Shown: piece after piece, positions 1-64,000 of the stretch | Layout: each line of letters begins with the position of its first letter | Position numbering within the stretch: position 1 is the first letter of the stretch | Assembly: GCA_009841435.1 (NCBI GenBank) | Contig: VXLW01000002.1 | Coordinates: forward strand, 1 to 64,000 | From: Dehalococcoidia bacterium | GTDB lineage: Bacteria > Chloroflexota > Dehalococcoidia > Tepidiformales > Tepidiformaceae | Length of the DNA stretch: 64,000 nt | Direction: 5' to 3' | Notes under the pieces: generated by a model | Database searches by the model: none | What the model saw: only the letters and a program-made list of their open reading frames with translations | What the model was told of the DNA's origin: nothing | Position numbers and translations under genes: made by a program

Positions 1-142
<142 letters not shown>

Positions 143-175
143 TCATCGCACCCCGATCTCGGGGCCGGCGCGCCC

Positions 176-251
176 TGGAGCCCTCATCCAGATTTGAACT
201 GGAGACCTCGTTCTTACCAAGAACGCGCTCTGCCAACTGAGCTATGAGGGC
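176..251 (-). tRNA. tRNA-Thr (anticodon GGT)
   Basis: The minus-strand sequence folds as a cloverleaf. The acceptor arm GCCCTCA pairs with TGAGGGC, the D arm has GCTC/GAGC, the anticodon stem CGTTC/GAACG encloses loop TTGGTAA with anticodon GGT, and the T arm has TCCAG/CTGGA around TTCAAAT. The 3' CCA is encoded after discriminator T. The gene is 76 nt long and sits just upstream of tuf on the same strand. Confidence 0.97.
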
Positions 252-362
252 CTAGTCCGCGTGTGCGTTATTGATAGTAGCGGGATTTCCGTTGTGGGGG
301 AGAGGGGCAGGACGCAGTCGCGCAGAACGCCCGCCCAACCCCCGTTTCCCGAGACGGTCGCC

Positions 363-941
363 CTAGGCCAGGCCCCGCTTCGCAAGCTCCCGGGGCATCC
401 GCTCGGCGTCGGCGCTGAGCAGGGGGCCGCGCTCCTCGTCGGTGAGCGTGCCCGCCGTGTCCTTCGCCATCTTGCCTCCGTCGAAGAGGATCCACTTCTC
501 GGGGATGACCTCGAGGATGACGCGGAGGGGCGAGTCGAGGCGGTCGACGAAGGCCGCGGCGGCCTCCGCGTCGGGGCTGATCTTGTTCGCGAGGGCCGGG
601 TAGAACCAATCCTTGGTCTCCCGGTCGTCGTGGATGATGCAGCGGCCCTTGGCCGTGGCCTGGCCTCCCGGCGCGCCCGAGTCCGGGTCGCAGGCGGCGC
701 TGCTCACGATGACGGAGACACGCGGGTCCCGTCGGATGGCGGCCACGCGGTGGCGGTGGACCGCACAGGTAATCCAGAAGCGCCCCTCATGCCAGACATA
801 GGCGTGGATGACGCCGACGGGCCAGCCGTCCTGCGTGCTCCAGTTGAGCGCGCACTCCCTGGCGTTTACGAGCAGCGATTCGAGCTGCTCCTCGTCGAGT
901 GGGTAGCCGGAAACGGTTTCGTGGTCCTGTGCGCCCGCCAT
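363..941 (-). CDS. Pyridoxamine 5'-phosphate oxidase-family (FMN/F420 split-barrel) protein
   Basis: The 192-aa protein looks like a single flavin-reductase-type split barrel. The N-terminal half has the typical pattern of strands (W-P-V-G-V-I-H, then FWITCAVHRHRVAAIRRDP, then RVSVIVSS), where incoming cofactor and solvent-exposed Arg/His residues usually sit. The C-terminal part has the W-I-L-F-D strand of PPOX-like proteins. Such proteins bind FMN, F420 or haem and reduce small organic substrates; the substrate cannot be read from sequence. The ATG follows a good ribosome site (GGAGG, 6 nt spacer). It is divergent from the nuclease gene at 1043, so the 942-1042 gap holds both promoters. Confidence 0.75.
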   Translation of the reverse strand: MAGAQDHETVSGYPLDEEQLESLLVNARECALNWSTQDGWPVGVIHAYVWHEGRFWITCAVHRHRVAAIRRDPRVSVIVSSAACDPDSGAPGGQATAKGRCIIHDDRETKDWFYPALANKISPDAEAAAAFVDRLDSPLRVILEVIPEKWILFDGGKMAKDTAGTLTDEERGPLLSADAERMPRELAKRGLA

Positions 942-1030
942 CTGGAGCCTCCAAAGGTGTTGCTGGCCGCGTCATGCGCGGCGCCCCGAACCGTGGCAGA
1001 GCGCGGCGCGCGCGTCAACGCCTCCGCTGC

Positions 1031-1042
1031 TACGCTCGCGCC
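1031..1042 (+). promoter_or_regulatory. Leaderless promoter -10 box for the RecB-like nuclease
   Basis: TACGCT (1031-1036) lies 6 nt before the GTG at 1043, and no Shine-Dalgarno sequence is present. The spacing puts the transcription start at the start codon itself. It is one of 16 such sites seen in this window. Confidence 0.55.
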
Positions 1043-2899
1043 GTGGGCATAGAGGCGCTGACGCACGACGACGACGGCAAACTCGTCGTCCCGGAGACGG
1101 CCGAAGAGTGGGACGAGTGGGTCTCGGCGTCGAGGACGCGAAACCACGTGCTCGACAACCCGCTCGTCGACTGGCTCGAACGGTGGGGTGAGGAGCACGG
1201 CTACGAACCCGACCCCGTCGAGGAGGACACGGACTTCCTGACGTTCCTCTTCGGCAAGGGGAACGCGTTCGAGGCGGCGGTCGTGGAGCACCTGCGGGGG
1301 CTGGCGGAAGTGCGGATGGTGGAGCCGGAAGGAATGGACCGTGAGGAGCTCCGCCAGCTGTCGGTCGCCGAGGCAACCTATGCGGCGATGGCTGATGGGG
1401 CGGAGATCATCTGCCAGGCGTGGATGCGCGACCCGCAGTCGCGCACCTACGGCGCGCCCGACCTGCTCGTTCGAAGCGACGTGCTCGCAGACCTGTTCCC
1501 GGGGTCGATTTCCGACGAGGCGGCGGCCATGCGCGCACCGGACCTGGGCATCGGAGACCGGCACTACCGCGTGGTCGACATCAAGTTCTCGACGCTCCAC
1601 CTGGCGGCGGGCGGCGAGCTCGGGAACTCGGGTTCGGCGCCGGCCTACAAGGCGCAGGTGTACATCTACAACCGCGCACTCGGGAGGCTGCAGGGCTACC
1701 TGCCGCCCGAGGCGTTCGTGCTGGGCCGGGGCTGGGAGCAGACCCGCCGGGGCGAGAAGTCCCGGGGCACGAGCTGCATGGAACGGCTCGCGCCGGTCGC
1801 GAACGACTACGCCTCTCGCAAGGGCGGGGCGCTTTCGCACCAGGTCGAGGAGGCGGTGGCGTGGGTGCGGCGGGTCCGCGCGGAGGGGCGCGACTGGCAC
1901 GTACTCCCCGAACCCTCTGTCGACGAGCTTCGCCCCAGCGCCAAGGAGGACGTGGGCAGGTGGGCGAGCGTGGTCAAGGAGATCGTGAAGCAGAGCGAGG
2001 ATCTGACGCAGCTCTGGTGGGTCGGCGTCCCCCGGCGGCAGGATGCCAACCGGCAAGGACTCATGCGCTGGACGGACCCGCGCGTCACCCCTGAGACGCT
2101 GGGTGTCACAGGAACCTCGAGAGCCCCCAACTTGCGGGCCCTGCTCGACGTGAACCGCGAGCCCGGGCCCGACGTCCGGCCCGCCCACATCTCCGAGGCG
2201 CGGGCGGACTGGATCGAGGAGGCGCCCGCCGAGTTCTACGTGGACTTCGAGACGGTGAGCGACCTCGACGACGACTTCTCGGGTATCCCGGAGCGGGGCG
2301 GGCAGCCCCTCATCTTCATGGTCGGGTGCGGGCACCTGGAGGATGGTGACTGGCGGTTCAAGTGCTTCATCGCCGACCTGCTCGATGAGCGTTCCGAGGC
2401 GAAGGTCATCGACGACTGGTTCGAGCACATGACGTCGGTTCGCGACCGGCTCGCGCCGGGGGTGGACCCGAAGGTCATTCACTGGTCACCACACGAGACG
2501 ATCACGCTGGAGACGGCTTTCGACGCCGCCGTGAAGCGTCACGAGAAGACCGGCTGGCAACACACCAGGCAGCAGAAGCCGTGGCCGCACCCCAACTGGT
2601 TCGACTACCTGAACAAAGTGATGAAGCGGGAGCCGGTGGTCGTGCGGGGAGCGCATGGGTTCGGGCTGAAGGCGGTCACGAACGCGATGCACGACCTGGG
2701 CCTGGTCGAGACGCGCTGGGACGAAGGTCCGGCCGACGGGCTCGGGGCGATGGTGGGGGCGTGGACGTGCGATGGGGAGGCGCGCCGCACGGGCGGCAGC
2801 ATGCGCGACCTCGAACTGATGAAGGGCATCGGGCGGTACAACGAGGTCGACTGCAAGGCGATGATGGAACTCGTCCGCTACCTGCGTCGCCACCACTAG
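1043..2899 (+). CDS. TM0106-type putative nuclease: RecB-like PD-(D/E)XK domain fused to a YprB-like RNase H domain
   Basis: The 618-aa protein carries two nuclease folds. Residues about 90-290 have a PD-(D/E)XK core: GAPDLLVR (Asp140), VVDIKFS (Asp179, Lys181), then YKAQVYIYNRALG with the conserved Gln of RecB-type nucleases. Residues about 395-618 form a DEDD exonuclease-like RNase H fold: YVDFET (Asp401, Glu403) near its start and YNEVDC (Asp603) near its end. This order matches the TM0106 family (RecB-like plus RNase_H_2), whose cellular role is poorly known. It probably processes DNA or RNA ends. The frame is open upstream to 899, but the GTG at 1043 sits 6 nt after a TACGCT box, and the upstream translation is low-complexity. 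The gene stands alone between a divergent flavoprotein and the sigma-factor operon. Confidence 0.82.
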   Translation: MGIEALTHDDDGKLVVPETAEEWDEWVSASRTRNHVLDNPLVDWLERWGEEHGYEPDPVEEDTDFLTFLFGKGNAFEAAVVEHLRGLAEVRMVEPEGMDREELRQLSVAEATYAAMADGAEIICQAWMRDPQSRTYGAPDLLVRSDVLADLFPGSISDEAAAMRAPDLGIGDRHYRVVDIKFSTLHLAAGGELGNSGSAPAYKAQVYIYNRALGRLQGYLPPEAFVLGRGWEQTRRGEKSRGTSCMERLAPVANDYASRKGGALSHQVEEAVAWVRRVRAEGRDWHVLPEPSVDELRPSAKEDVGRWASVVKEIVKQSEDLTQLWWVGVPRRQDANRQGLMRWTDPRVTPETLGVTGTSRAPNLRALLDVNREPGPDVRPAHISEARADWIEEAPAEFYVDFETVSDLDDDFSGIPERGGQPLIFMVGCGHLEDGDWRFKCFIADLLDERSEAKVIDDWFEHMTSVRDRLAPGVDPKVIHWSPHETITLETAFDAAVKRHEKTGWQHTRQQKPWPHPNWFDYLNKVMKREPVVVRGAHGFGLKAVTNAMHDLGLVETRWDEGPADGLGAMVGAWTCDGEARRTGGSMRDLELMKGIGRYNEVDCKAMMELVRYLRRHH

Positions 2900-2932
2900 C
2901 GGGCGGCGCACGCCACTAGATGGCAGAGATTT

Positions 2933-2956
2933 CGCCGGATCGGGAACGATCCGGCG
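2933..2956. repeat. Perfect 10-bp inverted repeat with GGAA loop upstream of the ECF sigma gene
   Basis: The arms CGCCGGATCG (2933-2942) and CGATCCGGCG (2947-2956) are perfectly complementary around a 4-nt loop, GGAA. There is no T-run afterwards, so it is not a clear Rho-independent terminator for the nuclease gene 34 nt upstream. Its position 94 nt before the sigma-factor start also fits an operator. The loop and following base read GGAAC, which resembles an ECF-type -35 element. Confidence 0.6.
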
Positions 2957-3049
2957 GGTTGGCGCATATCTCTTGTCACGATGGTACTGGCGCATCCCGA
3001 TGCGCGACGCGAACACTACCCCATCCGGCTGGTGGAAGGTGAGGGACGC

Positions 3050-3607
3050 ATGACCGACGACGAAGCCGTCCTGCGGTGTCAGGACGGCGACCGTGAGGCC
3101 TTCCGCCACCTGGTGGAGCAGTACAAGAACCCGCTCTACGGCACGGCGTACCTGATGACGGGCAACGCCGCGCAGGCCGAGGAGCACGTGCAGGAGGCGT
3201 TCCTGCTGGCCTGGCGCGGCATCAGATCGTTCCAGCGGGGCCGCCCGGTGAAGCCCTGGCTGATGCGCATCCTCGTGAACGCGGTGCTGGCGCAGCAGCG
3301 CAAGCGTTCCCTGCAAACCGTGCCGCTCGAGGAAACGCTGCCCGTGGGAGCCCCCACCAGCGGCGCCGATTCGATCGAGGCGAGCGAAGACCGCGAGGCC
3401 GTGCGGCAAGCCCTCGCCCAGCTAACCCCCGAACACCGCCAGGTCGTGGTGCTGCGCTACTTCGCCGACCTGACGGTCCCACAAGTCGCCCGTTCCGCCG
3501 GGGTGCGGGAGGGCACGGTCAAGTCGCGGCTCCATCGAGCGCTCCGCCAGATGCGGGAGCTGCTGGAGCAGTCGGGTGTGATGGAGGTGGCCGGCAATGG
3601 CGCGTAA
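3050..3607 (+). CDS. ECF-type (sigma-70 family group 4) RNA polymerase sigma factor
   Basis: The 185-aa protein has the two-domain ECF layout. Region 2 covers about residues 8-75 (DREAFRHLVEQYKNPLYGTA ... HVQEAFLLAWRGI), and region 4 covers about 115-170 (LAQLTPEHRQVVVLRYFADL, then the helix-turn-helix VPQVARSAGVREGTVKSRLH). It directs RNA polymerase to a specialised promoter set. The ATG at 3050 is preceded by GGAAGGTGAGG and gives the normal family N-terminus; the frame is open back to an ATG at 2981. The last 11 nt overlap the start of the VWA gene, so the two are translationally coupled. The coupled partner of an ECF factor is usually its anti-sigma regulator, and here that slot is filled by a transmembrane VWA protein. 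Confidence 0.93.
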   Translation: MTDDEAVLRCQDGDREAFRHLVEQYKNPLYGTAYLMTGNAAQAEEHVQEAFLLAWRGIRSFQRGRPVKPWLMRILVNAVLAQQRKRSLQTVPLEETLPVGAPTSGADSIEASEDREAVRQALAQLTPEHRQVVVLRYFADLTVPQVARSAGVREGTVKSRLHRALRQMRELLEQSGVMEVAGNGA

Positions 3608-5819
3608 CGACATGCCAGATCAGGAGATGGAACGAAAGCTCCGCGAGCACTTCGCGGAAGAAGCCCCGGACCTGCAGGCCCCGGACGACCTCTGGGACCG
3701 CCTGGAGGACCGCCTGGGAAAACAGGATCCGCCGCGCTTCGCCCTCTTGCGGGGTGGAGCCAGCGCCATCGGCTCGATGCCATGGATTCCGGCGGCGGCG
3801 GCAGCGGTACTGGTTGTGGGCTTGGGCGTGGGCGCCTGGGCCCTCGCCGGCGGGACCGGCGATAGCGGCGACGATGACGACGATGGCGGGGCCATCGCCG
3901 CCAGCAGCGATGAGCAAGTCGAGCCGGTCCGGGAGGCTGCGACGCAGGCCGCCGCGACGGAGGCAGCCGAAGACGAGGCCTACGAGGCTACAGAGGCTCC
4001 GGCGGCCCAGGAGGCAGCTGCGACAGCGGCGGCCGCCGCGCGGGCCGTGGAGCGGGACGCGTCGGAGGAAGCGACCCCCGAGGCTGTCTCGACTCCCGCG
4101 CCGACCCCCAAGCCAACGCCTGCGCGCGCGCAGGCCACGCAGCCAGCAGAGAGCGAAACCCCGGCGCCCGAGAGCAGCGAAGCCCGCGAGCCCGCCGATG
4201 ACGCTGGCACGGATGTCGAGCAGGCCGAGGAGCCGGCGGAGCCTGAAGACATGGCCGACGAGGCCATGGATGACATGGGCGACGACATGGCAGCCGAGGC
4301 CATGGAGGAGGCGGACGCCGAGGACTCGGCCTCCTTGTCCGGGCGGGGCAGCGGCCCCCCCGAGGTCGACGAGCCCCCCCAGCGCCCCTCCGACACGACC
4401 TTCGAGGACTACGAGCGCACGGCCTTCGTCTCGACCGACATCGACGCCGTTTCGACGTTCAGCCTGGACACCGACCGCACCTCCTACTTCCTCGCGCTCA
4501 CCTGGATCAGCAACGGCTATCCGGTCGACCCCAACTCGGTGCGAGCGGAGGAATGGATCAACGCCTTCGACTACGGCTACGCCCGGCCCGCCGGCGAGGA
4601 CCGCTTCGCCGTCATCAGCGACTTGGTGCGGCACCCGATCGAGGGCGGCTGGCACCTCGCCCGCATCGCCATGCAGGCGCCCGACGTGCGCGACGACCGG
4701 CCGCTCAACGTGACGCTGGTGCTTGATGCCTCCGGCTCGATGTCCTGGGGCGATCGCGTCGCCATCGCGCGGGAGGCGGCGGAGACCATCCGCCAGAGCC
4801 TCGGCGCGCGGGACCGCATCGCCGTCGTGCACTTCACGACCGACGTGCTCGACCGCTACACGGTCAAGCACAGCTCGCCCGACAACGAGGACGTCGTGTG
4901 GTCGATCGAACGGCTGGCCGCGCACGACAGCACGAACGTGCAGGCCGGGCTCAACCTCGGCGTGCAGCTGGCCGACGAGGCCCGGCGCGAGCGGCCGGAT
5001 GCCTACAACTACATCATCCTCATGTCGGACGGCGTCGCGAACGTGGACGCGACCGACCCCTTCGCCATCCTCGAGGGGGCGCCCGACACCGACAGCAGGA
5101 ACCCGCTGCGGCTCATCACCATCGGGGTCGGCATCGACAACTACAACGACGTGCTGCTGGAGCAGCTCGCCCAGCACGGCAACGGCTGGTACCGCTACCT
5201 CGACGACACCGCCCAAGCGCGGGAGACGTTCAGCCGCGAGAACTGGCTGGCGCTCTCCACGCCCTTCGCCGACCAGGCCCGCGCCCAGGTGACCTGGGAC
5301 CCGGCCGTGGTGAAGGAGTGGCGCATCGTCGGATACGAGAACCGGATCACGCCGGACCACACGTTCACCCAGAACCGCCGGGAGTTCGCCGAGCTGCCCG
5401 CCGGAACCGCCACCACCGTCTTCTACGAACTCGTGCTGCACGAGGGTGTCAGCCTCTCGGCAGTGCTCGGGAACGTGGAGGTGCGCTGGGTCGACCCGGC
5501 CACGGGCGACTCGGTCAGCCAGACGGCCGCCGTCGCGGGCCCTACGGACGTGGAGTTCGACGACGCCGACCGCTTCCTGCGGCTGGGCGCGATCGTGGGG
5601 CTCTCCGCCGACCGGTACAGCAGCCTCTCGCCGCAGGTCGAGAACGCGGAGGTCGACTACGCCGGCATCCACGCCGACCTCTCGGCCCTGCAGGGCCGGC
5701 TCAGGGGGCTTGAGGGAAGCCTTGGGTCCTCCCAGGCGTACCAGGACTTCAGCTTCCTGCTGGACGAGTTGACGGCTGAGGCCGCCGAGCAGGCGCCTTC
5801 TTCGGGCTACAGCCAGTGA
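3597..5819 (+). CDS. Transmembrane VWA-domain protein (YfbK type) with an anti-sigma-like cytoplasmic N-terminus
   Basis: The 740-aa protein begins with about 60 charged cytoplasmic residues (REHFAEEAPDLQ, DDLWDRLEDRL), then one membrane helix (about 64-86), then about 180 residues of Ala/Glu/Pro/Thr-rich linker. The extracytoplasmic part matches the YfbK layout: VWA N-terminal segment from about 267, a VWA domain with the MIDAS motif DASGS (Asp377), STN and MSDG, and a DUF3520-like C-terminus. VWA domains bind partners through a metal ion. The gene overlaps the ECF sigma gene by 11 nt and has a GGAGG ribosome site inside it. By architecture it could hold the sigma factor at the membrane and sense something outside, but no zinc anti-sigma motif is visible, so this is inference. 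The next gene is a paralogue. Confidence 0.85.
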   Translation: MARNDMPDQEMERKLREHFAEEAPDLQAPDDLWDRLEDRLGKQDPPRFALLRGGASAIGSMPWIPAAAAAVLVVGLGVGAWALAGGTGDSGDDDDDGGAIAASSDEQVEPVREAATQAAATEAAEDEAYEATEAPAAQEAAATAAAAARAVERDASEEATPEAVSTPAPTPKPTPARAQATQPAESETPAPESSEAREPADDAGTDVEQAEEPAEPEDMADEAMDDMGDDMAAEAMEEADAEDSASLSGRGSGPPEVDEPPQRPSDTTFEDYERTAFVSTDIDAVSTFSLDTDRTSYFLALTWISNGYPVDPNSVRAEEWINAFDYGYARPAGEDRFAVISDLVRHPIEGGWHLARIAMQAPDVRDDRPLNVTLVLDASGSMSWGDRVAIAREAAETIRQSLGARDRIAVVHFTTDVLDRYTVKHSSPDNEDVVWSIERLAAHDSTNVQAGLNLGVQLADEARRERPDAYNYIILMSDGVANVDATDPFAILEGAPDTDSRNPLRLITIGVGIDNYNDVLLEQLAQHGNGWYRYLDDTAQARETFSRENWLALSTPFADQARAQVTWDPAVVKEWRIVGYENRITPDHTFTQNRREFAELPAGTATTVFYELVLHEGVSLSAVLGNVEVRWVDPATGDSVSQTAAVAGPTDVEFDDADRFLRLGAIVGLSADRYSSLSPQVENAEVDYAGIHADLSALQGRLRGLEGSLGSSQAYQDFSFLLDELTAEAAEQAPSSGYSQ
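5223..5299 (+). repeat. Near-identical patch shared by the two VWA genes (copy 1)
   Basis: This 77-nt stretch matches 7097-7173 with one mismatch, although much of the two genes is clearly diverged. It encodes the region just after the VWA domain. Confidence 0.85.
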
Positions 5820-5884
5820 CCTGGCTCGCTATCCGGACGGGGCGCTCGCGGAGCGCCCCCACGCAGAGAGCAAAGGAGGCTCAT

Positions 5885-7699
5885 ATGCGATTCCCCGCAC
5901 GGATGTACCGGATCCTCGCCGCAGGCGCCGCGGTGGCGCTCCTCACGCTGGCGATCGCCGCCTGCGGCGGCGTGGACGGCGATGACGACGACAGCGCCGC
6001 ACCTGCCGCACCCGCGGCGACGCAGGCGGCCGCCGAAGCCACGCAGGCGCCTAGCCGTGCGCGACCGGTCCAGGCAGCGGCGACCGAAGCCGAAGCTGCG
6101 GAAGAGGCCTACGAGGCCGAAGCTACAGCAGCGGCCGCGCAGGAAGCTGCGGCGGACAGCGGCTCCTGCGCCAACTGCGCGACCGCTCGCCAGCAGGGGT
6201 CCACGAACACGACCCAGGCAGCCGCCTCGGTCAGCGAGCCGCCATCCCAGCGGCCTTCGCCCGGGGCCACGACATTCCAGAACTATGGCCGAACGCCGTA
6301 CGTCAAGACCTCGACGGACGCCGTCTCCACCTTCAGCCTGGATACCGACCGCACGTCGTACTTCCTCGCCCTCGCCTGGGCGCAGAGCGGCTACGCGGTC
6401 GAGCCCGACTCGGTGCGGGCGGAGGAGTGGGTGAACGCCTTCTCCTACGACTACGACCAGCCCCGCGACGACCGCAGCTTCGCCATCACGAGCGACGTGG
6501 TGCAGCACCCCCTCGGGGGCGGACGCCACCTCGTGCGCGTGGCCTTCCAGGCCCCGCACGTCCGCGACGACGTGCCCCTGAACGTGACGCTCGTGCTGGA
6601 TGCCTCCGGCTCGATGTCCTCGGGGAACCGCGTCGCCATCGCTCGGGAGGCGGCGGAGGCCATCCGCAACAGCCTCGGCTCCGACGACCGCATCGCCGTC
6701 GTCCACTTCACCACCGACGTGATCGACTGGTACACCGTCGAGCACAGCCGGCCCGGCAACGAGGATGTGGCCTGGTCGATTGGACAGCTCGCCCCGCACA
6801 ACTCGACGAACGTGCAGGCTGGGCTCGACCTCGGCGTGCGGCTCGCCGACGAGGCGCGGCGCGAGCGCCCCGACGCCTACAACTACGTGATCCTCATGTC
6901 GGACGGCGTCGCGAACGTGGACACGACCAACCCCTTCGCCATCCTCGATTCCTCGCCCGACACCGACCACCGCAACCCGCTGCGGCTCATCACCATCGGC
7001 GTCGGCATCGAGAACTACAACGACTACCTGCTCGAGCAGCTCGCCCAGCACGGCAACGGCTGGTACCGCTACCTCGACACGACCGAGCAGGCGCGCGAGA
7101 CGTTCAGCCGCGAGAACTGGCTGGCACTCTCCACGCCCTTCGCCGACCAGGCCCGCGCCCAGGTGACCTGGGATCCGTCACTGGTTAGCTCCTGGCGCAT
7201 CGTCGGCTACGAGAACCGGGTCACGCCGGACCACACCTTCGAGCAGAACCGCCGCGAGTTCGCCGAGCTGCCCTCGGGCGCGGCCACGACGGCGTTCTAC
7301 GAGGTCGTCCTGCACAACGAGACCCGCCGCGGCCTGGCCACGCTGGGCGAGGTAGAGGTGCGCTGGGTGGACCCGCGTTCGGGCGACACCTACAGCCAGG
7401 CGGCACTCCTGGAGGGCCGCACCGACGCCCCCTTCGACGCAGGCGACCAGCACCTCCGCTTCGGCGCCATCGTGGCGCTCGCCTCCGACCGTTACAGCGC
7501 CCTCTCGGTGCAGCTCGAGGGCGCGAAGATCGACATCGCCGGCCTGGGCGCCGACATGACGGCGCTGCGGGCGGAGCTGGACTCGCTCTACGAGCGGATG
7601 AGCACCCTGCAGTCCTACCACGACTTCAGCTTCCTGCTGGAGCGGATGACGGCCCGCGTCGAGGAGCTCGGGGGCGGGAGTTCAGGCTACAGCCAGTGA
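5885..7699 (+). CDS. VWA-domain lipoprotein (YfbK type), paralogue of the preceding gene
   Basis: The 604-aa protein starts with a lipoprotein signal peptide (MRFPARMYRI..., lipobox LAIAAC, Cys27) followed by an acidic/Ala-rich linker. It then has the same module order as its neighbour: VWA N-terminal segment, VWA domain with MIDAS DASGS (Asp239), STN and MSDG, and a DUF3520-like end finishing in the same GYSQ tail. It lacks the cytoplasmic segment and membrane helix of the first copy, so it would sit lipid-anchored outside the membrane. The ATG follows a strong site (AAAGGAGG, about 4 nt spacer); upstream frame extensions lack one. The spacer to gene one is 65 nt, consistent with one operon. 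Confidence 0.87.
   Translation: MRFPARMYRILAAGAAVALLTLAIAACGGVDGDDDDSAAPAAPAATQAAAEATQAPSRARPVQAAATEAEAAEEAYEAEATAAAAQEAAADSGSCANCATARQQGSTNTTQAAASVSEPPSQRPSPGATTFQNYGRTPYVKTSTDAVSTFSLDTDRTSYFLALAWAQSGYAVEPDSVRAEEWVNAFSYDYDQPRDDRSFAITSDVVQHPLGGGRHLVRVAFQAPHVRDDVPLNVTLVLDASGSMSSGNRVAIAREAAEAIRNSLGSDDRIAVVHFTTDVIDWYTVEHSRPGNEDVAWSIGQLAPHNSTNVQAGLDLGVRLADEARRERPDAYNYVILMSDGVANVDTTNPFAILDSSPDTDHRNPLRLITIGVGIENYNDYLLEQLAQHGNGWYRYLDTTEQARETFSRENWLALSTPFADQARAQVTWDPSLVSSWRIVGYENRVTPDHTFEQNRREFAELPSGAATTAFYEVVLHNETRRGLATLGEVEVRWVDPRSGDTYSQAALLEGRTDAPFDAGDQHLRFGAIVALASDRYSALSVQLEGAKIDIAGLGADMTALRAELDSLYERMSTLQSYHDFSFLLERMTARVEELGGGSSGYSQ
7097..7173 (+). repeat. Near-identical patch shared by the two VWA genes (copy 2)
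   Basis: This is the partner of 5223-5299, with 76 of 77 bases identical at an offset of 1874 nt. It suggests recent duplication or gene conversion limited to part of the gene. Confidence 0.85.
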
Positions 7700-7738
7700 C
7701 GGCGCCCCTCGCACGGCACCGGCTGTAACGGCGCGATC

Positions 7739-7779
7739 CCGGCCGCGGCGGACAACACCCCACCACCCGCCGCGGCCGG
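7739..7779. terminator. 13-bp inverted repeat between convergent genes, probable two-way terminator
   Basis: The arms CCGGCCGCGGCGG (7739-7751) and CCGCCGCGGCCGG (7767-7779) are perfectly complementary with a 15-nt loop. The site lies between the stop of the VWA lipoprotein and the stop of the RCC1-like gene, so it could end transcription from both sides. No T-run follows on either strand. Confidence 0.6.
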
Positions 7780-7789
7780 CGCGCCCTCG

Positions 7790-9679
7790 CTACGGTCGCC
7801 ACGGCCACCGCCGGGCGAGGAACGCCGCGCCGGTCAGGGTGGCGCCCAGTGCGACCACGACCACCCACGCTCCTGCCGGCCAACCGCCCGTGGCCGATCG
7901 CGACAGGCCGTTGCCCGTGGCGGCGGGTTCGGGTGCCTCCGCGGTCGACGGCATTGGCGCCTGCACCCGCTCAGGTGGCCGGGACCTGGAGTGGAGCTTT
8001 CCTCCCCAGCAGGCGATCTCGCCCGACTCCTTGAGAGCACAGGTCTGGTAGCGGGCCGCGCTCACGGAGAGGAAGCGCCCGGAGGGCGGCTCCGCCTGTC
8101 CCCAGACGTTTTCGCCCCAGCACACCACGGCTCCGTCGAGGTCCAGCGCACAGGCGTGCTGCCAGCCCACGCTCACCAACTGATACGTCCCCGCCGGCGG
8201 GTCTGTGCGGTGGTGTTGGCGGTTCCCCCAGCAGGTCAACTCGCCCGAGTCTCGTACGGCGCAGGTGTAGTCGTCGCGTGCGTCGAGGTGCCGGAATTGC
8301 CCGGAAGGGACGTCGGTCTGGCCGCTGTGGTTGGCGCCCCAGCAGGCCAGCTCCCCCGACTCACCCAGTGCACAGGTGTGAGCGAACCCGGCGGTGACCA
8401 GTCGGTACGCGCCTGGGGGCTGCGCCTGCTGGCGGTTGCCGTCGCCCCAGCAGGCCAGCTCACCCGAGTCTCGCACGGCGCAGCCGTGCCCGATCGCCAC
8501 GCTCAGGGACTGATACCGACCCGGAGGGATCTCCCACACCGGAGGATAGCGATCCCCCCAGCACACAAGCTCGCCAGACTCGCGAATGGCGCAGGCGTTC
8601 CCGTTGATGCCAGCGCTCACGGCCCGGAATGTGCCCGCGGGCTGCACCAGGCTGGCGAACGGGCCCCAGCAGTCCAGCACTCCTGTCTCGTGGATCGAGC
8701 AGTTGTGTTGGCCTCCCGCACTCACCGAACGGTAGGTTCCAGCAGGGGCGGTCCCGAGGCTGGCGCCGAACTGGTCGCCCCAACAGACGACCGTGCCGTC
8801 CGTGCGCACGGCGCAGGCATGCCTCCCCTCCACGCTTACAGAACGGAAGTTGCCGGAAGGACTGGCAGCCCAGGGACGCCCCCAGCAGAGGAGCTCACCT
8901 GAGTCCGTGACGGCACAGAACCCTCCGTTTCCTGCGTCGGCGCTGCGGTAGGATCCGGGCGAGTCCAGACTCTCCGGCCATCTACTCTCTCCCCAACACA
9001 GGATCTCACCTGCCTCGGTGATGCCGCAGGTGTGGTTGTAGCCTGCGTGAACGGAGTGGAAACGGCCCTCCGGCGCGTTCGTCTGGCCCCAGAGGTTGCC
9101 GCCCCAGCACCGGACTTCGCCGGACTCCAGGACGCCACAGGAGTAGGAGGTGCCACCGCTGACGGAGCGGTACGTGCCGGGAGGCGGATCTGTCTGGCCC
9201 CAGAAGTTGTCGCCCCAACAGACCGCTGCTCCCGTCTCGGTTACCGCGCAGGTGTGCGTGTGGCCTGCGCTCACGGAACGATAGGCGCCCGGTGGGGCGT
9301 CCACGGCCTCACTTACTTTCCAGCCATAGTCTCCGCCCCAGCAGACGATCTCGCCCGAGTCCCGGATGGCGCAGGCGTGCCACTCCCCGGCCGTGACCGA
9401 CCGGTACCTGCCCGGGGGCACATCCCGCTGGCCATAGCTGCCGTCTCCCCAACAGATCACCTCTCCGGTGGCGAGGAGGGCGCACGAGTGCTCGCCCCCA
9501 GCGGCCACCTCTAGGACGGGGCCACTGGTCGCCCGCTCGACGCTGAGGTCGGTGTAGTGAACGGTGCCCCTTGTGTCGGTGTGGGCGTCCACCGCCTCGA
9601 CACCCACCGCCACGAGCCCGAGCAGCACCGCCAAGGCCGCCGTGAGCACACCCTTCCACGGGCTACACAGGCGAGTCAC
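7790..9679 (-). CDS. Exported RCC1-like beta-propeller repeat protein with C-terminal membrane anchor
   Basis: The 629-aa protein has an N-terminal signal sequence (LTAALAVLLGLVAVGVEAV) and then 14 consecutive repeats of about 35 residues. The pattern is YRSVSAG...H-x-CAV-x-x-(S/T)GE-x-x-CWG-x-N-x-x-GQ-x-x-PPG, the RCC1_2-like type. Fourteen blades would suit two seven-bladed propellers. Almost every repeat carries a Cys pair (C...CWG), as expected for disulphides outside the cell. The last 46 residues form a Pro-Ala-Thr-Gly motif, a membrane helix (WVVVVALGATLTGAAFL) and a basic end, very like the end of the next gene. The GTG at 9679 is 6 nt from a TAGAGT box. Function is unknown; propellers of this type bind proteins or ligands. 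Confidence 0.85.
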   Translation of the reverse strand: MTRLCSPWKGVLTAALAVLLGLVAVGVEAVDAHTDTRGTVHYTDLSVERATSGPVLEVAAGGEHSCALLATGEVICWGDGSYGQRDVPPGRYRSVTAGEWHACAIRDSGEIVCWGGDYGWKVSEAVDAPPGAYRSVSAGHTHTCAVTETGAAVCWGDNFWGQTDPPPGTYRSVSGGTSYSCGVLESGEVRCWGGNLWGQTNAPEGRFHSVHAGYNHTCGITEAGEILCWGESRWPESLDSPGSYRSADAGNGGFCAVTDSGELLCWGRPWAASPSGNFRSVSVEGRHACAVRTDGTVVCWGDQFGASLGTAPAGTYRSVSAGGQHNCSIHETGVLDCWGPFASLVQPAGTFRAVSAGINGNACAIRESGELVCWGDRYPPVWEIPPGRYQSLSVAIGHGCAVRDSGELACWGDGNRQQAQPPGAYRLVTAGFAHTCALGESGELACWGANHSGQTDVPSGQFRHLDARDDYTCAVRDSGELTCWGNRQHHRTDPPAGTYQLVSVGWQHACALDLDGAVVCWGENVWGQAEPPSGRFLSVSAARYQTCALKESGEIACWGGKLHSRSRPPERVQAPMPSTAEAPEPAATGNGLSRSATGGWPAGAWVVVVALGATLTGAAFLARRWPWRP

Positions 9680-9691
9680 GCGGCGACTCTA
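9680..9691 (-). promoter_or_regulatory. Leaderless promoter -10 box for the RCC1-like gene
   Basis: On the minus strand TAGAGT (9691-9686) is followed by 6 nt (CGCCGC) and the GTG start at 9679, with no ribosome site. Confidence 0.55.
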
Positions 9692-9701
9692 AGCCAACGA
9701 G

Positions 9702-12425
9702 TCAAGGTCTTCGGGCGCCGCCTCGCGCCCGGGATCCCAGAACCGCGAGGCCCGCGGCTAGCACCACGACCACCCACACCGCCGACATCCCGCCACCCGC
9801 GAGCGGCGCCGGCGCACCGCTGCCCGTGTCAGCGGGTTCGGGGGCGTCGGGATCCTGCACCTCGGTGGGCGCGACCTCAGTCAGGGTGTAGGCGATGCGG
9901 GCGTAGTAGAGGGTCGTGAGCCCTTCGAACCCGGAGTCGGTGCCGACGATGAGCCAGAGGCGGCCCTGGTCATCCGTCGTGACCATCAGGGGCGCATCCG
10001 CGTTGGTCAGGGTCTTGACGGCGTAGGCGTCGCGGGAGGCGTCGGGGTGGGCGATGTTCCCGAGCACGACCATGTCCTGGCCGCCGCGGCTCTGGTTGCC
10101 CTTGTCGGTGTTCATCCTGAGGTGGCCGATGCTGTCCACGGCGCTGGCGGGTTCGATCGCGCTGGCCCCCGCCTTCACGAACACGCTTTCGCCCGGCGAC
10201 CCGCCGATCCCGACCAAGCCGGGGGAAACGTTGGTTGCGAGGTCGAGCGAGACCGACACGGTGTACTCGGTGTTCGGCCGCAGCCCACCGACCTGCCGCT
10301 TCAGGTACATGAACAGGTCGTCGCTGCGGTTGTGCCCCTGGACGTAGATGCCCCCGCCCTCGAGGCCCTCCGATAGCGGGCGGTAGCCGCCCGCAAGCTC
10401 GTAGATTTCCTGGTCGTAGTCCGCCGGGAGGTCGGCGAAGTCGACGACCCAGCCCTCGGCGTCGTGGTTGAACGTGAAGGTGAGGTTGTCGTCGTCCTCG
10501 GACAGGGCGTTGGGCGCCTCCTCCTGGCCCGCTTCCCGGAACGTGATCCGGGGCGGGCCGTCGGGCGCGTAGCGGGCGTCGTCCGCCGAGATTGTCCCGA
10601 GGCTCGCCAGGTAGTCGTGCAGGGACTGCTCGTAGCTCGTGGGGAGCTGCACGCGGCCGGGGTAGCGTCCGAGCACGTCGTAGCCGTCGCCGCCGGCGGC
10701 GATGAAGCTGCTCGCGACAACCGACACGTCGGGCGCACCTTCGGCCACCGCGCCACCGGAAACGATCGCGGCGCCATCGTCGAGCGTCAGGCTGACAACA
10801 CGCGACCCGGGGTCCCATGAGGCGTCATAGACGACCGATATTCCGGCCACCTGCAGGAAGGCGCCACTGGCAGCGGGATAGCGGGAAACCGAGTGCTCGA
10901 AGATGGCCTTGAGGTCCGCGGGGGCGACGCGGGGGACGACCGTCACGCCGTTGCCGAAGGGCAGCACGTCGAGCGTGTTGGCGCGGGAGATGTCGCCCGG
11001 GACGACACCACCCACGGGCAGCACGTCTCCTGCGTTCTGGCGAATGCCGCCGCTGTTCTGGAGGGCGATCACGGGGTTGGCGCTGCCCCGGGCGGGCAGG
11101 CCGAGGTCCGCGGCGTATCGATCGAAGCTCGCGAGCATGGCATCGGTCACGAGGTTGCCGGCGTTGGTGCCGCGCGTGCGAACACCGCGGGACACGTCCA
11201 GCAGCACCTCGGTGGTCGCGACGCGGGTCGCGGCGAGGCCGGCGAGGCACTCGATGACGGGCGCCTCGATGGACTGCACGAGGGCGGCGTCCTTTTCGAC
11301 CGCAGCAGTGAAGCCGGCAGCCGTGGCCGCGTCCAACGCGGGGACGACGGGCCGAGGGTAGCTCGTCTCGCGGACGATGCCGGTGACCTCACCCCCGTCG
11401 TCGAACTGGACATCGAGCCGGCCGACGTACTTGTAGTTCCCGGGGGCGGTCACGACGTAGACCGTGCGGCCATCGGCATCGTCGACCTCCATGGGGTAGG
11501 CGCCGCCGGGCTCGGCACGCTCACCGGGCACCACCTGCAGGGAGGCGTCAACGGCGGGGCTCTGCAGCAGGTCGCTGCCGCCGCCCGCCACGGCCACATC
11601 GACGCCGCTCAGGAGACCGACGAACTGCACGTCGTAGTCGATGCCCTGGAGGTGGCTGACGAAGATGATCTTGTTGACCCCCCGGTCGAGGAGCCGGTCG
11701 ATCTCGGCTTGCACGGCCGCGGCGGTCGTGGCGAAATCGGGCGTCACGGCCACCTTCCGCGGGATGGAGACGACGGACAGCGTCGGCGTGGTGGCGCCGA
11801 CGACTCCGAAGCGAGCGCCCGTGGCGTCATCGGTCACGATCATCGAGCGGGCGAGGACGCGGCCGTCCTCCGCAGCGTCCTCGATGAGGCCGTCGGCGTC
11901 GACGAGGTCATCGAACCCGGGCTCGGCCGAGAAATCGAGGTTGGCGCTCAGGAACGGCTGTCCGTCGAAGGCGCGGATGAAGCGCTCGAGGAAGTCCGGG
12001 GTCAGGTCGAACTCGTGGTTGCCGAGGATGTGGGCGTCGTAGGGGATGGCGTTCTGGGCCACGGCGTCGAAGAGCGGGTTGCCCTCCTTCCGGCCGCAGA
12101 TGAAGGTCGCGCTGGCGAGGTAGGAATCCCCGGCATAGACGTTGACCACGGCGTTCCCGCTGGCCCGCGCCTGCGCGATCTCGCGTTCGACCACGGCCTT
12201 GTAGGCGGCGATGCCACCGACGGCCACCGACGTGCTGGAGCCCTCGACGTCGACCACGTTGGTCAACGGCAGGAGGGAGGACTCGCCGTCGTTGTTGTGC
12301 AGCAGGGTGAGGGTGACGGGCCCGTCGCTCTCGGCCGCCGCGACGGGTACGCCCGCCAGAACGACGACTGCCAGCCAGAGCGCCAAACCTCGAAGGAGCA
12401 GCACGAGGGGTCGAGGATACCGCAC
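9702..12425 (-). CDS. 5'-nucleotidase / UshA-family metallophosphoesterase with accessory domain and C-terminal anchor
   Basis: The 907-aa exported protein has a signal peptide (LLLRGLALWLAVVVLAGVPVAA). Next come a calcineurin-like phosphoesterase domain (LLHNNDGES, AGDSYLASA, ILGNHEFD, FVSHLQGID) and a 5'-nucleotidase C-terminal domain (NSGGIR, GDI, GDGYDVLG). About 200 extra residues then look like a beta-sandwich. The end has the motif PADTGSG, a membrane helix and a basic tail, as in its neighbour. The family hydrolyses nucleotides outside the cytoplasm. In many members the first metal motif is D-x-H; here it reads N-D-G-E. The chosen GTG at 12425 avoids overlap with the methyltransferase gene; the frame is open to 12497. 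No ribosome site is obvious. Confidence 0.87.
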   Translation of the reverse strand: MRYPRPLVLLLRGLALWLAVVVLAGVPVAAAESDGPVTLTLLHNNDGESSLLPLTNVVDVEGSSTSVAVGGIAAYKAVVEREIAQARASGNAVVNVYAGDSYLASATFICGRKEGNPLFDAVAQNAIPYDAHILGNHEFDLTPDFLERFIRAFDGQPFLSANLDFSAEPGFDDLVDADGLIEDAAEDGRVLARSMIVTDDATGARFGVVGATTPTLSVVSIPRKVAVTPDFATTAAAVQAEIDRLLDRGVNKIIFVSHLQGIDYDVQFVGLLSGVDVAVAGGGSDLLQSPAVDASLQVVPGERAEPGGAYPMEVDDADGRTVYVVTAPGNYKYVGRLDVQFDDGGEVTGIVRETSYPRPVVPALDAATAAGFTAAVEKDAALVQSIEAPVIECLAGLAATRVATTEVLLDVSRGVRTRGTNAGNLVTDAMLASFDRYAADLGLPARGSANPVIALQNSGGIRQNAGDVLPVGGVVPGDISRANTLDVLPFGNGVTVVPRVAPADLKAIFEHSVSRYPAASGAFLQVAGISVVYDASWDPGSRVVSLTLDDGAAIVSGGAVAEGAPDVSVVASSFIAAGGDGYDVLGRYPGRVQLPTSYEQSLHDYLASLGTISADDARYAPDGPPRITFREAGQEEAPNALSEDDDNLTFTFNHDAEGWVVDFADLPADYDQEIYELAGGYRPLSEGLEGGGIYVQGHNRSDDLFMYLKRQVGGLRPNTEYTVSVSLDLATNVSPGLVGIGGSPGESVFVKAGASAIEPASAVDSIGHLRMNTDKGNQSRGGQDMVVLGNIAHPDASRDAYAVKTLTNADAPLMVTTDDQGRLWLIVGTDSGFEGLTTLYYARIAYTLTEVAPTEVQDPDAPEPADTGSGAPAPLAGGGMSAVWVVVVLAAGLAVLGSRARGGARRP

Positions 12426-12450
12426 GGCGTGCGGCGACCCGGAGCCGGGC

Positions 12451-13230
12451 TCAGGGGTCGATGCGCTCCATGACGATGTGGCGCAGGCCCCACTCAACGG
12501 GGCCGACGGCGGTTTGGCCGGATGCGATGGCGGCCAGGCTGCCGTCGAGGTCGTCGATGTCTGAAGGGGCGAAGTTGCGCCGGACGAAGTCGTTGTGCCT
12601 CCACACGCCCAGGTTCATATGGAACATCGCGGCGGCACGGTCGGCGGGAACGGGGACACTCTGCACGTTGCTGGCACGGCGCTTCAGCGAGGGAGGGTCG
12701 AGGATGGCATCGAGCACGGGGCCGATGTAGAGGGAGTTGCCCTGTTCGGTCAGCATCGCCTGATTGATCTCCATGTACGCAGTGAACACGGGGTGGGGCG
12801 TTTCGATGTACTCGACCTCTTCGATGAGCAGGCGTCCGCCCACTTCGAGCTGCCTGCCCCACAATTCGACGACGGCCTCGGGGCGCTGCAGGTGGGTCAG
12901 CTCAAAGCGGCTGAAGAGCAGGTCGTAGGGGCCGCAAGGGAAGGGGCCAGTCGTGATGTCGTGGAGGCGGAACGAGACCGTTTCGGAGGCAGTGGGACGC
13001 GCGAGGTCGAGGAAGCTGTCCGAGTTGTCCAGGCCCGTCGTGTGGGCGGCTTCCAGGGTGCCGGCCAGCAAGTGGGTCGAGTAGCCGGGCCCGCAGCCGA
13101 GGTCCGCGGCCAGTCGCAGTCCCGTGTGAGCAGCCTCGACCAGAAACGTGCGTGAGGACTGAGCGAAGGTCTCGGCGAGCAGCGCGAGCCGCCGGGCGGC
13201 CAGGTCAGTGTCTCCGAAGGCGTAGGTCAT
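12451..13230 (-). CDS. Class I SAM-dependent methyltransferase
   Basis: The 259-aa protein has the Rossmann-type SAM motifs. Motif I is AADLGCGPGYST, an acidic turn follows (TTGLDNSDSFLD), and a motif IV-like region reads PYDLLFSRFELTH. A long C-terminal part after residue 150 resembles small-molecule methyltransferases. The substrate is not identifiable. It ends 25 nt before the nucleotidase start on the same strand, so they may be co-transcribed. An A/T-rich patch (13250-13265) upstream probably holds its promoter; a short leader is expected. Confidence 0.8.
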   Translation of the reverse strand: MTYAFGDTDLAARRLALLAETFAQSSRTFLVEAAHTGLRLAADLGCGPGYSTHLLAGTLEAAHTTGLDNSDSFLDLARPTASETVSFRLHDITTGPFPCGPYDLLFSRFELTHLQRPEAVVELWGRQLEVGGRLLIEEVEYIETPHPVFTAYMEINQAMLTEQGNSLYIGPVLDAILDPPSLKRRASNVQSVPVPADRAAAMFHMNLGVWRHNDFVRRNFAPSDIDDLDGSLAAIASGQTAVGPVEWGLRHIVMERIDP

Positions 13231-13266
13231 CTCAGAGTGCCTGGTCGGCGACGCTTATCTTTAGTC

Positions 13267-13353
13267 TGGTGGAGGGGGCAGGATTCGAACCTGCGTACCG
13301 CTCTGCGGGGCAGATTTACAGTCTGCTGCCTTTAACCACTCGGCCACCCCTCC
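13267..13353 (-). tRNA. tRNA-Tyr (anticodon GTA)
   Basis: This is an 87-nt class II tRNA with a long variable arm. The acceptor arm GGAGGGG pairs with CCCCTCC, the anticodon loop CTGTAAA gives GTA, and the T arm contains GGTTCGAATCC. The CCA end is encoded. It lies 8 nt downstream of tRNA-Thr(TGT), so both probably come from one transcript. Confidence 0.96.
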
Positions 13354-13361
13354 ACCTGGTA

Positions 13362-13434
13362 AGCCCAGGAGGGGACTCGAACCCCTAACCTGCTGATTAC
13401 AAATCAGCCGCGCTGCCAGTTGCGCCACCTGGGC
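13362..13434 (-). tRNA. tRNA-Thr (anticodon TGT)
   Basis: The 73-nt cloverleaf has acceptor arm GCCCAGG/CCTGGGC, anticodon stem GCTGA/TCAGC around TTTGTAA (anticodon TGT), and T arm GGGGTTCGAGTCCCC. A CCA does not follow the discriminator base directly, unlike the other tRNA genes here. Confidence 0.96.
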
Positions 13435-13613
13435 AGGGGGTCGACCCCACCTGCCGGGGGCCGTGTGTCACCGCTTTTGACGGCGGCGGCCCTGCGAGTA
13501 TCGCCCCGCGCTCCCTCACCCGCAAACAGAATGGCCTCGCGCTGACATTCGGGTATTGGCCTTCCCGTGTCCGGCCGCCAGCCTCCCGCGAAACCTATTC
13601 GTGGAGGAACGCG

Positions 13614-13970
13614 ATGAGCGAGGAACCGGCAATCGGCGGCGAGGACACTCCGGCCAGCGGCGCGGAGGAGCAGCCCGAGCCCGTAATCGGCGCAACCGAC
13701 GGCGAGGCCCCCGCCCGCGACGCGAGCGAGGCGGAGTTGGCAGAAGTCCTGCGCGAGACCCTGCTCGCCGCGCACGACGACCTCACGCCGGACGACCTGC
13801 CGGGCGAGAGCGTCACCGAGGTGCGGGAGCGCTACGTGGCCGCCCGAGAGCGTCTTGAGCGCGAGGCGCAGGAGGCGAAGGTCCCCGCGGGCGCGCCGGG
13901 GCGGTTCGCCCCCGCGCCGACCAGCGCCTTCGAGAAGATCCGCGAGGGGCTCACGCGGCTGAACGCGTAG
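13614..13970 (+). CDS. Small acidic protein of unknown function
   Basis: The 118-aa protein is not one I recognise. Residues 1-40 are Glu/Ala/Pro-rich and probably disordered. Residues 40-90 look helical (EAELAEVLRETLLAAHDD, then EVRERYVAARERLEREAQEA). The end contains FEKIREGLTRLN. There is no signal peptide or membrane segment, so it is cytoplasmic. The ATG follows GTGGAGG with a 6-nt spacer, which supports expression. It lies alone between the tRNA pair and the GrpB gene. Confidence 0.65.
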   Translation: MSEEPAIGGEDTPASGAEEQPEPVIGATDGEAPARDASEAELAEVLRETLLAAHDDLTPDDLPGESVTEVRERYVAARERLEREAQEAKVPAGAPGRFAPAPTSAFEKIREGLTRLNA

Positions 13971-14019
13971 CCACCCCGGTCGACGGCGGGAAGGCGCGAG
14001 GCTAGCCTGACCCGCGGCC

Positions 14020-14565
14020 GTGACCCGCACTATCGACATTGTCGACTACGACCCAGCCTGGCCCGAGGCCTTCGCCGCTATCAGCCGCGCGGTGGCGGCC
14101 GCCCTCGGTCCGCTTGCGCTTCGAATCGAGCATGTCGGCAGCACCTCGGTACCCGGCCTCAGCGCCAAGCCGATCATCGACCTCGACGTGGTCATTGAGT
14201 CGCCTCGCGTGCTGCCGCTCGTCGTGGAGGCGCTGGGCACGCTGGGCTACGCCCACGAGGGGGACGGCGGCATCCCCGGCAGGGAGGCCTTTCGCCGCGC
14301 GGGAGCCACGGTCCCGGCCGACGGCTCGGGACAGGCGTGGCCCGCCCACCACCTGTACGTCTGTCCCAGCGACGGCGAGGAGCTGCGGCGGCACCTGCGC
14401 TTCCGCGACTACCTCCGCAGCCACCCCGAGGCCGCCGCCCGGTACGAAGCGCTCAAGCGCGACCTCGCGGAGCGCCACCCGAACGACATCGACTCCTACG
14501 TGCAAGGGAAGTCGGCGTTCGTCGAGCGCATCCTCGCAGTCGACGGCGGGGAAGCGCGGGGCTAG
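14020..14565 (+). CDS. GrpB / UPF0157 family protein (nucleotidyltransferase-like fold)
   Basis: The 181-aa protein has the family signature: VDYDPAWPEAFAAI near the start, then RIEHVGSTSVPGLSAKPIID, then HHLYVCPSDGEELRRHLRFR and DYLRSHPEAAARYEALKRDLA. GrpB-like domains share the nucleotidyltransferase fold, and some are found fused to dephospho-CoA kinase, but the activity of stand-alone forms is unclear. The start is GTG at 14020. A TAGCCT box lies 11 nt upstream and no ribosome site is visible, so the mRNA leader is very short at most. Confidence 0.88.
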   Translation: MTRTIDIVDYDPAWPEAFAAISRAVAAALGPLALRIEHVGSTSVPGLSAKPIIDLDVVIESPRVLPLVVEALGTLGYAHEGDGGIPGREAFRRAGATVPADGSGQAWPAHHLYVCPSDGEELRRHLRFRDYLRSHPEAAARYEALKRDLAERHPNDIDSYVQGKSAFVERILAVDGGEARG

Positions 14566-14586
14566 CATCGGCGGCAGGGGGAGACG

Positions 14587-15231
14587 ATGAACGTTGCCAT
14601 CCTCGGCCTCGGACGCTTCGGCACGCAGCTTGCGCGCGAACTCGCCGCACTCGGCGTCGACGTGCTCGGCGTCGACCGCGAAGGGGCGCGCGTGAACGAG
14701 ATCGTCGAGACGATCCTGCTGGCCGCCGAGGGGAACGTCGAGGAGGTCGAGTTCCTCGAGTCGCTCTCGCTGCACAACTACGACTCGGTGGTCGTGGCGA
14801 TCGGCAGCGACGTGGCCACGAGCGTGCTCGTGACGCTCACGCTGAAGCAGCGCCTGCGCCTGACCCACGTGGTCGCAAAGGCGAGCACGGGCGAGCACAC
14901 CCGCGCCCTCGAGCTGGCCGGCGCCGACGTGCTCGTGAACCCGGAGCGGGAATCGGCCCAGCGGCTGGCGCACACGCTCGGCAGCAGCGACATCACCGAC
15001 TACATGTCCCTGGGCGGGGCGCAGGGCATCGCGCGCGTGCGGGCGCCCTACTCAGCCACGGGACACGCCATCGGCGACCTCGACATCGCGGGGCGCTACA
15101 ACGTGTTCCTGCTGGCTCGCCTGCGCGACACCTCGGTCACGTTCAACCCGGACCTGGAAGAGACGGTGCAGCAGGGCGACTTCTGGATCGTGGCGGGTCG
15201 CGACGACCACCTGCGCGATCTGCAGCAGTAG
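14587..15231 (+). CDS. TrkA/KtrA-type K+ channel regulatory (RCK) subunit
   Basis: The 214-aa protein has an N-terminal RCK Rossmann domain (AILGLGRFGTQLARELA, with GxGxxG and the acidic end LGVDRE) and a C-terminal TrkA_C domain (about 145-214). Such proteins bind NAD(H) or ATP and gate a membrane K+ transporter of the Trk/Ktr type. No transporter gene is next to it, so its partner is elsewhere. The ATG has a purine-rich site (AGGGGGAGA) just upstream and a TAGCAT box that overlaps the GrpB stop codon, so it can have its own promoter with a short leader. A strong terminator follows 30 nt after the stop. Confidence 0.88.
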   Translation: MNVAILGLGRFGTQLARELAALGVDVLGVDREGARVNEIVETILLAAEGNVEEVEFLESLSLHNYDSVVVAIGSDVATSVLVTLTLKQRLRLTHVVAKASTGEHTRALELAGADVLVNPERESAQRLAHTLGSSDITDYMSLGGAQGIARVRAPYSATGHAIGDLDIAGRYNVFLLARLRDTSVTFNPDLEETVQQGDFWIVAGRDDHLRDLQQ

Positions 15232-15260
15232 CGCCGGCCCGCGCCGGTTCCGGGGCACGA

Positions 15261-15290
15261 AAAACCGCCCGCGTTTCTGCGGGCGGTTTT
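15261..15290. terminator. Rho-independent terminator, two-way
   Basis: A 12-bp perfect stem, AAAACCGCCCGC (15261-15272) with GCGGGCGGTTTT (15279-15290), encloses a 6-nt loop. The A-run and T-run allow it to act on both strands, ending the TrkA-like gene and the convergent small gene at 15341. Confidence 0.92.
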
Positions 15291-15340
15291 GCTATCCCGG
15301 CGGAAAGGAGGAAACGCCGGGGTCTCACTCCGGGAGCGGC

Positions 15341-15532
15341 CTAGGCCGCCCGGGTCATGCGGTGCTCCTCGTTGGTGATGAAGTCACTCTCGGAGAGCCA
15401 GTTCTTGAACTCCTTCACGGCGCCACACTCGTAGCAGCGGCCAAGGCTGACAGGCCCCGACGGCTCGTCGATGCGCCAGCGGTGGAAGTGCTGGGGCTTC
15501 GCTGCGGTGTGTTTGGTGCTGCGCTTGTTCAT
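15341..15532 (-). CDS. Small protein with a CxxC knuckle, unknown function
   Basis: The 63-aa protein has the pattern HFHRWRIDEPSG, then GRCYECGAVKEFKNW. One CxxC pair plus the nearby His residues could bind zinc. It is basic at the N-terminus (MNKRSTKHTAAK) and resembles small zinc-ribbon-like proteins. The ATG follows ACGGAGGTACGGTC, a good ribosome site. It stands alone, bounded by the two-way terminator downstream and by a 170-nt gap to the divergent HxlR-type regulator. A link to that regulator is possible only by position. Confidence 0.7.
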   Translation of the reverse strand: MNKRSTKHTAAKPQHFHRWRIDEPSGPVSLGRCYECGAVKEFKNWLSESDFITNEEHRMTRAA

Positions 15533-15704
15533 GACCGTACCTCCGTGGTTGACGTCGAAGGGCTCAAGCCCTACGCTCCTAAAGAAGAACCTCCGCTACT
15601 ATGTTTTCCGAAGTTCTAGCACAAGTGTAGCAGGAGCGCGGAAAGCGTCAAGTGGTGGTTCCCGAGGCCCTTCCCCGGGCCTTACCATGGAGATGAAGGC
15701 TTCC

Positions 15705-16397
15705 ATGGCCCGATCGAACGGCAACGGCACCTCTCGCAAGTACGGCCACGCGTGTCTGATCGCGCAGTCCCTTGATGTGCTGGGCGATCGCTGGACGCTC
15801 CTCCTGCTGCGGGACCTGATGACGGGGCTCACGCGCTACACCGACATCCTCCAGAACTGTCCGGGCCTCTCGCCCAACGTCCTCGCCGACCGGCTGAAGA
15901 TGCTGGAGCGCGAGGGGCTCGTTCACCGTCACTACGAGCGCGGCCTCCCGCCCCGCGTCGAGTACACACTTACCGAGAAAGGATGGTCCGTAAGGCCCAT
16001 CCTTCTTTCGTTGGTGGAGTGGGGCATGACCTACGCCAACCGCTTCACCCGCGAATCCGTCGGAGACACCGTCCCGACGGATTTTGCTGTGCGGATGGTG
16101 CCCACCTTCGCGTTCCAGCCCGAACTCGCGGAGGGCGTGCACGTCTCCCTGATGCTCGAGATCGACGACTGCGAGGGCTGTAGCGCCTGGACGTTCCAGA
16201 TCGACGACGGGCGCCTCATCCCCCAGCGCGGCGGCGCCCCCTCGGACCTGCACTTCCGCACGGACACGCGGGGCTTCTTCCGTTTCTTCCGCGGGACCGA
16301 CCCCGGCGACTGCGGGGAGCTGCGGGGCCCGGTCGAGCTGGCGAAGTCGTTCCAGAGCTGCTTCGAGCTCGCGCCCCCGGTCCCGGTGGAGGCGTAG
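15705..16397 (+). CDS. HxlR-family transcriptional regulator with extra C-terminal domain
   Basis: The 230-aa protein starts with a classic HxlR winged helix: CLIAQSLDVLGDRWTLLLLR, then LTRYTDILQNCPGLSPNVLA, LKMLEREGLVHR and a wing ending EYTLTEKG. After about residue 110 there is an extra domain of about 110 residues with two Cys (DDCEGCSAW) and the pattern DLHFRTDTRGFFRFFRG, resembling the SCP2-like tails of some HxlR proteins. HxlR factors are dimeric DNA-binding regulators. ATGs at 15687 and 15693 are alternative starts; the ATG at 15705 has GAAGG upstream, and a TTACCAT box covers the first of the three. The target is unknown. Confidence 0.85.
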   Translation: MARSNGNGTSRKYGHACLIAQSLDVLGDRWTLLLLRDLMTGLTRYTDILQNCPGLSPNVLADRLKMLEREGLVHRHYERGLPPRVEYTLTEKGWSVRPILLSLVEWGMTYANRFTRESVGDTVPTDFAVRMVPTFAFQPELAEGVHVSLMLEIDDCEGCSAWTFQIDDGRLIPQRGGAPSDLHFRTDTRGFFRFFRGTDPGDCGELRGPVELAKSFQSCFELAPPVPVEA

Positions 16398-16449
16398 CGG
16401 CCACCCCCTCCCCCTCCACCGCCGGCCTGAGCCCAGCACACCAGCAGCC

Positions 16450-17235
16450 CTACTCCGTCACCACCTCCAGGGTGGCGTGACCGAAGAGAACGGCGAAGCG
16501 GCGGCACCAGACGACCGCGCTCTTGAACTCGTCGATGTCGATATCGGAGGGGATCTCGTAGTTGAAGGCGCCGTCGGTGGCCTTCAGATCGCCGAGGTTG
16601 ATGGCCTCCTCCTCCCAGCCGTCGGGGTTGCGGGAGAGGTAGACGAACAGGTCGGGGCCGTTGCGTACGGAGAACTCCTCGACGCGCAGGATGTAGACGC
16701 CGGGCTCGGTCTCGATGATGAACGCCTTGCCCTCCGCGAAGTGGAAGTCGTCGGAGCCCTGCCATTCGCCGAAGGCGACGAGTTGCGCGCCTCCGTCGCT
16801 CTCGCCGTCCTCTGAAGGCGCCGCCGTTGCGGCGGCGGTCGCGGCTGTGGTGGCGGGTGCGGTCGCGGCGGGGGTCTCCGCCGCAGAGGTTGGAGATGCC
16901 TCGTCGGCAGAGTCGGGCGGCGATGTGGCTGTGGCGACGGGCGTACTGGCGGAGACTGCGGACCGGTCGAACTCGGGAGCGGCCTCCTCGAGGAAGCTGC
17001 GCTCCCAGAGCGGCGACAGCAGGTACCAGCCAACGGGAATCGCGATCGCGAGCAGGGGGATGCCGATGCCGGCGGTGATGTACTTGTGGTCGATCAGGGG
17101 GCGGTAGAGGCGCAGGCGCCAGGCGGCCGCGAGCGCGCCGACGATAAGGACGACGATGATCGGCAGGATGATCCAGCGGTTGGGATAAATGAATTCAGAG
17201 CCGAAGCGTTCAAGTTCACCGAAGAATTCTTCCAT
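16450..17235 (-). CDS. Membrane-anchored DM13-domain protein
   Basis: The 261-aa protein has two membrane helices (about 21-40 and 54-74), an Ala/Thr/Pro-rich linker (about 95-145) and a DM13 domain (about 150-255). The domain shows FAEGKAFIIETEPGVYILR, NGPDLFVYLS and VVWCRRFAVLFGHATL, including the conserved Cys of the WCRRF motif. DM13 has been proposed as an extracytoplasmic redox or electron-transfer domain, and this one would face outside. The ATG follows GAGGAAGAGAGAG, and a TAGACT box lies further upstream. It is divergent from the ferredoxin-P450 operon. Confidence 0.87.
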   Translation of the reverse strand: MEEFFGELERFGSEFIYPNRWIILPIIVVLIVGALAAAWRLRLYRPLIDHKYITAGIGIPLLAIAIPVGWYLLSPLWERSFLEEAAPEFDRSAVSASTPVATATSPPDSADEASPTSAAETPAATAPATTAATAAATAAPSEDGESDGGAQLVAFGEWQGSDDFHFAEGKAFIIETEPGVYILRVEEFSVRNGPDLFVYLSRNPDGWEEEAINLGDLKATDGAFNYEIPSDIDIDEFKSAVVWCRRFAVLFGHATLEVVTE

Positions 17236-17377
17236 CTCTCTCTTCCTCGGAATCCAGTCTAGCGGGGCAGCCGCGAAGCCCCCTGTCGCGCGTCTTTACC
17301 TTACGAGACGCCCTTGCCACGCGCTTTACAACCGCCTAGAAGAGGGATGGCCCGGGCTTGCGGGCGGGGAGCGCGCG

Positions 17378-17575
17378 ATGAAGCCGGTCGTCGACCACAC
17401 CCTCTGCGAGGGCCACGCCCGCTGCGAGGAGACCGTGCCCCAGGTGTTCCAGGTGGACGACGACGACAAGAGCCAGGTGCTGGTCGAGGTCGTCCCCGAG
17501 GAGCTGCGCGACCGCGTCGAGGTGGCCGTGCGGGTCTGCCCGCGGCAGGCGATCAGCCTGGAGGAAGGGTCATGA
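17378..17575 (+). CDS. [3Fe-4S]-type ferredoxin, probable P450 electron donor
   Basis: The 65-aa ferredoxin has Cys10, Cys16 and Cys54-Pro (LCEGHARCEETVP ... VCPRQAI). The C-x5-C...CP pattern with a missing second Cys is typical of the single-cluster 3Fe-4S ferredoxins encoded beside bacterial P450 genes, such as in actinobacteria. It would carry electrons to the haem protein encoded next. Its TGA overlaps the P450 ATG (ATGA), so the two are translated together. No ferredoxin reductase gene is nearby. The ATG at 17378 has a weak GGGGA site. Confidence 0.93.
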   Translation: MKPVVDHTLCEGHARCEETVPQVFQVDDDDKSQVLVEVVPEELRDRVEVAVRVCPRQAISLEEGS

Positions 17576-18927
17576 CCAGCGGCGTTCCGACACGGGACGG
17601 CGAGGCCCTCAGCCTCGACACGCTCTCCATCACCGATACGCAGCGCTACGTCGACCGGGGCTACCCGTGGGCGGAGTGGGACCTGCTGCGCCGCGAGGCG
17701 CCGGTCTACTGGTACGACCGCCCCGGTGTCGACCCGTTCTGGGCGCTGACGAGGTACGAGGACACGCTCACGATCTCGAAGCGGTCGGACATCTTCATCA
17801 GCTCGGACCGGCTGCGCATCTTTCCGAGCACGCAGGAAGAATTCTCGCGGCGGCGCAAGGAGGAGCTGATCGCGCGCTTCGGCCCCGAGCGGGCGCGGCG
17901 CCACTACACGCTCAGCTTCATCGACATGGACGACCCGGAGCACGCCGCCTACCGCAATCTGACCAACCGCAGCTTCACGCCCCGCGCCATGCGCCTCCTG
18001 GAGGACCACATCGCCGAGTTGGCGGAGGCCTACGTGAGCGGCTTCGCCCGGCACCTGGTGAGCACCGTCGCCGAGCAGGGCGAGTGCGACTTCGTGCACG
18101 ACCTCGCGGTGAAGCTGCCGATGGCGGCCATCTTCGAGATGCTCGGCTTCCCCCGCGAGGACTGGGACGAGCTCTTCGGCATCCGCGAGGTCCAGTTCGG
18201 CTCCGACCGCGAGCTCGCCCTCTCGGGGCTCACGGCCGAGGAGCTGCACGAGGAGCGGCAGAAGGCGAACAAGGCCGCGACCGAGTACGGCTTCGCCTTC
18301 ATCGAGGCGCGCAAGGCGGCGGGCGCCCCGAGCGACTGCCTCGTCGACGTGCTCCTGCGCGCCGAGCTGGACGGCCGCACGCTCGAGGACGACGAGATCA
18401 ACTCCTACATCAACCTGCTCGTGGCGGGCGGCCTGGAGACGACGCGGAACGCGACCACCGGCGGGGTGCTGGCCCTGATGGAGCACCCCGAGGAACGCGA
18501 CCGGCTGGTGGCGAACCCGGAGCTCCTGCGCACGACCGTCGAGGAGATCCTGCGCTGGACCTCGCCCGTGATTCAGTTCGCGAGGGTGGCCACGGAAGAC
18601 TTCGAGCTGCGCGGCCACACGATCCGCGCGGGCGAGACGGTGGCGATGTGGTACCCCTCGGCGAACCGCGACGAGGCGGCCTGGGACGACCCCTACCGCT
18701 TCGACATCACGCGCGACCCGAACGACCACCTCTCCTTCGGCGGCTTCGGCGCGCACTTCTGCCTGGGCGCGAACCTGGCCCGCTGGGAGCTGCGAGGCAT
18801 CTTCAAGGAACTGCTGCCGCTGCTGCCGGAGATGGAGCTCGACGGACCGCCGTTCCGCCAGGACAGCCTGCACGTGGGCGGCATCGTCAAGATGCCGGTG
18901 CGCTACCGCCCCGTCCCCGCCGCCTGA
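17572..18927 (+). CDS. Cytochrome P450
   Basis: The 451-aa cytosolic P450 has all the main marks: the I-helix AGGLETTRN (from Ala285), the K-helix ETVEEILR-type E-x-x-R, and the haem loop FGGFGAHFCLG with ligand Cys397. There is no membrane anchor, so it is a soluble bacterial class I enzyme that needs a ferredoxin. It inserts one oxygen atom into an organic substrate; the substrate is not evident. It shares an ATGA overlap with the ferredoxin gene and is followed 4 nt later by an acetyltransferase gene, forming one operon. Confidence 0.95.
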   Translation: MTSGVPTRDGEALSLDTLSITDTQRYVDRGYPWAEWDLLRREAPVYWYDRPGVDPFWALTRYEDTLTISKRSDIFISSDRLRIFPSTQEEFSRRRKEELIARFGPERARRHYTLSFIDMDDPEHAAYRNLTNRSFTPRAMRLLEDHIAELAEAYVSGFARHLVSTVAEQGECDFVHDLAVKLPMAAIFEMLGFPREDWDELFGIREVQFGSDRELALSGLTAEELHEERQKANKAATEYGFAFIEARKAAGAPSDCLVDVLLRAELDGRTLEDDEINSYINLLVAGGLETTRNATTGGVLALMEHPEERDRLVANPELLRTTVEEILRWTSPVIQFARVATEDFELRGHTIRAGETVAMWYPSANRDEAAWDDPYRFDITRDPNDHLSFGGFGAHFCLGANLARWELRGIFKELLPLLPEMELDGPPFRQDSLHVGGIVKMPVRYRPVPAA

Positions 18928-18931
18928 CCGC

Positions 18932-19489
18932 GTGAGCGCCGACGCCGGCGAGTACACGTTCCGCGAGGTCGACGCGTCCCGCTGGGACGACTTCGAGGGG
19001 CTGTTCGAGGCGCGTGGCGGGCCGAAGTACTGCTGGTGCATGGTCTTCCGCGCGCCGCCCGGCCAGTCGCACGCACCCGACAAGGCCGCGAAGAAGGCGG
19101 AGATGCAGCGCCGCGTGCTCGCCAGCGAGCCGGTCGGCATCCTCGCCTACGACGGTGATGAACCGGTGGCCTGGTGCTCGATCGCGCCCGTCAGCACGTT
19201 CCAGCGGCTCGGGAAAGACATCGATACCGAACGCGAGGGCGTCTGGTCGCTGACCTGTTTCTTCGTGCCGAGGCGGCTGCGGGGGCAGGGGCTCTCGCGA
19301 CGCCTCCTGCAGGCGGCCATCGACCACGCGCGCGCCCGCGGCGCCGGCACACTCGAGGCGTATCCGGTCGACCCGGACTCGCCCAGCTACGGCTACCTGG
19401 GGCGCGTCCCCATGTTCCTGGCGGCGGGGTTCGAGGAGGTGGGGAGGCTGGGGACGCGTCGCCACGTCATGCGCCTCTCGCTCGGGTAG
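18932..19489 (+). CDS. GNAT-family N-acetyltransferase
   Basis: The 185-aa protein has the GNAT acetyl-CoA loop VPRRLRGQGLSRRLLQAAID after a strand with SLTCFFV. It ends with a family-type tail (FLAAGFEEVG ... HVMRL). It should move an acetyl group from acetyl-CoA to an amine; the target is unknown. An unusual CWCM segment (about residue 35) is seen in a subset of GNATs. The GTG start lies 4 nt after the P450 stop, so translation is probably coupled. Confidence 0.88.
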   Translation: MSADAGEYTFREVDASRWDDFEGLFEARGGPKYCWCMVFRAPPGQSHAPDKAAKKAEMQRRVLASEPVGILAYDGDEPVAWCSIAPVSTFQRLGKDIDTEREGVWSLTCFFVPRRLRGQGLSRRLLQAAIDHARARGAGTLEAYPVDPDSPSYGYLGRVPMFLAAGFEEVGRLGTRRHVMRLSLG

Positions 19490-19499
19490 GGTTCGCCGG
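19487..19499 (+). promoter_or_regulatory. Leaderless promoter -10 box for the Nudix gene
   Basis: TAGGGT (19487-19492) overlaps the stop codon of the acetyltransferase gene and is followed by 7 nt and the ATG at 19500. There is no ribosome site, so the Nudix gene can be transcribed apart from the P450 operon. Confidence 0.5.
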
Positions 19500-19952
19500 A
19501 TGCGCGCCCCCTTCAACGCCCTGGTCATCCCCTTCTACCGCGCGCCCGAATCCGAGACGCTCTATTGCGTGCTCCGTCGGGCCGACGCGGGCTTCTGGCA
19601 ATGGGTCGCCGGGGGCGGGGAGGACGCGGAGATGCCGGTCGAGGCCGCGATCCGCGAGACGCGCGAGGAAACGGGCATCGAAGGCCAGCTGTACGCCCTC
19701 CAGTCGCAGGCGCGGGTTCCGGTGACGTCGTTCGCGGCCCGGAAGGACTGGCCGGACGACCTCTACGTCATCCCCGAATACCACTTCGCCGTCGAGGCGC
19801 CGGCGCCCGAAGCGCGCCTGTCGGCTGAGCACACGGCCTGCGAGTGGCTCCCCTACGAGGACGCGTTCGACAAGCTGCGCTGGCAGAGCAACCAGACGGC
19901 GCTCCAGGAGCTCGCCGAGCGCCTGTCCCGGGACGACCTGGTGCCAGCCTGA
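19500..19952 (+). CDS. Nudix hydrolase
   Basis: The 150-aa protein has a full Nudix box, GGGEDAEMPVEAAIRETREE followed by TGI, which matches GX5EX7REUXEEXGU. Such enzymes cleave nucleoside diphosphates linked to another moiety. The N-terminal strand LVIPFYRAPESETLYCVLRR and the Trp before the box (WQWVAGG) resemble dATP/dihydroneopterin-triphosphate pyrophosphatase-like members, but the substrate is uncertain. It is convergent with the methyltransferase gene, 19 nt away. Confidence 0.93.
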   Translation: MRAPFNALVIPFYRAPESETLYCVLRRADAGFWQWVAGGGEDAEMPVEAAIRETREETGIEGQLYALQSQARVPVTSFAARKDWPDDLYVIPEYHFAVEAPAPEARLSAEHTACEWLPYEDAFDKLRWQSNQTALQELAERLSRDDLVPA

Positions 19953-19971
19953 CGCGATCGCCCCAGAGAGG

Positions 19972-20727
19972 TCAGCGCCGGCGCGCGAGGGTGATAATCT
20001 CCGGGCTCTCGTCCACGAGCGGACTGCGATCCCAGTCTCCGAACTGCTCCTCGACGACGAAGCCGGCATCACCGAGGAACTCCAACAGCCGGTCAGCTCC
20101 CAGGAAGCGGAGAGTGCTACGACTCGTCTCAGGCTGGGTCCAGGCGTCGCTCGAATAGGTCGCGGTGAACCGGACGATGTCGCCGTCAACCGGACTCTCC
20201 ACCCGCACAGCGCGCTGCACACGGTTTCCGTTGCCATCAACGAACTCCGCGCCGTGCTCCGGCGTCCATTTCTCCCAAGCCCGGGCGGCAGGGTTCCGGG
20301 TCTCGAAGGCGAAGAGACCGCCAGGGGTAAGGGCCGAGTACACCGAGGCGAGCGACGCACGGACCTGCTCATCCTCCACAAGCACCTGAAATGCGTGGCC
20401 GGTCATCACGGCAAGGTCGAACTCGCGGGCCCACGCGGCCGAGCCCAGATCGCCGTGGACCCAATCGACGTCGGACCTCTTGCGCGCGATTTCGAGCATC
20501 CCGGCTGCCGGATCGAGTCCCGTGAGGCGTCCGCCATGACCGCTCTCGCGGGCCCAGTGCAGGAGCGCACCCGTTCCACAACCGATGTCGACGACAGCCC
20601 CCGCTGCCATGATCAACGGTAGGTAGAACCGATAGTCCTCGCGGGCCTCACGCCCGAACTGCGGATCGTAGAGCGCGGCAAGGTGCGGCTCAGAGAATTG
20701 CCTGTCGACCACCGGTGAAGCTTCCAC
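19972..20727 (-). CDS. Class I SAM-dependent methyltransferase
   Basis: The 251-aa protein shows motif I VVDIGCGTGALLHWA, an acidic second strand GLDPAAGMLEIA, the segment VDWVHGDLG and motif IV EFDLAVMTGHAFQ, followed by LTPGGLFAFETRNP. This matches the Methyltransf_25 type. The C-terminal half is a beta-rich cap. The start is a GTG (rev. 20727-20725); the same frame is open much further upstream, but that part is a shadow of the CcdA gene. It lies 26 nt after the CcdA stop on the same strand, so it may share that transcript. Confidence 0.85.
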   Translation of the reverse strand: MEASPVVDRQFSEPHLAALYDPQFGREAREDYRFYLPLIMAAGAVVDIGCGTGALLHWARESGHGGRLTGLDPAAGMLEIARKRSDVDWVHGDLGSAAWAREFDLAVMTGHAFQVLVEDEQVRASLASVYSALTPGGLFAFETRNPAARAWEKWTPEHGAEFVDGNGNRVQRAVRVESPVDGDIVRFTATYSSDAWTQPETSRSTLRFLGADRLLEFLGDAGFVVEEQFGDWDRSPLVDESPEIITLARRR

Positions 20728-20753
20728 CTTCGTCCGCGTTGCGGCCAGGACCG

Positions 20754-21782
20754 CTAGAGCCCCTCGTTGATCTCCGCGATGCCGAGGTCGAAGTACTCGT
20801 TCAGGTTGGTGACCGTGCCCGCCAGGAGCAGGGCGCCGAGGGCGATCAGCATGGCCGCGCTCGCGACCTCCACGGCCGGCATGAAGCGCTGCATCTTGCG
20901 CACGGCCTTGGCGGCGTCGCCCACGGCGAGGCCGGCGAGCAGGAAGGGAATCCCCAGCCCCGCCGAGTAGAAGGCCAGCAGGTACGTGCCAGTGGCGGCG
21001 TCGCCGGAGGTGGCGGCCAGCGTCAGGATGAAGCCGAGGACCGGTCCCACGCAGGGCGACCAGCCGACGGCGAAGCCGCCGCCCACCATCGCCGAGCGCG
21101 TGTAGCTGACACTGCGGGAGCCACCGAAGTCGGCCTTGAAGGTGCGCTGCAGCAGGTTGAACTGGATGTAGCCCGAGTATTTTGCCCAGGCGACCAGCCC
21201 CCCGAGGCCGAGCAGCGCCATCCGCCAGGGCTCGTCGCGCAGCTCGGCGAACTCGACGATGCCGAAGAAGGCCGCGGCCGTGACCGCCAGCGCCAGCGCC
21301 GACACCAGCGGCGGCTTGCGCGTGAAGGTTGGGATGAGGAGCGAGCCGAGAACGATCAACAGCACGCCCGCGGCCGTCTCCATCTCGGGCTGGTAGTCGA
21401 GCAGGGCGAATCCGAAGAGGCCGGCGCTCGCGCCCAGCGCCATGAAGACCAAGCTCAGGCCGATGACGAAGGCGGCGGCGTGGCCAAGCGTCCTGCTGCG
21501 CCTCGCGCGGATCTCGCCGCCCTCGACGGTCGCGCCGGCCAGGTTGGTGATGTAGATGGGGACAATCGGGAGCACGCAGGGCGAGAGGAACGAGAGCACG
21601 CCCGCGGCGAAGGCGATGAACGGTCCCCCCGCACCCCTGAGGGTTTCGCGTGGGTCGACCTCGACGCCGCCGACGGTGAAAACGAGGAACGGCGCAGCGA
21701 TCAGGGCTGCGAAGGCGAGGTAGAGCACCCACGCGCGGCTGCCGCGTCCCGGCGTGCCCAGCCTGGCCGTTTGCGCCACCAC
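20754..21782 (-). CDS. CcdA / DsbD-type thiol-disulphide transmembrane protein
   Basis: The 342-aa membrane protein has an N-terminal helix, then the CcdA core with the two redox Cys motifs LSPCVLP (about residue 68) and GWSPCVGP (about residue 245), and eight or so further hydrophobic helices. CcdA proteins pass electrons across the membrane from thioredoxin to exported thiol proteins, for cytochrome c maturation or disulphide repair. No thioredoxin-like partner is adjacent. The start is one of two adjacent GTG codons after GGGGAGGAA; the second (21779) has the better spacing. A CATAAT box lies upstream. Confidence 0.92.
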   Translation of the reverse strand: MVAQTARLGTPGRGSRAWVLYLAFAALIAAPFLVFTVGGVEVDPRETLRGAGGPFIAFAAGVLSFLSPCVLPIVPIYITNLAGATVEGGEIRARRSRTLGHAAAFVIGLSLVFMALGASAGLFGFALLDYQPEMETAAGVLLIVLGSLLIPTFTRKPPLVSALALAVTAAAFFGIVEFAELRDEPWRMALLGLGGLVAWAKYSGYIQFNLLQRTFKADFGGSRSVSYTRSAMVGGGFAVGWSPCVGPVLGFILTLAATSGDAATGTYLLAFYSAGLGIPFLLAGLAVGDAAKAVRKMQRFMPAVEVASAAMLIALGALLLAGTVTNLNEYFDLGIAEINEGL

Positions 21783-21852
21783 TTCCTCCCCTGCGAGCCA
21801 TTATGGCCCGCGCACCTTCCCGTGCCAGACGTGGAAGGTAAAGGCAGTCCGG

Positions 21853-23121
21853 CTACTCAGCCGCGAGGTCGACGGTCTCGGTGCCGAGCGTGACGGCGTT
21901 CCCGCCGTTCTCCCACGTGTGGATGCTGTAGACGGCGACCGTGGGGTCGCCCTCTTCGCTGAAGTTGATCGGGCCACTCACGCCGCTGTAATCGATGTCC
22001 TTGCCTTCGTCGATGAGGGCGGCGCACTCGCCGTAGCTGGTGCACTCCTCGCCGTCGTGGGTCAGGCCGGCGAGCGCGGCCATCATCGCCTCGCCGTCGC
22101 TGGGGTCGCCGACGAGGCGAGCGGCCAGCGCCAGCAGGATGACGCAGTCGTAGGCCTCGGCGCCGTAGGCGAGGTAGTCGCCTGCGCGCTCGGTCAGCCG
22201 CTCCTTGAAAGCGCTCGTCCCCTTGGCCGTTTGCGAGATACCCCGCATCCCGTCGAGGACGGAGGGGTTGGAGGCGTCCACGCTCTCCCAGAGGGTGGGA
22301 CTGTAGAGCCCGGTGGCGGCGAACTGCCGCTCGGGGCCGATGCCCGACTCGATCAGCTGGCGCACGGTCTCGGAGCCGTCGCTGCTGAAACCGAGGTTGA
22401 TGACGATGTCCGGGGCGTAGTTCACGACCTGCGCCACCTCGGCGCTGTAGGAGGCCGTCTCGGGGTCGTACAAGACGGAGAAGGTGTTCGCCCCGAGCTT
22501 GTCGAACTCGTCCACAAGGAGCCTCTCGAGCGCGTTTCCCCACGCGTCCGCGCGTCCGATGATGGCAATGCGGGTGGCGCCTCCGGACACGACCACGTCG
22601 GCGATGATGGGGGCCATGGCGGTGTCGGGCGGAACCGTGCGGATGTAGTAGGCGGCGTTCTCCTGCCCCGTGAACACCGGCGAGGTGTTCGAGGGTGAGC
22701 ACTGCGGCACTTGCTCGTCGAACAGCGTCTGGATGAACGCCTGGGAGACGGCCGAGGCGGCCGCGCCGACGATGACGTGCGCACCCTCGCCGAGCAGGCG
22801 GCGGGCGCCCTCGAGGCCGGTGGCGGGGTTGGTAGCGGAGTCCGCGAGCGAGAACGTGACCTCGCCGCCCTGGGCGTTCACGTCCTCTACCGCCAGGCGC
22901 GCGGCCGCGATGATGGGCACGCCGAGGAACGCCAGCGAGCCGGTTTCTGGAAGCACCGCGCCGATGTGCAACGTCACTGGCGCAGCGGCGGCCTCAGTCG
23001 CGGCCGTCGCCGGCGTCGCTTCCGGGCTGGGGGTGGGCTCCTCCTCCCCGTTGCCGCCGCACGCCGCAACCACCAGCGCCAGGAGCAGCGCCGCCGCGCA
23101 TGTCCGTGCCATTAACCTCAC
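21853..23121 (-). CDS. LivK-like branched-chain amino acid ABC transporter substrate-binding lipoprotein
   Basis: The 422-aa protein starts with a lipoprotein signal (lipobox VVAAC, Cys21) and an acidic/Pro/Thr linker. The rest is a type 1 periplasmic binding fold: LHIGAVLPETGSLAFLGVP, LAVEDVNAQGG, VIVGAAASAVSQA, and later DCVILLALAA. The family captures amino acids or other small compounds for an ABC importer. No permease or ATPase gene is nearby. The GTG at 23121 follows CAGGAGG with a 5-nt spacer. Upstream lies a tandem 11-bp repeat that includes a TAGATT box. Confidence 0.9.
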   Translation of the reverse strand: MRLMARTCAAALLLALVVAACGGNGEEEPTPSPEATPATAATEAAAAPVTLHIGAVLPETGSLAFLGVPIIAAARLAVEDVNAQGGEVTFSLADSATNPATGLEGARRLLGEGAHVIVGAAASAVSQAFIQTLFDEQVPQCSPSNTSPVFTGQENAAYYIRTVPPDTAMAPIIADVVVSGGATRIAIIGRADAWGNALERLLVDEFDKLGANTFSVLYDPETASYSAEVAQVVNYAPDIVINLGFSSDGSETVRQLIESGIGPERQFAATGLYSPTLWESVDASNPSVLDGMRGISQTAKGTSAFKERLTERAGDYLAYGAEAYDCVILLALAARLVGDPSDGEAMMAALAGLTHDGEECTSYGECAALIDEGKDIDYSGVSGPINFSEEGDPTVAVYSIHTWENGGNAVTLGTETVDLAAE

Positions 23122-23140
23122 CTGGGCCTCCTGATGGTTC

Positions 23141-23162
23141 GCTAATCTATGGCTAATCTATG
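23141..23162 (-). promoter_or_regulatory. Tandem 11-bp direct repeat in the promoter of the LivK-like gene
   Basis: On the minus strand CATAGATTAGC occurs twice in a row (23162-23152 and 23151-23141), an A/T-rich island in GC-rich DNA. Each copy contains a TAGATT -10-like box. It lies 20-41 nt before the GTG start. It could be a promoter with duplicated -10 boxes or an operator. Confidence 0.6.
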
Positions 23163-23260
23163 CCGGACGGAGGTACCGCGCTGTAAGCCCGCACGATACC
23201 GGAGCGCTCCCGCCCGCCGCGCCCTTCTCCGCTAGACTGCGCGACCAACGGAGGTGACGT

Positions 23261-24061
23261 GTGAACGAGTTTCGAGGCAAGACGGCGGTTGTGACGGGAG
23301 GCGCCGGCGGTATCGGCCGGGCCATGGCCCTCACCTTCGCCGATGAGGGCATGAACGTCGTCATCGCCGACGTGGATATGGAGATGGCGGCGAAGACGGC
23401 CGCCGAGATTGAGGCCAAAGGCGTGCGCTGCATCACCGTGCAGACGGACGTCGCCGACCGCGCCTCGGTGGGCAACCTCGCCGACCGCGCCTTCGACGAG
23501 ATGGGCGGCGTGCACATCCTCTGCAACAACGCCGGCGTCGTGTCGATGGGCCCGGCTCACATGCTGAGCGACTCGGACTGGGACTGGGTGATCGGCGTCG
23601 ACCTGCTCGGGGTCATCTACGGGATCCAGGCTTTCCTAAAGCGAATGGTCGACCAGGACGAGGAGTGCCACATCGTCGGCACCGCCTCCATCGCGGGGCT
23701 GGTGGCGCACCAGGGCATCGCGCCCTACAACGTCGCGAAGTTCGGCGTGGTCGCACTCACGGAGACGCTGCGCGTTGACCTGGCGGACACGAAGGTGAGC
23801 GCATCGGTGCTGTGCCCGGGTGGCGTGCGCACGCGGATCATGGAATCCGACCGCAACCGCCCGCAGGACATGGGCGGCCCCGGCGACTTCGAGGCGCGGG
23901 CGGGCGCGATGCCTCCCGAGCCCATCGACCCCATGATCGTCGGACGGCGGGTGCTCGACGCGATCAAGGCGGACGCGCCCTACATCGTCACGCACAAGGA
24001 ACAGAAGGCGATGGTCGAGGGCCGCTTCAACCCGATCCTGGAGGCGTTCGACCGTCTGTAG
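23261..24061 (+). CDS. Short-chain dehydrogenase/reductase (SDR)
   Basis: The 266-aa enzyme is a classical SDR: cofactor motif TGGAGGIG (about residue 12), IADVD after the second strand (Asp favours NAD(H)), NNAG, and the catalytic Ser-Tyr-Lys set in TASIAG and APYNVAKFG. It oxidises or reduces an alcohol/ketone pair; the substrate is unknown. The GTG start follows GGAGG with an 8-nt spacer, and TAGACT further upstream is a likely -10 box. Its stop codon is directly next to the stop of the convergent crotonase gene. Confidence 0.92.
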   Translation: MNEFRGKTAVVTGGAGGIGRAMALTFADEGMNVVIADVDMEMAAKTAAEIEAKGVRCITVQTDVADRASVGNLADRAFDEMGGVHILCNNAGVVSMGPAHMLSDSDWDWVIGVDLLGVIYGIQAFLKRMVDQDEECHIVGTASIAGLVAHQGIAPYNVAKFGVVALTETLRVDLADTKVSASVLCPGGVRTRIMESDRNRPQDMGGPGDFEARAGAMPPEPIDPMIVGRRVLDAIKADAPYIVTHKEQKAMVEGRFNPILEAFDRL

Positions 24062-24847
24062 TTAGCGCCCCTTGAACTCCGGCTCGCGGCGCTCGACGAA
24101 GGCGGCGGCGGCGTTCTTGAAGTCGTCGGTCTTCGAGGCGGCAATCATGTTGCCTGCCTCGAAGGTGAGCGTCTCCGCGAAGGTGTGCGTCGCGCCGTAG
24201 GCGAAATTGCGCTTCATGCGGGCGAAGGCGGCGGTGGGGCCGGCGGCGAGCTTCGTCGCGAGGGCCATGGCTTCGTCGCGCAGCGCGCCGTCCGGGATGA
24301 CGCGATTGACGATGCCGAGGCGCAGGGCCGTGGCGGCGTCGATCTGGGAGCCGAGGAGGTAGAGCTCCTTCGCCTTCGCCACCCCCACGATCCGCTCCAG
24401 CTGCCAGCTCCCGCCGAAGTCGCCCGTGAGGCCGACGCGACCGAAGGCGGTCACGAAGCGCGAGCTCGCGCCCGCGAGCCGGATGTCGGCGGCGAGCGCG
24501 AGAGAGAAACCGGCGCCCGCGGCGGCGCCGTTGACGGCCGCGATGGTGGGCTTTGGCATCTCCGCGAGCAGCCGCGAGATCTCTTCGAAGCGGCGAAGGA
24601 CGGCGGTGCTGCCGAGGGGGTCGAGCCCGTCGCCCGCGCCGATGCTCTTGAGATCGCCGCCCGAGCAGAAGGCGCGGCCGGCGCCCGTCACCACCACGCA
24701 GCGCACCCCCTCGTCGTCCGCCGCCTCCTGGCCGCGGGCGACAAGCGCATCGAGCAACTCGCCGCTCATGGCGTTGAGGGCGTCGGGGCGGTTGAGGGTG
24801 ATGACGCCAACGGCGCCGGCGGGCTCGTAGCGCACGGTCTCGGACAT
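24062..24847 (-). CDS. Enoyl-CoA hydratase/isomerase (crotonase) family protein
   Basis: The 261-aa enzyme has the crotonase core: VGVITLNRPDALNAM, RAFCSGGDLKSIG with the first oxyanion-hole segment, and PTIAAVNGAAAGAGFSLALA with the second. The usual hydratase Glu residues are not evident. Instead the catalytic region reads VGLTGDFGGSW, with an Asp at the place used by PaaG-type isomerases (GLVPDGGSSW). A ring-1,2-epoxyphenylacetyl-CoA or enoyl-CoA isomerase role is therefore as likely as hydration. A good site (GAAGGAGG) and a TAGAAT box lie upstream. It is the only fatty or aromatic acyl-CoA gene here. Confidence 0.87.
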   Translation of the reverse strand: MSETVRYEPAGAVGVITLNRPDALNAMSGELLDALVARGQEAADDEGVRCVVVTGAGRAFCSGGDLKSIGAGDGLDPLGSTAVLRRFEEISRLLAEMPKPTIAAVNGAAAGAGFSLALAADIRLAGASSRFVTAFGRVGLTGDFGGSWQLERIVGVAKAKELYLLGSQIDAATALRLGIVNRVIPDGALRDEAMALATKLAAGPTAAFARMKRNFAYGATHTFAETLTFEAGNMIAASKTDDFKNAAAAFVERREPEFKGR

Positions 24848-24896
24848 GGGGAGGGCCTCCTTCGGGCAGGGGAGGCCATTCTAGCGCGCGGGCCGT

Positions 24897-26156
24897 TTAC
24901 TCCCGCCAGGCGATATCTACCTCGCCGAAGCGCACGGTGTCGCCCTCGGCGACACCCTCGCGTCGCAGGGCGCGGGCCACGCCCCAGCGTGTCAGGCGGC
25001 GGTCGACCTCGTCGCGGGCGCCCTCCATCTCGAAGTCCATCATTTCGATGAAGGTCACGACCCGCTGGCCCTCCACGGCGAACAGCCCGGGCCCCTTCCG
25101 CACGACGGTGAAGCGCTCCTCGGGCTGGGGGCGGACGACGGGCAGGACCTCGGGGGGACGCGAGGCGGCGCGCTCGCGCTCCTCGCTGACGAGCGCCATC
25201 AGCTCCGCGACAAGCGCATCCGTGCCCAGCCCCGCCTGCGCCGAGATGGTCGCGACCGGAGCGCCGATGTGGGCCTCGAGCGTGTCGGCGGCGTCGCGTG
25301 CGATCTCCTCGTCGAGGTCCGACTTGGTGACGGCCACGACTCGGGGGATGTCGGCGAGCAGGTTGTCGTAGGTGCGCACCTCGGTCTCGATGAGCTCATA
25401 GTCCGTCACCGGGTCGATAGAGCTGCAATCGACGACGTGCAGCAGGACACGGCAGCGGCGCACGTGCTTCAGGAACTCGAAGCCGAGGCCGTAACCCTCG
25501 CTTGCGCCCTCGATGAGCCCGGGCAGGTCGGCCAGGGTGAAGCGCTCGTAGCCGACCCCGACGACGCCAAGCATCGGCTCCAGTGTCGTGAACGGGTACT
25601 CGGCGATCTTCGGCTTGGCGTGGGAGACGGCCGCGAGGAGGGTGGACTTGCCCGCGTTCGGGAGGCCCAGCAGGCCGACATCGGCGAGCAGGCGTAGGTC
25701 CAGACGGAGTGCGACGGATTCGCCGGCGTGGCCGCGCTGCGAGTAGTGCGGGGACTGGTTCGTGCTCGTGGCGAAGCGCTTGTTCCCCCAGCCGCCACGC
25801 CCACCCCAGGCGACGAGCGCGGTTGCTCCCGGCTCGGCCAGGTCGGCCAGCGGCTCACCGGTCTCGTCCTCGAAGGCGATCGTCCCCGCGGGAACGTCGA
25901 GTGTCAGGTCGTCGCCCTGGGGACCGGCCTTGAGCTTGGGGCCGCCGGGGCCGCCGTTCCCCGCGCGGAAGCGGCGGCGGCTACGGAACTGCTCCAGCGT
26001 GTACACATCGTCGACCGCGCGCAGGTAGACCCTGCCCCCACGCCCTCCATCGCCCCCATCGGGACCACCGAGGGGCACGAACTTCTCCCGGTGGAACGTC
26101 GCTGAGCCGTCCCCGCCGGTTCCTCCTTCCACCGTGATCAGCACGCTATCGAACAT
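24897..26156 (-). CDS. obg: Obg/CgtA GTPase
   Basis: The 419-aa protein has the three Obg parts. The first is a Gly-rich Obg fold (about 1-156; GGDGGRGGRVYL, GGRGGWGNKRFATSTNQSP). The second is a G domain (about 157-330; G1 GLPNAGKST, G3 DLPGLIEGA, G4 TKSD). The third is a C-terminal OCT domain (about 340-419). It is a ribosome-associated GTPase for 50S assembly and stress control. The ATG at 26156 comes 8 nt after a TAGGAT box, so the mRNA is probably leaderless. The frame is open for 60 codons further upstream, but that stretch lacks Obg similarity. Confidence 0.96.
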   Translation of the reverse strand: MFDSVLITVEGGTGGDGSATFHREKFVPLGGPDGGDGGRGGRVYLRAVDDVYTLEQFRSRRRFRAGNGGPGGPKLKAGPQGDDLTLDVPAGTIAFEDETGEPLADLAEPGATALVAWGGRGGWGNKRFATSTNQSPHYSQRGHAGESVALRLDLRLLADVGLLGLPNAGKSTLLAAVSHAKPKIAEYPFTTLEPMLGVVGVGYERFTLADLPGLIEGASEGYGLGFEFLKHVRRCRVLLHVVDCSSIDPVTDYELIETEVRTYDNLLADIPRVVAVTKSDLDEEIARDAADTLEAHIGAPVATISAQAGLGTDALVAELMALVSEERERAASRPPEVLPVVRPQPEERFTVVRKGPGLFAVEGQRVVTFIEMMDFEMEGARDEVDRRLTRWGVARALRREGVAEGDTVRFGEVDIAWRE

Positions 26157-26170
26157 CGGAACCGATCCTA
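26157..26170 (-). promoter_or_regulatory. Leaderless promoter -10 box for obg
   Basis: On the minus strand TAGGAT (26170-26165) is followed by 8 nt and the ATG at 26156. No ribosome site is present. Confidence 0.55.
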
Positions 26171-26316
26171 GCCAAGTTAGTAGTGGAGAGGATGGTGGTG
26201 ACGGTGGGCGGTACGGGATCGTGCGGGTGTACGCGAATGAGCCTGCCAGAGCGTGCCTGGTAGGGCCCCGGTCTGGTGCGGGTGCTGCACGGAACTTCGT
26301 GTGGTCCGGTGTGCGG

Positions 26317-26364
26317 GTTCGGAGCCGGCGGAGCAAGGACGCAGGGAGCCGCCAGGAGCCGAAC
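26317..26364. other. Imperfect hairpin in the 246-nt gap between the ABC exporter stop and obg
   Basis: GTTCGG (26317-26322) and CCGAAC (26359-26364) can pair, with a GGCGG/CCGCC segment inside, giving a stem with internal loops. No T-run follows, and no ORF or tRNA is visible in 26157-26402. It may end the ABC exporter transcript. Confidence 0.3.
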
Positions 26365-26402
26365 GTGGTTCCGCACGAGAGCCGCCGGGTTTCCGAACGG
26401 GG

Positions 26403-28373
26403 CTACTTGCCGCCCGCGGGCTGCGGTGCGGCGTCGCCGAGGTCGCCTACGTCCCCGCGGCGGCGGCGGATGACGGCCTCGTCCTCGCCGAGGGAGGCGT
26501 CCTGCTCCTGCTCGTAGGTCATCTTGTAGAGGCGCGCGTAGACGCCGTCCCTGGCGAGCAGCTCGTCGTGTGTCCCGATCTCGACCATGCGTCCGTTCTC
26601 GAGGACGACGATGCGGCTGGCCTCGCGGATGGTCGAGAGGCGGTGGGCGATGACGAACGAGGTCCGGTTCTGCAGGAGGTTACGCAGGGCGCGCTGGATG
26701 ATGACCTCGGTCTGCGTGTCCACGTAGGCCGTGGCCTCGTCGAGGATGAGGATGCGGGGGGCGGCGAGCACGGCGCGGGCGAAGCTGAGGAGCTGGCGCT
26801 GGCCCACGGAGATGTTCTGGCCGCGCTGGTGCAACTCGTGGTGGTAGCCGCCGGGCAGGCGCGCGATGAAGTCGTGGGCGCCGACCGCCCTCGAAGCCTC
26901 CTCGATCTCCGCGTCGGTGGCGCCGGGCTTCCCGTACTCGATGTTCTCGCGGATGGTGCCGCTAAAGAGGTAGGGCTGCTGCAGGACCACGCCCATGAAC
27001 TGGGTGAGCGAGCGGCGCTTGATGTCGCGCACGTCGTGCCCGTCGATGCGGATGGAGCCGTCGGAGACGTCGTAGCCGCGGCTGATGAGGGTCGTGATGG
27101 TGGTCTTGCCTGAGCCGGTGTGCCCCACGAGCGCGATCGTCTCCCCGGGTTCGACGTGGAGCTCGAAGTCCTGGAGCACGGGCACGCCCTCGACGTAGTG
27201 GAACTGGACGTCGTCGAAGTCGACGCGGCCCTCGACGTCGGTGAGCTCGATGGCGTCGTCGCGGTCACGGATGCGGGGGACGGTCTCGAGCACCTCGAAG
27301 ATGCGTTGGCCGCCCGCCATGGCGCGCTGCAGCATCGTGTACTGCATCACCAGGTCACGAATGGGCTCGAAGAAGCGGAGGATGAGGAGGATGAAGAGGA
27401 CGATGGCGCCCACGATGGCGGCGGCTTCGTCCCGGTCGATGGCGCCGGAGGCGAGGGCGCGCCAGCCGGCGGCGATGAGCACGGCCGCCGTCGAGATGGC
27501 GATACAGAGCTCGATGAGGGGCACCACCACCGCCGTGAGTGTTCCCGCCCAGATGTTGGCGTTGCGGTTCTCCTGGTTCATGACGTCGAACCGCTTGGCG
27601 TTCTCGTCCTCCCGGTTGAGGGATTGCACGGTGCGCACGCCGGCCAGGCTTTCGCCGAGGTTGCCGTAGAGCTCGCTGATGCGGATGCGGACGTTGATGA
27701 AGGCCTCGCGGGCGTAGCGGGCCCAGATGCTCAGCACGAAGATGAGCGGCGGCACCACGGCCAGCGTGTAGAGGGCCAACTCCCAGTCCGAGTTCATCAG
27801 CAGGGTGACCGCGATGGCGATACCGACGATGTCGGCGGCGAACGTGAGTGAGCCCGTGCTCAGGAGCTCCTGCATGACGGTCACGTCGCTCGTGAGGCGG
27901 GAGATCATGCGGCCCACCTCCATCTCGTCGTAGAACGAGAGGGAGAGGCCCTGCATGTGCTCGTACATCTCCGAGCGCAGCTCGTAGAGCATCTGCGTGC
28001 CGACGCGGGCCATGATGAGCTGCTGGAACATCCCCGCAATCCACCCGAGCAGGCCCAATCCGGCGAGCGTGCCCGCCCAGATGGGGATGCGGCCGGCGTC
28101 GCCCGCGAGCGCGTCGGCCGTGGCCTCGGCGATGAAGAAGGCGGGCACGTAAATGGAGACGGAGACCATGAGCATGCAGGCGAAGGCGAAGATCAGCGCC
28201 CGCCGCCGGTGCTTCAGGTGGGGGATCATCTTGCGGACGACCTCGGCGTCGTACGGCTTGCCGAGGTACTCCTCGTCCCAGCCATCGACCCCGCGGTTGC
28301 CGCGCATCATGCCGCGCTGGCCGCCGATGCCGGAGCTGTAACCGCCCGCGCCGCCGCCGCCCCACATGCCCAT
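26403..28373 (-). CDS. ABC exporter half-transporter, catalytic-site subunit (heterodimer partner B)
   Basis: The 656-aa protein has a Gly-rich N-terminus, a six-helix type IV exporter membrane domain (about 50-350) and a nucleotide-binding domain (about 380-640). The Walker A motif is GHTGSGKT (about 421). The Walker B motif LILDEAT keeps the catalytic Glu (about 542), but the signature reads ISVGQ rather than LSGGQ (about 521). Its partner upstream has the opposite defects, the asymmetric pattern of TM287/288-type heterodimers. The start codon shares one base with the stop of the upstream gene (TAATG), so synthesis is coupled. The exported substrate (drug, lipid or peptide) cannot be told. 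Confidence 0.92.
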   Translation of the reverse strand: MGMWGGGGAGGYSSGIGGQRGMMRGNRGVDGWDEEYLGKPYDAEVVRKMIPHLKHRRRALIFAFACMLMVSVSIYVPAFFIAEATADALAGDAGRIPIWAGTLAGLGLLGWIAGMFQQLIMARVGTQMLYELRSEMYEHMQGLSLSFYDEMEVGRMISRLTSDVTVMQELLSTGSLTFAADIVGIAIAVTLLMNSDWELALYTLAVVPPLIFVLSIWARYAREAFINVRIRISELYGNLGESLAGVRTVQSLNREDENAKRFDVMNQENRNANIWAGTLTAVVVPLIELCIAISTAAVLIAAGWRALASGAIDRDEAAAIVGAIVLFILLILRFFEPIRDLVMQYTMLQRAMAGGQRIFEVLETVPRIRDRDDAIELTDVEGRVDFDDVQFHYVEGVPVLQDFELHVEPGETIALVGHTGSGKTTITTLISRGYDVSDGSIRIDGHDVRDIKRRSLTQFMGVVLQQPYLFSGTIRENIEYGKPGATDAEIEEASRAVGAHDFIARLPGGYHHELHQRGQNISVGQRQLLSFARAVLAAPRILILDEATAYVDTQTEVIIQRALRNLLQNRTSFVIAHRLSTIREASRIVVLENGRMVEIGTHDELLARDGVYARLYKMTYEQEQDASLGEDEAVIRRRRGDVGDLGDAAPQPAGGK

Positions 28374-30277
28374 TAGGAAGCGCCTCCACTGCCGCCGGCG
28401 GGCTCGGCAAGCCCGGCGGGCTCCGGCTCGGACGCGGGCTCGGCGTCGTCCTGCGTAGCCGTGGCGCCGGCCATCTCGCCCAGCGCCTCTTCCTGGTCGC
28501 GCAGCTCGAGGTCGTAGATGGAGCGGTAGAGGCCCTCTTCCTCAAGCAGCTCGTCGTGCGTGCCTCGCTGGACGATCTCGCCCTGGTCGAGCACGAGAAT
28601 CTCATCAGCGCGCATCACCGTGCGGAGGCGCTGGGCGATGACGAACGTCGTGCGGCCCTCCATCAGTGTCGCAAGCGCCTGCTGGATGAGGAACTCGGTC
28701 TGCGTGTCCACGCTCGCCGTCGAGTCGTCGAAGATGAGGACGCGCGGGTCGAGGAGGAGCGTGCGCGCGATGGCGACGCGCTGGCGCTGCCCGCCGGAGA
28801 GCGTGACGCCGCGCTCCCCCACCCACTCGTCGTAGCCGTAGGGCAGGCTCATGATGAAGTCGTGGATGCGGGCGGCCTTGGCGGCCGTCTCGATCTCTTC
28901 CTGCGTGGCGCCGGGCGCTCCGTAGGCGATGTTGTCCCGGATCGTGCCCACGAACAGGAAGACGTCCTGCTGCACGGCGCCGATGCTCGCCCGCAGGGAA
29001 TCGAGCGTGAAGTTGCGGATGTCGACCCCGTCGATGGAGATGGAGCCCTTGGTCACGTCATAGAAGCGCGGCAGCAGGTTCACGACCGTGGACTTGCCGC
29101 TGCCGGTGGGCCCGAGCAGGGCGATGATCTTCCCCGGCGGCGCATCGATCTCGATGTCCTTGAGGACGGCGCTGACGTTGTCGTAGCCGAAGGAGACATT
29201 GCGGAAGCGGACATGGCCGCTGGGGGAGCTGAGGGGTGTGGCGCTCGGGCGCTCCTCTACGGCGGAGCGGGCGTCGAGCACCTCGAAGACGCGTGTGCCC
29301 GCGGCGATGGCGCGCGAGAAGGAGGTGATCATGAAGCCGAGCATGCGCACCGGCATTTGCAGCAGCTGCAGGGCTACGAGGAACAGGATGAGCTCGCCCG
29401 CGGCGAGGCTCCCCTGCGTGATGTACCAGGCGCCCACGCCCACGGTGGCCGCCACCTGGATGCCGGCCACGCCCTGCAGCAAGGGCGCGTGCCGCGCCAT
29501 GAGCGTTGCCTGTGAGAGCTGGAGGTCGCGCTGCTCCTCGGCGGCGCGACCGAACTTGGCCGCCTCGACGGGCTCGCGGCTGAAGGCCTTGACCACGCGG
29601 ATGCCGCCCAGGCCCTCGTCGGCGACCTCGGTCATGCGCGCCTCGCTCTGCTGGATCTCGACCCAGAGGGGGCGCATCACGCGCTGAACCGCCCAGGAGC
29701 GCCAGGCGATGATGGGCAGCGTGACGCAGCTCACGAGGGCGAGCTGCCAGTGGAAGAAGAACATCCCGCCCACGCCCACGATGATCATGAGGATGATCAT
29801 CAGGAGCCGCAGCGAGGCCATCGACATGAACATGCGGATGGCCTCCACGTCCTGCGTGGCGCGGGACATGATCTGGCCGGTCTGCACTTTGTCGTGGTAG
29901 GCGTAGCTGAGCCGCTGCACGGTGTCGTAGATCTGGTTGCGCAGGTCGTAGGCGATGCGCTGGCCGAGGCTCTCGCTGATGAACGTCTGTGCGAAGGCGG
30001 AGATGCCGCGCGCGACCGCGAAGCCCACGACGAGCAGCGCCGCCAGGATGAGTGTGCTGCGGTCGCCCGTGAAGGTGATGGAGCTGCCCTCGCGCACCGG
30101 GTTGAGGCCGACATCGACCGCGATCTGGGCGAGGAAGGCGGAGCCCATGCCGAAGAGGGCCGCTCCGAGCATGGAGACAAGGCCAATAGCGAGCATCTTC
30201 CAGTAGGGGATGGCGTAGCCCCAGAGACGGAGGATGATGCGCAAGCCCGGCTCCCTTCGAAGCACTGACGCTACCAC
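28373..30277 (-). CDS. ABC exporter half-transporter, degenerate-site subunit (heterodimer partner A)
   Basis: The 634-aa protein has a six-helix type IV membrane domain and a C-terminal nucleotide-binding domain. Walker A is GPTGSGKST (about 389) and the signature LSGGQ is intact (about 494). Walker B reads LIFDDST, with Asp in place of the catalytic Glu (about 518). With partner B this predicts one working and one degenerate ATP site. The start is uncertain: GTG at 30277 has GAAGG very close, a GTG at 30265 is possible, and a TTG further on has a better-spaced GGGAG. The pair is divergent from groES. Confidence 0.9.
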   Translation of the reverse strand: MVASVLRREPGLRIILRLWGYAIPYWKMLAIGLVSMLGAALFGMGSAFLAQIAVDVGLNPVREGSSITFTGDRSTLILAALLVVGFAVARGISAFAQTFISESLGQRIAYDLRNQIYDTVQRLSYAYHDKVQTGQIMSRATQDVEAIRMFMSMASLRLLMIILMIIVGVGGMFFFHWQLALVSCVTLPIIAWRSWAVQRVMRPLWVEIQQSEARMTEVADEGLGGIRVVKAFSREPVEAAKFGRAAEEQRDLQLSQATLMARHAPLLQGVAGIQVAATVGVGAWYITQGSLAAGELILFLVALQLLQMPVRMLGFMITSFSRAIAAGTRVFEVLDARSAVEERPSATPLSSPSGHVRFRNVSFGYDNVSAVLKDIEIDAPPGKIIALLGPTGSGKSTVVNLLPRFYDVTKGSISIDGVDIRNFTLDSLRASIGAVQQDVFLFVGTIRDNIAYGAPGATQEEIETAAKAARIHDFIMSLPYGYDEWVGERGVTLSGGQRQRVAIARTLLLDPRVLIFDDSTASVDTQTEFLIQQALATLMEGRTTFVIAQRLRTVMRADEILVLDQGEIVQRGTHDELLEEEGLYRSIYDLELRDQEEALGEMAGATATQDDAEPASEPEPAGLAEPAGGSGGAS

Positions 30278-30334
30278 ACCTTCACGCGAGGGTGAAATTT
30301 GGCGGGGGGACCACGGCGCCCCGGCGATCCCCCG

Positions 30335-30361
30335 CTAGCACTCTCGCCAGGAGAGTGCTAG
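30335..30361. promoter_or_regulatory. CIRCE element (HrcA operator)
   Basis: CTAGCACTC (30335-30343), a 9-nt spacer and GAGTGCTAG (30353-30361) match the CIRCE consensus TTAGCACTC-N9-GAGTGCTAA except at the outer bases. It lies 45 nt before groES, where the HrcA repressor would block transcription until heat stress. No hrcA gene is in the window. Confidence 0.95.
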
Positions 30362-30406
30362 CATGCTCGGCACGCTCATTTTCAAAACAGCGTTTGGAGG
30401 AAATCC

Positions 30407-30721
30407 GTGCCCGCAAAGACCGCAACCAAGACCGAGCTCGTGCCCCTGGCCGACCGCATCGTCGTAACTGCCCTCAAGCAGGAAGAAGAGACCGCCAGCG
30501 GCATCATCATTCCCGACACCGTGAAGGAGAAGCCGCAGCAGGCCGAGGTCATCGCCGTCGGCCCCGGCAAGCGCGACGAGCATGGCACGCGCCAGGCCCT
30601 CGACCTCGCCCCCGGCGACCGCGTTCTCTACGCCAAGTACTCCGGTACGGACGTGAAGCTCGACGGCATCGACTACATCGTCCTCGAAGAGAAGAACATT
30701 CTCTGCAAGCTCGTCTCCTAG
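30407..30721 (+). CDS. groES: Co-chaperonin GroES (Hsp10)
   Basis: The 104-aa protein has the Cpn10 fold: [10 protein letters not shown], the mobile loop with [41 protein letters not shown] and IVLEEKNIL. It caps the GroEL folding chamber in the cytoplasm. The GTG start follows TGGAGG with a 6-nt spacer. A short N-terminal extension ([10 protein letters not shown]) precedes the core. It is first in the CIRCE-controlled operon, 30 nt before groEL. Confidence 0.98.
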
Positions 30722-32371
<1,650 letters not shown>

Positions 32372-32373
32372 TC

Positions 32374-32496
32374 ATGTTGGAACGGCTGCGATCAGGCCCC
32401 ATCAAGTACATCGCCTTCCCCATCATCCTGCTCGGACTGGCCTTCGTGGTGGTCCGAAGGTTCATGGGCGGCGAGTCCTCGGAGGAAGAGGCCTAG
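32374..32496 (+). CDS. 40-aa single-helix membrane peptide in the groESL operon
   Basis: The ATG is 2 nt after the groEL stop and follows a strong site (CGGAGGAG) placed inside the last groEL codons. The peptide has a short basic start (MLERLRSGPIKY), one hydrophobic helix (IAFPIILLGLAFVVV), two Arg and an acidic end (GESSEEEA). The layout is that of a small inner-membrane protein. It ends just before the operon terminator, so it should be induced with groESL. I do not recognise a family. Confidence 0.6.
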   Translation: MLERLRSGPIKYIAFPIILLGLAFVVVRRFMGGESSEEEA

Positions 32497-32522
32497 CAGC
32501 CCTCACCGGCAACCTTTCACGA

Positions 32523-32560
32523 AGCGTGGCCCCTCGCGGGGGCCGCGCTTTGTGCGTTTT
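32523..32560 (+). terminator. Terminator of the groES-groEL-small peptide operon
   Basis: GCGTGGCCCC (32524-32533) pairs with GGGGCCGCGC (32539-32548) with one G-T pair and a short loop. CTTTGTGCGTTTT, a broken T-run, follows on the plus strand. Confidence 0.8.
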
Positions 32561-32661
32561 CGGGGGTGGCCGGGACGGACGTCGCGGGCGTTCGCGGGCC
32601 CGCGCAGGGCGCTCGCCCCATGCCTCGTTCCACACGGAGTAGCCCGAGGGAGTCATAAGCG

Positions 32662-32674
32662 TACGATTTAGCGC
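32662..32674 (+). promoter_or_regulatory. Leaderless promoter -10 box for the ClC channel gene
   Basis: TACGAT (32662-32667) is followed by 7 nt and the GTG at 32675, with no ribosome site. This favours the GTG over the ATG two codons later. Confidence 0.55.
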
Positions 32675-34720
32675 GTGGCAATGAGGCGCGCGCGGGGGCG
32701 TCGCTGGAGAAGGCGGGCCGGTGGCCGTCTGCGCCGCCGCCTCGGGCGCGTCACGACCCAGGACGTCATACGCGCATTGTGGCTGGGCGCCCTCATCGGG
32801 GTCGTCACCGGCTTCGTCGCCATCCTCTTCTTCGAAGCGCTCGAATTCGCCACCCAGCACCTGCTTGCCGACCTGACGGGCTACCACCCGCCCCATCCCC
32901 TGGGCGAAGGCGGACAGGAAGCGTCCGACCCGACGCGGCGCTGGGCGCTGCCGATCGTCGTGGGGTTGGGCGCGCTCGTCTCCGGCCTGCTCGTGTACTC
33001 CCTCGCGCCCGAGGCGGAGGGGGCGGGCGCCGACCAGGTGATCGACGCCTTCCACAAGCGGGGCGGACGCATTCGCCTGCGCGCCATCCCGGTGAAGCTG
33101 GTCGCCTCCGCGATCACGATCGGGAGCGGTGGGGCGGCCGGAAGGGAGGGTCCGGCGGCGCAGATCTCGGGCGGCATCGGCTCGGTCATCGCCGACCGGC
33201 TCGGGCTCGACGCGGTCGAGCGCCGGCGGGCGCTGGTGGCGGGCATGGGCGCGGGCGTGGGCGCCATCTTCCGCGCCCCACTGGGCGGCGCGATGATGGC
33301 CGCCGAGGCCCTCTACCGTGACGACTTCGAGGCCGACGCGATCCTGCTCTCGCTCATCTCTTCGATCGTGGCCTTCGCCGTCTACGGCGCCTGGTACGAC
33401 TACACGCCGATCTTCGGCGGGACGGCGGGCTTCTCCTTCCAGAACCCCGAGGAGCTGCCGTACTACCTCGCGCTGGGGGTGGCCTGCGGCCTGCTCGGCA
33501 TCCTCTACGCGCGCGGCTTCGAGGGAGCGCAGGAGCTCTTCAACCGCCTTACCGCCCCGCGCTGGGTGAAGCCGGCCATCGGCGGCGTGCTCGTCGGCTG
33601 CATCGGGATGTTCGCCCCCGAGGCCATCCACATCGGGTACGGCTGGGTGCAGCGCTCCATCACTCCCGAAGATGTGATGGACTTCTCCCTCTGGCTCATC
33701 ATCGCGCTGCCGTTGCTGCGCATCCTCGCCGCCTCCCTCACCGTGGGGTCCGGCGCCTCGGGCGGCATCTTCGCGCCCGGGATGGTCGCCGGGGGTATGC
33801 TGGGGGCGCTCTTCTGGCGGCTCTTCCACGACCTGCCCGGCTTCCCCGCCGACCCCGCGCCCCTCGTCATCATCGGCATGATCGCCGTCTTCGGCAGCAT
33901 CGCCCATGCCCCCCTCGCGATGATGCTGATGGTGGGCGAGATGACCGGGAACCTCTCGCTGCTGGCCCCCGCGATGGTGGCCGTGGCGGTGGCGACGCTG
34001 CTCGTGGGGAACACGAGCATCTACCGCAGCCAGGTGCCCACGCGCGCCGACTCGATGGCGCACCGCCATCGCTTCGCCTTCCCCCTGCTCGATGCCCTCC
34101 CGGCACAGCGCGCGGTGGTTCCCCTGGCCATGGTGCGCGATACGGCCACCGTGGCCGACGCGCTCGCCAGCCTCGAGCGGCGGCGCAGCACGGACGGCGT
34201 GGTGATTGACGAGGGCGGCCGGCTCGTTGGTGAGATCACGAGCGAGGAACTGCGCGCCGTCCCCGACGCGGGCTCGCCCGTCGAAGGGTTCGCGGCCGAT
34301 CTGCCCGCCGTCGTCCTCGCCGACACGCCCCTCGACGAGGCGCTGGACCGCCTCGCGAGCCACGATCGCCGCTGGCTGCCCGTGCTCGACGGGAGCGACG
34401 GGCCAGTGCTTGGCGCGATCGATGCGCGGGCGCTCGTGCGCTCCTTCCGGGAGGCCGCGCGGCAACAGGTGCGACCACTGACGCCGGTCGACGAGCAGAT
34501 CAGCACCATGGAGCTGACCGTGGCGGTGGGGGCGCCGGTGGAGGGCAAGCGGCTGGCGGAGGCGGGGCTCCCGGCGGGCGTGCGTGTCCTGACGATGGAG
34601 CACATGGGCCGTCTCTCCGCCCCCTCGGGCGATACGGTGCTGCGCCGTGGCGACCGCCTGACGCTGGCGATGACGCGGGGCACGCGCGGCGAGGTGCTGG
34701 CCCTGATTCTGGGGGACTGA
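32675..34720 (+). CDS. ClC-family chloride channel/antiporter with C-terminal CBS and TrkA_C-like domains
   Basis: The 681-aa protein begins with a very basic stretch (MAMRRARGRRWRRRAGGRLR) and then a ClC membrane domain to about residue 450. Family motifs are GSGGAAGREGP (about 150-160; the gating Glu is in REGP) and GASGGIFAP (about 358-366). The cytoplasmic part has two CBS-like segments (about 480-600) and a final domain (about 610-681; LPAGVRVLTMEHMG, LRRGDRLTLAM) resembling TrkA_C. Such proteins move chloride or exchange it for protons, and the soluble domains sense nucleotides. It is convergent with the DUF2007 gene. Confidence 0.92.
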   Translation: MAMRRARGRRWRRRAGGRLRRRLGRVTTQDVIRALWLGALIGVVTGFVAILFFEALEFATQHLLADLTGYHPPHPLGEGGQEASDPTRRWALPIVVGLGALVSGLLVYSLAPEAEGAGADQVIDAFHKRGGRIRLRAIPVKLVASAITIGSGGAAGREGPAAQISGGIGSVIADRLGLDAVERRRALVAGMGAGVGAIFRAPLGGAMMAAEALYRDDFEADAILLSLISSIVAFAVYGAWYDYTPIFGGTAGFSFQNPEELPYYLALGVACGLLGILYARGFEGAQELFNRLTAPRWVKPAIGGVLVGCIGMFAPEAIHIGYGWVQRSITPEDVMDFSLWLIIALPLLRILAASLTVGSGASGGIFAPGMVAGGMLGALFWRLFHDLPGFPADPAPLVIIGMIAVFGSIAHAPLAMMLMVGEMTGNLSLLAPAMVAVAVATLLVGNTSIYRSQVPTRADSMAHRHRFAFPLLDALPAQRAVVPLAMVRDTATVADALASLERRRSTDGVVIDEGGRLVGEITSEELRAVPDAGSPVEGFAADLPAVVLADTPLDEALDRLASHDRRWLPVLDGSDGPVLGAIDARALVRSFREAARQQVRPLTPVDEQISTMELTVAVGAPVEGKRLAEAGLPAGVRVLTMEHMGRLSAPSGDTVLRRGDRLTLAMTRGTRGEVLALILGD

Positions 34721-34729
34721 CGCCGGACG

Positions 34730-35131
34730 CTAGCCGAAGGCGAAGCGCAAGACGACGGCGATGATGGCCACGAGCGCGATCGGTCCCGCGACCGTGAGGA
34801 AGGCCCGTCGTGAGCTCCGTCGCTCCTCGTCGGCCGTTCGGTAGGCGACAAGCGCGCCTCCGCCACCCAGGTCCGCGATGACGCTGCGGGCCTCGCCGAT
34901 ACGGGAGCGCGGCACGAGCACGGCGTAGGAGGAGCCGAACAGGGTCGCGCCCCCGAAGGCGCTGCCCGGGCCGCGCTCGACGAAGGCCGCCTCGATCTCC
35001 TCGTCGCGGAGGGCGTCGACCCAGATGTGGGCCTCGGCGATGTCGCTCGCCTCGGCCACGATCGTGGCCCCGCCGCCGGTGTCGGCGCTCGCGGGGGCGC
35101 TGGTGGCGTCGGTGTCGGGAGGGGTGTTCAC
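34730..35131 (-). CDS. DUF2007-like protein with C-terminal membrane helix
   Basis: The 133-aa protein begins with a Thr/Ala-rich tail. A small alpha/beta domain (about 25-95) follows, with AEAHIWVDALRDEEIEAAFV, GSSYAVLVPRSRIGEARSVI and ADLGGGGALV, close to the DUF2007 'putative signal-transducing' family. One membrane helix (about 109-131) is at the C-terminus. The small domain should face the cytoplasm. Function is unknown. The GTG at 35131 lies 8 nt after a TACACT box, again a leaderless arrangement. Confidence 0.75.
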   Translation of the reverse strand: MNTPPDTDATSAPASADTGGGATIVAEASDIAEAHIWVDALRDEEIEAAFVERGPGSAFGGATLFGSSYAVLVPRSRIGEARSVIADLGGGGALVAYRTADEERRSSRRAFLTVAGPIALVAIIAVVLRFAFG

Positions 35132-35145
35132 TCGGTGGCAGTGTA
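35132..35145 (-). promoter_or_regulatory. Leaderless promoter -10 box for the DUF2007-like gene
   Basis: On the minus strand TACACT (35145-35140) is followed by 8 nt and the GTG at 35131. Confidence 0.5.
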
Positions 35146-35169
35146 GCCCGCCGGGCGGTCACGTTCGCT

Positions 35170-35182
35170 TACAGTTGGGGCG
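35170..35182 (+). promoter_or_regulatory. Leaderless promoter -10 box for the gene at 35183
   Basis: TACAGT (35170-35175) is followed by 7 nt (TGGGGCG) and the ATG at 35183. It is separated by only 24 nt from the opposite-facing box at 35140-35145. Confidence 0.55.
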
Positions 35183-35722
35183 ATGCCCAAGCGGGACGGC
35201 TCCCTCAAGGCGCGCGAGTTCGTGTACTTCTGCGAGGACCAGATCCTGACGCAGCTCCCGGCCGCCATGCCCCAGCCCGAGCGGCGCGTGCGCTGGACGA
35301 TGCTGCAGATGCACTTCGGCAACCCGCACGTGCACTTCGAGCTGCAGCCGCAAATGGGACGGGGCGTGGTGGAGGCGGGGCTGCACTTCGAGGGGGCGGT
35401 TGAGGCGAACGACGCCTGGGTCGAGCTGCTGGCGGCGAACGCCGCCGACCTGCTCGGGGAGCTGGGCCCGGACTGGGAGTTGGAGGAGTGGACCTCGACC
35501 TGGCGGCGGCTGCACCACCCCTTCCCCTTCGACCGCCTCACGACGGAGCTCGCGCACGAGGTCTCGGGCGAGGTTGTCCGCGCGATGACGGTGCTCCACC
35601 CGCTGATCGAGGAGGGCGCGGCGGCCATCGCCGTTGCCACGCCGCAGCCCGCAACGGGACGGCACGGAGGTGCGGGTCGGGGGCGGCGCTGGCACCGCCG
35701 GGCGGGGCGCCAGGGGCGCTAA
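35183..35722 (+). CDS. Protein of unknown function
   Basis: The 179-aa protein is not one I recognise. It has a folded-looking part (about 1-145) with FVYFCEDQILTQLP, MLQMHFGNPHVHFELQPQ, VVEAGLHFEG and LHHPFPFDRLTTELAHEV. A basic Gly/Arg-rich tail (GRHGGAGRGRRWHRR) follows. There is no signal peptide or helix, so it is cytoplasmic. The mention of size and charged helices is all the sequence supports. Its last codon overlaps the end of the opposite-strand gene at 35719 by 4 nt (shared CTAA). Confidence 0.7.
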   Translation: MPKRDGSLKAREFVYFCEDQILTQLPAAMPQPERRVRWTMLQMHFGNPHVHFELQPQMGRGVVEAGLHFEGAVEANDAWVELLAANAADLLGELGPDWELEEWTSTWRRLHHPFPFDRLTTELAHEVSGEVVRAMTVLHPLIEEGAAAIAVATPQPATGRHGGAGRGRRWHRRAGRQGR

Positions 35723-36141
35723 GCGTACGTCGTGTCCATCTCCGCGGACATGTCGAAGTACTCCTGGAAGGTCTGGTTGAAGCGGTAGAAGAGGTCGCGA
35801 CGGGTGTAGTCCTCGCCCGTGGCGAGGCCGTCGCTGTGCTGCAGGTCGAGCGAGTTCAGGGTGTAGAGCGCGTCGGCGGCGCCGTTCGTCTTGATGTTCT
35901 CGAGCATGGCCCGCCACTGGTCGGGCGACTGCAGGAGGATGAAGTCGAGGTCGCCGGGGGCGTCGCACGGCACTTCGGCCACGTCCGTGATGGCGAAAGC
36001 GTCGAAGGTAATCGCGAAGCAGCGGTCGCCGACGCGCACGCCTACCTCGGCGTCGCAGGAGCCAAGGCGCTCGAAGCTGTCCGAGGCGTTGAGGCGGTCG
36101 GCGGCTTCCTGGAACCACTCGGTGGAGGGGAAAACGGGCAT
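35719..36141 (-). CDS. SCP2-like sterol-carrier-type protein (tentative)
   Basis: The 140-aa protein begins PVFPSTEWFQEAADRLNASD and continues with a strand pattern GVRVGDRCFAITFD and DLDFILLQSPDQWRAMLENI. It ends with an aromatic-rich segment (DLFYRFNQTFQEYFD). This resembles single-domain SCP2-like lipid-binding proteins, but the match is weak by eye. The ATG is 6 nt from a TACACT box and so likely leaderless. The partner gene on the other strand ends inside its stop codon. Confidence 0.6.
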   Translation of the reverse strand: MPVFPSTEWFQEAADRLNASDSFERLGSCDAEVGVRVGDRCFAITFDAFAITDVAEVPCDAPGDLDFILLQSPDQWRAMLENIKTNGAADALYTLNSLDLQHSDGLATGEDYTRRDLFYRFNQTFQEYFDMSAEMDTTYA

Positions 36142-36153
36142 GGGGAGAGTGTA
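36142..36153 (-). promoter_or_regulatory. Leaderless promoter -10 box for the SCP2-like gene
   Basis: On the minus strand TACACT (36153-36148) is followed by 6 nt (CTCCCC) and the ATG at 36141. Confidence 0.55.
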
Positions 36154-36269
36154 CCGGAGGAGAGCGCTCGCTTCGCTCGCTGAGTAAAGCTCCGGGCTGG
36201 TGCCCGGCTGAGGAGAGCGGCGGCGGCAGCCGCCTGAGTGGGGCGCGCCAGGTGGGTTGCGGGCGCGAG

Positions 36270-36284
36270 TACCATGCGCGGGCG
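36270..36284 (+). promoter_or_regulatory. Leaderless promoter -10 box for the gene at 36285
   Basis: TACCAT (36270-36275) is followed by 9 nt and the ATG at 36285, with no ribosome site. Confidence 0.45.
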
Positions 36285-36584
36285 ATGCAGTGGGAATACG
36301 CGTTGCTGTACCTGACCGACGAGCAGCCGTCGCGGCGCTGGATCCTGTTCAGCCACGCGCAGGACGAGGCGAGCCTGGAGCGGTACGCCGACCGGGCCAC
36401 GGGTCAGACGGCGACATCCGTCCACTTCAATTCCGAGCTGGTGCGGACGACCTGGATCCTGGGGACGCTGGGGATGGAGGGGTGGGAGCTGGTCAGCTCG
36501 GCGAAGGTGGAGTCGCTGGAAGCGACGTGCCTCTACCTGAAGCGGGAGCTCACGGACGACCGTCGGCGGGTGGGGGAGGCGTGA
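36285..36584 (+). CDS. Small DUF4177-like protein
   Basis: The 99-aa protein has the layout of DUF4177-like proteins: MQWEYALLYL at the start, then an ILGTLGMEGWELVSS segment and a last strand ATCLYLKRE. Family members are single small domains of unknown role. The same frame begins earlier at 36252, but the ATG at 36285 gives the normal family start and follows a TACCAT box. It ends 9 nt before the stop of the opposite ABC ATPase gene. Confidence 0.7.
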   Translation: MQWEYALLYLTDEQPSRRWILFSHAQDEASLERYADRATGQTATSVHFNSELVRTTWILGTLGMEGWELVSSAKVESLEATCLYLKRELTDDRRRVGEA

Positions 36585-36593
36585 CGAGGGGTC

Positions 36594-37487
36594 CTACGTA
36601 GGGCGCGCCCAGCGGTCCTCGGGGATGTCGTCGACCTCTTCGGGCTCCTCCGGCTCCGGTTCGGGCTCGGGTTCGGTGTCGGCCACGCCGAAGTTGCGCG
36701 TGTCGGCGCCGATGAGGGAGGGGAGGGACTGGCTGGCCTCGTCCTCGCCCGCGGGCGCCTCGAAGGGGGTGCGTTCGCGCGACTGCACGCGGCCCCAGAC
36801 GTCGCCCTTGTGGCCGGTCACGAGATGGCCGTCCTCCAACTCCTCGACGCGGCTCGCCATCTCCATCACGAGGCGGTCGTGCGTGCAGGTGATGATGGAG
36901 ACGCCGCGCTCGCGGCAGATGTCGCGGATGAGGGTGAAGACGGCCGTGGCGGTGGCGGAGTCAAGCTCGCCCGTGGGCTCGTCGGCGAGCACGAGCGTGG
37001 GCTCGGTCACGAGGGCTCGTGCGATGGCGACGCGCTGCTGTTCGCCGCCGGAGAGCTCGTAGGGGCGGTGGTGGGCGCGCCGCTCGAGGCCGACGAGCTC
37101 CAGCACCTCGCGGGCGCGGGAGGGGCGGTCGCGGTGAACGCCCGCGATGCGCAGGGGCAGCTCCACGTTCTCCTGGGCCGAGAGGAGGGGGAGGAGGCCG
37201 AACGACTGGAAGATGAAGCCGAGCTTCTGGCGGCGGAGCGCGATTAGCTCGGCCTCGCTCATCGTATCGACGCGCTCGCCGTCGATCTCGACCTCCCCGT
37301 CGGTGGGGCGATCAAGGCCGGCGATGGTGTTGAGCAGGGTCGTCTTGCCCGAGCCGGAGCGTCCGATGAGGGCGAGGAACTCGCCCGGCTCGACGCTGAG
37401 GCTGATGTCGCGCACGGCCCAGACCTCCTCGGAGCCCAGCTCGAAAAGGCGGGAGACGTTGCGCAGCTCGACTGCCGCCCCGGCCAT
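36594..37487 (-). CDS. MacB/LolD-type ABC transporter ATPase with acidic C-terminal tail
   Basis: The 297-aa ATPase has Walker A GRSGSGKTTLL, a Q-loop IFQSFGLLPLLSAQENVELP, signature LSGGEQQR, Walker B LVLADEPTGELDS and the H-loop ITCTHD. The ADEPTGELD stretch is typical of the MacB/LolD/FtsE branch that powers FtsX-like permeases. About 55 residues after the domain end in an acidic EPEPEPEPEEPEEVDD tail. Its ATG shares one base with the stop of the upstream ATPase gene (TGATG), so the two are coupled. Confidence 0.93.
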   Translation of the reverse strand: MAGAAVELRNVSRLFELGSEEVWAVRDISLSVEPGEFLALIGRSGSGKTTLLNTIAGLDRPTDGEVEIDGERVDTMSEAELIALRRQKLGFIFQSFGLLPLLSAQENVELPLRIAGVHRDRPSRAREVLELVGLERRAHHRPYELSGGEQQRVAIARALVTEPTLVLADEPTGELDSATATAVFTLIRDICRERGVSIITCTHDRLVMEMASRVEELEDGHLVTGHKGDVWGRVQSRERTPFEAPAGEDEASQSLPSLIGADTRNFGVADTEPEPEPEPEEPEEVDDIPEDRWARPT

Positions 37488-38404
37488 CAGGCGTCCTCCC
37501 CGCCGACGCGGTGGACGCGGTCGGGCAGCACCTCGACGCGCCCTTCGCCCAGGAAGAGCTTGGCCCGCTCGCTGATGCTGAGGCGGTCGAGGAACTCGCG
37601 GGGCACCTGCAGGCGTCCGGCGGAGTCGACGAGCACGTACTCGTCGTGGACGACATGCGTGACCCCGCCTGTCTGCTCCACTCGGCGGAAGATCTCCATG
37701 CTCGTGCGCCCGTCGCGGATGGCGACGACGCGGTTCACGCGGGAGGCGATCTCGGGGTCGTGCGTGACGATGATGACGGTGACGCCGTAGCGCGCGTTCA
37801 GGTCGCCGAGCACCTCGTAGACGCTGTCGGCGCCGATGGCGTCGAGCTCGCCGGTGGGCTCGTCGGCGAGGAGGAGGGGCGGCTGGTTGGCGAGCGCGAC
37901 CGCGATGGAGACGCGCTGCTGCTCTCCGCCCGAGAGCTGCTCGGGGTGGTGCTCGCGCCGGTGCGTCAGGCTCACCGCTTCGAGGAGCTCGTCGGCGCGC
38001 TCGCGGGCTGCCCCGGCCTCGACGCCGTCGAGCATGAGGGGCAGCTCGACGTTCTGCGTGGCGGAGAGGTAGGGGATGAGGTTGCGCCCGGTCTGCTGCC
38101 AGATGAAGCCGACGTCCTTGCGACGGTAGCCCACCATCTCGGCCTCGGTCATGGTCAGGAGGTCGCGTCCGCCGACGAAGGCGCGGCCGGCACTCGGCTG
38201 GTCCAGCCCGGCGAGGATGTTGAGCAGCGTGCTCTTGCCGGAGCCGGAAGCGCCGACGATCGCCATCAGCTCGCCCCCGCGCACCTTCAGGTCGAGCCCG
38301 CGCAGGGCGACAACCTCGAGCTCGTCGCTCTTGTGAATCTTGAAGAGGTCCTCGCAGACGATGTAGGGAGGGGCCTCGGTTTCGGTGTCGGGGAAGGTGG
38401 TCAT
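37487..38404 (-). CDS. MacB/LolD-type ABC transporter ATPase with AbrB-like C-terminal domain
   Basis: The 305-aa ATPase has Walker A GASGSGKSTLL, signature LSGGEQQR, Walker B LLLADEPTGELDA and the H-loop IVTHD. About 60 residues after the ATPase domain (from about 245) read YVLVDSAGRLQVPREFLDRL and end GEGRVEVLPD. That looks like a swapped-hairpin AbrB/SpoVT fold (a 'D-x-x-GR-x-x-(I/V)P' motif), which normally binds DNA or dimerises. It lies 9 nt after the giant permease stop on the same strand, in operon with it and the second ATPase. Confidence 0.9.
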   Translation of the reverse strand: MTTFPDTETEAPPYIVCEDLFKIHKSDELEVVALRGLDLKVRGGELMAIVGASGSGKSTLLNILAGLDQPSAGRAFVGGRDLLTMTEAEMVGYRRKDVGFIWQQTGRNLIPYLSATQNVELPLMLDGVEAGAARERADELLEAVSLTHRREHHPEQLSGGEQQRVSIAVALANQPPLLLADEPTGELDAIGADSVYEVLGDLNARYGVTVIIVTHDPEIASRVNRVVAIRDGRTSMEIFRRVEQTGGVTHVVHDEYVLVDSAGRLQVPREFLDRLSISERAKLFLGEGRVEVLPDRVHRVGGEDA

Positions 38405-38413
38405 GCGGCCGTC

Positions 38414-41400
38414 CTAAAGCTCGCCGATGCGCAGGGCGCGGTGCAGGGCCAGCCGCGAGTAGAGCCGCGCCAGGGCGGCCACGGTGGCGATGAAGACGAG
38501 CGCGAGCAGGCCGTAAACGGAGAGCACGGTCTCCCAGCTTACCTGCGAAAGGAGGGGCGGGACCACGTCGCTGCCGTCCTCGGTGAGGGCGAGGGCGCCG
38601 ATCATGAGGCGTCCCAGGGGGAAGCCGAGGGCGGTGCCGGCGGCTACCCCGGCGACGATGACGAAGAGCTGCTCGAACCCGACGACGCCCACGATCTGGC
38701 GCCCGGAGAAGCCCATCGTGCGGAGGATGGCGAACTCCAGCGAGCGCGTCTGCGCGGCCAGGTAAGAGAAGACGATGAAGCCGAGGGCCGTGAGCAGCAG
38801 GACCGCGCCGAAGGAGAGGAAGAGGATGCCCTCCCAGCTGGCGGCGACGAGCGGGTCGGAGGATTCGAGGGCGAAGAGGGCGGCTTGGTCGTGGACCTGG
38901 CCGGCACGGATGCCCTGCTCCTCGAGCCACTCGGGCGTGAGCTCGACCCCCTCGACGCTGCCGAGCCAGACCTCGTTCGGCGTAATGCCCCCGGCCACGC
39001 GCGGGATGCCCGCGCCCGCGCCCCGCAGCGTGGGCAGGTCGGCAACGAGCAGGTGGTCGCGGCCGCCGGGGTAGTAGCCGGGGAAGAGCTCGAACGAGCC
39101 GGCGACGCGCGCCGTCAGCACCTGGCGGTTCACGCGCAGAGGGAAGGTGTCGCCCGGGGCGACGCCGGTGGCTTCGAGGAACGACTCGCTGGCGAGCACG
39201 GGCAGGGGCTCGGGGGAGCGGCGCAGGCGCAAACCCACCGCGGTCACGGAGAAGCTGTCGTAGTTGAAGCTGACCTGGGCGGCGTAGCGGCCGCGGTCGT
39301 TGTCGACCTCGGCGCGCGTGATCGTCGTTTGCGCCGACCCCGAGGCGCCGGTGATCGACTGGTAGCGGTCGAGCGACTCGAAGGGCTCGATCGTCACGGC
39401 GTCGTCGCGGTCCCCGCCCTCGGGGTATGCCACGAGGTTGTCGAGCACGGCGGTCACTCGGCCGGGGGCGGCGGCGAAGCGGCGGACGCTGAGGAAGACG
39501 GATTCGACCTCAAGCTCGCCGGTCAGGTCGGGCGGGCTGTTGCGGGGGTTGAAGGGGCGAGTGAGGTCGACCACGTAGAGAAGCCAGCCGTCGTCTTCCT
39601 CGACCGGGTCGCTCACGAACAGGTACTCGTAGAGGAGCCCGTTCCCGTCGCGCACGCGGATGCCGGGACGGGCGGCGTTGCCGGGGAGAGAGATGCGCGT
39701 CCAGATGCCGAGGGCGCGGGAGTCGGCGGGCACGACGGCGCCATCGGGCAGATCCGCATCCTCGCCGGGCTGGAGGTTGGCGAGGAGCGAGGGGAGGTCA
39801 CCCCCGAAGTCGTTCCGCCAGAAGGCGACGTCGGCAAAGTTCTCGCCGACGCCAAGGAGCTGGGCGGAGACGGAGCGGGCGGCGGTGGGCACGTACGAGA
39901 CCTCCATGCGCGCGGCGGCGCTGGCCTCGCCGAGCCCGTCCATCGACTCGAAGAACTCCTCCATCCGCTCCGGGGAGAGGCGCGAGGGCGTGCGGATGTC
40001 GACGATGCGGCCGGGGGCGCCCGCCTCGTAGGCGGCGCGATCCTCGAAGCTGCGGTCGAGCGTGGCCCGGAATCCCGCGGCGAACATGCCCACGGAGGTC
40101 GCCAGCAGGAGCAGGAGGATGAGGCGGCTGTAGTGGAGCGGGCTCCGCACCATGCGCCAGAGGCCGAGCAGGATGGTGGCCCCACTGAGGCCGCGCAGCG
40201 CCCACGAGGCCACGCGCAGCACGACCGGGAAGAGGCGCAGGAAGACGAGCGCGATCATGAGCGTGAAGAGCGCCGGTGAGACGAGAAGGAGCGGGTCGGC
40301 GGAGAGATCCCCGAAGAGGTTCTCGGTCACGAGCGAGCCCCGCTGGCGCAGCTGGTAGAAGAGGAAGGCGCCCACGCCCACGAGCACGAGGTCGAGGTAG
40401 TAGCGCAGGAAGAGCGGCTGCTTCGGGGGACGGGCGAGGCTCTGCTTGTAGTGCACCACGCTCGCCCCGGAGGCGCGGTAGGCGGGCCAGAGGAGGGCGA
40501 CGAGGGCGAGCACGGCTCCGAGCGCGGCCATGCCGAAGGCCTCGGCGGTGAGCGTGACCTGCAGCAGTTCGCCCTGGCTCAGGTCGGCGAAGGGCGGCGT
40601 GGGCCCCAGCAGGCGGATCACACCGGCGGCTACGAGCGGTCCGAGAACGACCGCGAAGATCGTGAGCGCCGACCCCTCGACCAGGTAGACGGTCATGATC
40701 TGGCCGAGGCCCGCGCCGCGGCTCTTGAGGAGCGCGATCTCTCCCGCCTGGCGCTCCACCAGCATCGTCGCCACCAGCACCAGGTAGTAGAGGGCGATAC
40801 CGACGATGAGGAGCATGAGCGCGAAGAGCGGCAGCCGCGTGAAGAACAGCTTCTCCTGGTACTCGAAGATGACGTCGGGCAGCTCCGTGCGGAGCACGGA
40901 CAGCTCGAGTTCCGCCCGGATCGCGCGATCAAGCGCTCGCAGGTTGCGTTCGTAGCGCTCCGCGTTGCGGCTGTTGACCCGCTCGGTGTCGATGAAGGCG
41001 AAGGTCTCGAAGGTGCCGTCGATGGACGGCAGGTAGGGGGCGATCACCTCGACGAAGGTGCGCTCGTCGATGATGAAGGGGAACGTCGGCCAGCGCGTGG
41101 TGTCGACCACGAGGCGGTGGGCGTTGCCGAACCAGTACTCCTCCCCGGGATCGTTCGGCTCGACGAGCCCGACGATGGTGATCTCCACGGGGTCGACGTC
41201 CTCGCGCCAGAAGGGTTGAAGGTCGAAGGTTTCGCCCGGGCCGACGCCGAGGCCGCGGGCGGCGGTGGCGCTCATCCAGACCTCGATGCTGGGGCGCTGG
41301 AAAACGTCGGTCGTGGGGGGCGCGGGGGTGGGAGCGACTCCCTCGACGAGGGTCACGTGATCCTCTACGTCGGAGAAGAACAGGAAGTGAGCGCGGGCGC

Positions 41401-41776
41401 GCAGGTCGTCGTCGTAGTCGATCGGGACGCCGGGCTCGGCCAGGAAGAAGGTGGAGGTACGGGCGTAGAGCCCCGTGTCCTCGATGATGCCCCCGCCGTA
41501 GCGCCCCAGCAGCGAGAAGGTGGTGTCGCGGCGTTCCCGGTAGATGTCGGGCTCGCCCGGCTGGCTGTTGCTGACGACCTTGAGGTCGAGTTCGAGGGGG
41601 TCCTGCTGGCGGAGGGTGAAGCTGAGGCCGAGGTCGCGCACGGCGTCGGAGTAGAGGATGACGCTCGACATGAGGGCGGAGGCGAGCACCATGCCGAAGA
41701 TGACGGTGGCGAGCAGCCGCCAGTTGGCGAGGCTTCGCTGGGCGACGATCCGAAGGAGGGAGACGAAGCTTGTCAT
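38414..41776 (-). CDS. Giant FtsX-like ABC transporter permease
   Basis: The 1120-aa membrane protein has an N-terminal helix (about 20-43), a large outside domain, then FtsX-type bundles. The first FtsX block (about 310-440) has LFALMLLIVGIALYYLVLVA and MLVERQAGEIALLKSRGAG. A second extracytoplasmic part follows, and a last FtsX block (about 990-1110) has LEFAILRTMGFSGRQIVGVV. Two FtsX domains in one chain are typical of LolC/MacB-like giant permeases that act with cytosolic ATPases to move lipids or peptides outward. It runs with the two ATPase genes and is divergent from the next permease. Confidence 0.9.
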   Translation of the reverse strand: MTSFVSLLRIVAQRSLANWRLLATVIFGMVLASALMSSVILYSDAVRDLGLSFTLRQQDPLELDLKVVSNSQPGEPDIYRERRDTTFSLLGRYGGGIIEDTGLYARTSTFFLAEPGVPIDYDDDLRARAHFLFFSDVEDHVTLVEGVAPTPAPPTTDVFQRPSIEVWMSATAARGLGVGPGETFDLQPFWREDVDPVEITIVGLVEPNDPGEEYWFGNAHRLVVDTTRWPTFPFIIDERTFVEVIAPYLPSIDGTFETFAFIDTERVNSRNAERYERNLRALDRAIRAELELSVLRTELPDVIFEYQEKLFFTRLPLFALMLLIVGIALYYLVLVATMLVERQAGEIALLKSRGAGLGQIMTVYLVEGSALTIFAVVLGPLVAAGVIRLLGPTPPFADLSQGELLQVTLTAEAFGMAALGAVLALVALLWPAYRASGASVVHYKQSLARPPKQPLFLRYYLDLVLVGVGAFLFYQLRQRGSLVTENLFGDLSADPLLLVSPALFTLMIALVFLRLFPVVLRVASWALRGLSGATILLGLWRMVRSPLHYSRLILLLLLATSVGMFAAGFRATLDRSFEDRAAYEAGAPGRIVDIRTPSRLSPERMEEFFESMDGLGEASAAARMEVSYVPTAARSVSAQLLGVGENFADVAFWRNDFGGDLPSLLANLQPGEDADLPDGAVVPADSRALGIWTRISLPGNAARPGIRVRDGNGLLYEYLFVSDPVEEDDGWLLYVVDLTRPFNPRNSPPDLTGELEVESVFLSVRRFAAAPGRVTAVLDNLVAYPEGGDRDDAVTIEPFESLDRYQSITGASGSAQTTITRAEVDNDRGRYAAQVSFNYDSFSVTAVGLRLRRSPEPLPVLASESFLEATGVAPGDTFPLRVNRQVLTARVAGSFELFPGYYPGGRDHLLVADLPTLRGAGAGIPRVAGGITPNEVWLGSVEGVELTPEWLEEQGIRAGQVHDQAALFALESSDPLVAASWEGILFLSFGAVLLLTALGFIVFSYLAAQTRSLEFAILRTMGFSGRQIVGVVGFEQLFVIVAGVAAGTALGFPLGRLMIGALALTEDGSDVVPPLLSQVSWETVLSVYGLLALVFIATVAALARLYSRLALHRALRIGEL

Positions 41777-41855
41777 GGAGCAGCGGACAGCGTACAGGAG
41801 AGCGCCGCGCTAACGCGCGGGCGGGGTGCTGTGCGCGTGAGCGGCTCCGGACCGC

Positions 41856-41870
41856 TACCCTTGTGCGCGC
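41856..41870 (+). promoter_or_regulatory. Leaderless promoter -10 box for the second FtsX-like permease
   Basis: TACCCT (41856-41861) is followed by 9 nt and the ATG at 41871, with no ribosome site. The opposite permease starts at 41776, so the 94-nt gap holds both promoters. Confidence 0.45.
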
Positions 41871-44800
41871 ATGGGGAGCCTTGCCGTCCTCTGGGCGTTG
41901 CTGTTGCGCCACGTCTTCGCCAGCTGGCGGATGCTGGCGGTGCTCGCCCTCGGCGTGCTGGTGGCTTCGACGCTGCTGGCCAGCGCCCCCATCTACGCCC
42001 GCGCCATGGCCGACCTCGGCCTCAAGTTCACCGTGCGCGACGAGCTGCGAGGCGAACCCTCCATCCGCGCCGGCATCGAGGCGCAGCAGCTGGCCACGCC
42101 CGACTCCCTCGCCGTCCGCGAAGCTGTCGAGCGGCGGATCGACGAGCGGCTGGGGTGGTTCGCGCTCGAACGCTCGGTCGTCGTCGAGTCGGCGCGGCTC
42201 ACGATCGGGCGGACGGGCGAGGAGTCGCGAACCAGCAATCCGCTGGGCGTGCTCTACGCGCTCGAGGGGTTCGAGCAGCACGTCACCGTGCTGGAGGGAC
42301 ACCTGCCGACACCCGGCGGCCCCGGCGCGCCGCTGGAAGTCGCGATGGGCGCCCGTGCGGCCGCGGTGGCGCGGCTCGCCCCCGGCGACCACTTCCTCCT
42401 GATCGAGGAGATCGACAACTGCGACCGCATCATCCCGCAGGGGCTGCAGCCGCAGCTCCCCTGCGACCTGCAGGTGCGCGCGCGCTACGCCGTGCCGGCG
42501 GTGCTCACGGGCATCATCGCGGTCGAGAATCCGGACGCTTCGTTCTGGGCGGCGATCAGCGACCGTTACGTGATGCCCTCCGCCCCGATCGCCGACTCGG
42601 GCCTGGTCTCGCCCATGGTTGCGCACGTCGACGCCGTCCTCGGCGACCTGGCGGTGCGCTACCCGGGACAGAAGCTGACGCTGCGCTGGAACGTGCTCGC
42701 CGACATCGACCAGCTCGACCAGGGCAATTTCGAGCGGGCGCGCGAGGACATCCTGGCGCTCAACCAGGACCTCCGCATCTACAACGGGTACGCGACCAGC
42801 CAGCTTACGGTCACGCTCGACGCCTTCGGACGGAGCGCGGACTTCCAGCGGGCGCCGCTCACCATCCTGCTGATCCAGATCGCGGCGATCGCGCTCTTCT
42901 ATGTGGCGCTCATCTCCGTGGCCGTGGTGGAGCGCCAGGGCGAGCAGATCGCGCTGCTGCGCGGGCGCGGGTCGAGCACGGCGCAGGTGGTCGGCCTCTA
43001 CGCCCTCGAAGGGCTCGCCCTCGGCCTGCCCGCCATCCTCGTGGCGCCCTTCATCGCCGCGGGCGTGACCGCCCTCCTCGGGTTCACGCCCGTCTTCAGC
43101 GACATCTCCGGCGGCCAGCCCTTGCCGGTCTCCTTCGACCCGCTCGCCTTCCCCCTCGCCGCGCTCGGGGCCGCGCTCTCGATCGTCGCCCTGACCGCCC
43201 CGGCGTTCCTCGTCGCGCGGCGCGGGCCGCAGGGGCAGCGCCGCGCGCTCGCCCGTCCGACGGCCGGTCTCATCCAGCGCTACTACCTCGATGTGGTGCT
43301 CGTGGGGTTCGCCTTGCTGGCCCTGTGGGAGCTGAACGAGCGCAATTCGGTGTACACGCCTTCGGCAACCGGCGGCGTCACGAGCGATCCGCTCCTGCTC
43401 GCCTCGCCCGCGCTGATCATCGCGGCCGCGGCGGCGGTGCTGGCGCGCCTCTACCCGATCGCGTTGCGCGCCGTCGTGGCAGTTGCCGGTCGCGTGGCCG
43501 GGGTGGCCGTGGCGATGGGCCTCTGGCAGCTCGTCCGGAGGCCGGGGCCGTACACCCAGCTCGCCCTGCTCCTGATGATGGCCGTGGCGGTCGGCATGTT
43601 CGCCGCCAGCTACACGAGCACGACGGAACGCTCGTACGAGGACCGCGCGCGCTTCTCCTCTGGCGTCGAGGTACGCGCACTCGCCGGCGACACCACCTTC
43701 CTGCCCGCCGACCCGACACGGCTGGAGGATCAGGTCGGGGGAATCGAAGGCGTGGACGACGTCTCCGCCGTCCTGAGGTTGCAGGGCGCCATCGCCACGC
43801 CCAACAGCTCTGGCCCTGAGGTGGCCGTGCTCGCCATCGGCGGGGACGCGGGCGACCTGCTCTGGTGGCGGGAGGACTTCGCCGATCGCCCGCTCGAAGC
43901 CATCCTCGACCGCGTCGACAGCGGTGAGATCCTGCGCGGCATGCCCATTCCCCCGGGCTCGACCGAGCTCTCCGTGTGGGTGAACCCCGCCCTCGAACGC
44001 GCCACCGTGACGATCTGGGCGCGCGTGCGGGACGCGACGGGCCGGCACGACCTGCTGCCCTTCGGGAAGCTCGACTTCAAGGGTTGGCAGGAGATGCGGG
44101 CTGTGGTTCACGACGAACAATTCCGCCCGCTCCAGGAGCCGCTCGTGCTGGTCGCGCTCATCCTCACGGAGCCTGCGAACCAGTTCAACGCGAGCGACGA
44201 GCCCGTCTACATCGACGACCTCTCCTCCGTGGACCCGGACGGAACCCTGAACCTGCTGGAGGGCTTCGAAGGAGTTGTCCGCTGGGAAGCCGTCCCCAGC
44301 GCGGAACGGTTCACGGATAGCCTCCAGCTGAGCCGCGAGGAGGTCCGGTCGGGGTCGCAGGCGGCGCGCCTCGGCTTCCGGCGCGGCACTACGGGCGAGC
44401 GGCGCGGCCTCTTCCCCGCCGACCGCGGCATCCCCATGCCCATCCTCGCGAGCGAGGCATTCCTCGAACGGAACCGGCTGGAGGTCGGCGACGAGGACCT
44501 GCTCGAGATCGACAACATCATCGTGCCCGTCGTCGTGCGGGGCGTGTACGAACGATTCCCCACCCTTCCCGCCCTCGACGGCCCCTCCGTCGTGCTCAAC
44601 CGCGACCAGCTCCTGCGCTGGGGCTACATGGTCAGCACGGTCCCCGGGGACCTCTCGCGTGCGAACGAGGTGTGGCTCGACCTGGCGCCCGACGCCGACC
44701 GCTGGCAGATATTCGAGGCGCTGGACGAGCTGGGTCTGCGGCGCGTTGTGGACCAGGAAGCGACGCTCGAGGCGGTTCGCTCGAACCCGCTGATCGCGGC

Positions 44801-45221
44801 GAGCGGAACCGGCATCCTCTCGGTCTCGTTCGTGGCCACGCTGGTGCTGGTGGCGGTCGCGTTGCTCGTCTCGCTGTGGATGGCGATCCAGCGGCGGCGG
44901 GTCGAGTTCGCGGTGCTCGGGGCCATCGGGCTGACGCGCCGCCAGGTGATGGCGGTGCTGGGACTGGAGTACGCCATCGTGGGGGTGGTGGGAGTGGCCG
45001 CGGGCGTGCTCGTCGGGCAGTTCGTGGGGCGCCGCATGCTCTCCTTCCTCGACGTGACAGAGGCGGGCCTGCCCGTCGAACCGGGCTTCGTACTGCAGAC
45101 GGAATGGACGTTCGTCATCGTGGGCGCGGCGGCGGTGGCGGCGGTGTTCGCCGTGGCGCTGGTCGCGACGGTCCAGGCCCTCTCGCGCACCTCCGACGCG
45201 GCCGTGCTGAGGACGGAGTAG
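41871..45221 (+). CDS. Giant FtsX-like ABC transporter permease, divergent paralogue
   Basis: The 1116-aa permease is similar in length and layout to the minus-strand one: N-terminal helix, large outside domain, an FtsX block (about 320-420; ISVAVVERQGEQIALLRGRG), a second outside part and a final FtsX block (about 980-1110; RRVEFAVLGAIGLTRRQVMA). The first 60 residues (WRMLAVLALGVLVASTLLAS ... LGLKFTVRD) match the partner (WRLLATVIFGMVLASALMSS ... LGLSFTLRQ), so they are paralogues. No ATPase gene follows; it probably uses the pair encoded across the divergent promoter, perhaps as a heterodimer. Confidence 0.9.
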   Translation: MGSLAVLWALLLRHVFASWRMLAVLALGVLVASTLLASAPIYARAMADLGLKFTVRDELRGEPSIRAGIEAQQLATPDSLAVREAVERRIDERLGWFALERSVVVESARLTIGRTGEESRTSNPLGVLYALEGFEQHVTVLEGHLPTPGGPGAPLEVAMGARAAAVARLAPGDHFLLIEEIDNCDRIIPQGLQPQLPCDLQVRARYAVPAVLTGIIAVENPDASFWAAISDRYVMPSAPIADSGLVSPMVAHVDAVLGDLAVRYPGQKLTLRWNVLADIDQLDQGNFERAREDILALNQDLRIYNGYATSQLTVTLDAFGRSADFQRAPLTILLIQIAAIALFYVALISVAVVERQGEQIALLRGRGSSTAQVVGLYALEGLALGLPAILVAPFIAAGVTALLGFTPVFSDISGGQPLPVSFDPLAFPLAALGAALSIVALTAPAFLVARRGPQGQRRALARPTAGLIQRYYLDVVLVGFALLALWELNERNSVYTPSATGGVTSDPLLLASPALIIAAAAAVLARLYPIALRAVVAVAGRVAGVAVAMGLWQLVRRPGPYTQLALLLMMAVAVGMFAASYTSTTERSYEDRARFSSGVEVRALAGDTTFLPADPTRLEDQVGGIEGVDDVSAVLRLQGAIATPNSSGPEVAVLAIGGDAGDLLWWREDFADRPLEAILDRVDSGEILRGMPIPPGSTELSVWVNPALERATVTIWARVRDATGRHDLLPFGKLDFKGWQEMRAVVHDEQFRPLQEPLVLVALILTEPANQFNASDEPVYIDDLSSVDPDGTLNLLEGFEGVVRWEAVPSAERFTDSLQLSREEVRSGSQAARLGFRRGTTGERRGLFPADRGIPMPILASEAFLERNRLEVGDEDLLEIDNIIVPVVVRGVYERFPTLPALDGPSVVLNRDQLLRWGYMVSTVPGDLSRANEVWLDLAPDADRWQIFEALDELGLRRVVDQEATLEAVRSNPLIAASGTGILSVSFVATLVLVAVALLVSLWMAIQRRRVEFAVLGAIGLTRRQVMAVLGLEYAIVGVVGVAAGVLVGQFVGRRMLSFLDVTEAGLPVEPGFVLQTEWTFVIVGAAAVAAVFAVALVATVQALSRTSDAAVLRTE

Positions 45222-45285
45222 GAGCGCGCTGCCGGATGGGTGGGCACATTTCGAAACGGACGGGGTAATTCGGCGTTTCGCTGGC

Positions 45286-45298
45286 TAGGGTGGGCCCC
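45286..45298 (+). promoter_or_regulatory. Leaderless promoter -10 box for the duplicated lipoprotein
   Basis: TAGGGT (45286-45291) is followed by 7 nt (GGGCCCC) and the ATG at 45299, with no ribosome site. A short inverted repeat, CGAAACG/CGTTTCG (45252-45258 and 45274-45280), lies just upstream. Confidence 0.5.
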
Positions 45299-47539
45299 AT
45301 GATGCGCCGGGCTCGTGCCTCTCTCCCGCTGTTCGCCTGCCTGCTTCCCCTCGCAGCGGCCGCGTGTGGCGGGGAGAGCATCCCTCCCGCCCCGGGCCCG
45401 GCGCATCAGTCTCCAACTGCTACGGCGAGCCCGTCGCCGGACTACACCGCTATCCGAACGCGGGTCGCCACCCCTACGTCGACCGCTGTCTCGACTCCAG
45501 CTGCCACACCGGTGACCACCCCCAGCCCCGCACCGTCTCCCACCGCCACGCCAACCCCCACGCCGGGGCCACACGGCATCGAGTTCATACCCATCACGCG
45601 GGGCGAGCCGCGCCCGCTGCCTGCGGACATCGCGCTCTACTACCGGGTGGGTCCTTGCACCTCGTGCGGCTACGGGTTCGGCGACCTCAGGCGGATTCTG
45701 TTCGATGAGGCGCTGGGTGAGTATCGCGAGGATCGGCCGCTGGTCTTCTTCGACGTGAAAGGCATGGTGGAGAGCGCTGCCATCAGCCACAGCGGTCAGG
45801 AGATGGCCGCCGCAGTCTGCAGCGCCGGCCTGTGCGAGTTGGGAGTGGGCCACCCCAGCGCCGACGCAGTCGAGCATGTGTGGGTGTCCCACAATGCTGG
45901 CTCGACCTGGAGCAATGCCGGTGAGGTGCTGCCGGGCGCGTGGATTCTGGAAGTAACGGAGACAGACGTGCTGGTCCAAGAGTGGAACCTGTGGGGGAGG
46001 CGCGAGACGCTGGGCTCCTTGACCGATTCCGAGTGGGAGGAGATGTGGGCGCGTCTCTCGCACCTGGTGCCAGGCGGGCGCGAGGGGTGGGAGAGCCGAA
46101 CCCGATGGATAGTGTCTGGCGAGGCGGACGTGCCCCCAACCGCTCCGAGCCCTCCGGCGTTGGGGAATGTGAGCTGGCGGCCGGCGGACCGCTGTTCCAA
46201 CGGGGCGCTTCCGTGGACGGCCGAGGCGCAGGGTGACCGTCTGCTAGCGCTTGTGGACGAGGAGGGGGCGGTCCGGCGGGTCTACGGCACGAGCGAACCG
46301 CTGTGGGCCAGTGCGCCTGGCGGAACGACCATCCGAGAGACCCCCAGCTGTGCGGTGAGGGAAGTGCTCGTCCAGGAGATTCGGTCCTACGACGCCGGCA
46401 TGCAGTACACCGCAGGGGTTGCGCTCTTCGACCTGGAGTCGGGGAGCGTCCATGAAGTCGAAGGACTGTCCCTGCCGGAGGGGTTCGATCCAGAAGCGGA
46501 CGGATCACAGGAGGAGTACTACCACTTCTGGACAGCCCGCCCGGCCCCGGTCATCGAAAGTACGATGCGCGACCCAGCGATCGAGTTCACGCCGCTGACG
46601 ATGGGCCAGCCGCGGGCGCTGCCAGTGGGCTTTGCTTTCTACTTTGGCGTGCATTCCTGCGAGGGTGTCTACGACATCCTCAGGGTTGTCGCCGGAGAGG
46701 ATGGGAGCACTCCGCTTGTGGAACGCCCGTATGCATTTTTCGACGAAGAGCCTGGCTACCTGCAGTCCTTCGAATGGGGGCCACATGGCCAAAGACTGGC
46801 CGTCCTCGTGTGTGAACGGGGATCCTGCACCTCTGGGCACGGGCCGGCGAGTGACGACGCCATCCGCGCCCTCTGGGTGTCAGCCGATGGCGGCCTTGCC
46901 TGGGAGCGATGGGGCGAGGTTCCTCAGGGCGGCTGGATAGCGAGGGTCTCCGAGGAAGATGTCGCCCTCGAACACTTCCTCGCAAGTAGCGAGGTGGAAC
47001 GATCCGTTCTGGGTCGTGTCTGGTGGTTCCGTGCCGGGGAGGCCATCGGTCCACCGGAAGGCTTCGACACGGACCGCTTCGTGGGGTGGCGAGCGGTCGG
47101 TGGCGACGGTCAGGACGCAGTCTGGAGCGTTCGCGGTGAGCCGGGGGGCTTTGTGACGGCCTCGGGCCTACGGCTGGCCTCTCCGCCGGCCATGAAGGAC
47201 GATGCGGCGGAGCGGTGGTGGCCGGTTGCGAACAGCCCACATGGCGCCCTCCTCTGGGGGATGCCGTGGAGCGATGGGGCCGATCTGTTTGCCATTACGG
47301 ACGGAACTGGAGCGGTAGAAGGCGCGTACTCGTGGACGGGTACCGGCAGCCCCTTGAATCTGACGGCCTTCCTAGGCGAGGAACTCGTGGTGGGAGCTCT
47401 TGGCCCCTGGGATTGCGGAGTCCCCCGGACTACATCCCTCGTCGACCTCGAAACGCTCAGAGTTCATCCCATCGTGGACATCAAGCGTCTCGTGGGGACG
47501 GCCATCCTCGTGGACGCCTTGGCACTACCACCCGACTAG
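45299..47539 (+). CDS. Lipoprotein with an internal duplication, unknown function
   Basis: The 746-aa protein starts with a lipoprotein signal (lipobox AAAAC, Cys23) and a Pro/Thr-rich linker (to about residue 93). The rest is two homologous halves of about 330 residues. Half one begins at residue 94 (IEFIPITRGEPRPLP) and half two at 428 (IEFTPLTMGQPRALP). Both halves carry matching segments such as VWVSHNAGSTW / LWVSADGGLAW, and Cys residues at matching places (VCSAGLC / VCERGSC). The tryptophan- and Asp-rich turns suggest beta-propeller or BNR-like folds. It is lipid-anchored outside the membrane. Its TAG is shared with the opposite gene (CTAG). Confidence 0.75.
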   Translation: MMRRARASLPLFACLLPLAAAACGGESIPPAPGPAHQSPTATASPSPDYTAIRTRVATPTSTAVSTPAATPVTTPSPAPSPTATPTPTPGPHGIEFIPITRGEPRPLPADIALYYRVGPCTSCGYGFGDLRRILFDEALGEYREDRPLVFFDVKGMVESAAISHSGQEMAAAVCSAGLCELGVGHPSADAVEHVWVSHNAGSTWSNAGEVLPGAWILEVTETDVLVQEWNLWGRRETLGSLTDSEWEEMWARLSHLVPGGREGWESRTRWIVSGEADVPPTAPSPPALGNVSWRPADRCSNGALPWTAEAQGDRLLALVDEEGAVRRVYGTSEPLWASAPGGTTIRETPSCAVREVLVQEIRSYDAGMQYTAGVALFDLESGSVHEVEGLSLPEGFDPEADGSQEEYYHFWTARPAPVIESTMRDPAIEFTPLTMGQPRALPVGFAFYFGVHSCEGVYDILRVVAGEDGSTPLVERPYAFFDEEPGYLQSFEWGPHGQRLAVLVCERGSCTSGHGPASDDAIRALWVSADGGLAWERWGEVPQGGWIARVSEEDVALEHFLASSEVERSVLGRVWWFRAGEAIGPPEGFDTDRFVGWRAVGGDGQDAVWSVRGEPGGFVTASGLRLASPPAMKDDAAERWWPVANSPHGALLWGMPWSDGADLFAITDGTGAVEGAYSWTGTGSPLNLTAFLGEELVVGALGPWDCGVPRTTSLVDLETLRVHPIVDIKRLVGTAILVDALALPPD

Positions 47540-48279
47540 CGGGCGCCCTGGGGGGAGACGAGGATGGCGTCGGCGCCGGCGGGGCTGGCTCCGGCGGGGG
47601 CGAGGATGGCGATGTGGTCGCCGTCGATGATGGGCGCGTCGTACGGCTCGACGAAGTAGAGGGGTACGCGCGCCAGTATCTCGACTGTGATGGGCCCATC
47701 GGGCCCGGCCAGGACAACATCGGCGCCGCCGTCGCTGGGGTAGACGGTGATGGATTCGACTCGGCCCCAGAGGACGGGCCGATGGCGCGGGTTGCTCAGC
47801 ATCTCGACGCCCGTGAAGCCCGCGGGTGAGCGCGCCAGGCCGTCGGCTCCGGGCGCGCCCGCGTCCCGGATGGCGATCACCTGGCGGATGACATAGTTCC
47901 GCACCGGGTCCCGCTCGCCGACGAAGGTGAGCCAGGTACCCGGCTCGATGCGGGAAGGGAGGCCGGGGACGAACGCCTCGAGCGTGAGGCCGGGGGAGAG
48001 CGTTGCCGTGAACGCGTCCCCCTCGATGTTGGCGGGTAGCAGCGTGAGCGTCGCGCCGTTCGCCTCGCGCACGTCGAAGGTGGCGGCGGGGTTGGCGGGC
48101 GGAGGCGTCACGAACGGCCCCGCCTCGGGGGGCGCGTCGCTGCCGGCCGACTGCGAGACCACGAAGGCCACGATCCCGCCCCCGACGAGCAGCGCCAGCA
48201 CGAGCACCGCCGCCGCCACGGGCGCGACCAGCCGGCGCCTCGACGGCGAGGGCGGCGTCAGGGGCTCTTCGAGTGCCAC
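47536..48279 (-). CDS. Membrane-anchored protein of unknown function
   Basis: The 247-aa protein has a short cytoplasmic start (MALEEPLTPPSPSRRR), one membrane helix (about 17-42; VAPVAAAVLVLALLVGGGIV) and an outside part rich in beta strands (about 65-247). Segments such as ATLTLLPANIEGDAF, GTWLTFVGERDPV and WGRVESITVYPSDG look like an OB/DUF5666-type barrel, but I do not recognise a family. The GTG at 48279 comes 6 nt after a TATGAT box. It is divergent from the EVRVWQ-NHL array, with 115 nt between the two starts. Confidence 0.7.
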   Translation of the reverse strand: MALEEPLTPPSPSRRRLVAPVAAAVLVLALLVGGGIVAFVVSQSAGSDAPPEAGPFVTPPPANPAATFDVREANGATLTLLPANIEGDAFTATLSPGLTLEAFVPGLPSRIEPGTWLTFVGERDPVRNYVIRQVIAIRDAGAPGADGLARSPAGFTGVEMLSNPRHRPVLWGRVESITVYPSDGGADVVLAGPDGPITVEILARVPLYFVEPYDAPIIDGDHIAILAPAGASPAGADAILVSPQGAR

Positions 48280-48291
48280 GCGCCAATCATA
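48280..48291 (-). promoter_or_regulatory. Leaderless promoter -10 box for the membrane-anchored protein gene
   Basis: On the minus strand TATGAT (48291-48286) is followed by 6 nt (TGGCGC) and the GTG at 48279. Confidence 0.6.
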
Positions 48292-48361
48292 GATGGCAAG
48301 AGATGTCGCGCGTGGGGTCGGTAGCCTGGGAGGGGATGGGATATTCGGGGTTGCCTTCTGC

Positions 48362-48374
48362 TATGGTCGCGCGG
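48362..48374 (+). promoter_or_regulatory. -10 box of the EVRVWQ-NHL operon, part of a 19-nt element conserved before gene 4
   Basis: TATGGT (48362-48367) plus 7 nt lead to the ATG of a short upstream ORF at 48375. The 19 nt from 48362 to 48380 are identical to 55652-55670 before the fourth array gene. Confidence 0.65.
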
Positions 48375-48398
48375 ATGCCTCGCGGGGGTGATGCGTGA
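48375..48398 (+). CDS. Seven-codon leaderless upstream ORF (MPRGGDA) coupled to NHL gene 1
   Basis: The ATG lies 7 nt after the TATGGT box, which fits translation from the very 5' end of the mRNA. The ORF ends with a TGA that overlaps the GTG start of the next gene (GTGA). A ribosome that finishes this peptide would stand on the next start codon. The equivalent ORF before gene 4 has the same length and overlap but codes for a different peptide (MPCSGGL), so position rather than the peptide seems conserved. Confidence 0.55.
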   Translation: MPRGGDA

Positions 48399-50794
48399 GA
48401 CGGTTGACGGTCGTGATGCTGGCGGCGCTGCTCGGCGTCGTCGTGGTGACAGCGGGGTCGGCGCAGGTCCAAAGCACGGCCACGGTCGAGGTGCGCGTCT
48501 GGCAGAACGTCGGAGATCTCGAGGACATCCGCATCAGCGCGCGCCCGGCAGGCGGCTCGTGGCGGACGCTGGGGACTATCCCGCTGCCCCTGGACCAGAC
48601 GACCGACAGCGGCACGTTCGCCTACGGTGACATCGACCTCGACGTGACGCTGCCGGGCCGAGCGGTTCCGGCGACGGTCGAGGTGCGCGTCTGGCAAAGG
48701 GTGCGGGATCTGAGCCGCGTGTACATCAGTGCGCGCCCGGCGGACGGCTCGTGGCGCACCCTGGGCACGATCGCGCTGCCGCTCGACGACGGCTTCAGCA
48801 GCAGCGGCACCTTCCAGTTCGGCGACATCGCGCTCGACGTACCCGTGCCGCCCGAAGAGGTCTCGACGCTGGCGGGCCGTGCGGGCGTGTACGGCGCGCG
48901 GGACGGCCAGGGCGCCAACGCGCGATTCGGGCGGGACACGCTCTTCGCCGAGCCCTCCGACCTGGCCCTGGCCGCGGACCGGGACGGGAGCGTGATCGTC
49001 GCGGATTTCAACAACGACGTGATCCGGCGGGTTGCGGCCGACGGGACGGTCACCACGATCGCGGGTGGTGAAGTGAGCGGGCTGCTGGACGGCGCCGGTG
49101 CCCAGGCGCAGTTCAACGGCCCCAGCGGCGTTGCTGCGGACGCAGACGGCAACATCTATGTTGCAGACTCGTACAACCGGCGCATCCGCAAGATCACGCC
49201 GGACAGGATCGTCAGCACGATCGCGGGCGCCGAGCAGCCCAACATCCGGGAGGAGTCCCGCGACGGGCCTGCCGACGAGGCCCTCTTCAAGACGCTCCAC
49301 GGGATCGCGCTGGGGCCCCAGGGCGACCTCTACATCGCCGAGGCCGGAACGAAGATCAGGCGCCTTTCGCCGGCGGGCGAGGTCACGACCTTCGCGGGGG
49401 GCGACTCAGAAGGCGATCGCGATGGCCCGAGGCTGTCGGCTCAATTCAGGGGCTTACGGGCCATTACCGTAGATGACGCGGGCAACATCTACACGCTCGA
49501 GAGGAACGAAATTGCCCAGGAAGAGGGTATTCCGGCGGCGATTGTTCGGGTGATCGACGACAGCGGGAGGGTCCGCACGATCTACCGGAGCAGTCAGCTG
49601 GCGTTCGGCGGAGCTCTTGCCACGCCGCACGGGATCGTGGCGGCGGGGAACGGCGCGGTCTACCTCTCCAACACTGGGCTGAACCAGGTGGTCCGCATCA
49701 CGCGCGCCGGCCAACTCGAGGGCGTGGCCGGTTCCGGCGAAAGGGGCCATGCCGACGGCTCTCGCGCCGAGGCGACTTTCAACCTCCCCGGGTCGCTCGC
49801 GCTCTCGAGCCGGGGCGTCCTGTTCGTGGCCGATCAGGACGCCACCGTCGTCCGTGCCATCCAGCTGGGTCGCGGGGGCCTCCCGACGACGACCGTGCCG
49901 CTCGCGGAACTGGAGCCGTTCCCCCGGGTTGAAGGCGTCACGATCAGTGCGGTTCCGCAGACCGGCAACTTCCTGTCGGTCGACATGGAAGTGACGCCTT
50001 CCGGCGTTGTGATCGCGCCATTCTCGTTCGCACACCGGATCGACCGCCTCGGGCCGAGCGGCCTCGTGCAGACGTTCGCCGGGACGGGCGAGGAGGGATT
50101 CGTGGACGGCCCCTCGGCCGCAGCGCAGTTCTCCCTCCCGTGGAGCGTTGCCGTGGACGCCGATGGGGTGGTCTATGTGGCGGATGTCGGCAACAACGCT
50201 ATTCGCCGAATCGGGACCGACGGCGAGGTCTCAACCCTCGACACACCCGACAGCCTGTCGCTGGACAGAAACGTGAAGCTCACGACGGATGGGGACGGCA
50301 ACCTCTACGGGACCCGCGATGCCCATGTTCCTTACAGGGCGGGGGAGAGCACGCAGGGCACGGAGATATGGCGTCTCTCGCCGGACGGAGCGTTCTCGGT
50401 AGTGGCAGCGGTGCCCGGGCGGGTGACCGGCATGGACGTGGACGGGGAGGGCCAGATCTACTTGCTCACCAGGCTGTGGCGGACCGCTACGGTTAGCAGA
50501 ATCGACGCCAGCGGTTCCGTAGCCACCGTGCTTGAGGACATTCCCGGGATGTACGGGGGGGTGCTCTCGCACGATCCCAGGGGAATCGTTGTCGAGAGTG
50601 ATGGCACCGCGTACGTGGTCGATCTCGTCTTCCGGCGGGTCGTCCGGATCACCACGGATGGGGAGGTCGCGATCGTCGGAGATCAGAGCTCGTTCCGCTT
50701 CCGCCTTCCGCCTCTTGCAATCGCCCTGACTCCTGACGGTGACCTACTCGTTTCGGCGTTCGACAGACTCCACAGAGTGACGTTCCCGGAGTGA
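48395..50794 (+). CDS. Secreted EVRVWQ-NHL beta-propeller protein, array gene 1
   Basis: The 799-aa protein has a signal peptide (LTVVMLAALLGVVVVTAGSA). Two tandem 64-residue modules follow, starting at Val31 and Val95 (VEVRVWQ...ISARP-x-GSWRTLGTI-x-LPLD...GDI-x-LDV). From about residue 157 there are NHL-like repeats (GPSGVAADADGNIYVADSYN and similar), enough for a propeller of six or more blades. There is no lipobox or C-terminal anchor, so it is released or held by binding. I do not recognise the N-terminal module as a named family. The GTG start overlaps the stop of the short upstream ORF. It is first of four tandem homologues. Confidence 0.82.
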   Translation: MRRLTVVMLAALLGVVVVTAGSAQVQSTATVEVRVWQNVGDLEDIRISARPAGGSWRTLGTIPLPLDQTTDSGTFAYGDIDLDVTLPGRAVPATVEVRVWQRVRDLSRVYISARPADGSWRTLGTIALPLDDGFSSSGTFQFGDIALDVPVPPEEVSTLAGRAGVYGARDGQGANARFGRDTLFAEPSDLALAADRDGSVIVADFNNDVIRRVAADGTVTTIAGGEVSGLLDGAGAQAQFNGPSGVAADADGNIYVADSYNRRIRKITPDRIVSTIAGAEQPNIREESRDGPADEALFKTLHGIALGPQGDLYIAEAGTKIRRLSPAGEVTTFAGGDSEGDRDGPRLSAQFRGLRAITVDDAGNIYTLERNEIAQEEGIPAAIVRVIDDSGRVRTIYRSSQLAFGGALATPHGIVAAGNGAVYLSNTGLNQVVRITRAGQLEGVAGSGERGHADGSRAEATFNLPGSLALSSRGVLFVADQDATVVRAIQLGRGGLPTTTVPLAELEPFPRVEGVTISAVPQTGNFLSVDMEVTPSGVVIAPFSFAHRIDRLGPSGLVQTFAGTGEEGFVDGPSAAAQFSLPWSVAVDADGVVYVADVGNNAIRRIGTDGEVSTLDTPDSLSLDRNVKLTTDGDGNLYGTRDAHVPYRAGESTQGTEIWRLSPDGAFSVVAAVPGRVTGMDVDGEGQIYLLTRLWRTATVSRIDASGSVATVLEDIPGMYGGVLSHDPRGIVVESDGTAYVVDLVFRRVVRITTDGEVAIVGDQSSFRFRLPPLAIALTPDGDLLVSAFDRLHRVTFPE
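48485..48862 (+). repeat. Two EVRVWQ modules of array gene 1
   Basis: Two 192-nt units begin at 48485 and 48677. Both open with the same 20 bases (GTCGAGGTGCGCGTCTGGCA). They are part of eight related units across four genes. Confidence 0.85.
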
Positions 50795-53232
50795 CAAATG
50801 GGGTCGTCCGAAGGGGATGGGGCACCGGCCCCTGGAGGCTGGTAACAGGCGCTCTTGCGGTGCTCTTCGCCGTCGCCACGGTGGCGCCGTCCTCGGCGCA
50901 AGAGGCGGACACCGCTACCGTCGAGGTGCGGGTGTGGCAGAACGTGGGAGATCTCGAGGACATCCGCATCAGCGCGCGCCCGGCGGGCGGCTCGTGGCGG
51001 ACGCTCGGGACCATCCCCCTGCCGCTCGACGAAACGACTGAAAGCGGCACGTTTCGCTACGGAGACATCGACCTTCCTGTGTCGTTGCCGGGCCGGGCGG
51101 TTCCGGCGACTGTCGAGGTACGCGTCTGGCAGAGAGTCGGTGCGAACGAGCAGGTCTACATCAGCGCGCGCCCGGCGGACGGCTCGTGGCGAACGCTGGG
51201 CACGATCCGGCTGCCGCTCGATGACGGCTTCAGCAGCAGCGGCACTTTCCAGTTCGGCGACATCGCGCTCGACGTACCGGTGCCTGCTGAAGAGGTGTCG
51301 ACGCTGGCGGGCCGTGGGGGTGTGTACGGCGCGCGGGACGGTCAGGGCGCCAACGCGCGATTCGGGCGGGACACGATCTTCTCCCGGCCCACTGCCCTCG
51401 CGCTGGCCGCCCACCCCGACGGGAGCGTGATCGTCGCCGATCGCGACAACCACATGATTCGCCGGGTCGCGCCGGACGGGAGGGTCACGACGGTCGCGGG
51501 TGGCGAAGTGCGCGGCCTGGTCGATGGCGCCGGCGCCCTTGCGAGGTTCAACAACCCAACCGGCGTGGCTGTGGATTCCGAGGGCAACATCTACGTCGCC
51601 GACGACCTGAACCACCGCATCCGCAAGATCACGCCCGACAGGATCGTCAGCACGATCGCGGGCGCGGAGCAGCCCAGCATCGGGTACGAGTCCCGCGACG
51701 GGCCCGCCGACGAAGCGCTCTTCACGAACATGTTTGGGATCGCGCTGGGCCCCGACGGTGACCTGTACATCCTCGAGAGCAGCAAGATCAGGCGCCTCTC
51801 GCCGGCGGGTGAGGTCACGACCTTCGCGGGCGGCGATTCAGCCGGCGATCGCGACGGGCCGAGGCTGTCGGCGCAATTCTGGTACCTGCGGGGCATCACG
51901 GTCGACGACGCTGGCAACGTCTACACGCTCGAGGTAAACGACTTCGCCTCTCAGATCGGTGTCCCGACGGCGATTGTCCGGGTGATCGACGGCAGCGGGA
52001 GGGTTCGCACGATCTACCGGAGTGAGCAGCCGGTCTTCGGCGGGGCGCTCGCCTCGCCTTCTGGCATCGTGGCGGCCGGCAACGGCGCCGTCTACCTCTC
52101 CAACACCGGGTTAGACCAGGTCATCCGCATTACGCGCGCGGGCCAGCTCGAGGGCGTGGCTGGCTCCGGCGAAAGAGGCCACGGCGACGGCTCCCGGGCC
52201 GAAGCGACCTTCAGTCTCCCCGGGTCGCTCGCGCTCTCGAGCAGGGGCGTGCTGTTCGTGGCCGACCAGGGCGGCACCGTGGTCCGGGCTATCCAGCTGG
52301 GTCGCGGAGGCCTCCCGACGACGACCGTGCTGCTCGCCGAGCTCGAGCCGCTGCCGCGGGTCGAGGGCGTCACGATCAGCAGGCTTCCGCAGATCGGCAA
52401 CATCTCCTTGATCACCATAGGTGTGACCCCGTCCGGTGTTGTGGTCGCGCCCTCCCCCAATGGACACCGGATCAACCGCATTGGGCCGAGCGGGCTGGTG
52501 CGAACGTTCGCCGGGACGGGCGAGGAGGGATTCGCGGACGGCCCCTCTGCCGCGGCGCAGTTCTCCTTCCCGCAGAGTGTCGCCGTGGACGCTGATGGGG
52601 TGGTCTACGTGGCGGAAACCGGTAACAACGCCATCCGCCGGATCGGGACCGACCGCGAGGTCTCGACCCTGGACACGCCCGATAGCCTGACGCTGGACAG
52701 GAACATCGAGATGACGGTGGACGCGGACGGGAACCTCTACGGAACCCGACCATCGTTCCTGGTTCCCTACGGGCCGGGGAGGTTCACGAACGGCACCGAG
52801 ATCTGGCGTCTCTCGCCAGACGGAGGGTTCTCGGTTGTCGCCGCCGTAGTGGGAAGGGTGGACGGCATGGACGTGGACGGGGAGGGCCGTATCTACTTCG
52901 TCGCCCAGTACAACCGGGCCTCCTGGGTCGGGAGAATCGACGACGGTGGCTCGGTGACCACGGTGCTGGAGCGTGTGCCCGGGCACTACGGTGGGGCGCT
53001 CTCGTGGGAAACGAGGGGGATCGCCGTCGAGCGTGATGGCACTGCCTACGTTGTGGATTGGACCTTCCAGCGGGTCGTACGAATCGCCACCGATGGGGAG
53101 GTCGCGGTTGTCGGAGACCATAGCTCGTTCGGTTTCCGGAATCCGCTCACGGGCATCACCCTGACCCCGGATGGCGACCTCCTTATTGCGGAGTTCAGCA
53201 GGCTCTACAGAGCCACGTTGCCAGAGCGATGA
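50791..53232 (+). CDS. Secreted EVRVWQ-NHL beta-propeller protein, array gene 2
   Basis: The 813-aa protein has a longer basic n-region before its signal helix (VTGALAVLFAVATVAPSSAQ), two EVRVWQ modules (Val44, Val108) and an NHL-like propeller. It is closest to gene 1; long stretches match nearly residue for residue (for example VVRAIQLGRGGLPTTTV). The GTG start overlaps the TGA of gene 1 by 4 nt (GTGA), so it is translated by re-initiation after gene 1. No ribosome site is needed or seen. It seems exported without an anchor. Function is unknown. Confidence 0.82.
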   Translation: MTNGVVRRGWGTGPWRLVTGALAVLFAVATVAPSSAQEADTATVEVRVWQNVGDLEDIRISARPAGGSWRTLGTIPLPLDETTESGTFRYGDIDLPVSLPGRAVPATVEVRVWQRVGANEQVYISARPADGSWRTLGTIRLPLDDGFSSSGTFQFGDIALDVPVPAEEVSTLAGRGGVYGARDGQGANARFGRDTIFSRPTALALAAHPDGSVIVADRDNHMIRRVAPDGRVTTVAGGEVRGLVDGAGALARFNNPTGVAVDSEGNIYVADDLNHRIRKITPDRIVSTIAGAEQPSIGYESRDGPADEALFTNMFGIALGPDGDLYILESSKIRRLSPAGEVTTFAGGDSAGDRDGPRLSAQFWYLRGITVDDAGNVYTLEVNDFASQIGVPTAIVRVIDGSGRVRTIYRSEQPVFGGALASPSGIVAAGNGAVYLSNTGLDQVIRITRAGQLEGVAGSGERGHGDGSRAEATFSLPGSLALSSRGVLFVADQGGTVVRAIQLGRGGLPTTTVLLAELEPLPRVEGVTISRLPQIGNISLITIGVTPSGVVVAPSPNGHRINRIGPSGLVRTFAGTGEEGFADGPSAAAQFSFPQSVAVDADGVVYVAETGNNAIRRIGTDREVSTLDTPDSLTLDRNIEMTVDADGNLYGTRPSFLVPYGPGRFTNGTEIWRLSPDGGFSVVAAVVGRVDGMDVDGEGRIYFVAQYNRASWVGRIDDGGSVTTVLERVPGHYGGALSWETRGIAVERDGTAYVVDWTFQRVVRIATDGEVAVVGDHSSFGFRNPLTGITLTPDGDLLIAEFSRLYRATLPER
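50920..51297 (+). repeat. Two EVRVWQ modules of array gene 2
   Basis: Two 192-nt units begin at 50920 and 51112. The second unit is very like that of gene 1 (48677-48862). Confidence 0.85.
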
Positions 53233-53253
53233 GCGGAGTGCGGAGGGGATGGA

Positions 53254-55611
53254 GTGCCGGGGCCTGGGGGGCTGATGGCAGGCGTGCTCGCGGTCCTCTT
53301 TGCCCTTGCCGCGGTGGCGCCGGGCGCGGCCCAGGAGGGGGACACCGCCACCGTCGAGGTGCGCGTCTGGCAGGACGTGGGGAACGAGCTCGACATCTAC
53401 GTCAGCGCCCGCCCGGCGGGCGGCTCATGGCGGACGCTGGGGACGATCCCGCTGCCGCTGGACGACGGCACGAGCTCCTCGGGCCGGTTCCAGTACGGCG
53501 ATATCAGCCTCGATGTTCCCCTGCTCGGCCGGGCGGACCCGGCGACCGTCGAGGTCCGCGTCTGGCAGGACGTGGGGGATAGCTCCAGCATCTTTATCAG
53601 CGCGCGTCCGGCCGAGGGCGACTGGCGGATCCTGGGAACGATTCCGCTTCCGCTCGACGACGGCGTCAGCTCAAGCGGCCGCTTCCGCTACGGCAACATC
53701 AGCCTCGACGTCCCTGTCCCGCGACGGCCGGTCTCGACGCTCGCAGGCAGCGCAGGGTCGCTGGGGTCCAGCGACGGACAGGGCGACGGCGCGCGGTTCG
53801 GGGCCCACGCCGTCTTCAGCCAGCATCGACCCTGGGCGCTCGGGCTGGCCGCCGCCCCCGACGGCAGCGTGGTCGTCGCGGACTACTACAACGACGCCAT
53901 CCGCCGGGTCGGGCCCGACGGGACGGTCACGACCATCGCCGCCGGCCGGGGCGACCGGGACGGCGAAGCGGAGGACGCACGCTTCTATCACCCGCGCGGT
54001 GTGGCGGTCGACGGGCGGGGGACCATCTACGTGGCAGACGAGCGCAACCACCGCATCCGGGCGATCACCGCGGATGGTGTCGTGAGCACGGTTGCCGGCA
54101 CCGGCCGGTGGGAGTACGTCGACGGGCCCGCCGAGGAGGCGGGAATCATCAACCCGCGAGGGGTCGCGCTGGGACCGCTCGGTGACCTGTACATCATCGA
54201 GGCCACGCGTATCAGGCGGCTCTCGCCGGCGGGCCAGGTCTCGACTTTCGCCGGAGGTGAGCGCAACGGCTACCAGGACGGTTGGCGGGAGAACGCCGAG
54301 TTCTTCTCGCTGCAGGCGATCGCCATCGACGACGACGGCAACATCTTCGTCATCGACATCAACGACCGGGGCGGACTCGAGGAGTACTCTGCCGTCCGCC
54401 TCATCGACACGACCGGGACCGTCCAGACCGTCCTGCGCAGTGATGGGCTCAACAGCGGCGGATCGCTCGGGTACCCGGCGGGTATCGCGCCCGCCGGAGA
54501 TGGCGGCGTGTACCTCTCCAACACCGGCCTCCACCAGATCGTCCGGCTGACCCGCGCGGGCGATCTTGAAGCGGTGGCGGGAACGGGCGAGAAGGGTTGG
54601 CTTGACGGCACGCGCGGCGAGGCGCGCTTCAACCTGCCGGGGCCGCTCGCGCTCTCGTCCGACGGCGTCCTGTTCGTCGCTGACCAGGCCACGACCGTGG
54701 TGCGAGCCGTTGAACTCGCCCGCGGTGGTCTGCCGGCAGGCGCTGTGCCTCTCGCGACCTATGAAGGGCCGCCCCGCGCCGTCGGCGTGACCGTCACGGC
54801 TCTCCCGCAGCTGGACACGTTCAACTCGGACGGGTTTGCGCTCTCGCCCGACGGCTACCTCATCGGGCCTGGCTCGTTCCTCAACGATGTCCGGCGGCTC
54901 GCCCCCGACGGCACCGTCACGGTCCTGGCGGGGGACGGCGAGCGGGGCTTCCTCGACGGCCCGGCCGAGGAAGCGAGGTTCTCGAACCCCTCGTACGTGG
55001 CCGTCGACGCCGATGGGAATGTGTACGTGCTGGACGGCGGCAACGAGGCCATCCGCCGCATCGCCCCCGATGGTCATGTCACGACGGTCCTGGACTGGCT
55101 CCCGACAGGACTGTTCTCCATTACGGGTCTGGCCGTGGACGCGAACGGCAACCTGCTGATCGGGGACGAGAGCAACGGCGTCTGGCGTCTCGAGGACGGC
55201 CAGCTCTCGATCGCCGCCCGGGTCCAGCCGGGTTGGCTCTCGGCGATCGACGTCGACGCGAGCGGCCGGCTTCACTACGCGGCCGGGAGGTCGTTCCCGG
55301 TCACGATCGGGAGCATCAGTGAGGTGGGCAGCGTCACGGTGCTGGTCGAGGCTGGTCCGGGCCACTACGGCGGAGCGTTCTCCGGGTGGCTGCGCGACAT
55401 TGCGGTGGCGAGCGATGGCACCGTCTACGCGGTTGACCTGGATTACCAGCGGGTGATGAGCATCTCCCCGGACGGGGATGTTGCGATCGTCGTCGACATC
55501 CAGTCGTTCCCCGGGGTCACACGATTCGACCCACATGCGGTCCTCGTGACGCTCGAGGGCGACCTGCTCGTGTCCGAGTTCAACCGAATCTGGCGGGTCA
55601 CGCTCCCCTAG
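53254..55611 (+). CDS. Secreted EVRVWQ-NHL beta-propeller protein, array gene 3
   Basis: The 785-aa protein has a signal peptide (LMAGVLAVLFALAAVAPGAAQ), two EVRVWQ modules (Val34, Val99, 65-residue period) and an NHL-like propeller with units such as HPRGVAVDGRGTIYVADERN. The GTG at 53254 follows CGGAGGGG with a 5-nt spacer; an ATG at 53275 inside the signal peptide is less likely. It lies 21 nt after gene 2 and so belongs to the same operon. It is more diverged from genes 1 and 2 than they are from each other. Confidence 0.82.
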   Translation: MPGPGGLMAGVLAVLFALAAVAPGAAQEGDTATVEVRVWQDVGNELDIYVSARPAGGSWRTLGTIPLPLDDGTSSSGRFQYGDISLDVPLLGRADPATVEVRVWQDVGDSSSIFISARPAEGDWRILGTIPLPLDDGVSSSGRFRYGNISLDVPVPRRPVSTLAGSAGSLGSSDGQGDGARFGAHAVFSQHRPWALGLAAAPDGSVVVADYYNDAIRRVGPDGTVTTIAAGRGDRDGEAEDARFYHPRGVAVDGRGTIYVADERNHRIRAITADGVVSTVAGTGRWEYVDGPAEEAGIINPRGVALGPLGDLYIIEATRIRRLSPAGQVSTFAGGERNGYQDGWRENAEFFSLQAIAIDDDGNIFVIDINDRGGLEEYSAVRLIDTTGTVQTVLRSDGLNSGGSLGYPAGIAPAGDGGVYLSNTGLHQIVRLTRAGDLEAVAGTGEKGWLDGTRGEARFNLPGPLALSSDGVLFVADQATTVVRAVELARGGLPAGAVPLATYEGPPRAVGVTVTALPQLDTFNSDGFALSPDGYLIGPGSFLNDVRRLAPDGTVTVLAGDGERGFLDGPAEEARFSNPSYVAVDADGNVYVLDGGNEAIRRIAPDGHVTTVLDWLPTGLFSITGLAVDANGNLLIGDESNGVWRLEDGQLSIAARVQPGWLSAIDVDASGRLHYAAGRSFPVTIGSISEVGSVTVLVEAGPGHYGGAFSGWLRDIAVASDGTVYAVDLDYQRVMSISPDGDVAIVVDIQSFPGVTRFDPHAVLVTLEGDLLVSEFNRIWRVTLP
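53353..53733 (+). repeat. Two EVRVWQ modules of array gene 3
   Basis: Two 195-nt units begin at 53353 and 53548 and encode VEVRVWQDVG at their starts. Confidence 0.85.
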
Positions 55612-55651
55612 CCGGACGCGGCGGGTGGAGTAGTTCCCGCCACGTGTGCGT

Positions 55652-55664
55652 TATGGTCGCGCGG
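55652..55664 (+). promoter_or_regulatory. -10 box of array gene 4, copy of the conserved 19-nt element
   Basis: TATGGT (55652-55657) plus 7 nt lead to the ATG of a short ORF at 55665. Bases 55652-55670 equal 48362-48380. Confidence 0.65.
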
Positions 55665-55688
55665 ATGCCTTGCAGTGGTGGTCTGTGA
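55665..55688 (+). CDS. Seven-codon leaderless upstream ORF (MPCSGGL) coupled to NHL gene 4
   Basis: It is the same arrangement as at 48375: ATG 7 nt after TATGGT, seven sense codons, and a TGA overlapping the next GTG start. Identity with the first uORF at DNA level drops after the second codon, while length and overlap are kept. Confidence 0.55.
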   Translation: MPCSGGL

Positions 55689-58027
55689 AACGGCTGGCCG
55701 TCGCGGTCGTTGGAATGCTGCTGGGGCTCGCGGTGGCGCCCGGAGCGGCGCAGGGTGAGCCAACGGCGCCCATCGAGGTGCGCGTCTGGCAGGACGTGGG
55801 GGACGAGCTCGACATCTACGTGAGCGCTCGTCCCGCCGCGGGTTCGTGGGGGACGCTGGGAACGATCCCGCTGGCCCTCGACGATGGGATCAGCTCGAGT
55901 GGCCAGTATCGCTACGGCGACATCTCGCTCGACGTGCCCCTGCTCAACCGTGCGACCCCCGCGACTGTCGAGGTGCGCGTTTGGCAGGACGTGAGGGGGA
56001 GCGAACGCATCTATGTCAGCGCCCGCCCCGCAGGCGGCTCGTGGTCAACGCTCGGCACAATCCGGCTCTTGCTGGACGACGGCGTCAGCTCCAGCGGCGT
56101 TTTCCGTTTCGGTGACATCAGCCTCGACGTGCCTCTCCCCGCCGAGGAAGTGGGCACCCTAGCCGGGTACGCGGGCGACTGGGGCTTTGCGGACGGACGG
56201 GGGACCGAAGCACGCTTTGGGCGCCAGTACGAGAGAAGTTTCGGCGACCTGAAGGTAGACGTAGCGCCCGACGGGAGCGTAATCGTGGCGGACCCGGCGA
56301 ACACTGCCGTTCGACGCGTCGCCCCCGACGGCACCGTGACCACTGTCGCTGGTCGTCACAGGGGGTTTCTTCCGGCGCCAGTCGACGTCGCCGTGGATGC
56401 GGAGGGAAGCATCTATGTGGCCAGCCGGGGGGATGGCCTGATCCGGAAGTTCTCGTCTGACGGGAGGGTAACGAGGGTTATCGCGGGAGGCGGTCCTGAG
56501 ACCCCCGCGTTTGAACCCCCGCCCCCCTCGACCGCTGAAGAGGCGTATTTCTGGAACATCAAGGGAATCGCGCTGGGTCCACAGGGCGACCTCTACGTCA
56601 TCGAGCAGGAACAGATCAGGCGGCTATCGTCCTCCGGCTGGGTTACCACCATCGCCGGCGGGAGCGGGCTTGGCCACGTCGACGGGCCGGGTGCCCAAGC
56701 GCAGTTCCACCGCCTGCAGGACATTGCCGTTGACGATGACGGCAACGTGTATGTCATCGACCTCACGTACGTACTCGGCAGGGGCGCCGTTCCGGCCATC
56801 CGCAAAGTCGACACGGATGGTGTCGTCAGCACGCTCTACCGGGGCGAGCATCCCGCCTTTGGCGGCGCGTTGGCGGGGGCAACGGGGCTCACCCTGTCGG
56901 ACGATGGCGAGGTACTGATCTCGAACACGGGGCGGCACCAGATCGTCCGGCTCACTGCTGACGGCACCCTGCAGGGAATAGCCGGCTCCGGGGAGGACGG
57001 GTACCTGGATGGCCCCAGGGACGCCACTGCCCTGAGCCTCCCGGGCTCGCTTGCCCTGCTGCCCGGTGGCGGACTTGTGGTCGCGGATCAGTCGGGGAGC
57101 CTGCTTCGGGTGATCGCTCCCGATGCGGACGGCTCAGCCTTGCCCGAGATCGCACTTGCAGCCGGGAAGTCCGTCCCCCTGCTGGAAGGCGTGCAGGTCA
57201 GCGCCTACATCAGAAACCTGTCGTTCTATCCGGGATCGATGGCACTGGATGAGTCCGGCCACGTCGTGGTCTCGGACCCTCAATTCAGCGCTGTCCGTCG
57301 CGTCTCCCCGGATGGGGCGGTGGCGACCCTGGCCGGGGCCAATGGGACCGGCTTCCGCGACGGCGCGGGTGACGAGGCGCAATTCGATGGGCCCGGGGGG
57401 CTCGCTATCGCTCCCGACGGCTCCATCTACGTCGCGGACTACGGAAACGACAGCATCCGCGAGATTGCGGCCGATGGCTCCGTCACGACGGTCCTCTTCC
57501 CTGAGGGTTTCGAGATTCCCCGTCCCGGCGCACTTGCCATCGATGGCAACGGGAACCTGCTCGTCGCCCAGCTGTTCCCCGGCCGCCTGGTTCGGCTCTC
57601 GCCGAGCGGGGAGGCTTCGGTCCTCCTCGACGGGGGACTGCAGTTCATCCACGGGATCGCGGTAAGCGACGACGGTGATGCCTACCTCACGGCCAGGCGT
57701 CACGAGAGGGCCGTGATCGTGCGGGTCACGCCAGACGGTGGAATTTCGACCGTCTTCCAGGGCGCCCGCGAGGAACACGGCGGGATATTCACGCTTGACG
57801 TCGAAGGCATCGCCGTGGCCGGCGACGGTACGCTCTATGTCGTCGATTCCGGGTACGGCCGCGTCGTGAGGATATCGCCGGATGGCAGCGTCGCTATCGT
57901 CGTCGAACAGGAGGCGTTCTCCCGCGTCCGGAATGAGGTTGCAGACGCGATTCTCCTAGCCCCTGACGGCAGCCTGCTCGTCTCCACCATCGACGCCATC
58001 TGGAAGATCACACTGCCGGACGAATAG
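55685..58027 (+). CDS. Secreted EVRVWQ-NHL beta-propeller protein, array gene 4
   Basis: The 780-aa protein has a signal peptide (LAVAVVGMLLGLAVAPGAAQ), two EVRVWQ modules (positions 30 and 95) and an NHL-like propeller (FDGPGGLAIAPDGSIYVADYGN). It has no anchor. It is the most distant of the four but keeps the full layout and length. The GTG at 55685 overlaps the stop of its short upstream ORF; an in-frame start 13 codons earlier would place codons over the promoter element. A 73-nt gap and its own -10 box show a separate transcription unit. Confidence 0.82.
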   Translation: MKRLAVAVVGMLLGLAVAPGAAQGEPTAPIEVRVWQDVGDELDIYVSARPAAGSWGTLGTIPLALDDGISSSGQYRYGDISLDVPLLNRATPATVEVRVWQDVRGSERIYVSARPAGGSWSTLGTIRLLLDDGVSSSGVFRFGDISLDVPLPAEEVGTLAGYAGDWGFADGRGTEARFGRQYERSFGDLKVDVAPDGSVIVADPANTAVRRVAPDGTVTTVAGRHRGFLPAPVDVAVDAEGSIYVASRGDGLIRKFSSDGRVTRVIAGGGPETPAFEPPPPSTAEEAYFWNIKGIALGPQGDLYVIEQEQIRRLSSSGWVTTIAGGSGLGHVDGPGAQAQFHRLQDIAVDDDGNVYVIDLTYVLGRGAVPAIRKVDTDGVVSTLYRGEHPAFGGALAGATGLTLSDDGEVLISNTGRHQIVRLTADGTLQGIAGSGEDGYLDGPRDATALSLPGSLALLPGGGLVVADQSGSLLRVIAPDADGSALPEIALAAGKSVPLLEGVQVSAYIRNLSFYPGSMALDESGHVVVSDPQFSAVRRVSPDGAVATLAGANGTGFRDGAGDEAQFDGPGGLAIAPDGSIYVADYGNDSIREIAADGSVTTVLFPEGFEIPRPGALAIDGNGNLLVAQLFPGRLVRLSPSGEASVLLDGGLQFIHGIAVSDDGDAYLTARRHERAVIVRVTPDGGISTVFQGAREEHGGIFTLDVEGIAVAGDGTLYVVDSGYGRVVRISPDGSVAIVVEQEAFSRVRNEVADAILLAPDGSLLVSTIDAIWKITLPDE
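55772..56152 (+). repeat. Two EVRVWQ modules of array gene 4
   Basis: Two 195-nt units begin at 55772 and 55967. The first opens IEVRVWQDVG, the second VEVRVWQDVR. Confidence 0.85.
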
Positions 58028-58030
58028 CCG

Positions 58031-58819
58031 CTAGCGGGCCTTGGAGCCGCCGTCGACCTGGTAGTAGGCGCCTGTCATGAAGGATGACTCGTCGCTCAGG
58101 AGGAAGGCTGCGAGGGCGGCCACCTCGTGGGGCTCGCCGTAGCGCCGCAGGGGGAGACCGGCGGCGATGTCGCGGTGCCGGCCCTCGGGGTCGTCGGGAT
58201 CGCCGCCACGCTCGATGGACCGCATCATGCGCGTCTCGATGGGCGCGGGGCAGATGGCGTTCACGCGGATGTTGTCGCGGGCGAACTCGAGCGCGGCCGT
58301 GCGCGTGATGCCTATGACGGCATGCTTGCTCGCGCCGTAGGCGACGAGGTGGGGGGTGCCGCCCAGACCCGCCGTCGAGGCGGTGTTGACGACGGCGCCA
58401 CCACCACGCGCCTGCATCGCCGGGGCGATGGCCTTCAGCCCCAGCCAGACGCCCTTCACGTTGACGGCGATGACCTTGTCGAACATGTCCTCGGGGTAGT
58501 CCGTGAGCGGCGTGACGAGGCCCTCGATGCCGGCGTTGTTGAAGAAGCCGTCGATGCCGCCGAAGTTGTCGACGGCCTCGCGCACGTAGCGCTGGTGGTC
58601 GTCCCAGACGGTCACGTCGGCGGGAACGGCGATGGCCTCGCCCCCCTCCGCTTCGACTGCCTCGACGGCGCCGCCGAGGTCGCTGCCCGCGAGGTCGACG
58701 GCAACGATGCGGGCGCCCTCCTGCGCGAGCCGTACGCAGGTGGCGCGGCCGATGCCTCCCGCCGCGCCGGTGATGACGACGACCTTGTCCTCGAAGCGCT
58801 GGGTTGCGTGCTCGCTCAT
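58031..58819 (-). CDS. Short-chain dehydrogenase/reductase (SDR)
   Basis: The 262-aa enzyme is a classical SDR with cofactor motif TGAAGGIG (about residue 18), AVDLAG after the second strand (Asp, NAD preference), NNAG, and the catalytic set in NTASTAG and VAYGASKHAV. The C-terminus ends YYQVDGGSKAR, as in FabG-like SDRs. The substrate is not known. The ATG follows GGGGAGAA with a 5-nt spacer. It is the second SDR here and is not closely linked to the first. Confidence 0.92.
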   Translation of the reverse strand: MSEHATQRFEDKVVVITGAAGGIGRATCVRLAQEGARIVAVDLAGSDLGGAVEAVEAEGGEAIAVPADVTVWDDHQRYVREAVDNFGGIDGFFNNAGIEGLVTPLTDYPEDMFDKVIAVNVKGVWLGLKAIAPAMQARGGGAVVNTASTAGLGGTPHLVAYGASKHAVIGITRTAALEFARDNIRVNAICPAPIETRMMRSIERGGDPDDPEGRHRDIAAGLPLRRYGEPHEVAALAAFLLSDESSFMTGAYYQVDGGSKAR

Positions 58820-58905
58820 GACAGTTCTCCCCGGGGCCGGTGGCCCGCGCGGCGTAGTGTAGGAGAGGAGGGCGCGGAGGGGGCGACGGGTAGGGGCGGC
58901 GGCGC

Positions 58906-58911
58906 TATTCT
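58906..58911 (+). promoter_or_regulatory. -10 box of tRNA-Pro
   Basis: TATTCT lies 11 nt before the mature 5' end of the tRNA, leaving a leader of about 4 nt. No clear -35 box is visible. Confidence 0.4.
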
Positions 58912-58922
58912 GGGAACTCGCT

Positions 58923-58999
58923 CGGGGTGTAGCTCAGCCAGGTAGAGTGCTTCGTTCGGGACGAAGAGGTCCCCGGTTCAAATCCGGGCACCCCGACCA
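58923..58999 (+). tRNA. tRNA-Pro (anticodon CGG)
   Basis: The 77-nt cloverleaf has acceptor arm CGGGGTG/CACCCCG, anticodon stem CTTCG/CGAAG around TTCGGGA (anticodon CGG), T arm CCGGTTCAAATCCGG and an encoded ACCA end. The C1-G72 start is typical of bacterial tRNA-Pro. Confidence 0.97.
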
Positions 59000-59022
59000 G
59001 CCTTCCCCCACCGATCCCGATG

Positions 59023-59424
59023 TCAGCGGCTGCCCGCCGGTATGCGCCCGAGGGCGTTCGCGAGCCGTTCTCGCACCTCGGCGGCGATAACGGCGAGCGC
59101 CTCGTTCCCCACCCCGCCCAGCGTGACCGTCGGGTCGACCGCCTCGACGACGATGCCGTCGCCACTCGCGTGCACGGCGACGCTGCAGGGCAACAGCGCG
59201 CCCGCGTCGGGGTCGGCTTCTATGGCGCGGCGAAGCAGGTCGCCGTCGCAGACCCCGAGGATGGTGCAGGTGTGGCCGAGGGCGCCGCTCGCGTCGAGCG
59301 TGGTGGCGATGTCGAAGCCCTGCTCACGCAGGGCCTCCTTCGTGCGGTTCAGCCCCTCGATGAAGTCGAAGCTGGCGGTGCGCCGCAGGGCGAAGGGGCG
59401 CTCCTCGACGGATGAAGCTGACAT
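59023..59424 (-). CDS. DUF302 family protein
   Basis: The 133-aa protein shows the DUF302 pattern: FDFIEGLNRTKEALREQGF, then HTCTILGVCDGDLLRRAIEA, then LLPCSVAVHASGDGIVVEAV. The family is a small alpha/beta domain of unknown role, seen in thiol and metal contexts; two Cys (TCTILGVC) and the Cys of LLPC are kept here. The ATG at 59424 is 7 nt from a TACCAT box, a leaderless pattern; the frame stays open 22 codons upstream without similarity. Confidence 0.87.
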   Translation of the reverse strand: MSASSVEERPFALRRTASFDFIEGLNRTKEALREQGFDIATTLDASGALGHTCTILGVCDGDLLRRAIEADPDAGALLPCSVAVHASGDGIVVEAVDPTVTLGGVGNEALAVIAAEVRERLANALGRIPAGSR

Positions 59425-59437
59425 GCGCGGGATGGTA
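59425..59437 (-). promoter_or_regulatory. Leaderless promoter -10 box for the DUF302 gene
   Basis: On the minus strand TACCAT (59437-59432) is followed by 7 nt and the ATG at 59424. Confidence 0.55.
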
Positions 59438-59499
59438 GCAGGGTGGGGAGGGTCCGGGGCGCGGTCGACGGTGGCGAGCGGCTGGCGCACCCTTGTGCT

Positions 59500-60465
59500 G
59501 TGCCCGTTGCAGGATTGCGGCTCGCCCTTGCGCTGGCGGCGCTGACGCTGCTCGCGGGGGGCTGCGCCGGTGGTGGTGGCGGTTCAGGGGTGACGGTCGA
59601 GACGGTGACGCCGGCCTCGGAGGAGACGCCGCCGCCGCGCGTGGGCGTCGCGACCGAGGAGGCCGCGATCGTGCCGCCCGAGCTCATCGTGTCCGTCGAC
59701 GAGGTTCCGCAGGGCGGGGCCGTGCTCGTGTCTGTCACCGGGAGCGTGGAGGAGGGCCAGGTCGTGTTCCTCGGCCAGCGCTACCCGCTCACCCAGGGCG
59801 ACTTCAGCATGTACACGTACGTCGGTATCGGCGTCTTCGATTCCCCGGGAACGCACACGATGCTGGTGCAGGTCACGATGGTGAACGGCACGGCGGGCAG
59901 CTTCGAACGGGAGATCACCATCACTGAGTCCGTGTGGGACATCGCCAACCTCTACTACCAGGAAGGCGCGGGCGACCCGGTGCTCGACCAGGCGGAGCGC
60001 GATCGCGAAAACGCCCTCCTGGCCGACACGTACGCCGTGGTCACGCCCGAGAAGCTCTGGGAGGGGCGCTGGCGGTCGCCCTCCGGGGGGCAGATATCGA
60101 GCCAGTTCGGGGAGCGGCGTTCGTTCAACGACGGGCCCGTCGGGGGGAACCACGGCGGTACCGACTTCGCCGCCCCTGAGGGGGCGCCCGTGACCGCGAC
60201 GAACAGCGGTCGCGTGGCGCTGGCGCGGCAGCTCGCCCTGCGCGGAAACACAGTCATCATCGATCACGGGGGAGGCGTGTTCTCGGGTTACGCTCATCTG
60301 AGCGCCTTCGCCGTCGCCGAGGGGCAGGAGGTGGAGAAGGGCCAGGTGATAGCCTTCGTGGGCAACTCCGGCCTCTCGACCGCGCCGCACCTGCACTGGG
60401 AAATCTCCATCCACGGGGTGCTCGTCGACCCGATGCGCTTCATCGACGGCAGGAACGGCTTCTAG
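59500..60465 (+). CDS. M23-family (LytM) peptidase lipoprotein
   Basis: The 321-aa protein has a lipoprotein signal (lipobox LAGGC, Cys22), a beta-rich middle part (about 65-150) and a C-terminal LytM domain. Metal and catalytic residues are visible in NHGGTDF (His218, Asp222) and PHLHWE (His297, His299), the H-x3-D and H-x-H motifs of zinc endopeptidases that cut peptidoglycan cross-bridges. Both motifs are complete, so it should be active. The GTG at 59500 gives the best signal peptide. A near-consensus box (CACCCT) lies 6 nt upstream. It heads a three-gene run. Confidence 0.92.
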   Translation: MPVAGLRLALALAALTLLAGGCAGGGGGSGVTVETVTPASEETPPPRVGVATEEAAIVPPELIVSVDEVPQGGAVLVSVTGSVEEGQVVFLGQRYPLTQGDFSMYTYVGIGVFDSPGTHTMLVQVTMVNGTAGSFEREITITESVWDIANLYYQEGAGDPVLDQAERDRENALLADTYAVVTPEKLWEGRWRSPSGGQISSQFGERRSFNDGPVGGNHGGTDFAAPEGAPVTATNSGRVALARQLALRGNTVIIDHGGGVFSGYAHLSAFAVAEGQEVEKGQVIAFVGNSGLSTAPHLHWEISIHGVLVDPMRFIDGRNGF

Positions 60466-60468
60466 GCG

Positions 60469-60894
60469 ATGCGGCTGACGGTCGAGGTCGAGGGCGAAGG
60501 CGCCGCGGGAGCCCTGCCCGGTCAGGGCGCGGCGCTCGTGGCCTTCATGTCCTTCGCGGCCGTGCGCGGTTTCGGCGCGCGCCATCCGCTCATCGCGCTG
60601 TCGGAGCGGGTCGCGGACCTGGGCGTGCGGCTGGGACCGCTGACGACCTTCTACGAACGCGGCGCCGAGGACTCCGAGGATGAGGCGAACCTGGAGCGGG
60701 CCTGGCAGGACGCCCGTCCCCTGGCGGAGAGCCTGGAGGCGCTGGTCAAGGCGCTGGACGAGGACGAGCGCGCGGCCGTGTTCGTGCGGCGCGCCGGGGC
60801 GGAGTCGCTGGGCGAGGAGGCGGCTGCCCTGCGCGACATCGTCGAGGGCGCGGGGCGCGCCAAGCGCCGCGTCCGCCTAACCTACGAGCTGTGA
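60469..60894 (+). CDS. Protein of unknown function
   Basis: The 141-aa protein is not one I recognise. It starts with a strand (MRLTVEVEGEGAAG) and then is mostly helical, with acidic and Ala-rich segments (EDEANLERAWQDARPLAESL, AALRDIVEGAGRAKRRV). It has no signal or membrane helix. It starts 3 nt after the peptidase stop and ends overlapping the methyltransferase start (GTGA), so it is made together with both. Confidence 0.65.
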   Translation: MRLTVEVEGEGAAGALPGQGAALVAFMSFAAVRGFGARHPLIALSERVADLGVRLGPLTTFYERGAEDSEDEANLERAWQDARPLAESLEALVKALDEDERAAVFVRRAGAESLGEEAAALRDIVEGAGRAKRRVRLTYEL

Positions 60895-61529
60895 TTCGCC
60901 GACGCCGGGAAGCCATCAGTGCGCGGGAGCGCTGGCTTGCGGGGCCGCAGTCCCTCGCGCGCGCCCTCGATTCGCCCGCGGGGCGGGGGCTCCTCTTCCC
61001 CCGCGCCGAGAAGATGATCGAGCTGCTGCAGCTCGACACCGCCCGCACCTACCTCGATGTCAGCCTCGGTGGGGGTGGCTTCGCCGAGCTGCTTGCGAGG
61101 GGGGCGGGCTCCCCCGCCCTCCCAGTCGTGCTCGACGTGTCGGCGGCGGGCGACTCGGTCGACCTCGTCGCCTGGCCGGAGCAGCTTCCCTTCCGGGACG
61201 CGTCCTTCGACGCCGTCACGGTCCTGCACGTGCTGCGCGCCCTCGACGACGATGCCGTGCACGGCTTCGCCGAGGAGCTCTCGCGCATCCTGGCGCCGGG
61301 CGGCGCCGGGCTGATCGTCGAGTTCGCGCCGGTGCGCTGGGGCCCGCTCAACGACCTGCACCGGCGCATCGTGTCGGGAGGCTGCGCGGAGGTCGACCTG
61401 CGCGGCTGGGGCCGCATGGCGGCGCTCCTGACGGAGTGCGGCTTCGACGCGATCGACCTGGTCGAGTTGGGGCCGTTCGCCCTGCCGCCGATCCCGCGAG
61501 TCTGCGTGCTGGTGCGCCGCAGCCCCTAG
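60891..61529 (+). CDS. SAM-dependent methyltransferase-like protein with a degenerate motif I
   Basis: The 212-aa protein resembles Methyltransf_11: TYLDVSLGGGGFAELLA at motif I, then LPFRDASFDAVTVLHVLRAL at motif IV and LSRILAPGGAGLIVEF. The usual DxGxGxG reads DVSLGGGG, so SAM binding may be altered. The substrate is unknown. The GTG start overlaps the previous stop by 4 nt. Its TAG is shared with the stop of the opposite alanine racemase gene (CTAG). Confidence 0.7.
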   Translation: MIRRRREAISARERWLAGPQSLARALDSPAGRGLLFPRAEKMIELLQLDTARTYLDVSLGGGGFAELLARGAGSPALPVVLDVSAAGDSVDLVAWPEQLPFRDASFDAVTVLHVLRALDDDAVHGFAEELSRILAPGGAGLIVEFAPVRWGPLNDLHRRIVSGGCAEVDLRGWGRMAALLTECGFDAIDLVELGPFALPPIPRVCVLVRRSP

Positions 61530-62698
61530 CAGGTCGCCTCGATGAGGCCCTGGCGGTGGCCGAGGCGGGGCAGGCGGCGGTTGAGGCCGGCGAGCACCTC
61601 GTAGTTGATGGTGTCGATGTGGCCGGCCACCTCGGCGGCCGTGATCGTCTCGCCACCCTGCTCGCCGATGAGCACGGCCTCGTCGCCTTCGACAACCCCG
61701 GGGACGCCCGTAACGTCGATCAGGAACTGGTCCATGCAGATGCGCCCCACGATGGGGCAGCGCCGGCCCCCGGCGAGCACATGGCCGCGGTTGCTGAGTG
61801 CGCGGTGGTAGCCGTCGGCGTAGCCGATGGGCACCAGCGCGACGCGTGACTGGCGTTCGGCCACCCACGTGAGGCCGTAGCTGACGCCCTCGCCGGGGGC
61901 GACATCAAAGACGCGGGCGAGGCGCGCCTTCATGCTGAGGACGCGCTGCAGGCCGGGGTTGGGGGTGTGGTCGGGAAGGGCGCCGTACAGGCCGAGCCCC
62001 GTGCGCACGGCGTCGTAGCGGAACTCGGGGTGGCGGATGGTGGTGGCGGTGTTGGCGATGTGGCGCATCGGCACCGGCCCGGCGAGGCGCACCGCCTCGG
62101 CCACGACCCGGTCCTGCTCCAGGGTGAAGGAATCGTCCTCGTGGTCGGCGTTGGCGAGGTGCGTCCAGAGCGCTTCGAGCGTGACGCCCTCAAGGGTGCG
62201 CACCTGGTCCGCGAGTGTGGCGACTTCGTCCGGAGCGAGGCCGAAGCGGTGCATGCCGCTGTCGACCTTCACATGGACCGGCACTGGCGCCTTGCCGGCA
62301 CGCAACGCCGCCTCGGAGACGGCCCCGGCCTGCTCCTCGCTGTCGACGGTCAGGGTGATGTCGTGCGCGACCGCCGTTTCGGCGTCCTCGGCGAACGAGT
62401 GGCCGAGGACGAGCACGGGCTGGGTGACGCCCGCCTCGCGCAGGTCGACCGCTTCGGCCAGATAGACGACGGCGAAGCGTTCGATGCCGGCGGCCTCGAG
62501 GGCGGGCCCGACAACGTCCGCGCCGTGGCCGTAGGCGTTTGCCTTCACCACGGCCATGACGGTCGCGTCTCCGGCGGTTTCGCGAAGGACGCGGGCGTTG
62601 GTGTCGAGGGCGTCGAGGTCGAGCTCGATCCAGGCGTTGAGCGCCTGCGTGGCGCTCTCGAGGGGCGTTCCGATAGTTCCGGGACTGCTGGTGGTCAC
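61526..62698 (-). CDS. alr: Alanine racemase
   Basis: The 390-aa enzyme makes D-alanine for peptidoglycan. The PLP lysine is in VVKANAYGHG (Lys52), the barrel continues with VHVKVDSGMHRFG, THLANADHED and the RTGLGLYG strand, and the catalytic Tyr is in GVSYGLTW. The C-terminal beta domain includes GRICMDQFLIDV. The GTG at 62698 follows GAAGGGGG and gives the normal length; the frame is open far upstream but only as a shadow of the opposite gene. It is divergent from the TPR lipoprotein gene. Confidence 0.96.
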   Translation of the reverse strand: MTTSSPGTIGTPLESATQALNAWIELDLDALDTNARVLRETAGDATVMAVVKANAYGHGADVVGPALEAAGIERFAVVYLAEAVDLREAGVTQPVLVLGHSFAEDAETAVAHDITLTVDSEEQAGAVSEAALRAGKAPVPVHVKVDSGMHRFGLAPDEVATLADQVRTLEGVTLEALWTHLANADHEDDSFTLEQDRVVAEAVRLAGPVPMRHIANTATTIRHPEFRYDAVRTGLGLYGALPDHTPNPGLQRVLSMKARLARVFDVAPGEGVSYGLTWVAERQSRVALVPIGYADGYHRALSNRGHVLAGGRRCPIVGRICMDQFLIDVTGVPGVVEGDEAVLIGEQGGETITAAEVAGHIDTINYEVLAGLNRRLPRLGHRQGLIEATC

Positions 62699-62748
62699 GG
62701 CTGCCCCCTTCCCCGGGCGGCGCTTTGACCCGCCCTTGAGAACGGGCC

Positions 62749-62761
62749 TAGCATCGATGGG
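62749..62761 (+). promoter_or_regulatory. Leaderless promoter -10 box for the TPR lipoprotein
   Basis: TAGCAT (62749-62754) is followed by 7 nt and the GTG at 62762. Confidence 0.55.
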
Positions 62762-64000
62762 GTGGAGGCCAGACGCAACCGGCCCGGCCCTCGGCGCCTG
62801 AGGGGTGTGTGGCGCGGTGCGTTGGCTGCCTTGGTCGCGGCCCTCGCGCTGGTCTCGTGCGGCGAGGACACCCCTCCTCCTGCCCCTTCCCCGACCCCGA
62901 CGACCGTCGCGGCGCCTGCCGCGACCCCCACGCCGGAACCGGCGGCGCTCCTCGACGAGGCGAACGTGCTGCTGCGGGGCGGCCGCTACGACGAGGCGGC
63001 GGCAATGTTCGCGACCGTGGCGGAGCGTGCGACGGACCCGCAGCTCCGCTCGACGGCCCTGCTCGGGGAGGCCGTGGCCGCGTATGACACAGGCGCGCAC
63101 GGGCGCTCGATGGGGCTTCTGCGCCGTGCGCTGGAAGCGGCGACACACGGGTCGCCGGAGGAGGCGCGCGCGGTCTACCTGCTGGGCGTGCGGTTGAACG
63201 AGGCGCGCGCCTTCGAGGAGGCGGTGGCGCTGCTGCGGCCCCACTCCGTGTTCGGAAGCGGGCTGGCGCTCGGCCCTTCGATTGCGTCCGAGTACGCCCG
63301 CGCGCTTGCCGGGAACGGAGAAGTCGAGCGGGCGGAGACGGTGTGGCAGTCGCTGCTGGCGACGCCGGGGCTGGGCGAGCAGCTGCGGCTCCCGATCCTG
63401 CGCCAGCGCGCAGCCATCGCCCGCGTCGAGGACGACCTGGAGGGCCGGCGGCGCTGGCTCGGCGAACTGGCGAGGCTCACCCGCGATCCGGAGGTCCGGC
63501 ACGAGTTGGCGGCCGTCGGCTTCCTGCTCGGCGACCTCGACCTGTTCGAGGCGCAACTGCGCGCCATCATCGCCGAAAGCCCCTGGACCGAGGAGGCGTT
63601 GTTCTCGCTGCGCGACTTGCGTCAGGCCGGCTACGAGGTCGATCCGGGCCAGGAGGGGTTCGTGTACTACCGGCACGGGGCGTTCGCCCAGGCGCGGGCC
63701 GTGCTCCTTCCGGCGGTGCAGGATCCGGCGGCGAGCGCGGAAGAGCTGGCCTATCGCACCTACTTCCTCGCAGCTGCGTATGACGACGAGGGGTTCTACT
63801 TGGAGTCGATACCGCTCTATGACGCGGTTGCGGCGGCGCCGGAGGCGGGGGTGTTCGGGCATCGGGCGCGGTACTGGGCGGCGCGGGCGCTTGAGAACGC
63901 AGGGCTTTTTGACGAGGCGGCGGCGCGGTACGACGCCGTGGCGGGGGAGACCGGGGCCGAGTTCGCCGCGGAGGCGGCCTTCCGGAGCGGTTTCTCGCGG
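62762..64000 (+). CDS. TPR-rich lipoprotein, possibly the N-terminal part of a lytic transglycosylase (runs off the window end)
   Basis: The frame from GTG 62762 stays open to the window end (413 codons). It begins with a basic n-region (MEARRNRPGPRRLRG) and a lipobox signal (LALVSC, Cys33). A Pro/Thr/Ala linker follows, then helical repeats of TPR type (ALLDEANVLLRGGRYDEAAA, AYRTYFLAAAYDD-like units, ARALENAGLFDEAAARYDAV). In this setting, next to an M23 peptidase and alr, the layout resembles the superhelical N-terminus of Slt-type lytic transglycosylases, but the catalytic domain is not in view, so another TPR lipoprotein is equally possible. A start at the later GTG (62807) would remove the basic n-region. 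Confidence 0.75.
   Translation, partial: MEARRNRPGPRRLRGVWRGALAALVAALALVSCGEDTPPPAPSPTPTTVAAPAATPTPEPAALLDEANVLLRGGRYDEAAAMFATVAERATDPQLRSTALLGEAVAAYDTGAHGRSMGLLRRALEAATHGSPEEARAVYLLGVRLNEARAFEEAVALLRPHSVFGSGLALGPSIASEYARALAGNGEVERAETVWQSLLATPGLGEQLRLPILRQRAAIARVEDDLEGRRRWLGELARLTRDPEVRHELAAVGFLLGDLDLFEAQLRAIIAESPWTEEALFSLRDLRQAGYEVDPGQEGFVYYRHGAFAQARAVLLPAVQDPAASAEELAYRTYFLAAAYDDEGFYLESIPLYDAVAAAPEAGVFGHRARYWAARALENAGLFDEAAARYDAVAGETGAEFAAEAAFRSGFSR

What the first reader, a model, noticed from the sequence alone, without database searches (positions are those of the whole stretch)
3050..7699. ECF sigma factor coupled to a transmembrane VWA protein that may double as its anti-sigma factor
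Seen: the sigma gene overlaps the VWA gene by 11 nt; the VWA protein has a 60-aa charged cytoplasmic segment, one membrane helix, a long linker and an outside MIDAS-containing VWA/DUF3520 region. The next gene is a lipoprotein paralogue without the cytoplasmic part. Inference: the first VWA protein could bind the sigma factor inside and a partner outside, and the lipoprotein could be its ligand or competitor.
Basis: inference. Interest (0 to 1): 0.6.

Follow-up and report, generated by a model that had tools for sequence, protein, structure and literature searches.

The report
Membrane VWA protein restraining sigma factor
A surface protein with an integrin-like (VWA) outer domain carries a short inner tail that very probably holds back its partner transcription factor, so these uncultured Chloroflexota bacteria seem to use a VWA domain to sense something outside the cell and switch on surface-protein genes.

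Summary
An ECF sigma gene (3050-3607) overlaps by 11 nt a transmembrane VWA/YfbK protein (3597-5819), followed by a lipoprotein paralogue (5885-7699). The anti-sigma reading is strongly supported by comparative genomics, though no binding was measured. The N-terminal tail is a portable module: of 63 distinct genomic hits in Chloroflexota (E<=1e-4), 54 lie directly downstream of a separate ECF sigma gene, 7 are fused to a sigma in one frame, 2 sit at contig ends, none lacks a sigma. The same tail occurs on unrelated outer domains (VWA, DUF4349, others). In six genomes with two sigma-VWA pairs, sigmas and tails diverged together (58% and 52% identity) while VWA cores stayed 91% identical. A GGAAC-N17-C[AG]TA promoter precedes 62 of 68 such sigma genes (shuffled mean 1.1), this one included, so the operon is probably autoregulated. 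The same site precedes an alpha-2-macroglobulin-like protein and a YscW-type lipoprotein in this genome, and DUF4349 lipoproteins in relatives. No Pfam family matches the tail. AlphaFold was not diagnostic: the sigma alone folds just as compactly. The lipoprotein-as-ligand idea is untested. Verdict: a new variant of the membrane anti-sigma factor.

The parts
2943..2969 (+). ECF-type promoter GGAAC-N17-CATAT, 107 nt before the sigma ATG; probable autoregulation site
   Evidence: Invariant block in 7 related loci whose more upstream DNA diverges; GGAAC-N16-18-C[AG]T precedes 62 of 68 sigma genes of this type, shuffled mean 1.1
3050..3607 (+). ECF sigma factor, 185 aa (sigma2 + sigma4)
   Evidence: PF04542, PF04545, PF08281
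3597..5819 (+). VWA1: transmembrane VWA/YfbK-type protein, 740 aa, proposed anti-sigma factor
   Evidence: Pfam domains, hydropathy, comparative evidence
3597..3782 (+). Cytoplasmic N-terminal tail of VWA1 (residues 1-62), proposed minimal anti-sigma domain; consensus DQEMERxLRxHF...APxDLWxxLExRL
   Evidence: Alignments A1 and A4; profile searches; no Pfam family
3783..3851 (+). Transmembrane helix of VWA1 (about residues 63-85); N-in/C-out inferred from acidic outer flank and basic inner flank
   Evidence: Kyte-Doolittle windows above 1.6 only here
4392..5444 (+). Extracytoplasmic vWF_A + VWA + partial YfbK_C region; MIDAS DASGS at 4725-4739
   Evidence: Pfam; MIDAS DxSxS kept in 34 of 34 sigma-linked and 51 of 51 other VWAs
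5839..5859 (+). Inverted repeat GGGGCGCTC-GCG-GAGCGCCCC between VWA1 and VWA2, without a T run
   Evidence: Read from the sequence; present in part in near relatives
5885..7699 (+). VWA2: lipoprotein paralogue, 604 aa, no cytoplasmic segment; MIDAS DASGS
   Evidence: Pfam, lipobox and paralogy

Best explanation
VWA1 is the membrane-bound anti-sigma factor of the ECF sigma encoded just upstream. Its about 50-residue cytoplasmic tail, two short helices, holds the sigma at the membrane and away from RNA polymerase (inferred). The outer VWA/YfbK region with an intact metal site senses an envelope or surface cue, most likely a protein ligand, and the signal crosses the single membrane helix by release or cleavage of the tail (inferred). 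Freed sigma reads GGAAC-N17-C[AG]TA promoters. That raises its own operon (sigma, VWA1, probably VWA2) and a small set of surface proteins: in this genome an alpha-2-macroglobulin-like protein and a YscW-type lipoprotein, in relatives DUF4349 lipoproteins. Shown here: modularity of the tail, its obligate link to ECF sigmas, its co-divergence with the sigma, and the shared promoter sequence. Not shown: physical binding, inhibition, the signal and the release step.
For: (1) Tail profile hits at E<=1e-4 in 393 class and 400 phylum genomes: 63 distinct, 54 directly downstream of a sigma gene, 7 fused to a sigma in one frame, 2 at contig ends, 0 without a sigma. (2) VWA proteins without a neighbouring sigma lack the tail and are mostly lipoproteins. 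(3) The tail also sits on DUF4349 and unrelated outer domains beside ECF sigmas. (4) Natural sigma-tail fusions, one continuing into a VWA domain (L161, 743 aa). (5) Paralogue pairs in six genomes: sigma 58%, tail 52%, VWA core 91% identity between the two pairs. (6) Promoter before 62 of 68 sigma genes, shuffled mean 1.1, reversed control 0; own genome 3 sites against 0 for the reversed pattern; ten genomes of other families 52 against 2. (7) No second copy of the tail and no zf-HC2 protein in this genome.
Against: No binding or inhibition was measured. The AlphaFold model of a natural fusion puts the sigma in the closed form seen in sigma/anti-sigma crystals, but the sigma alone is predicted just as closed, so this says nothing about the tail. 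The tail matches no Pfam family and no solved structure by sequence. The sigmas in the natural fusions look degenerate in DNA-binding parts, so those proteins may be decoys. Signal and release step are unknown.
Confidence: 0.85

Rival explanations
1. The tail recruits or stabilises the sigma at the membrane as a co-activator or co-sensor (as FecR-type proteins can) rather than inhibiting it.
For: All comparative evidence shows a sigma-tail partnership, not its sign. In some other ECF systems the membrane partner is also needed for activity (own knowledge of FecI/FecR).
Against: Autoregulation together with a co-transcribed partner is the pattern described for ECF sigmas with anti-sigma factors, while FecI-like systems are named as exceptions to autoregulation (PMC8103513). 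The tail profile matches, weakly, the stretch after the zinc finger of zf-HC2 anti-sigma-like proteins.
Confidence: 0.08
2. The sigma is controlled elsewhere; VWA1 is only a co-transcribed surface protein with a conserved but unrelated tail.
For: VWA/YfbK proteins without a sigma are common in the same group, and the sigma's apparent targets are also surface proteins.
Against: The tail follows the sigma and not the VWA domain: it is absent from VWAs without a sigma, present on non-VWA proteins with a sigma, and co-diverges with the sigma. No other copy of this segment and no zf-HC2 protein in the genome.
Confidence: 0.05
3. In addition to the main model, the lipoprotein VWA2 is the ligand or competitor that sets the state of VWA1 through VWA-VWA contact (an add-on to, not a replacement of, the main model).
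For: It lies directly after VWA1 in the genus. In a distant relative a sigma-linked and a lipoprotein VWA in one chromosome share 97.5% DNA identity over 1488 nt of the outer domain but differ at the N-terminus.
Against: Outside the genus most sigma-VWA pairs have no lipoprotein VWA beside them; no contact was tested.
Confidence: 0.25

Closest known systems
Class I anti-sigma factors with a zinc finger (zf-HC2: RsiW, ChrR, RslA) or without one (RseA, RskA)
   Same: Co-transcribed with an ECF sigma, cytoplasmic N-terminus, often one membrane helix and a variable outer domain. The tail profile matches, weakly, the stretch right after the zinc finger (helix-4 position) of two zf-HC2 anti-sigma-like proteins that also lie beside an ECF sigma (L109, L110).
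   Different: No zinc motif and no room for a three-helix bundle plus helix 4; two short helices; not found by the zf-HC2 Pfam model.
Class II anti-sigma factors (CnrY, NepR)
   Same: Very short anti-sigma domain (literature: PMC8103513, PMC7406223).
   Different: No sequence match to a solved anti-sigma factor; outer domain is a VWA/YfbK region.
YfbK / vWF_A proteins (PF12450 + VWA + PF12034)
   Same: The whole outer region of VWA1 and VWA2 belongs here.
   Different: VWA1 adds a cytoplasmic tail and a membrane helix and is tied to a sigma.
ECF sigma - VWA/YfbK pair on Rhizobium plasmids (e.g. NZ_CP013507)
   Same: Sigma gene overlaps by 4 nt a membrane VWA/YfbK protein with a short N-terminus before its hydrophobic stretch.
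   Different: The N-terminal sequence is unrelated by profile search and the sigma is 28% identical. The layout may have arisen twice.

Membership tests
ECF sigma factor | Only sigma2 and sigma4 domains | tested here: met
   Pfam r2 and r4 only, 185 aa
ECF sigma factor | AAC in -35 and CGT-like -10, positive autoregulation (hallmarks listed in PMC8103513) | tested here: met
   GGAAC-N17-C[AG]TA upstream, conserved; the site is shown, transcription is not
Anti-sigma factor (functional) | Co-encoded with the cognate sigma | tested here: met
   11-nt overlap; 61 of 63 tail hits beside or fused to a sigma, the other 2 at contig ends
Anti-sigma factor (functional) | Binds and inhibits the sigma | not testable with these tools
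   Only single-chain prediction was possible; the control made it uninformative
Class I anti-sigma domain | Three-helix bundle plus helix 4, often with Hx3Cx2C | tested here: not met
   No zinc motif in the segment; two helices of 17 and 8 residues in the model of a related natural fusion; no zf-HC2 match
Class II anti-sigma domain | Short domain (about 50 aa or less) that embraces the outside of the sigma | tested here: inconclusive
   Length fits; binding mode unknown; no sequence match to a solved member
YfbK / vWF_A family | vWF_A + VWA + YfbK_C in that order | tested here: met
   the YfbK_C match covers only a third of the model

The most novel reading that the evidence does not exclude
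The tail is a separate, so far unnamed class of anti-sigma domain: a two-helix form in which only a helix-4-like part and one helix before it are present. In Chloroflexota it is plugged onto many outer sensors, here a metal-dependent (MIDAS) VWA sensor. In some genomes it has been fused in cis to a degenerate sigma under the same promoter, making a membrane decoy that tunes the intact system.
Probability: 0.35. Interest if true: 0.75.

Novelty: new variant of a known kind. Interest (0 to 1): 0.58.

Why it matters
YfbK-type VWA proteins are widespread and, to my knowledge, their function is largely unknown; tying one to a sigma factor gives it a testable role as a signal receiver. The tail is a minimal anti-sigma domain that Pfam does not describe, so many ECF sigmas of sponge-associated and marine Chloroflexota may be listed without a regulator although one is encoded right beside them. 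The predicted targets (alpha-2-macroglobulin-like protein, DUF4349 and YscW-type lipoproteins) point to an envelope-defence or surface-remodelling response in uncultured bacteria. The swap of VWA for DUF4349 on the same tail makes a shared biology of these two uncharacterised domains testable.

Tried and rejected
(b) The closed sigma conformation in the fusion model (Z 17.1 to SigW of the RsiW complex 5wur, 2.9 A over 156 residues) was first taken as support, then dropped because the sigma alone gives the same form (Z 19.6). (c) Aligning tails together with sigma rows put the tails on the sigma N-terminus, so tail-only rows were left out. (d) Weak tail hits (E about 1e-3 to 5e-3) without a sigma (L111, L144, L169) were looked at and judged chance. 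(e) The Rhizobium VWA tail is not related to ours. (f) Profile search of solved structures gave nothing. (g) No paper in the held library was found that describes an ECF-VWA pair; the 2021 ECF re-classification paper is not held, so an earlier listing of this group cannot be excluded. (h) Coupling analysis of sigma against tail was not run: too few independent pairs. (i) The first attempt at a VWA search of the order failed on the server.

Full report
WHAT IS THERE. The sigma gene (3050-3607) encodes an ECF sigma of 185 aa with regions 2 and 4 only. VWA1 (3597-5819) begins inside the last codons of the sigma gene behind a good ribosome site, giving an 11-nt overlap. VWA1 has a 62-residue charged N-terminus, one hydrophobic stretch, an acidic low-complexity linker, and vWF_A, VWA and partial YfbK_C domains with an intact DASGS metal site. 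VWA2 (5885-7699) is a lipoprotein paralogue, 71% identical over 489 aa. A perfect 9-bp inverted repeat lies between VWA1 and VWA2.

IS THE ADJACENCY MEANINGFUL. A search of one genome for each of about 85,000 species with VWA1 gave 79 loci, nearly all Chloroflexota MAGs. In 35 sigma-VWA ORF pairs the VWA gene follows an ECF sigma gene, mostly with an 11- or 4-nt overlap, and in all of these with a readable start the VWA protein begins with the same kind of N-terminus. VWA proteins without a sigma lack it and mostly show a lipobox instead.

THE TAIL IS A PORTABLE MODULE TIED TO SIGMAS. A profile of the tail alone (A1) was searched in 393 genomes of the class, and a wider one (A4) in 400 genomes of the phylum. 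Counting hits at E<=1e-4 once each gives 63: 54 lie directly downstream of a separate sigma gene, 7 are in one frame with a sigma, 2 are cut by a contig end, none lacks a sigma. About a dozen of the sigma-linked hits are not VWA proteins at all: five of those scanned carry DUF4349 (PF14257), others carry unnamed outer domains. Two zf-HC2 anti-sigma-like proteins (L109, and L110 at a weaker E-value) match the tail profile weakly, in the stretch just after the zinc finger, where class I anti-sigma factors have helix 4. [quoted passage not shown] No Pfam family matches the tail.

NATURAL FUSIONS. Eight reading frames (L135, L159-L165) join a sigma and the tail, and in most also the membrane helix, in one protein; L161 continues into a VWA domain (743 aa). 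Seven of the eight regions, each read with a distinct upstream sequence, keep the sigma-type promoter, yet their sigma parts have lost conserved residues in DNA-binding regions. They are diverged from one another, so they are not single assembly errors. They may act as membrane decoys (inference).

A NATURAL EXPERIMENT. Six genomes of one family each have two sigma-VWA pairs. Between the two pairs of a genome the sigmas are 58% identical, the tails 52% and the VWA cores 91%. Between genomes, within one type, they are 89%, 89% and 91%. So the tail has diverged with its sigma while the outer domain has been kept alike. This is what one expects if the tail must fit its sigma and both pairs listen to the same outside cue.

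PROMOTER AND TARGETS. Aligning the DNA upstream of the sigma in seven related loci shows that sequence which is unrelated in several of them becomes invariant at GGGAACGATCC, followed by CGCATAT or CGCGTAT. GGAAC-N16-18-C[AG]T is found within 150 nt upstream of 62 of 68 distinct sigma genes of this type, against 1.1 in shuffled sequence and 0 in reversed sequence. In the whole home genome GGAACNATY-N13-CRTA occurs three times and its reversed control never: before the sigma, before a 2144-aa alpha-2-macroglobulin-like protein (PF00207, PF07703, PF17973), and before a lipoprotein of the YscW family (PF09619). In sister genomes it also precedes DUF4349-PKD lipoproteins (L199, L206). In ten genomes of other families 52 sites were found against 2 in the control, again before sigma genes, DUF4349 lipoproteins and other genes with signal peptides or lipoboxes. 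The sites were found by sequence only; no transcription was measured.

STRUCTURE. Only single chains could be predicted. A natural fusion (L161) gave pLDDT 82.8 and pTM 0.77, with two tail helices (residues 189-205 and 213-220, block means mostly 84-93) and a closed sigma like SigW with RsiW and CnrH with CnrY. The control without the tail gave the same closed sigma (pTM 0.78). The closed form is therefore not evidence that the tail binds, and the interface remains unpredicted.

OTHER REGULATORS. The home genome (90% complete) holds three proteins with sigma region 2: one that is probably the housekeeping sigma, one other ECF sigma followed by a membrane protein, and this one. It has no zf-HC2 protein and one copy of the tail.

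THE LIPOPROTEIN. VWA2 follows VWA1 in the window's genus but not in most other families. A tree of 85 VWA cores needs seven switches between sigma-linked and other forms, so tails and lipoprotein ends have been exchanged, gained or lost several times. In one chromosome a sigma-linked VWA (L041) and a lipoprotein VWA (L043) share 97.5% of 1488 nt of outer-domain DNA while differing at the N-terminus. This fits a shared outside partner or mutual contact, but nothing here tests it.

BEYOND CHLOROFLEXOTA. Rhizobium plasmids carry an ECF sigma overlapping by 4 nt a membrane VWA/YfbK protein. Its short N-terminus is unrelated to ours by profile search. The layout may therefore have arisen more than once.

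CONCLUSION. VWA1 is most likely a membrane anti-sigma factor with an unusually small anti-sigma domain and a VWA sensor, in an autoregulated ECF system with a small surface-protein regulon. Partnership of tail and sigma is very well supported by the comparative evidence; the sign (inhibition) follows from the general pattern of ECF systems; signal, ligand and release are inference.

Noticed in passing
L135, L159-L165 (e.g. L161:950-3178 -): One-frame fusions of a degenerate ECF sigma with the anti-sigma tail, in most cases with a membrane helix and in L161 with a VWA domain, most still under the GGAAC promoter; possible membrane decoys.
   Followed up: partly
L041 and L043 (same chromosome, OX638324.1): A sigma-linked VWA and a lipoprotein VWA share 97.5% DNA identity over 1488 nt of the outer domain but have different N-termini: recent duplication or gene conversion.
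   Followed up: partly
L179:1320-7754 (G000:C126): 2144-aa bacterial alpha-2-macroglobulin-like protein with Big_5 domains behind a sigma-type promoter.
   Followed up: partly
L199, L206, L216, L229, L230, L233: DUF4349 lipoproteins behind the sigma-type promoter, while in other taxa DUF4349 is fused directly to the same anti-sigma tail; DUF4349 and VWA may share a function.
   Followed up: partly
L171 (Rhizobium plasmid NZ_CP013507.1): ECF sigma overlapping by 4 nt a membrane VWA/YfbK protein with an unrelated short N-terminus; the VWA N-terminal region is found on more than 100 Rhizobium plasmids.
   Followed up: partly
window 7790-9679 (-): RCC1-repeat-like secreted or membrane protein convergent with VWA2 (by eye); RCC1-like proteins also appear behind the promoter in another family (L218, L223).
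   Followed up: no
L114 (G000:C49:87868): The only other ECF sigma of the genome, followed by a membrane protein with a cytoplasmic N-terminus; possibly another sigma/anti-sigma pair.
   Followed up: no
window 899-2899 (+): 666-aa protein with no Pfam or NCBIfam match; by eye it looks like a nuclease with an RNase H-like part.
   Followed up: no
L006:4986-7182: The VWA1 orthologue is split into two overlapping frames in this MAG: frameshift or assembly error.
   Followed up: no
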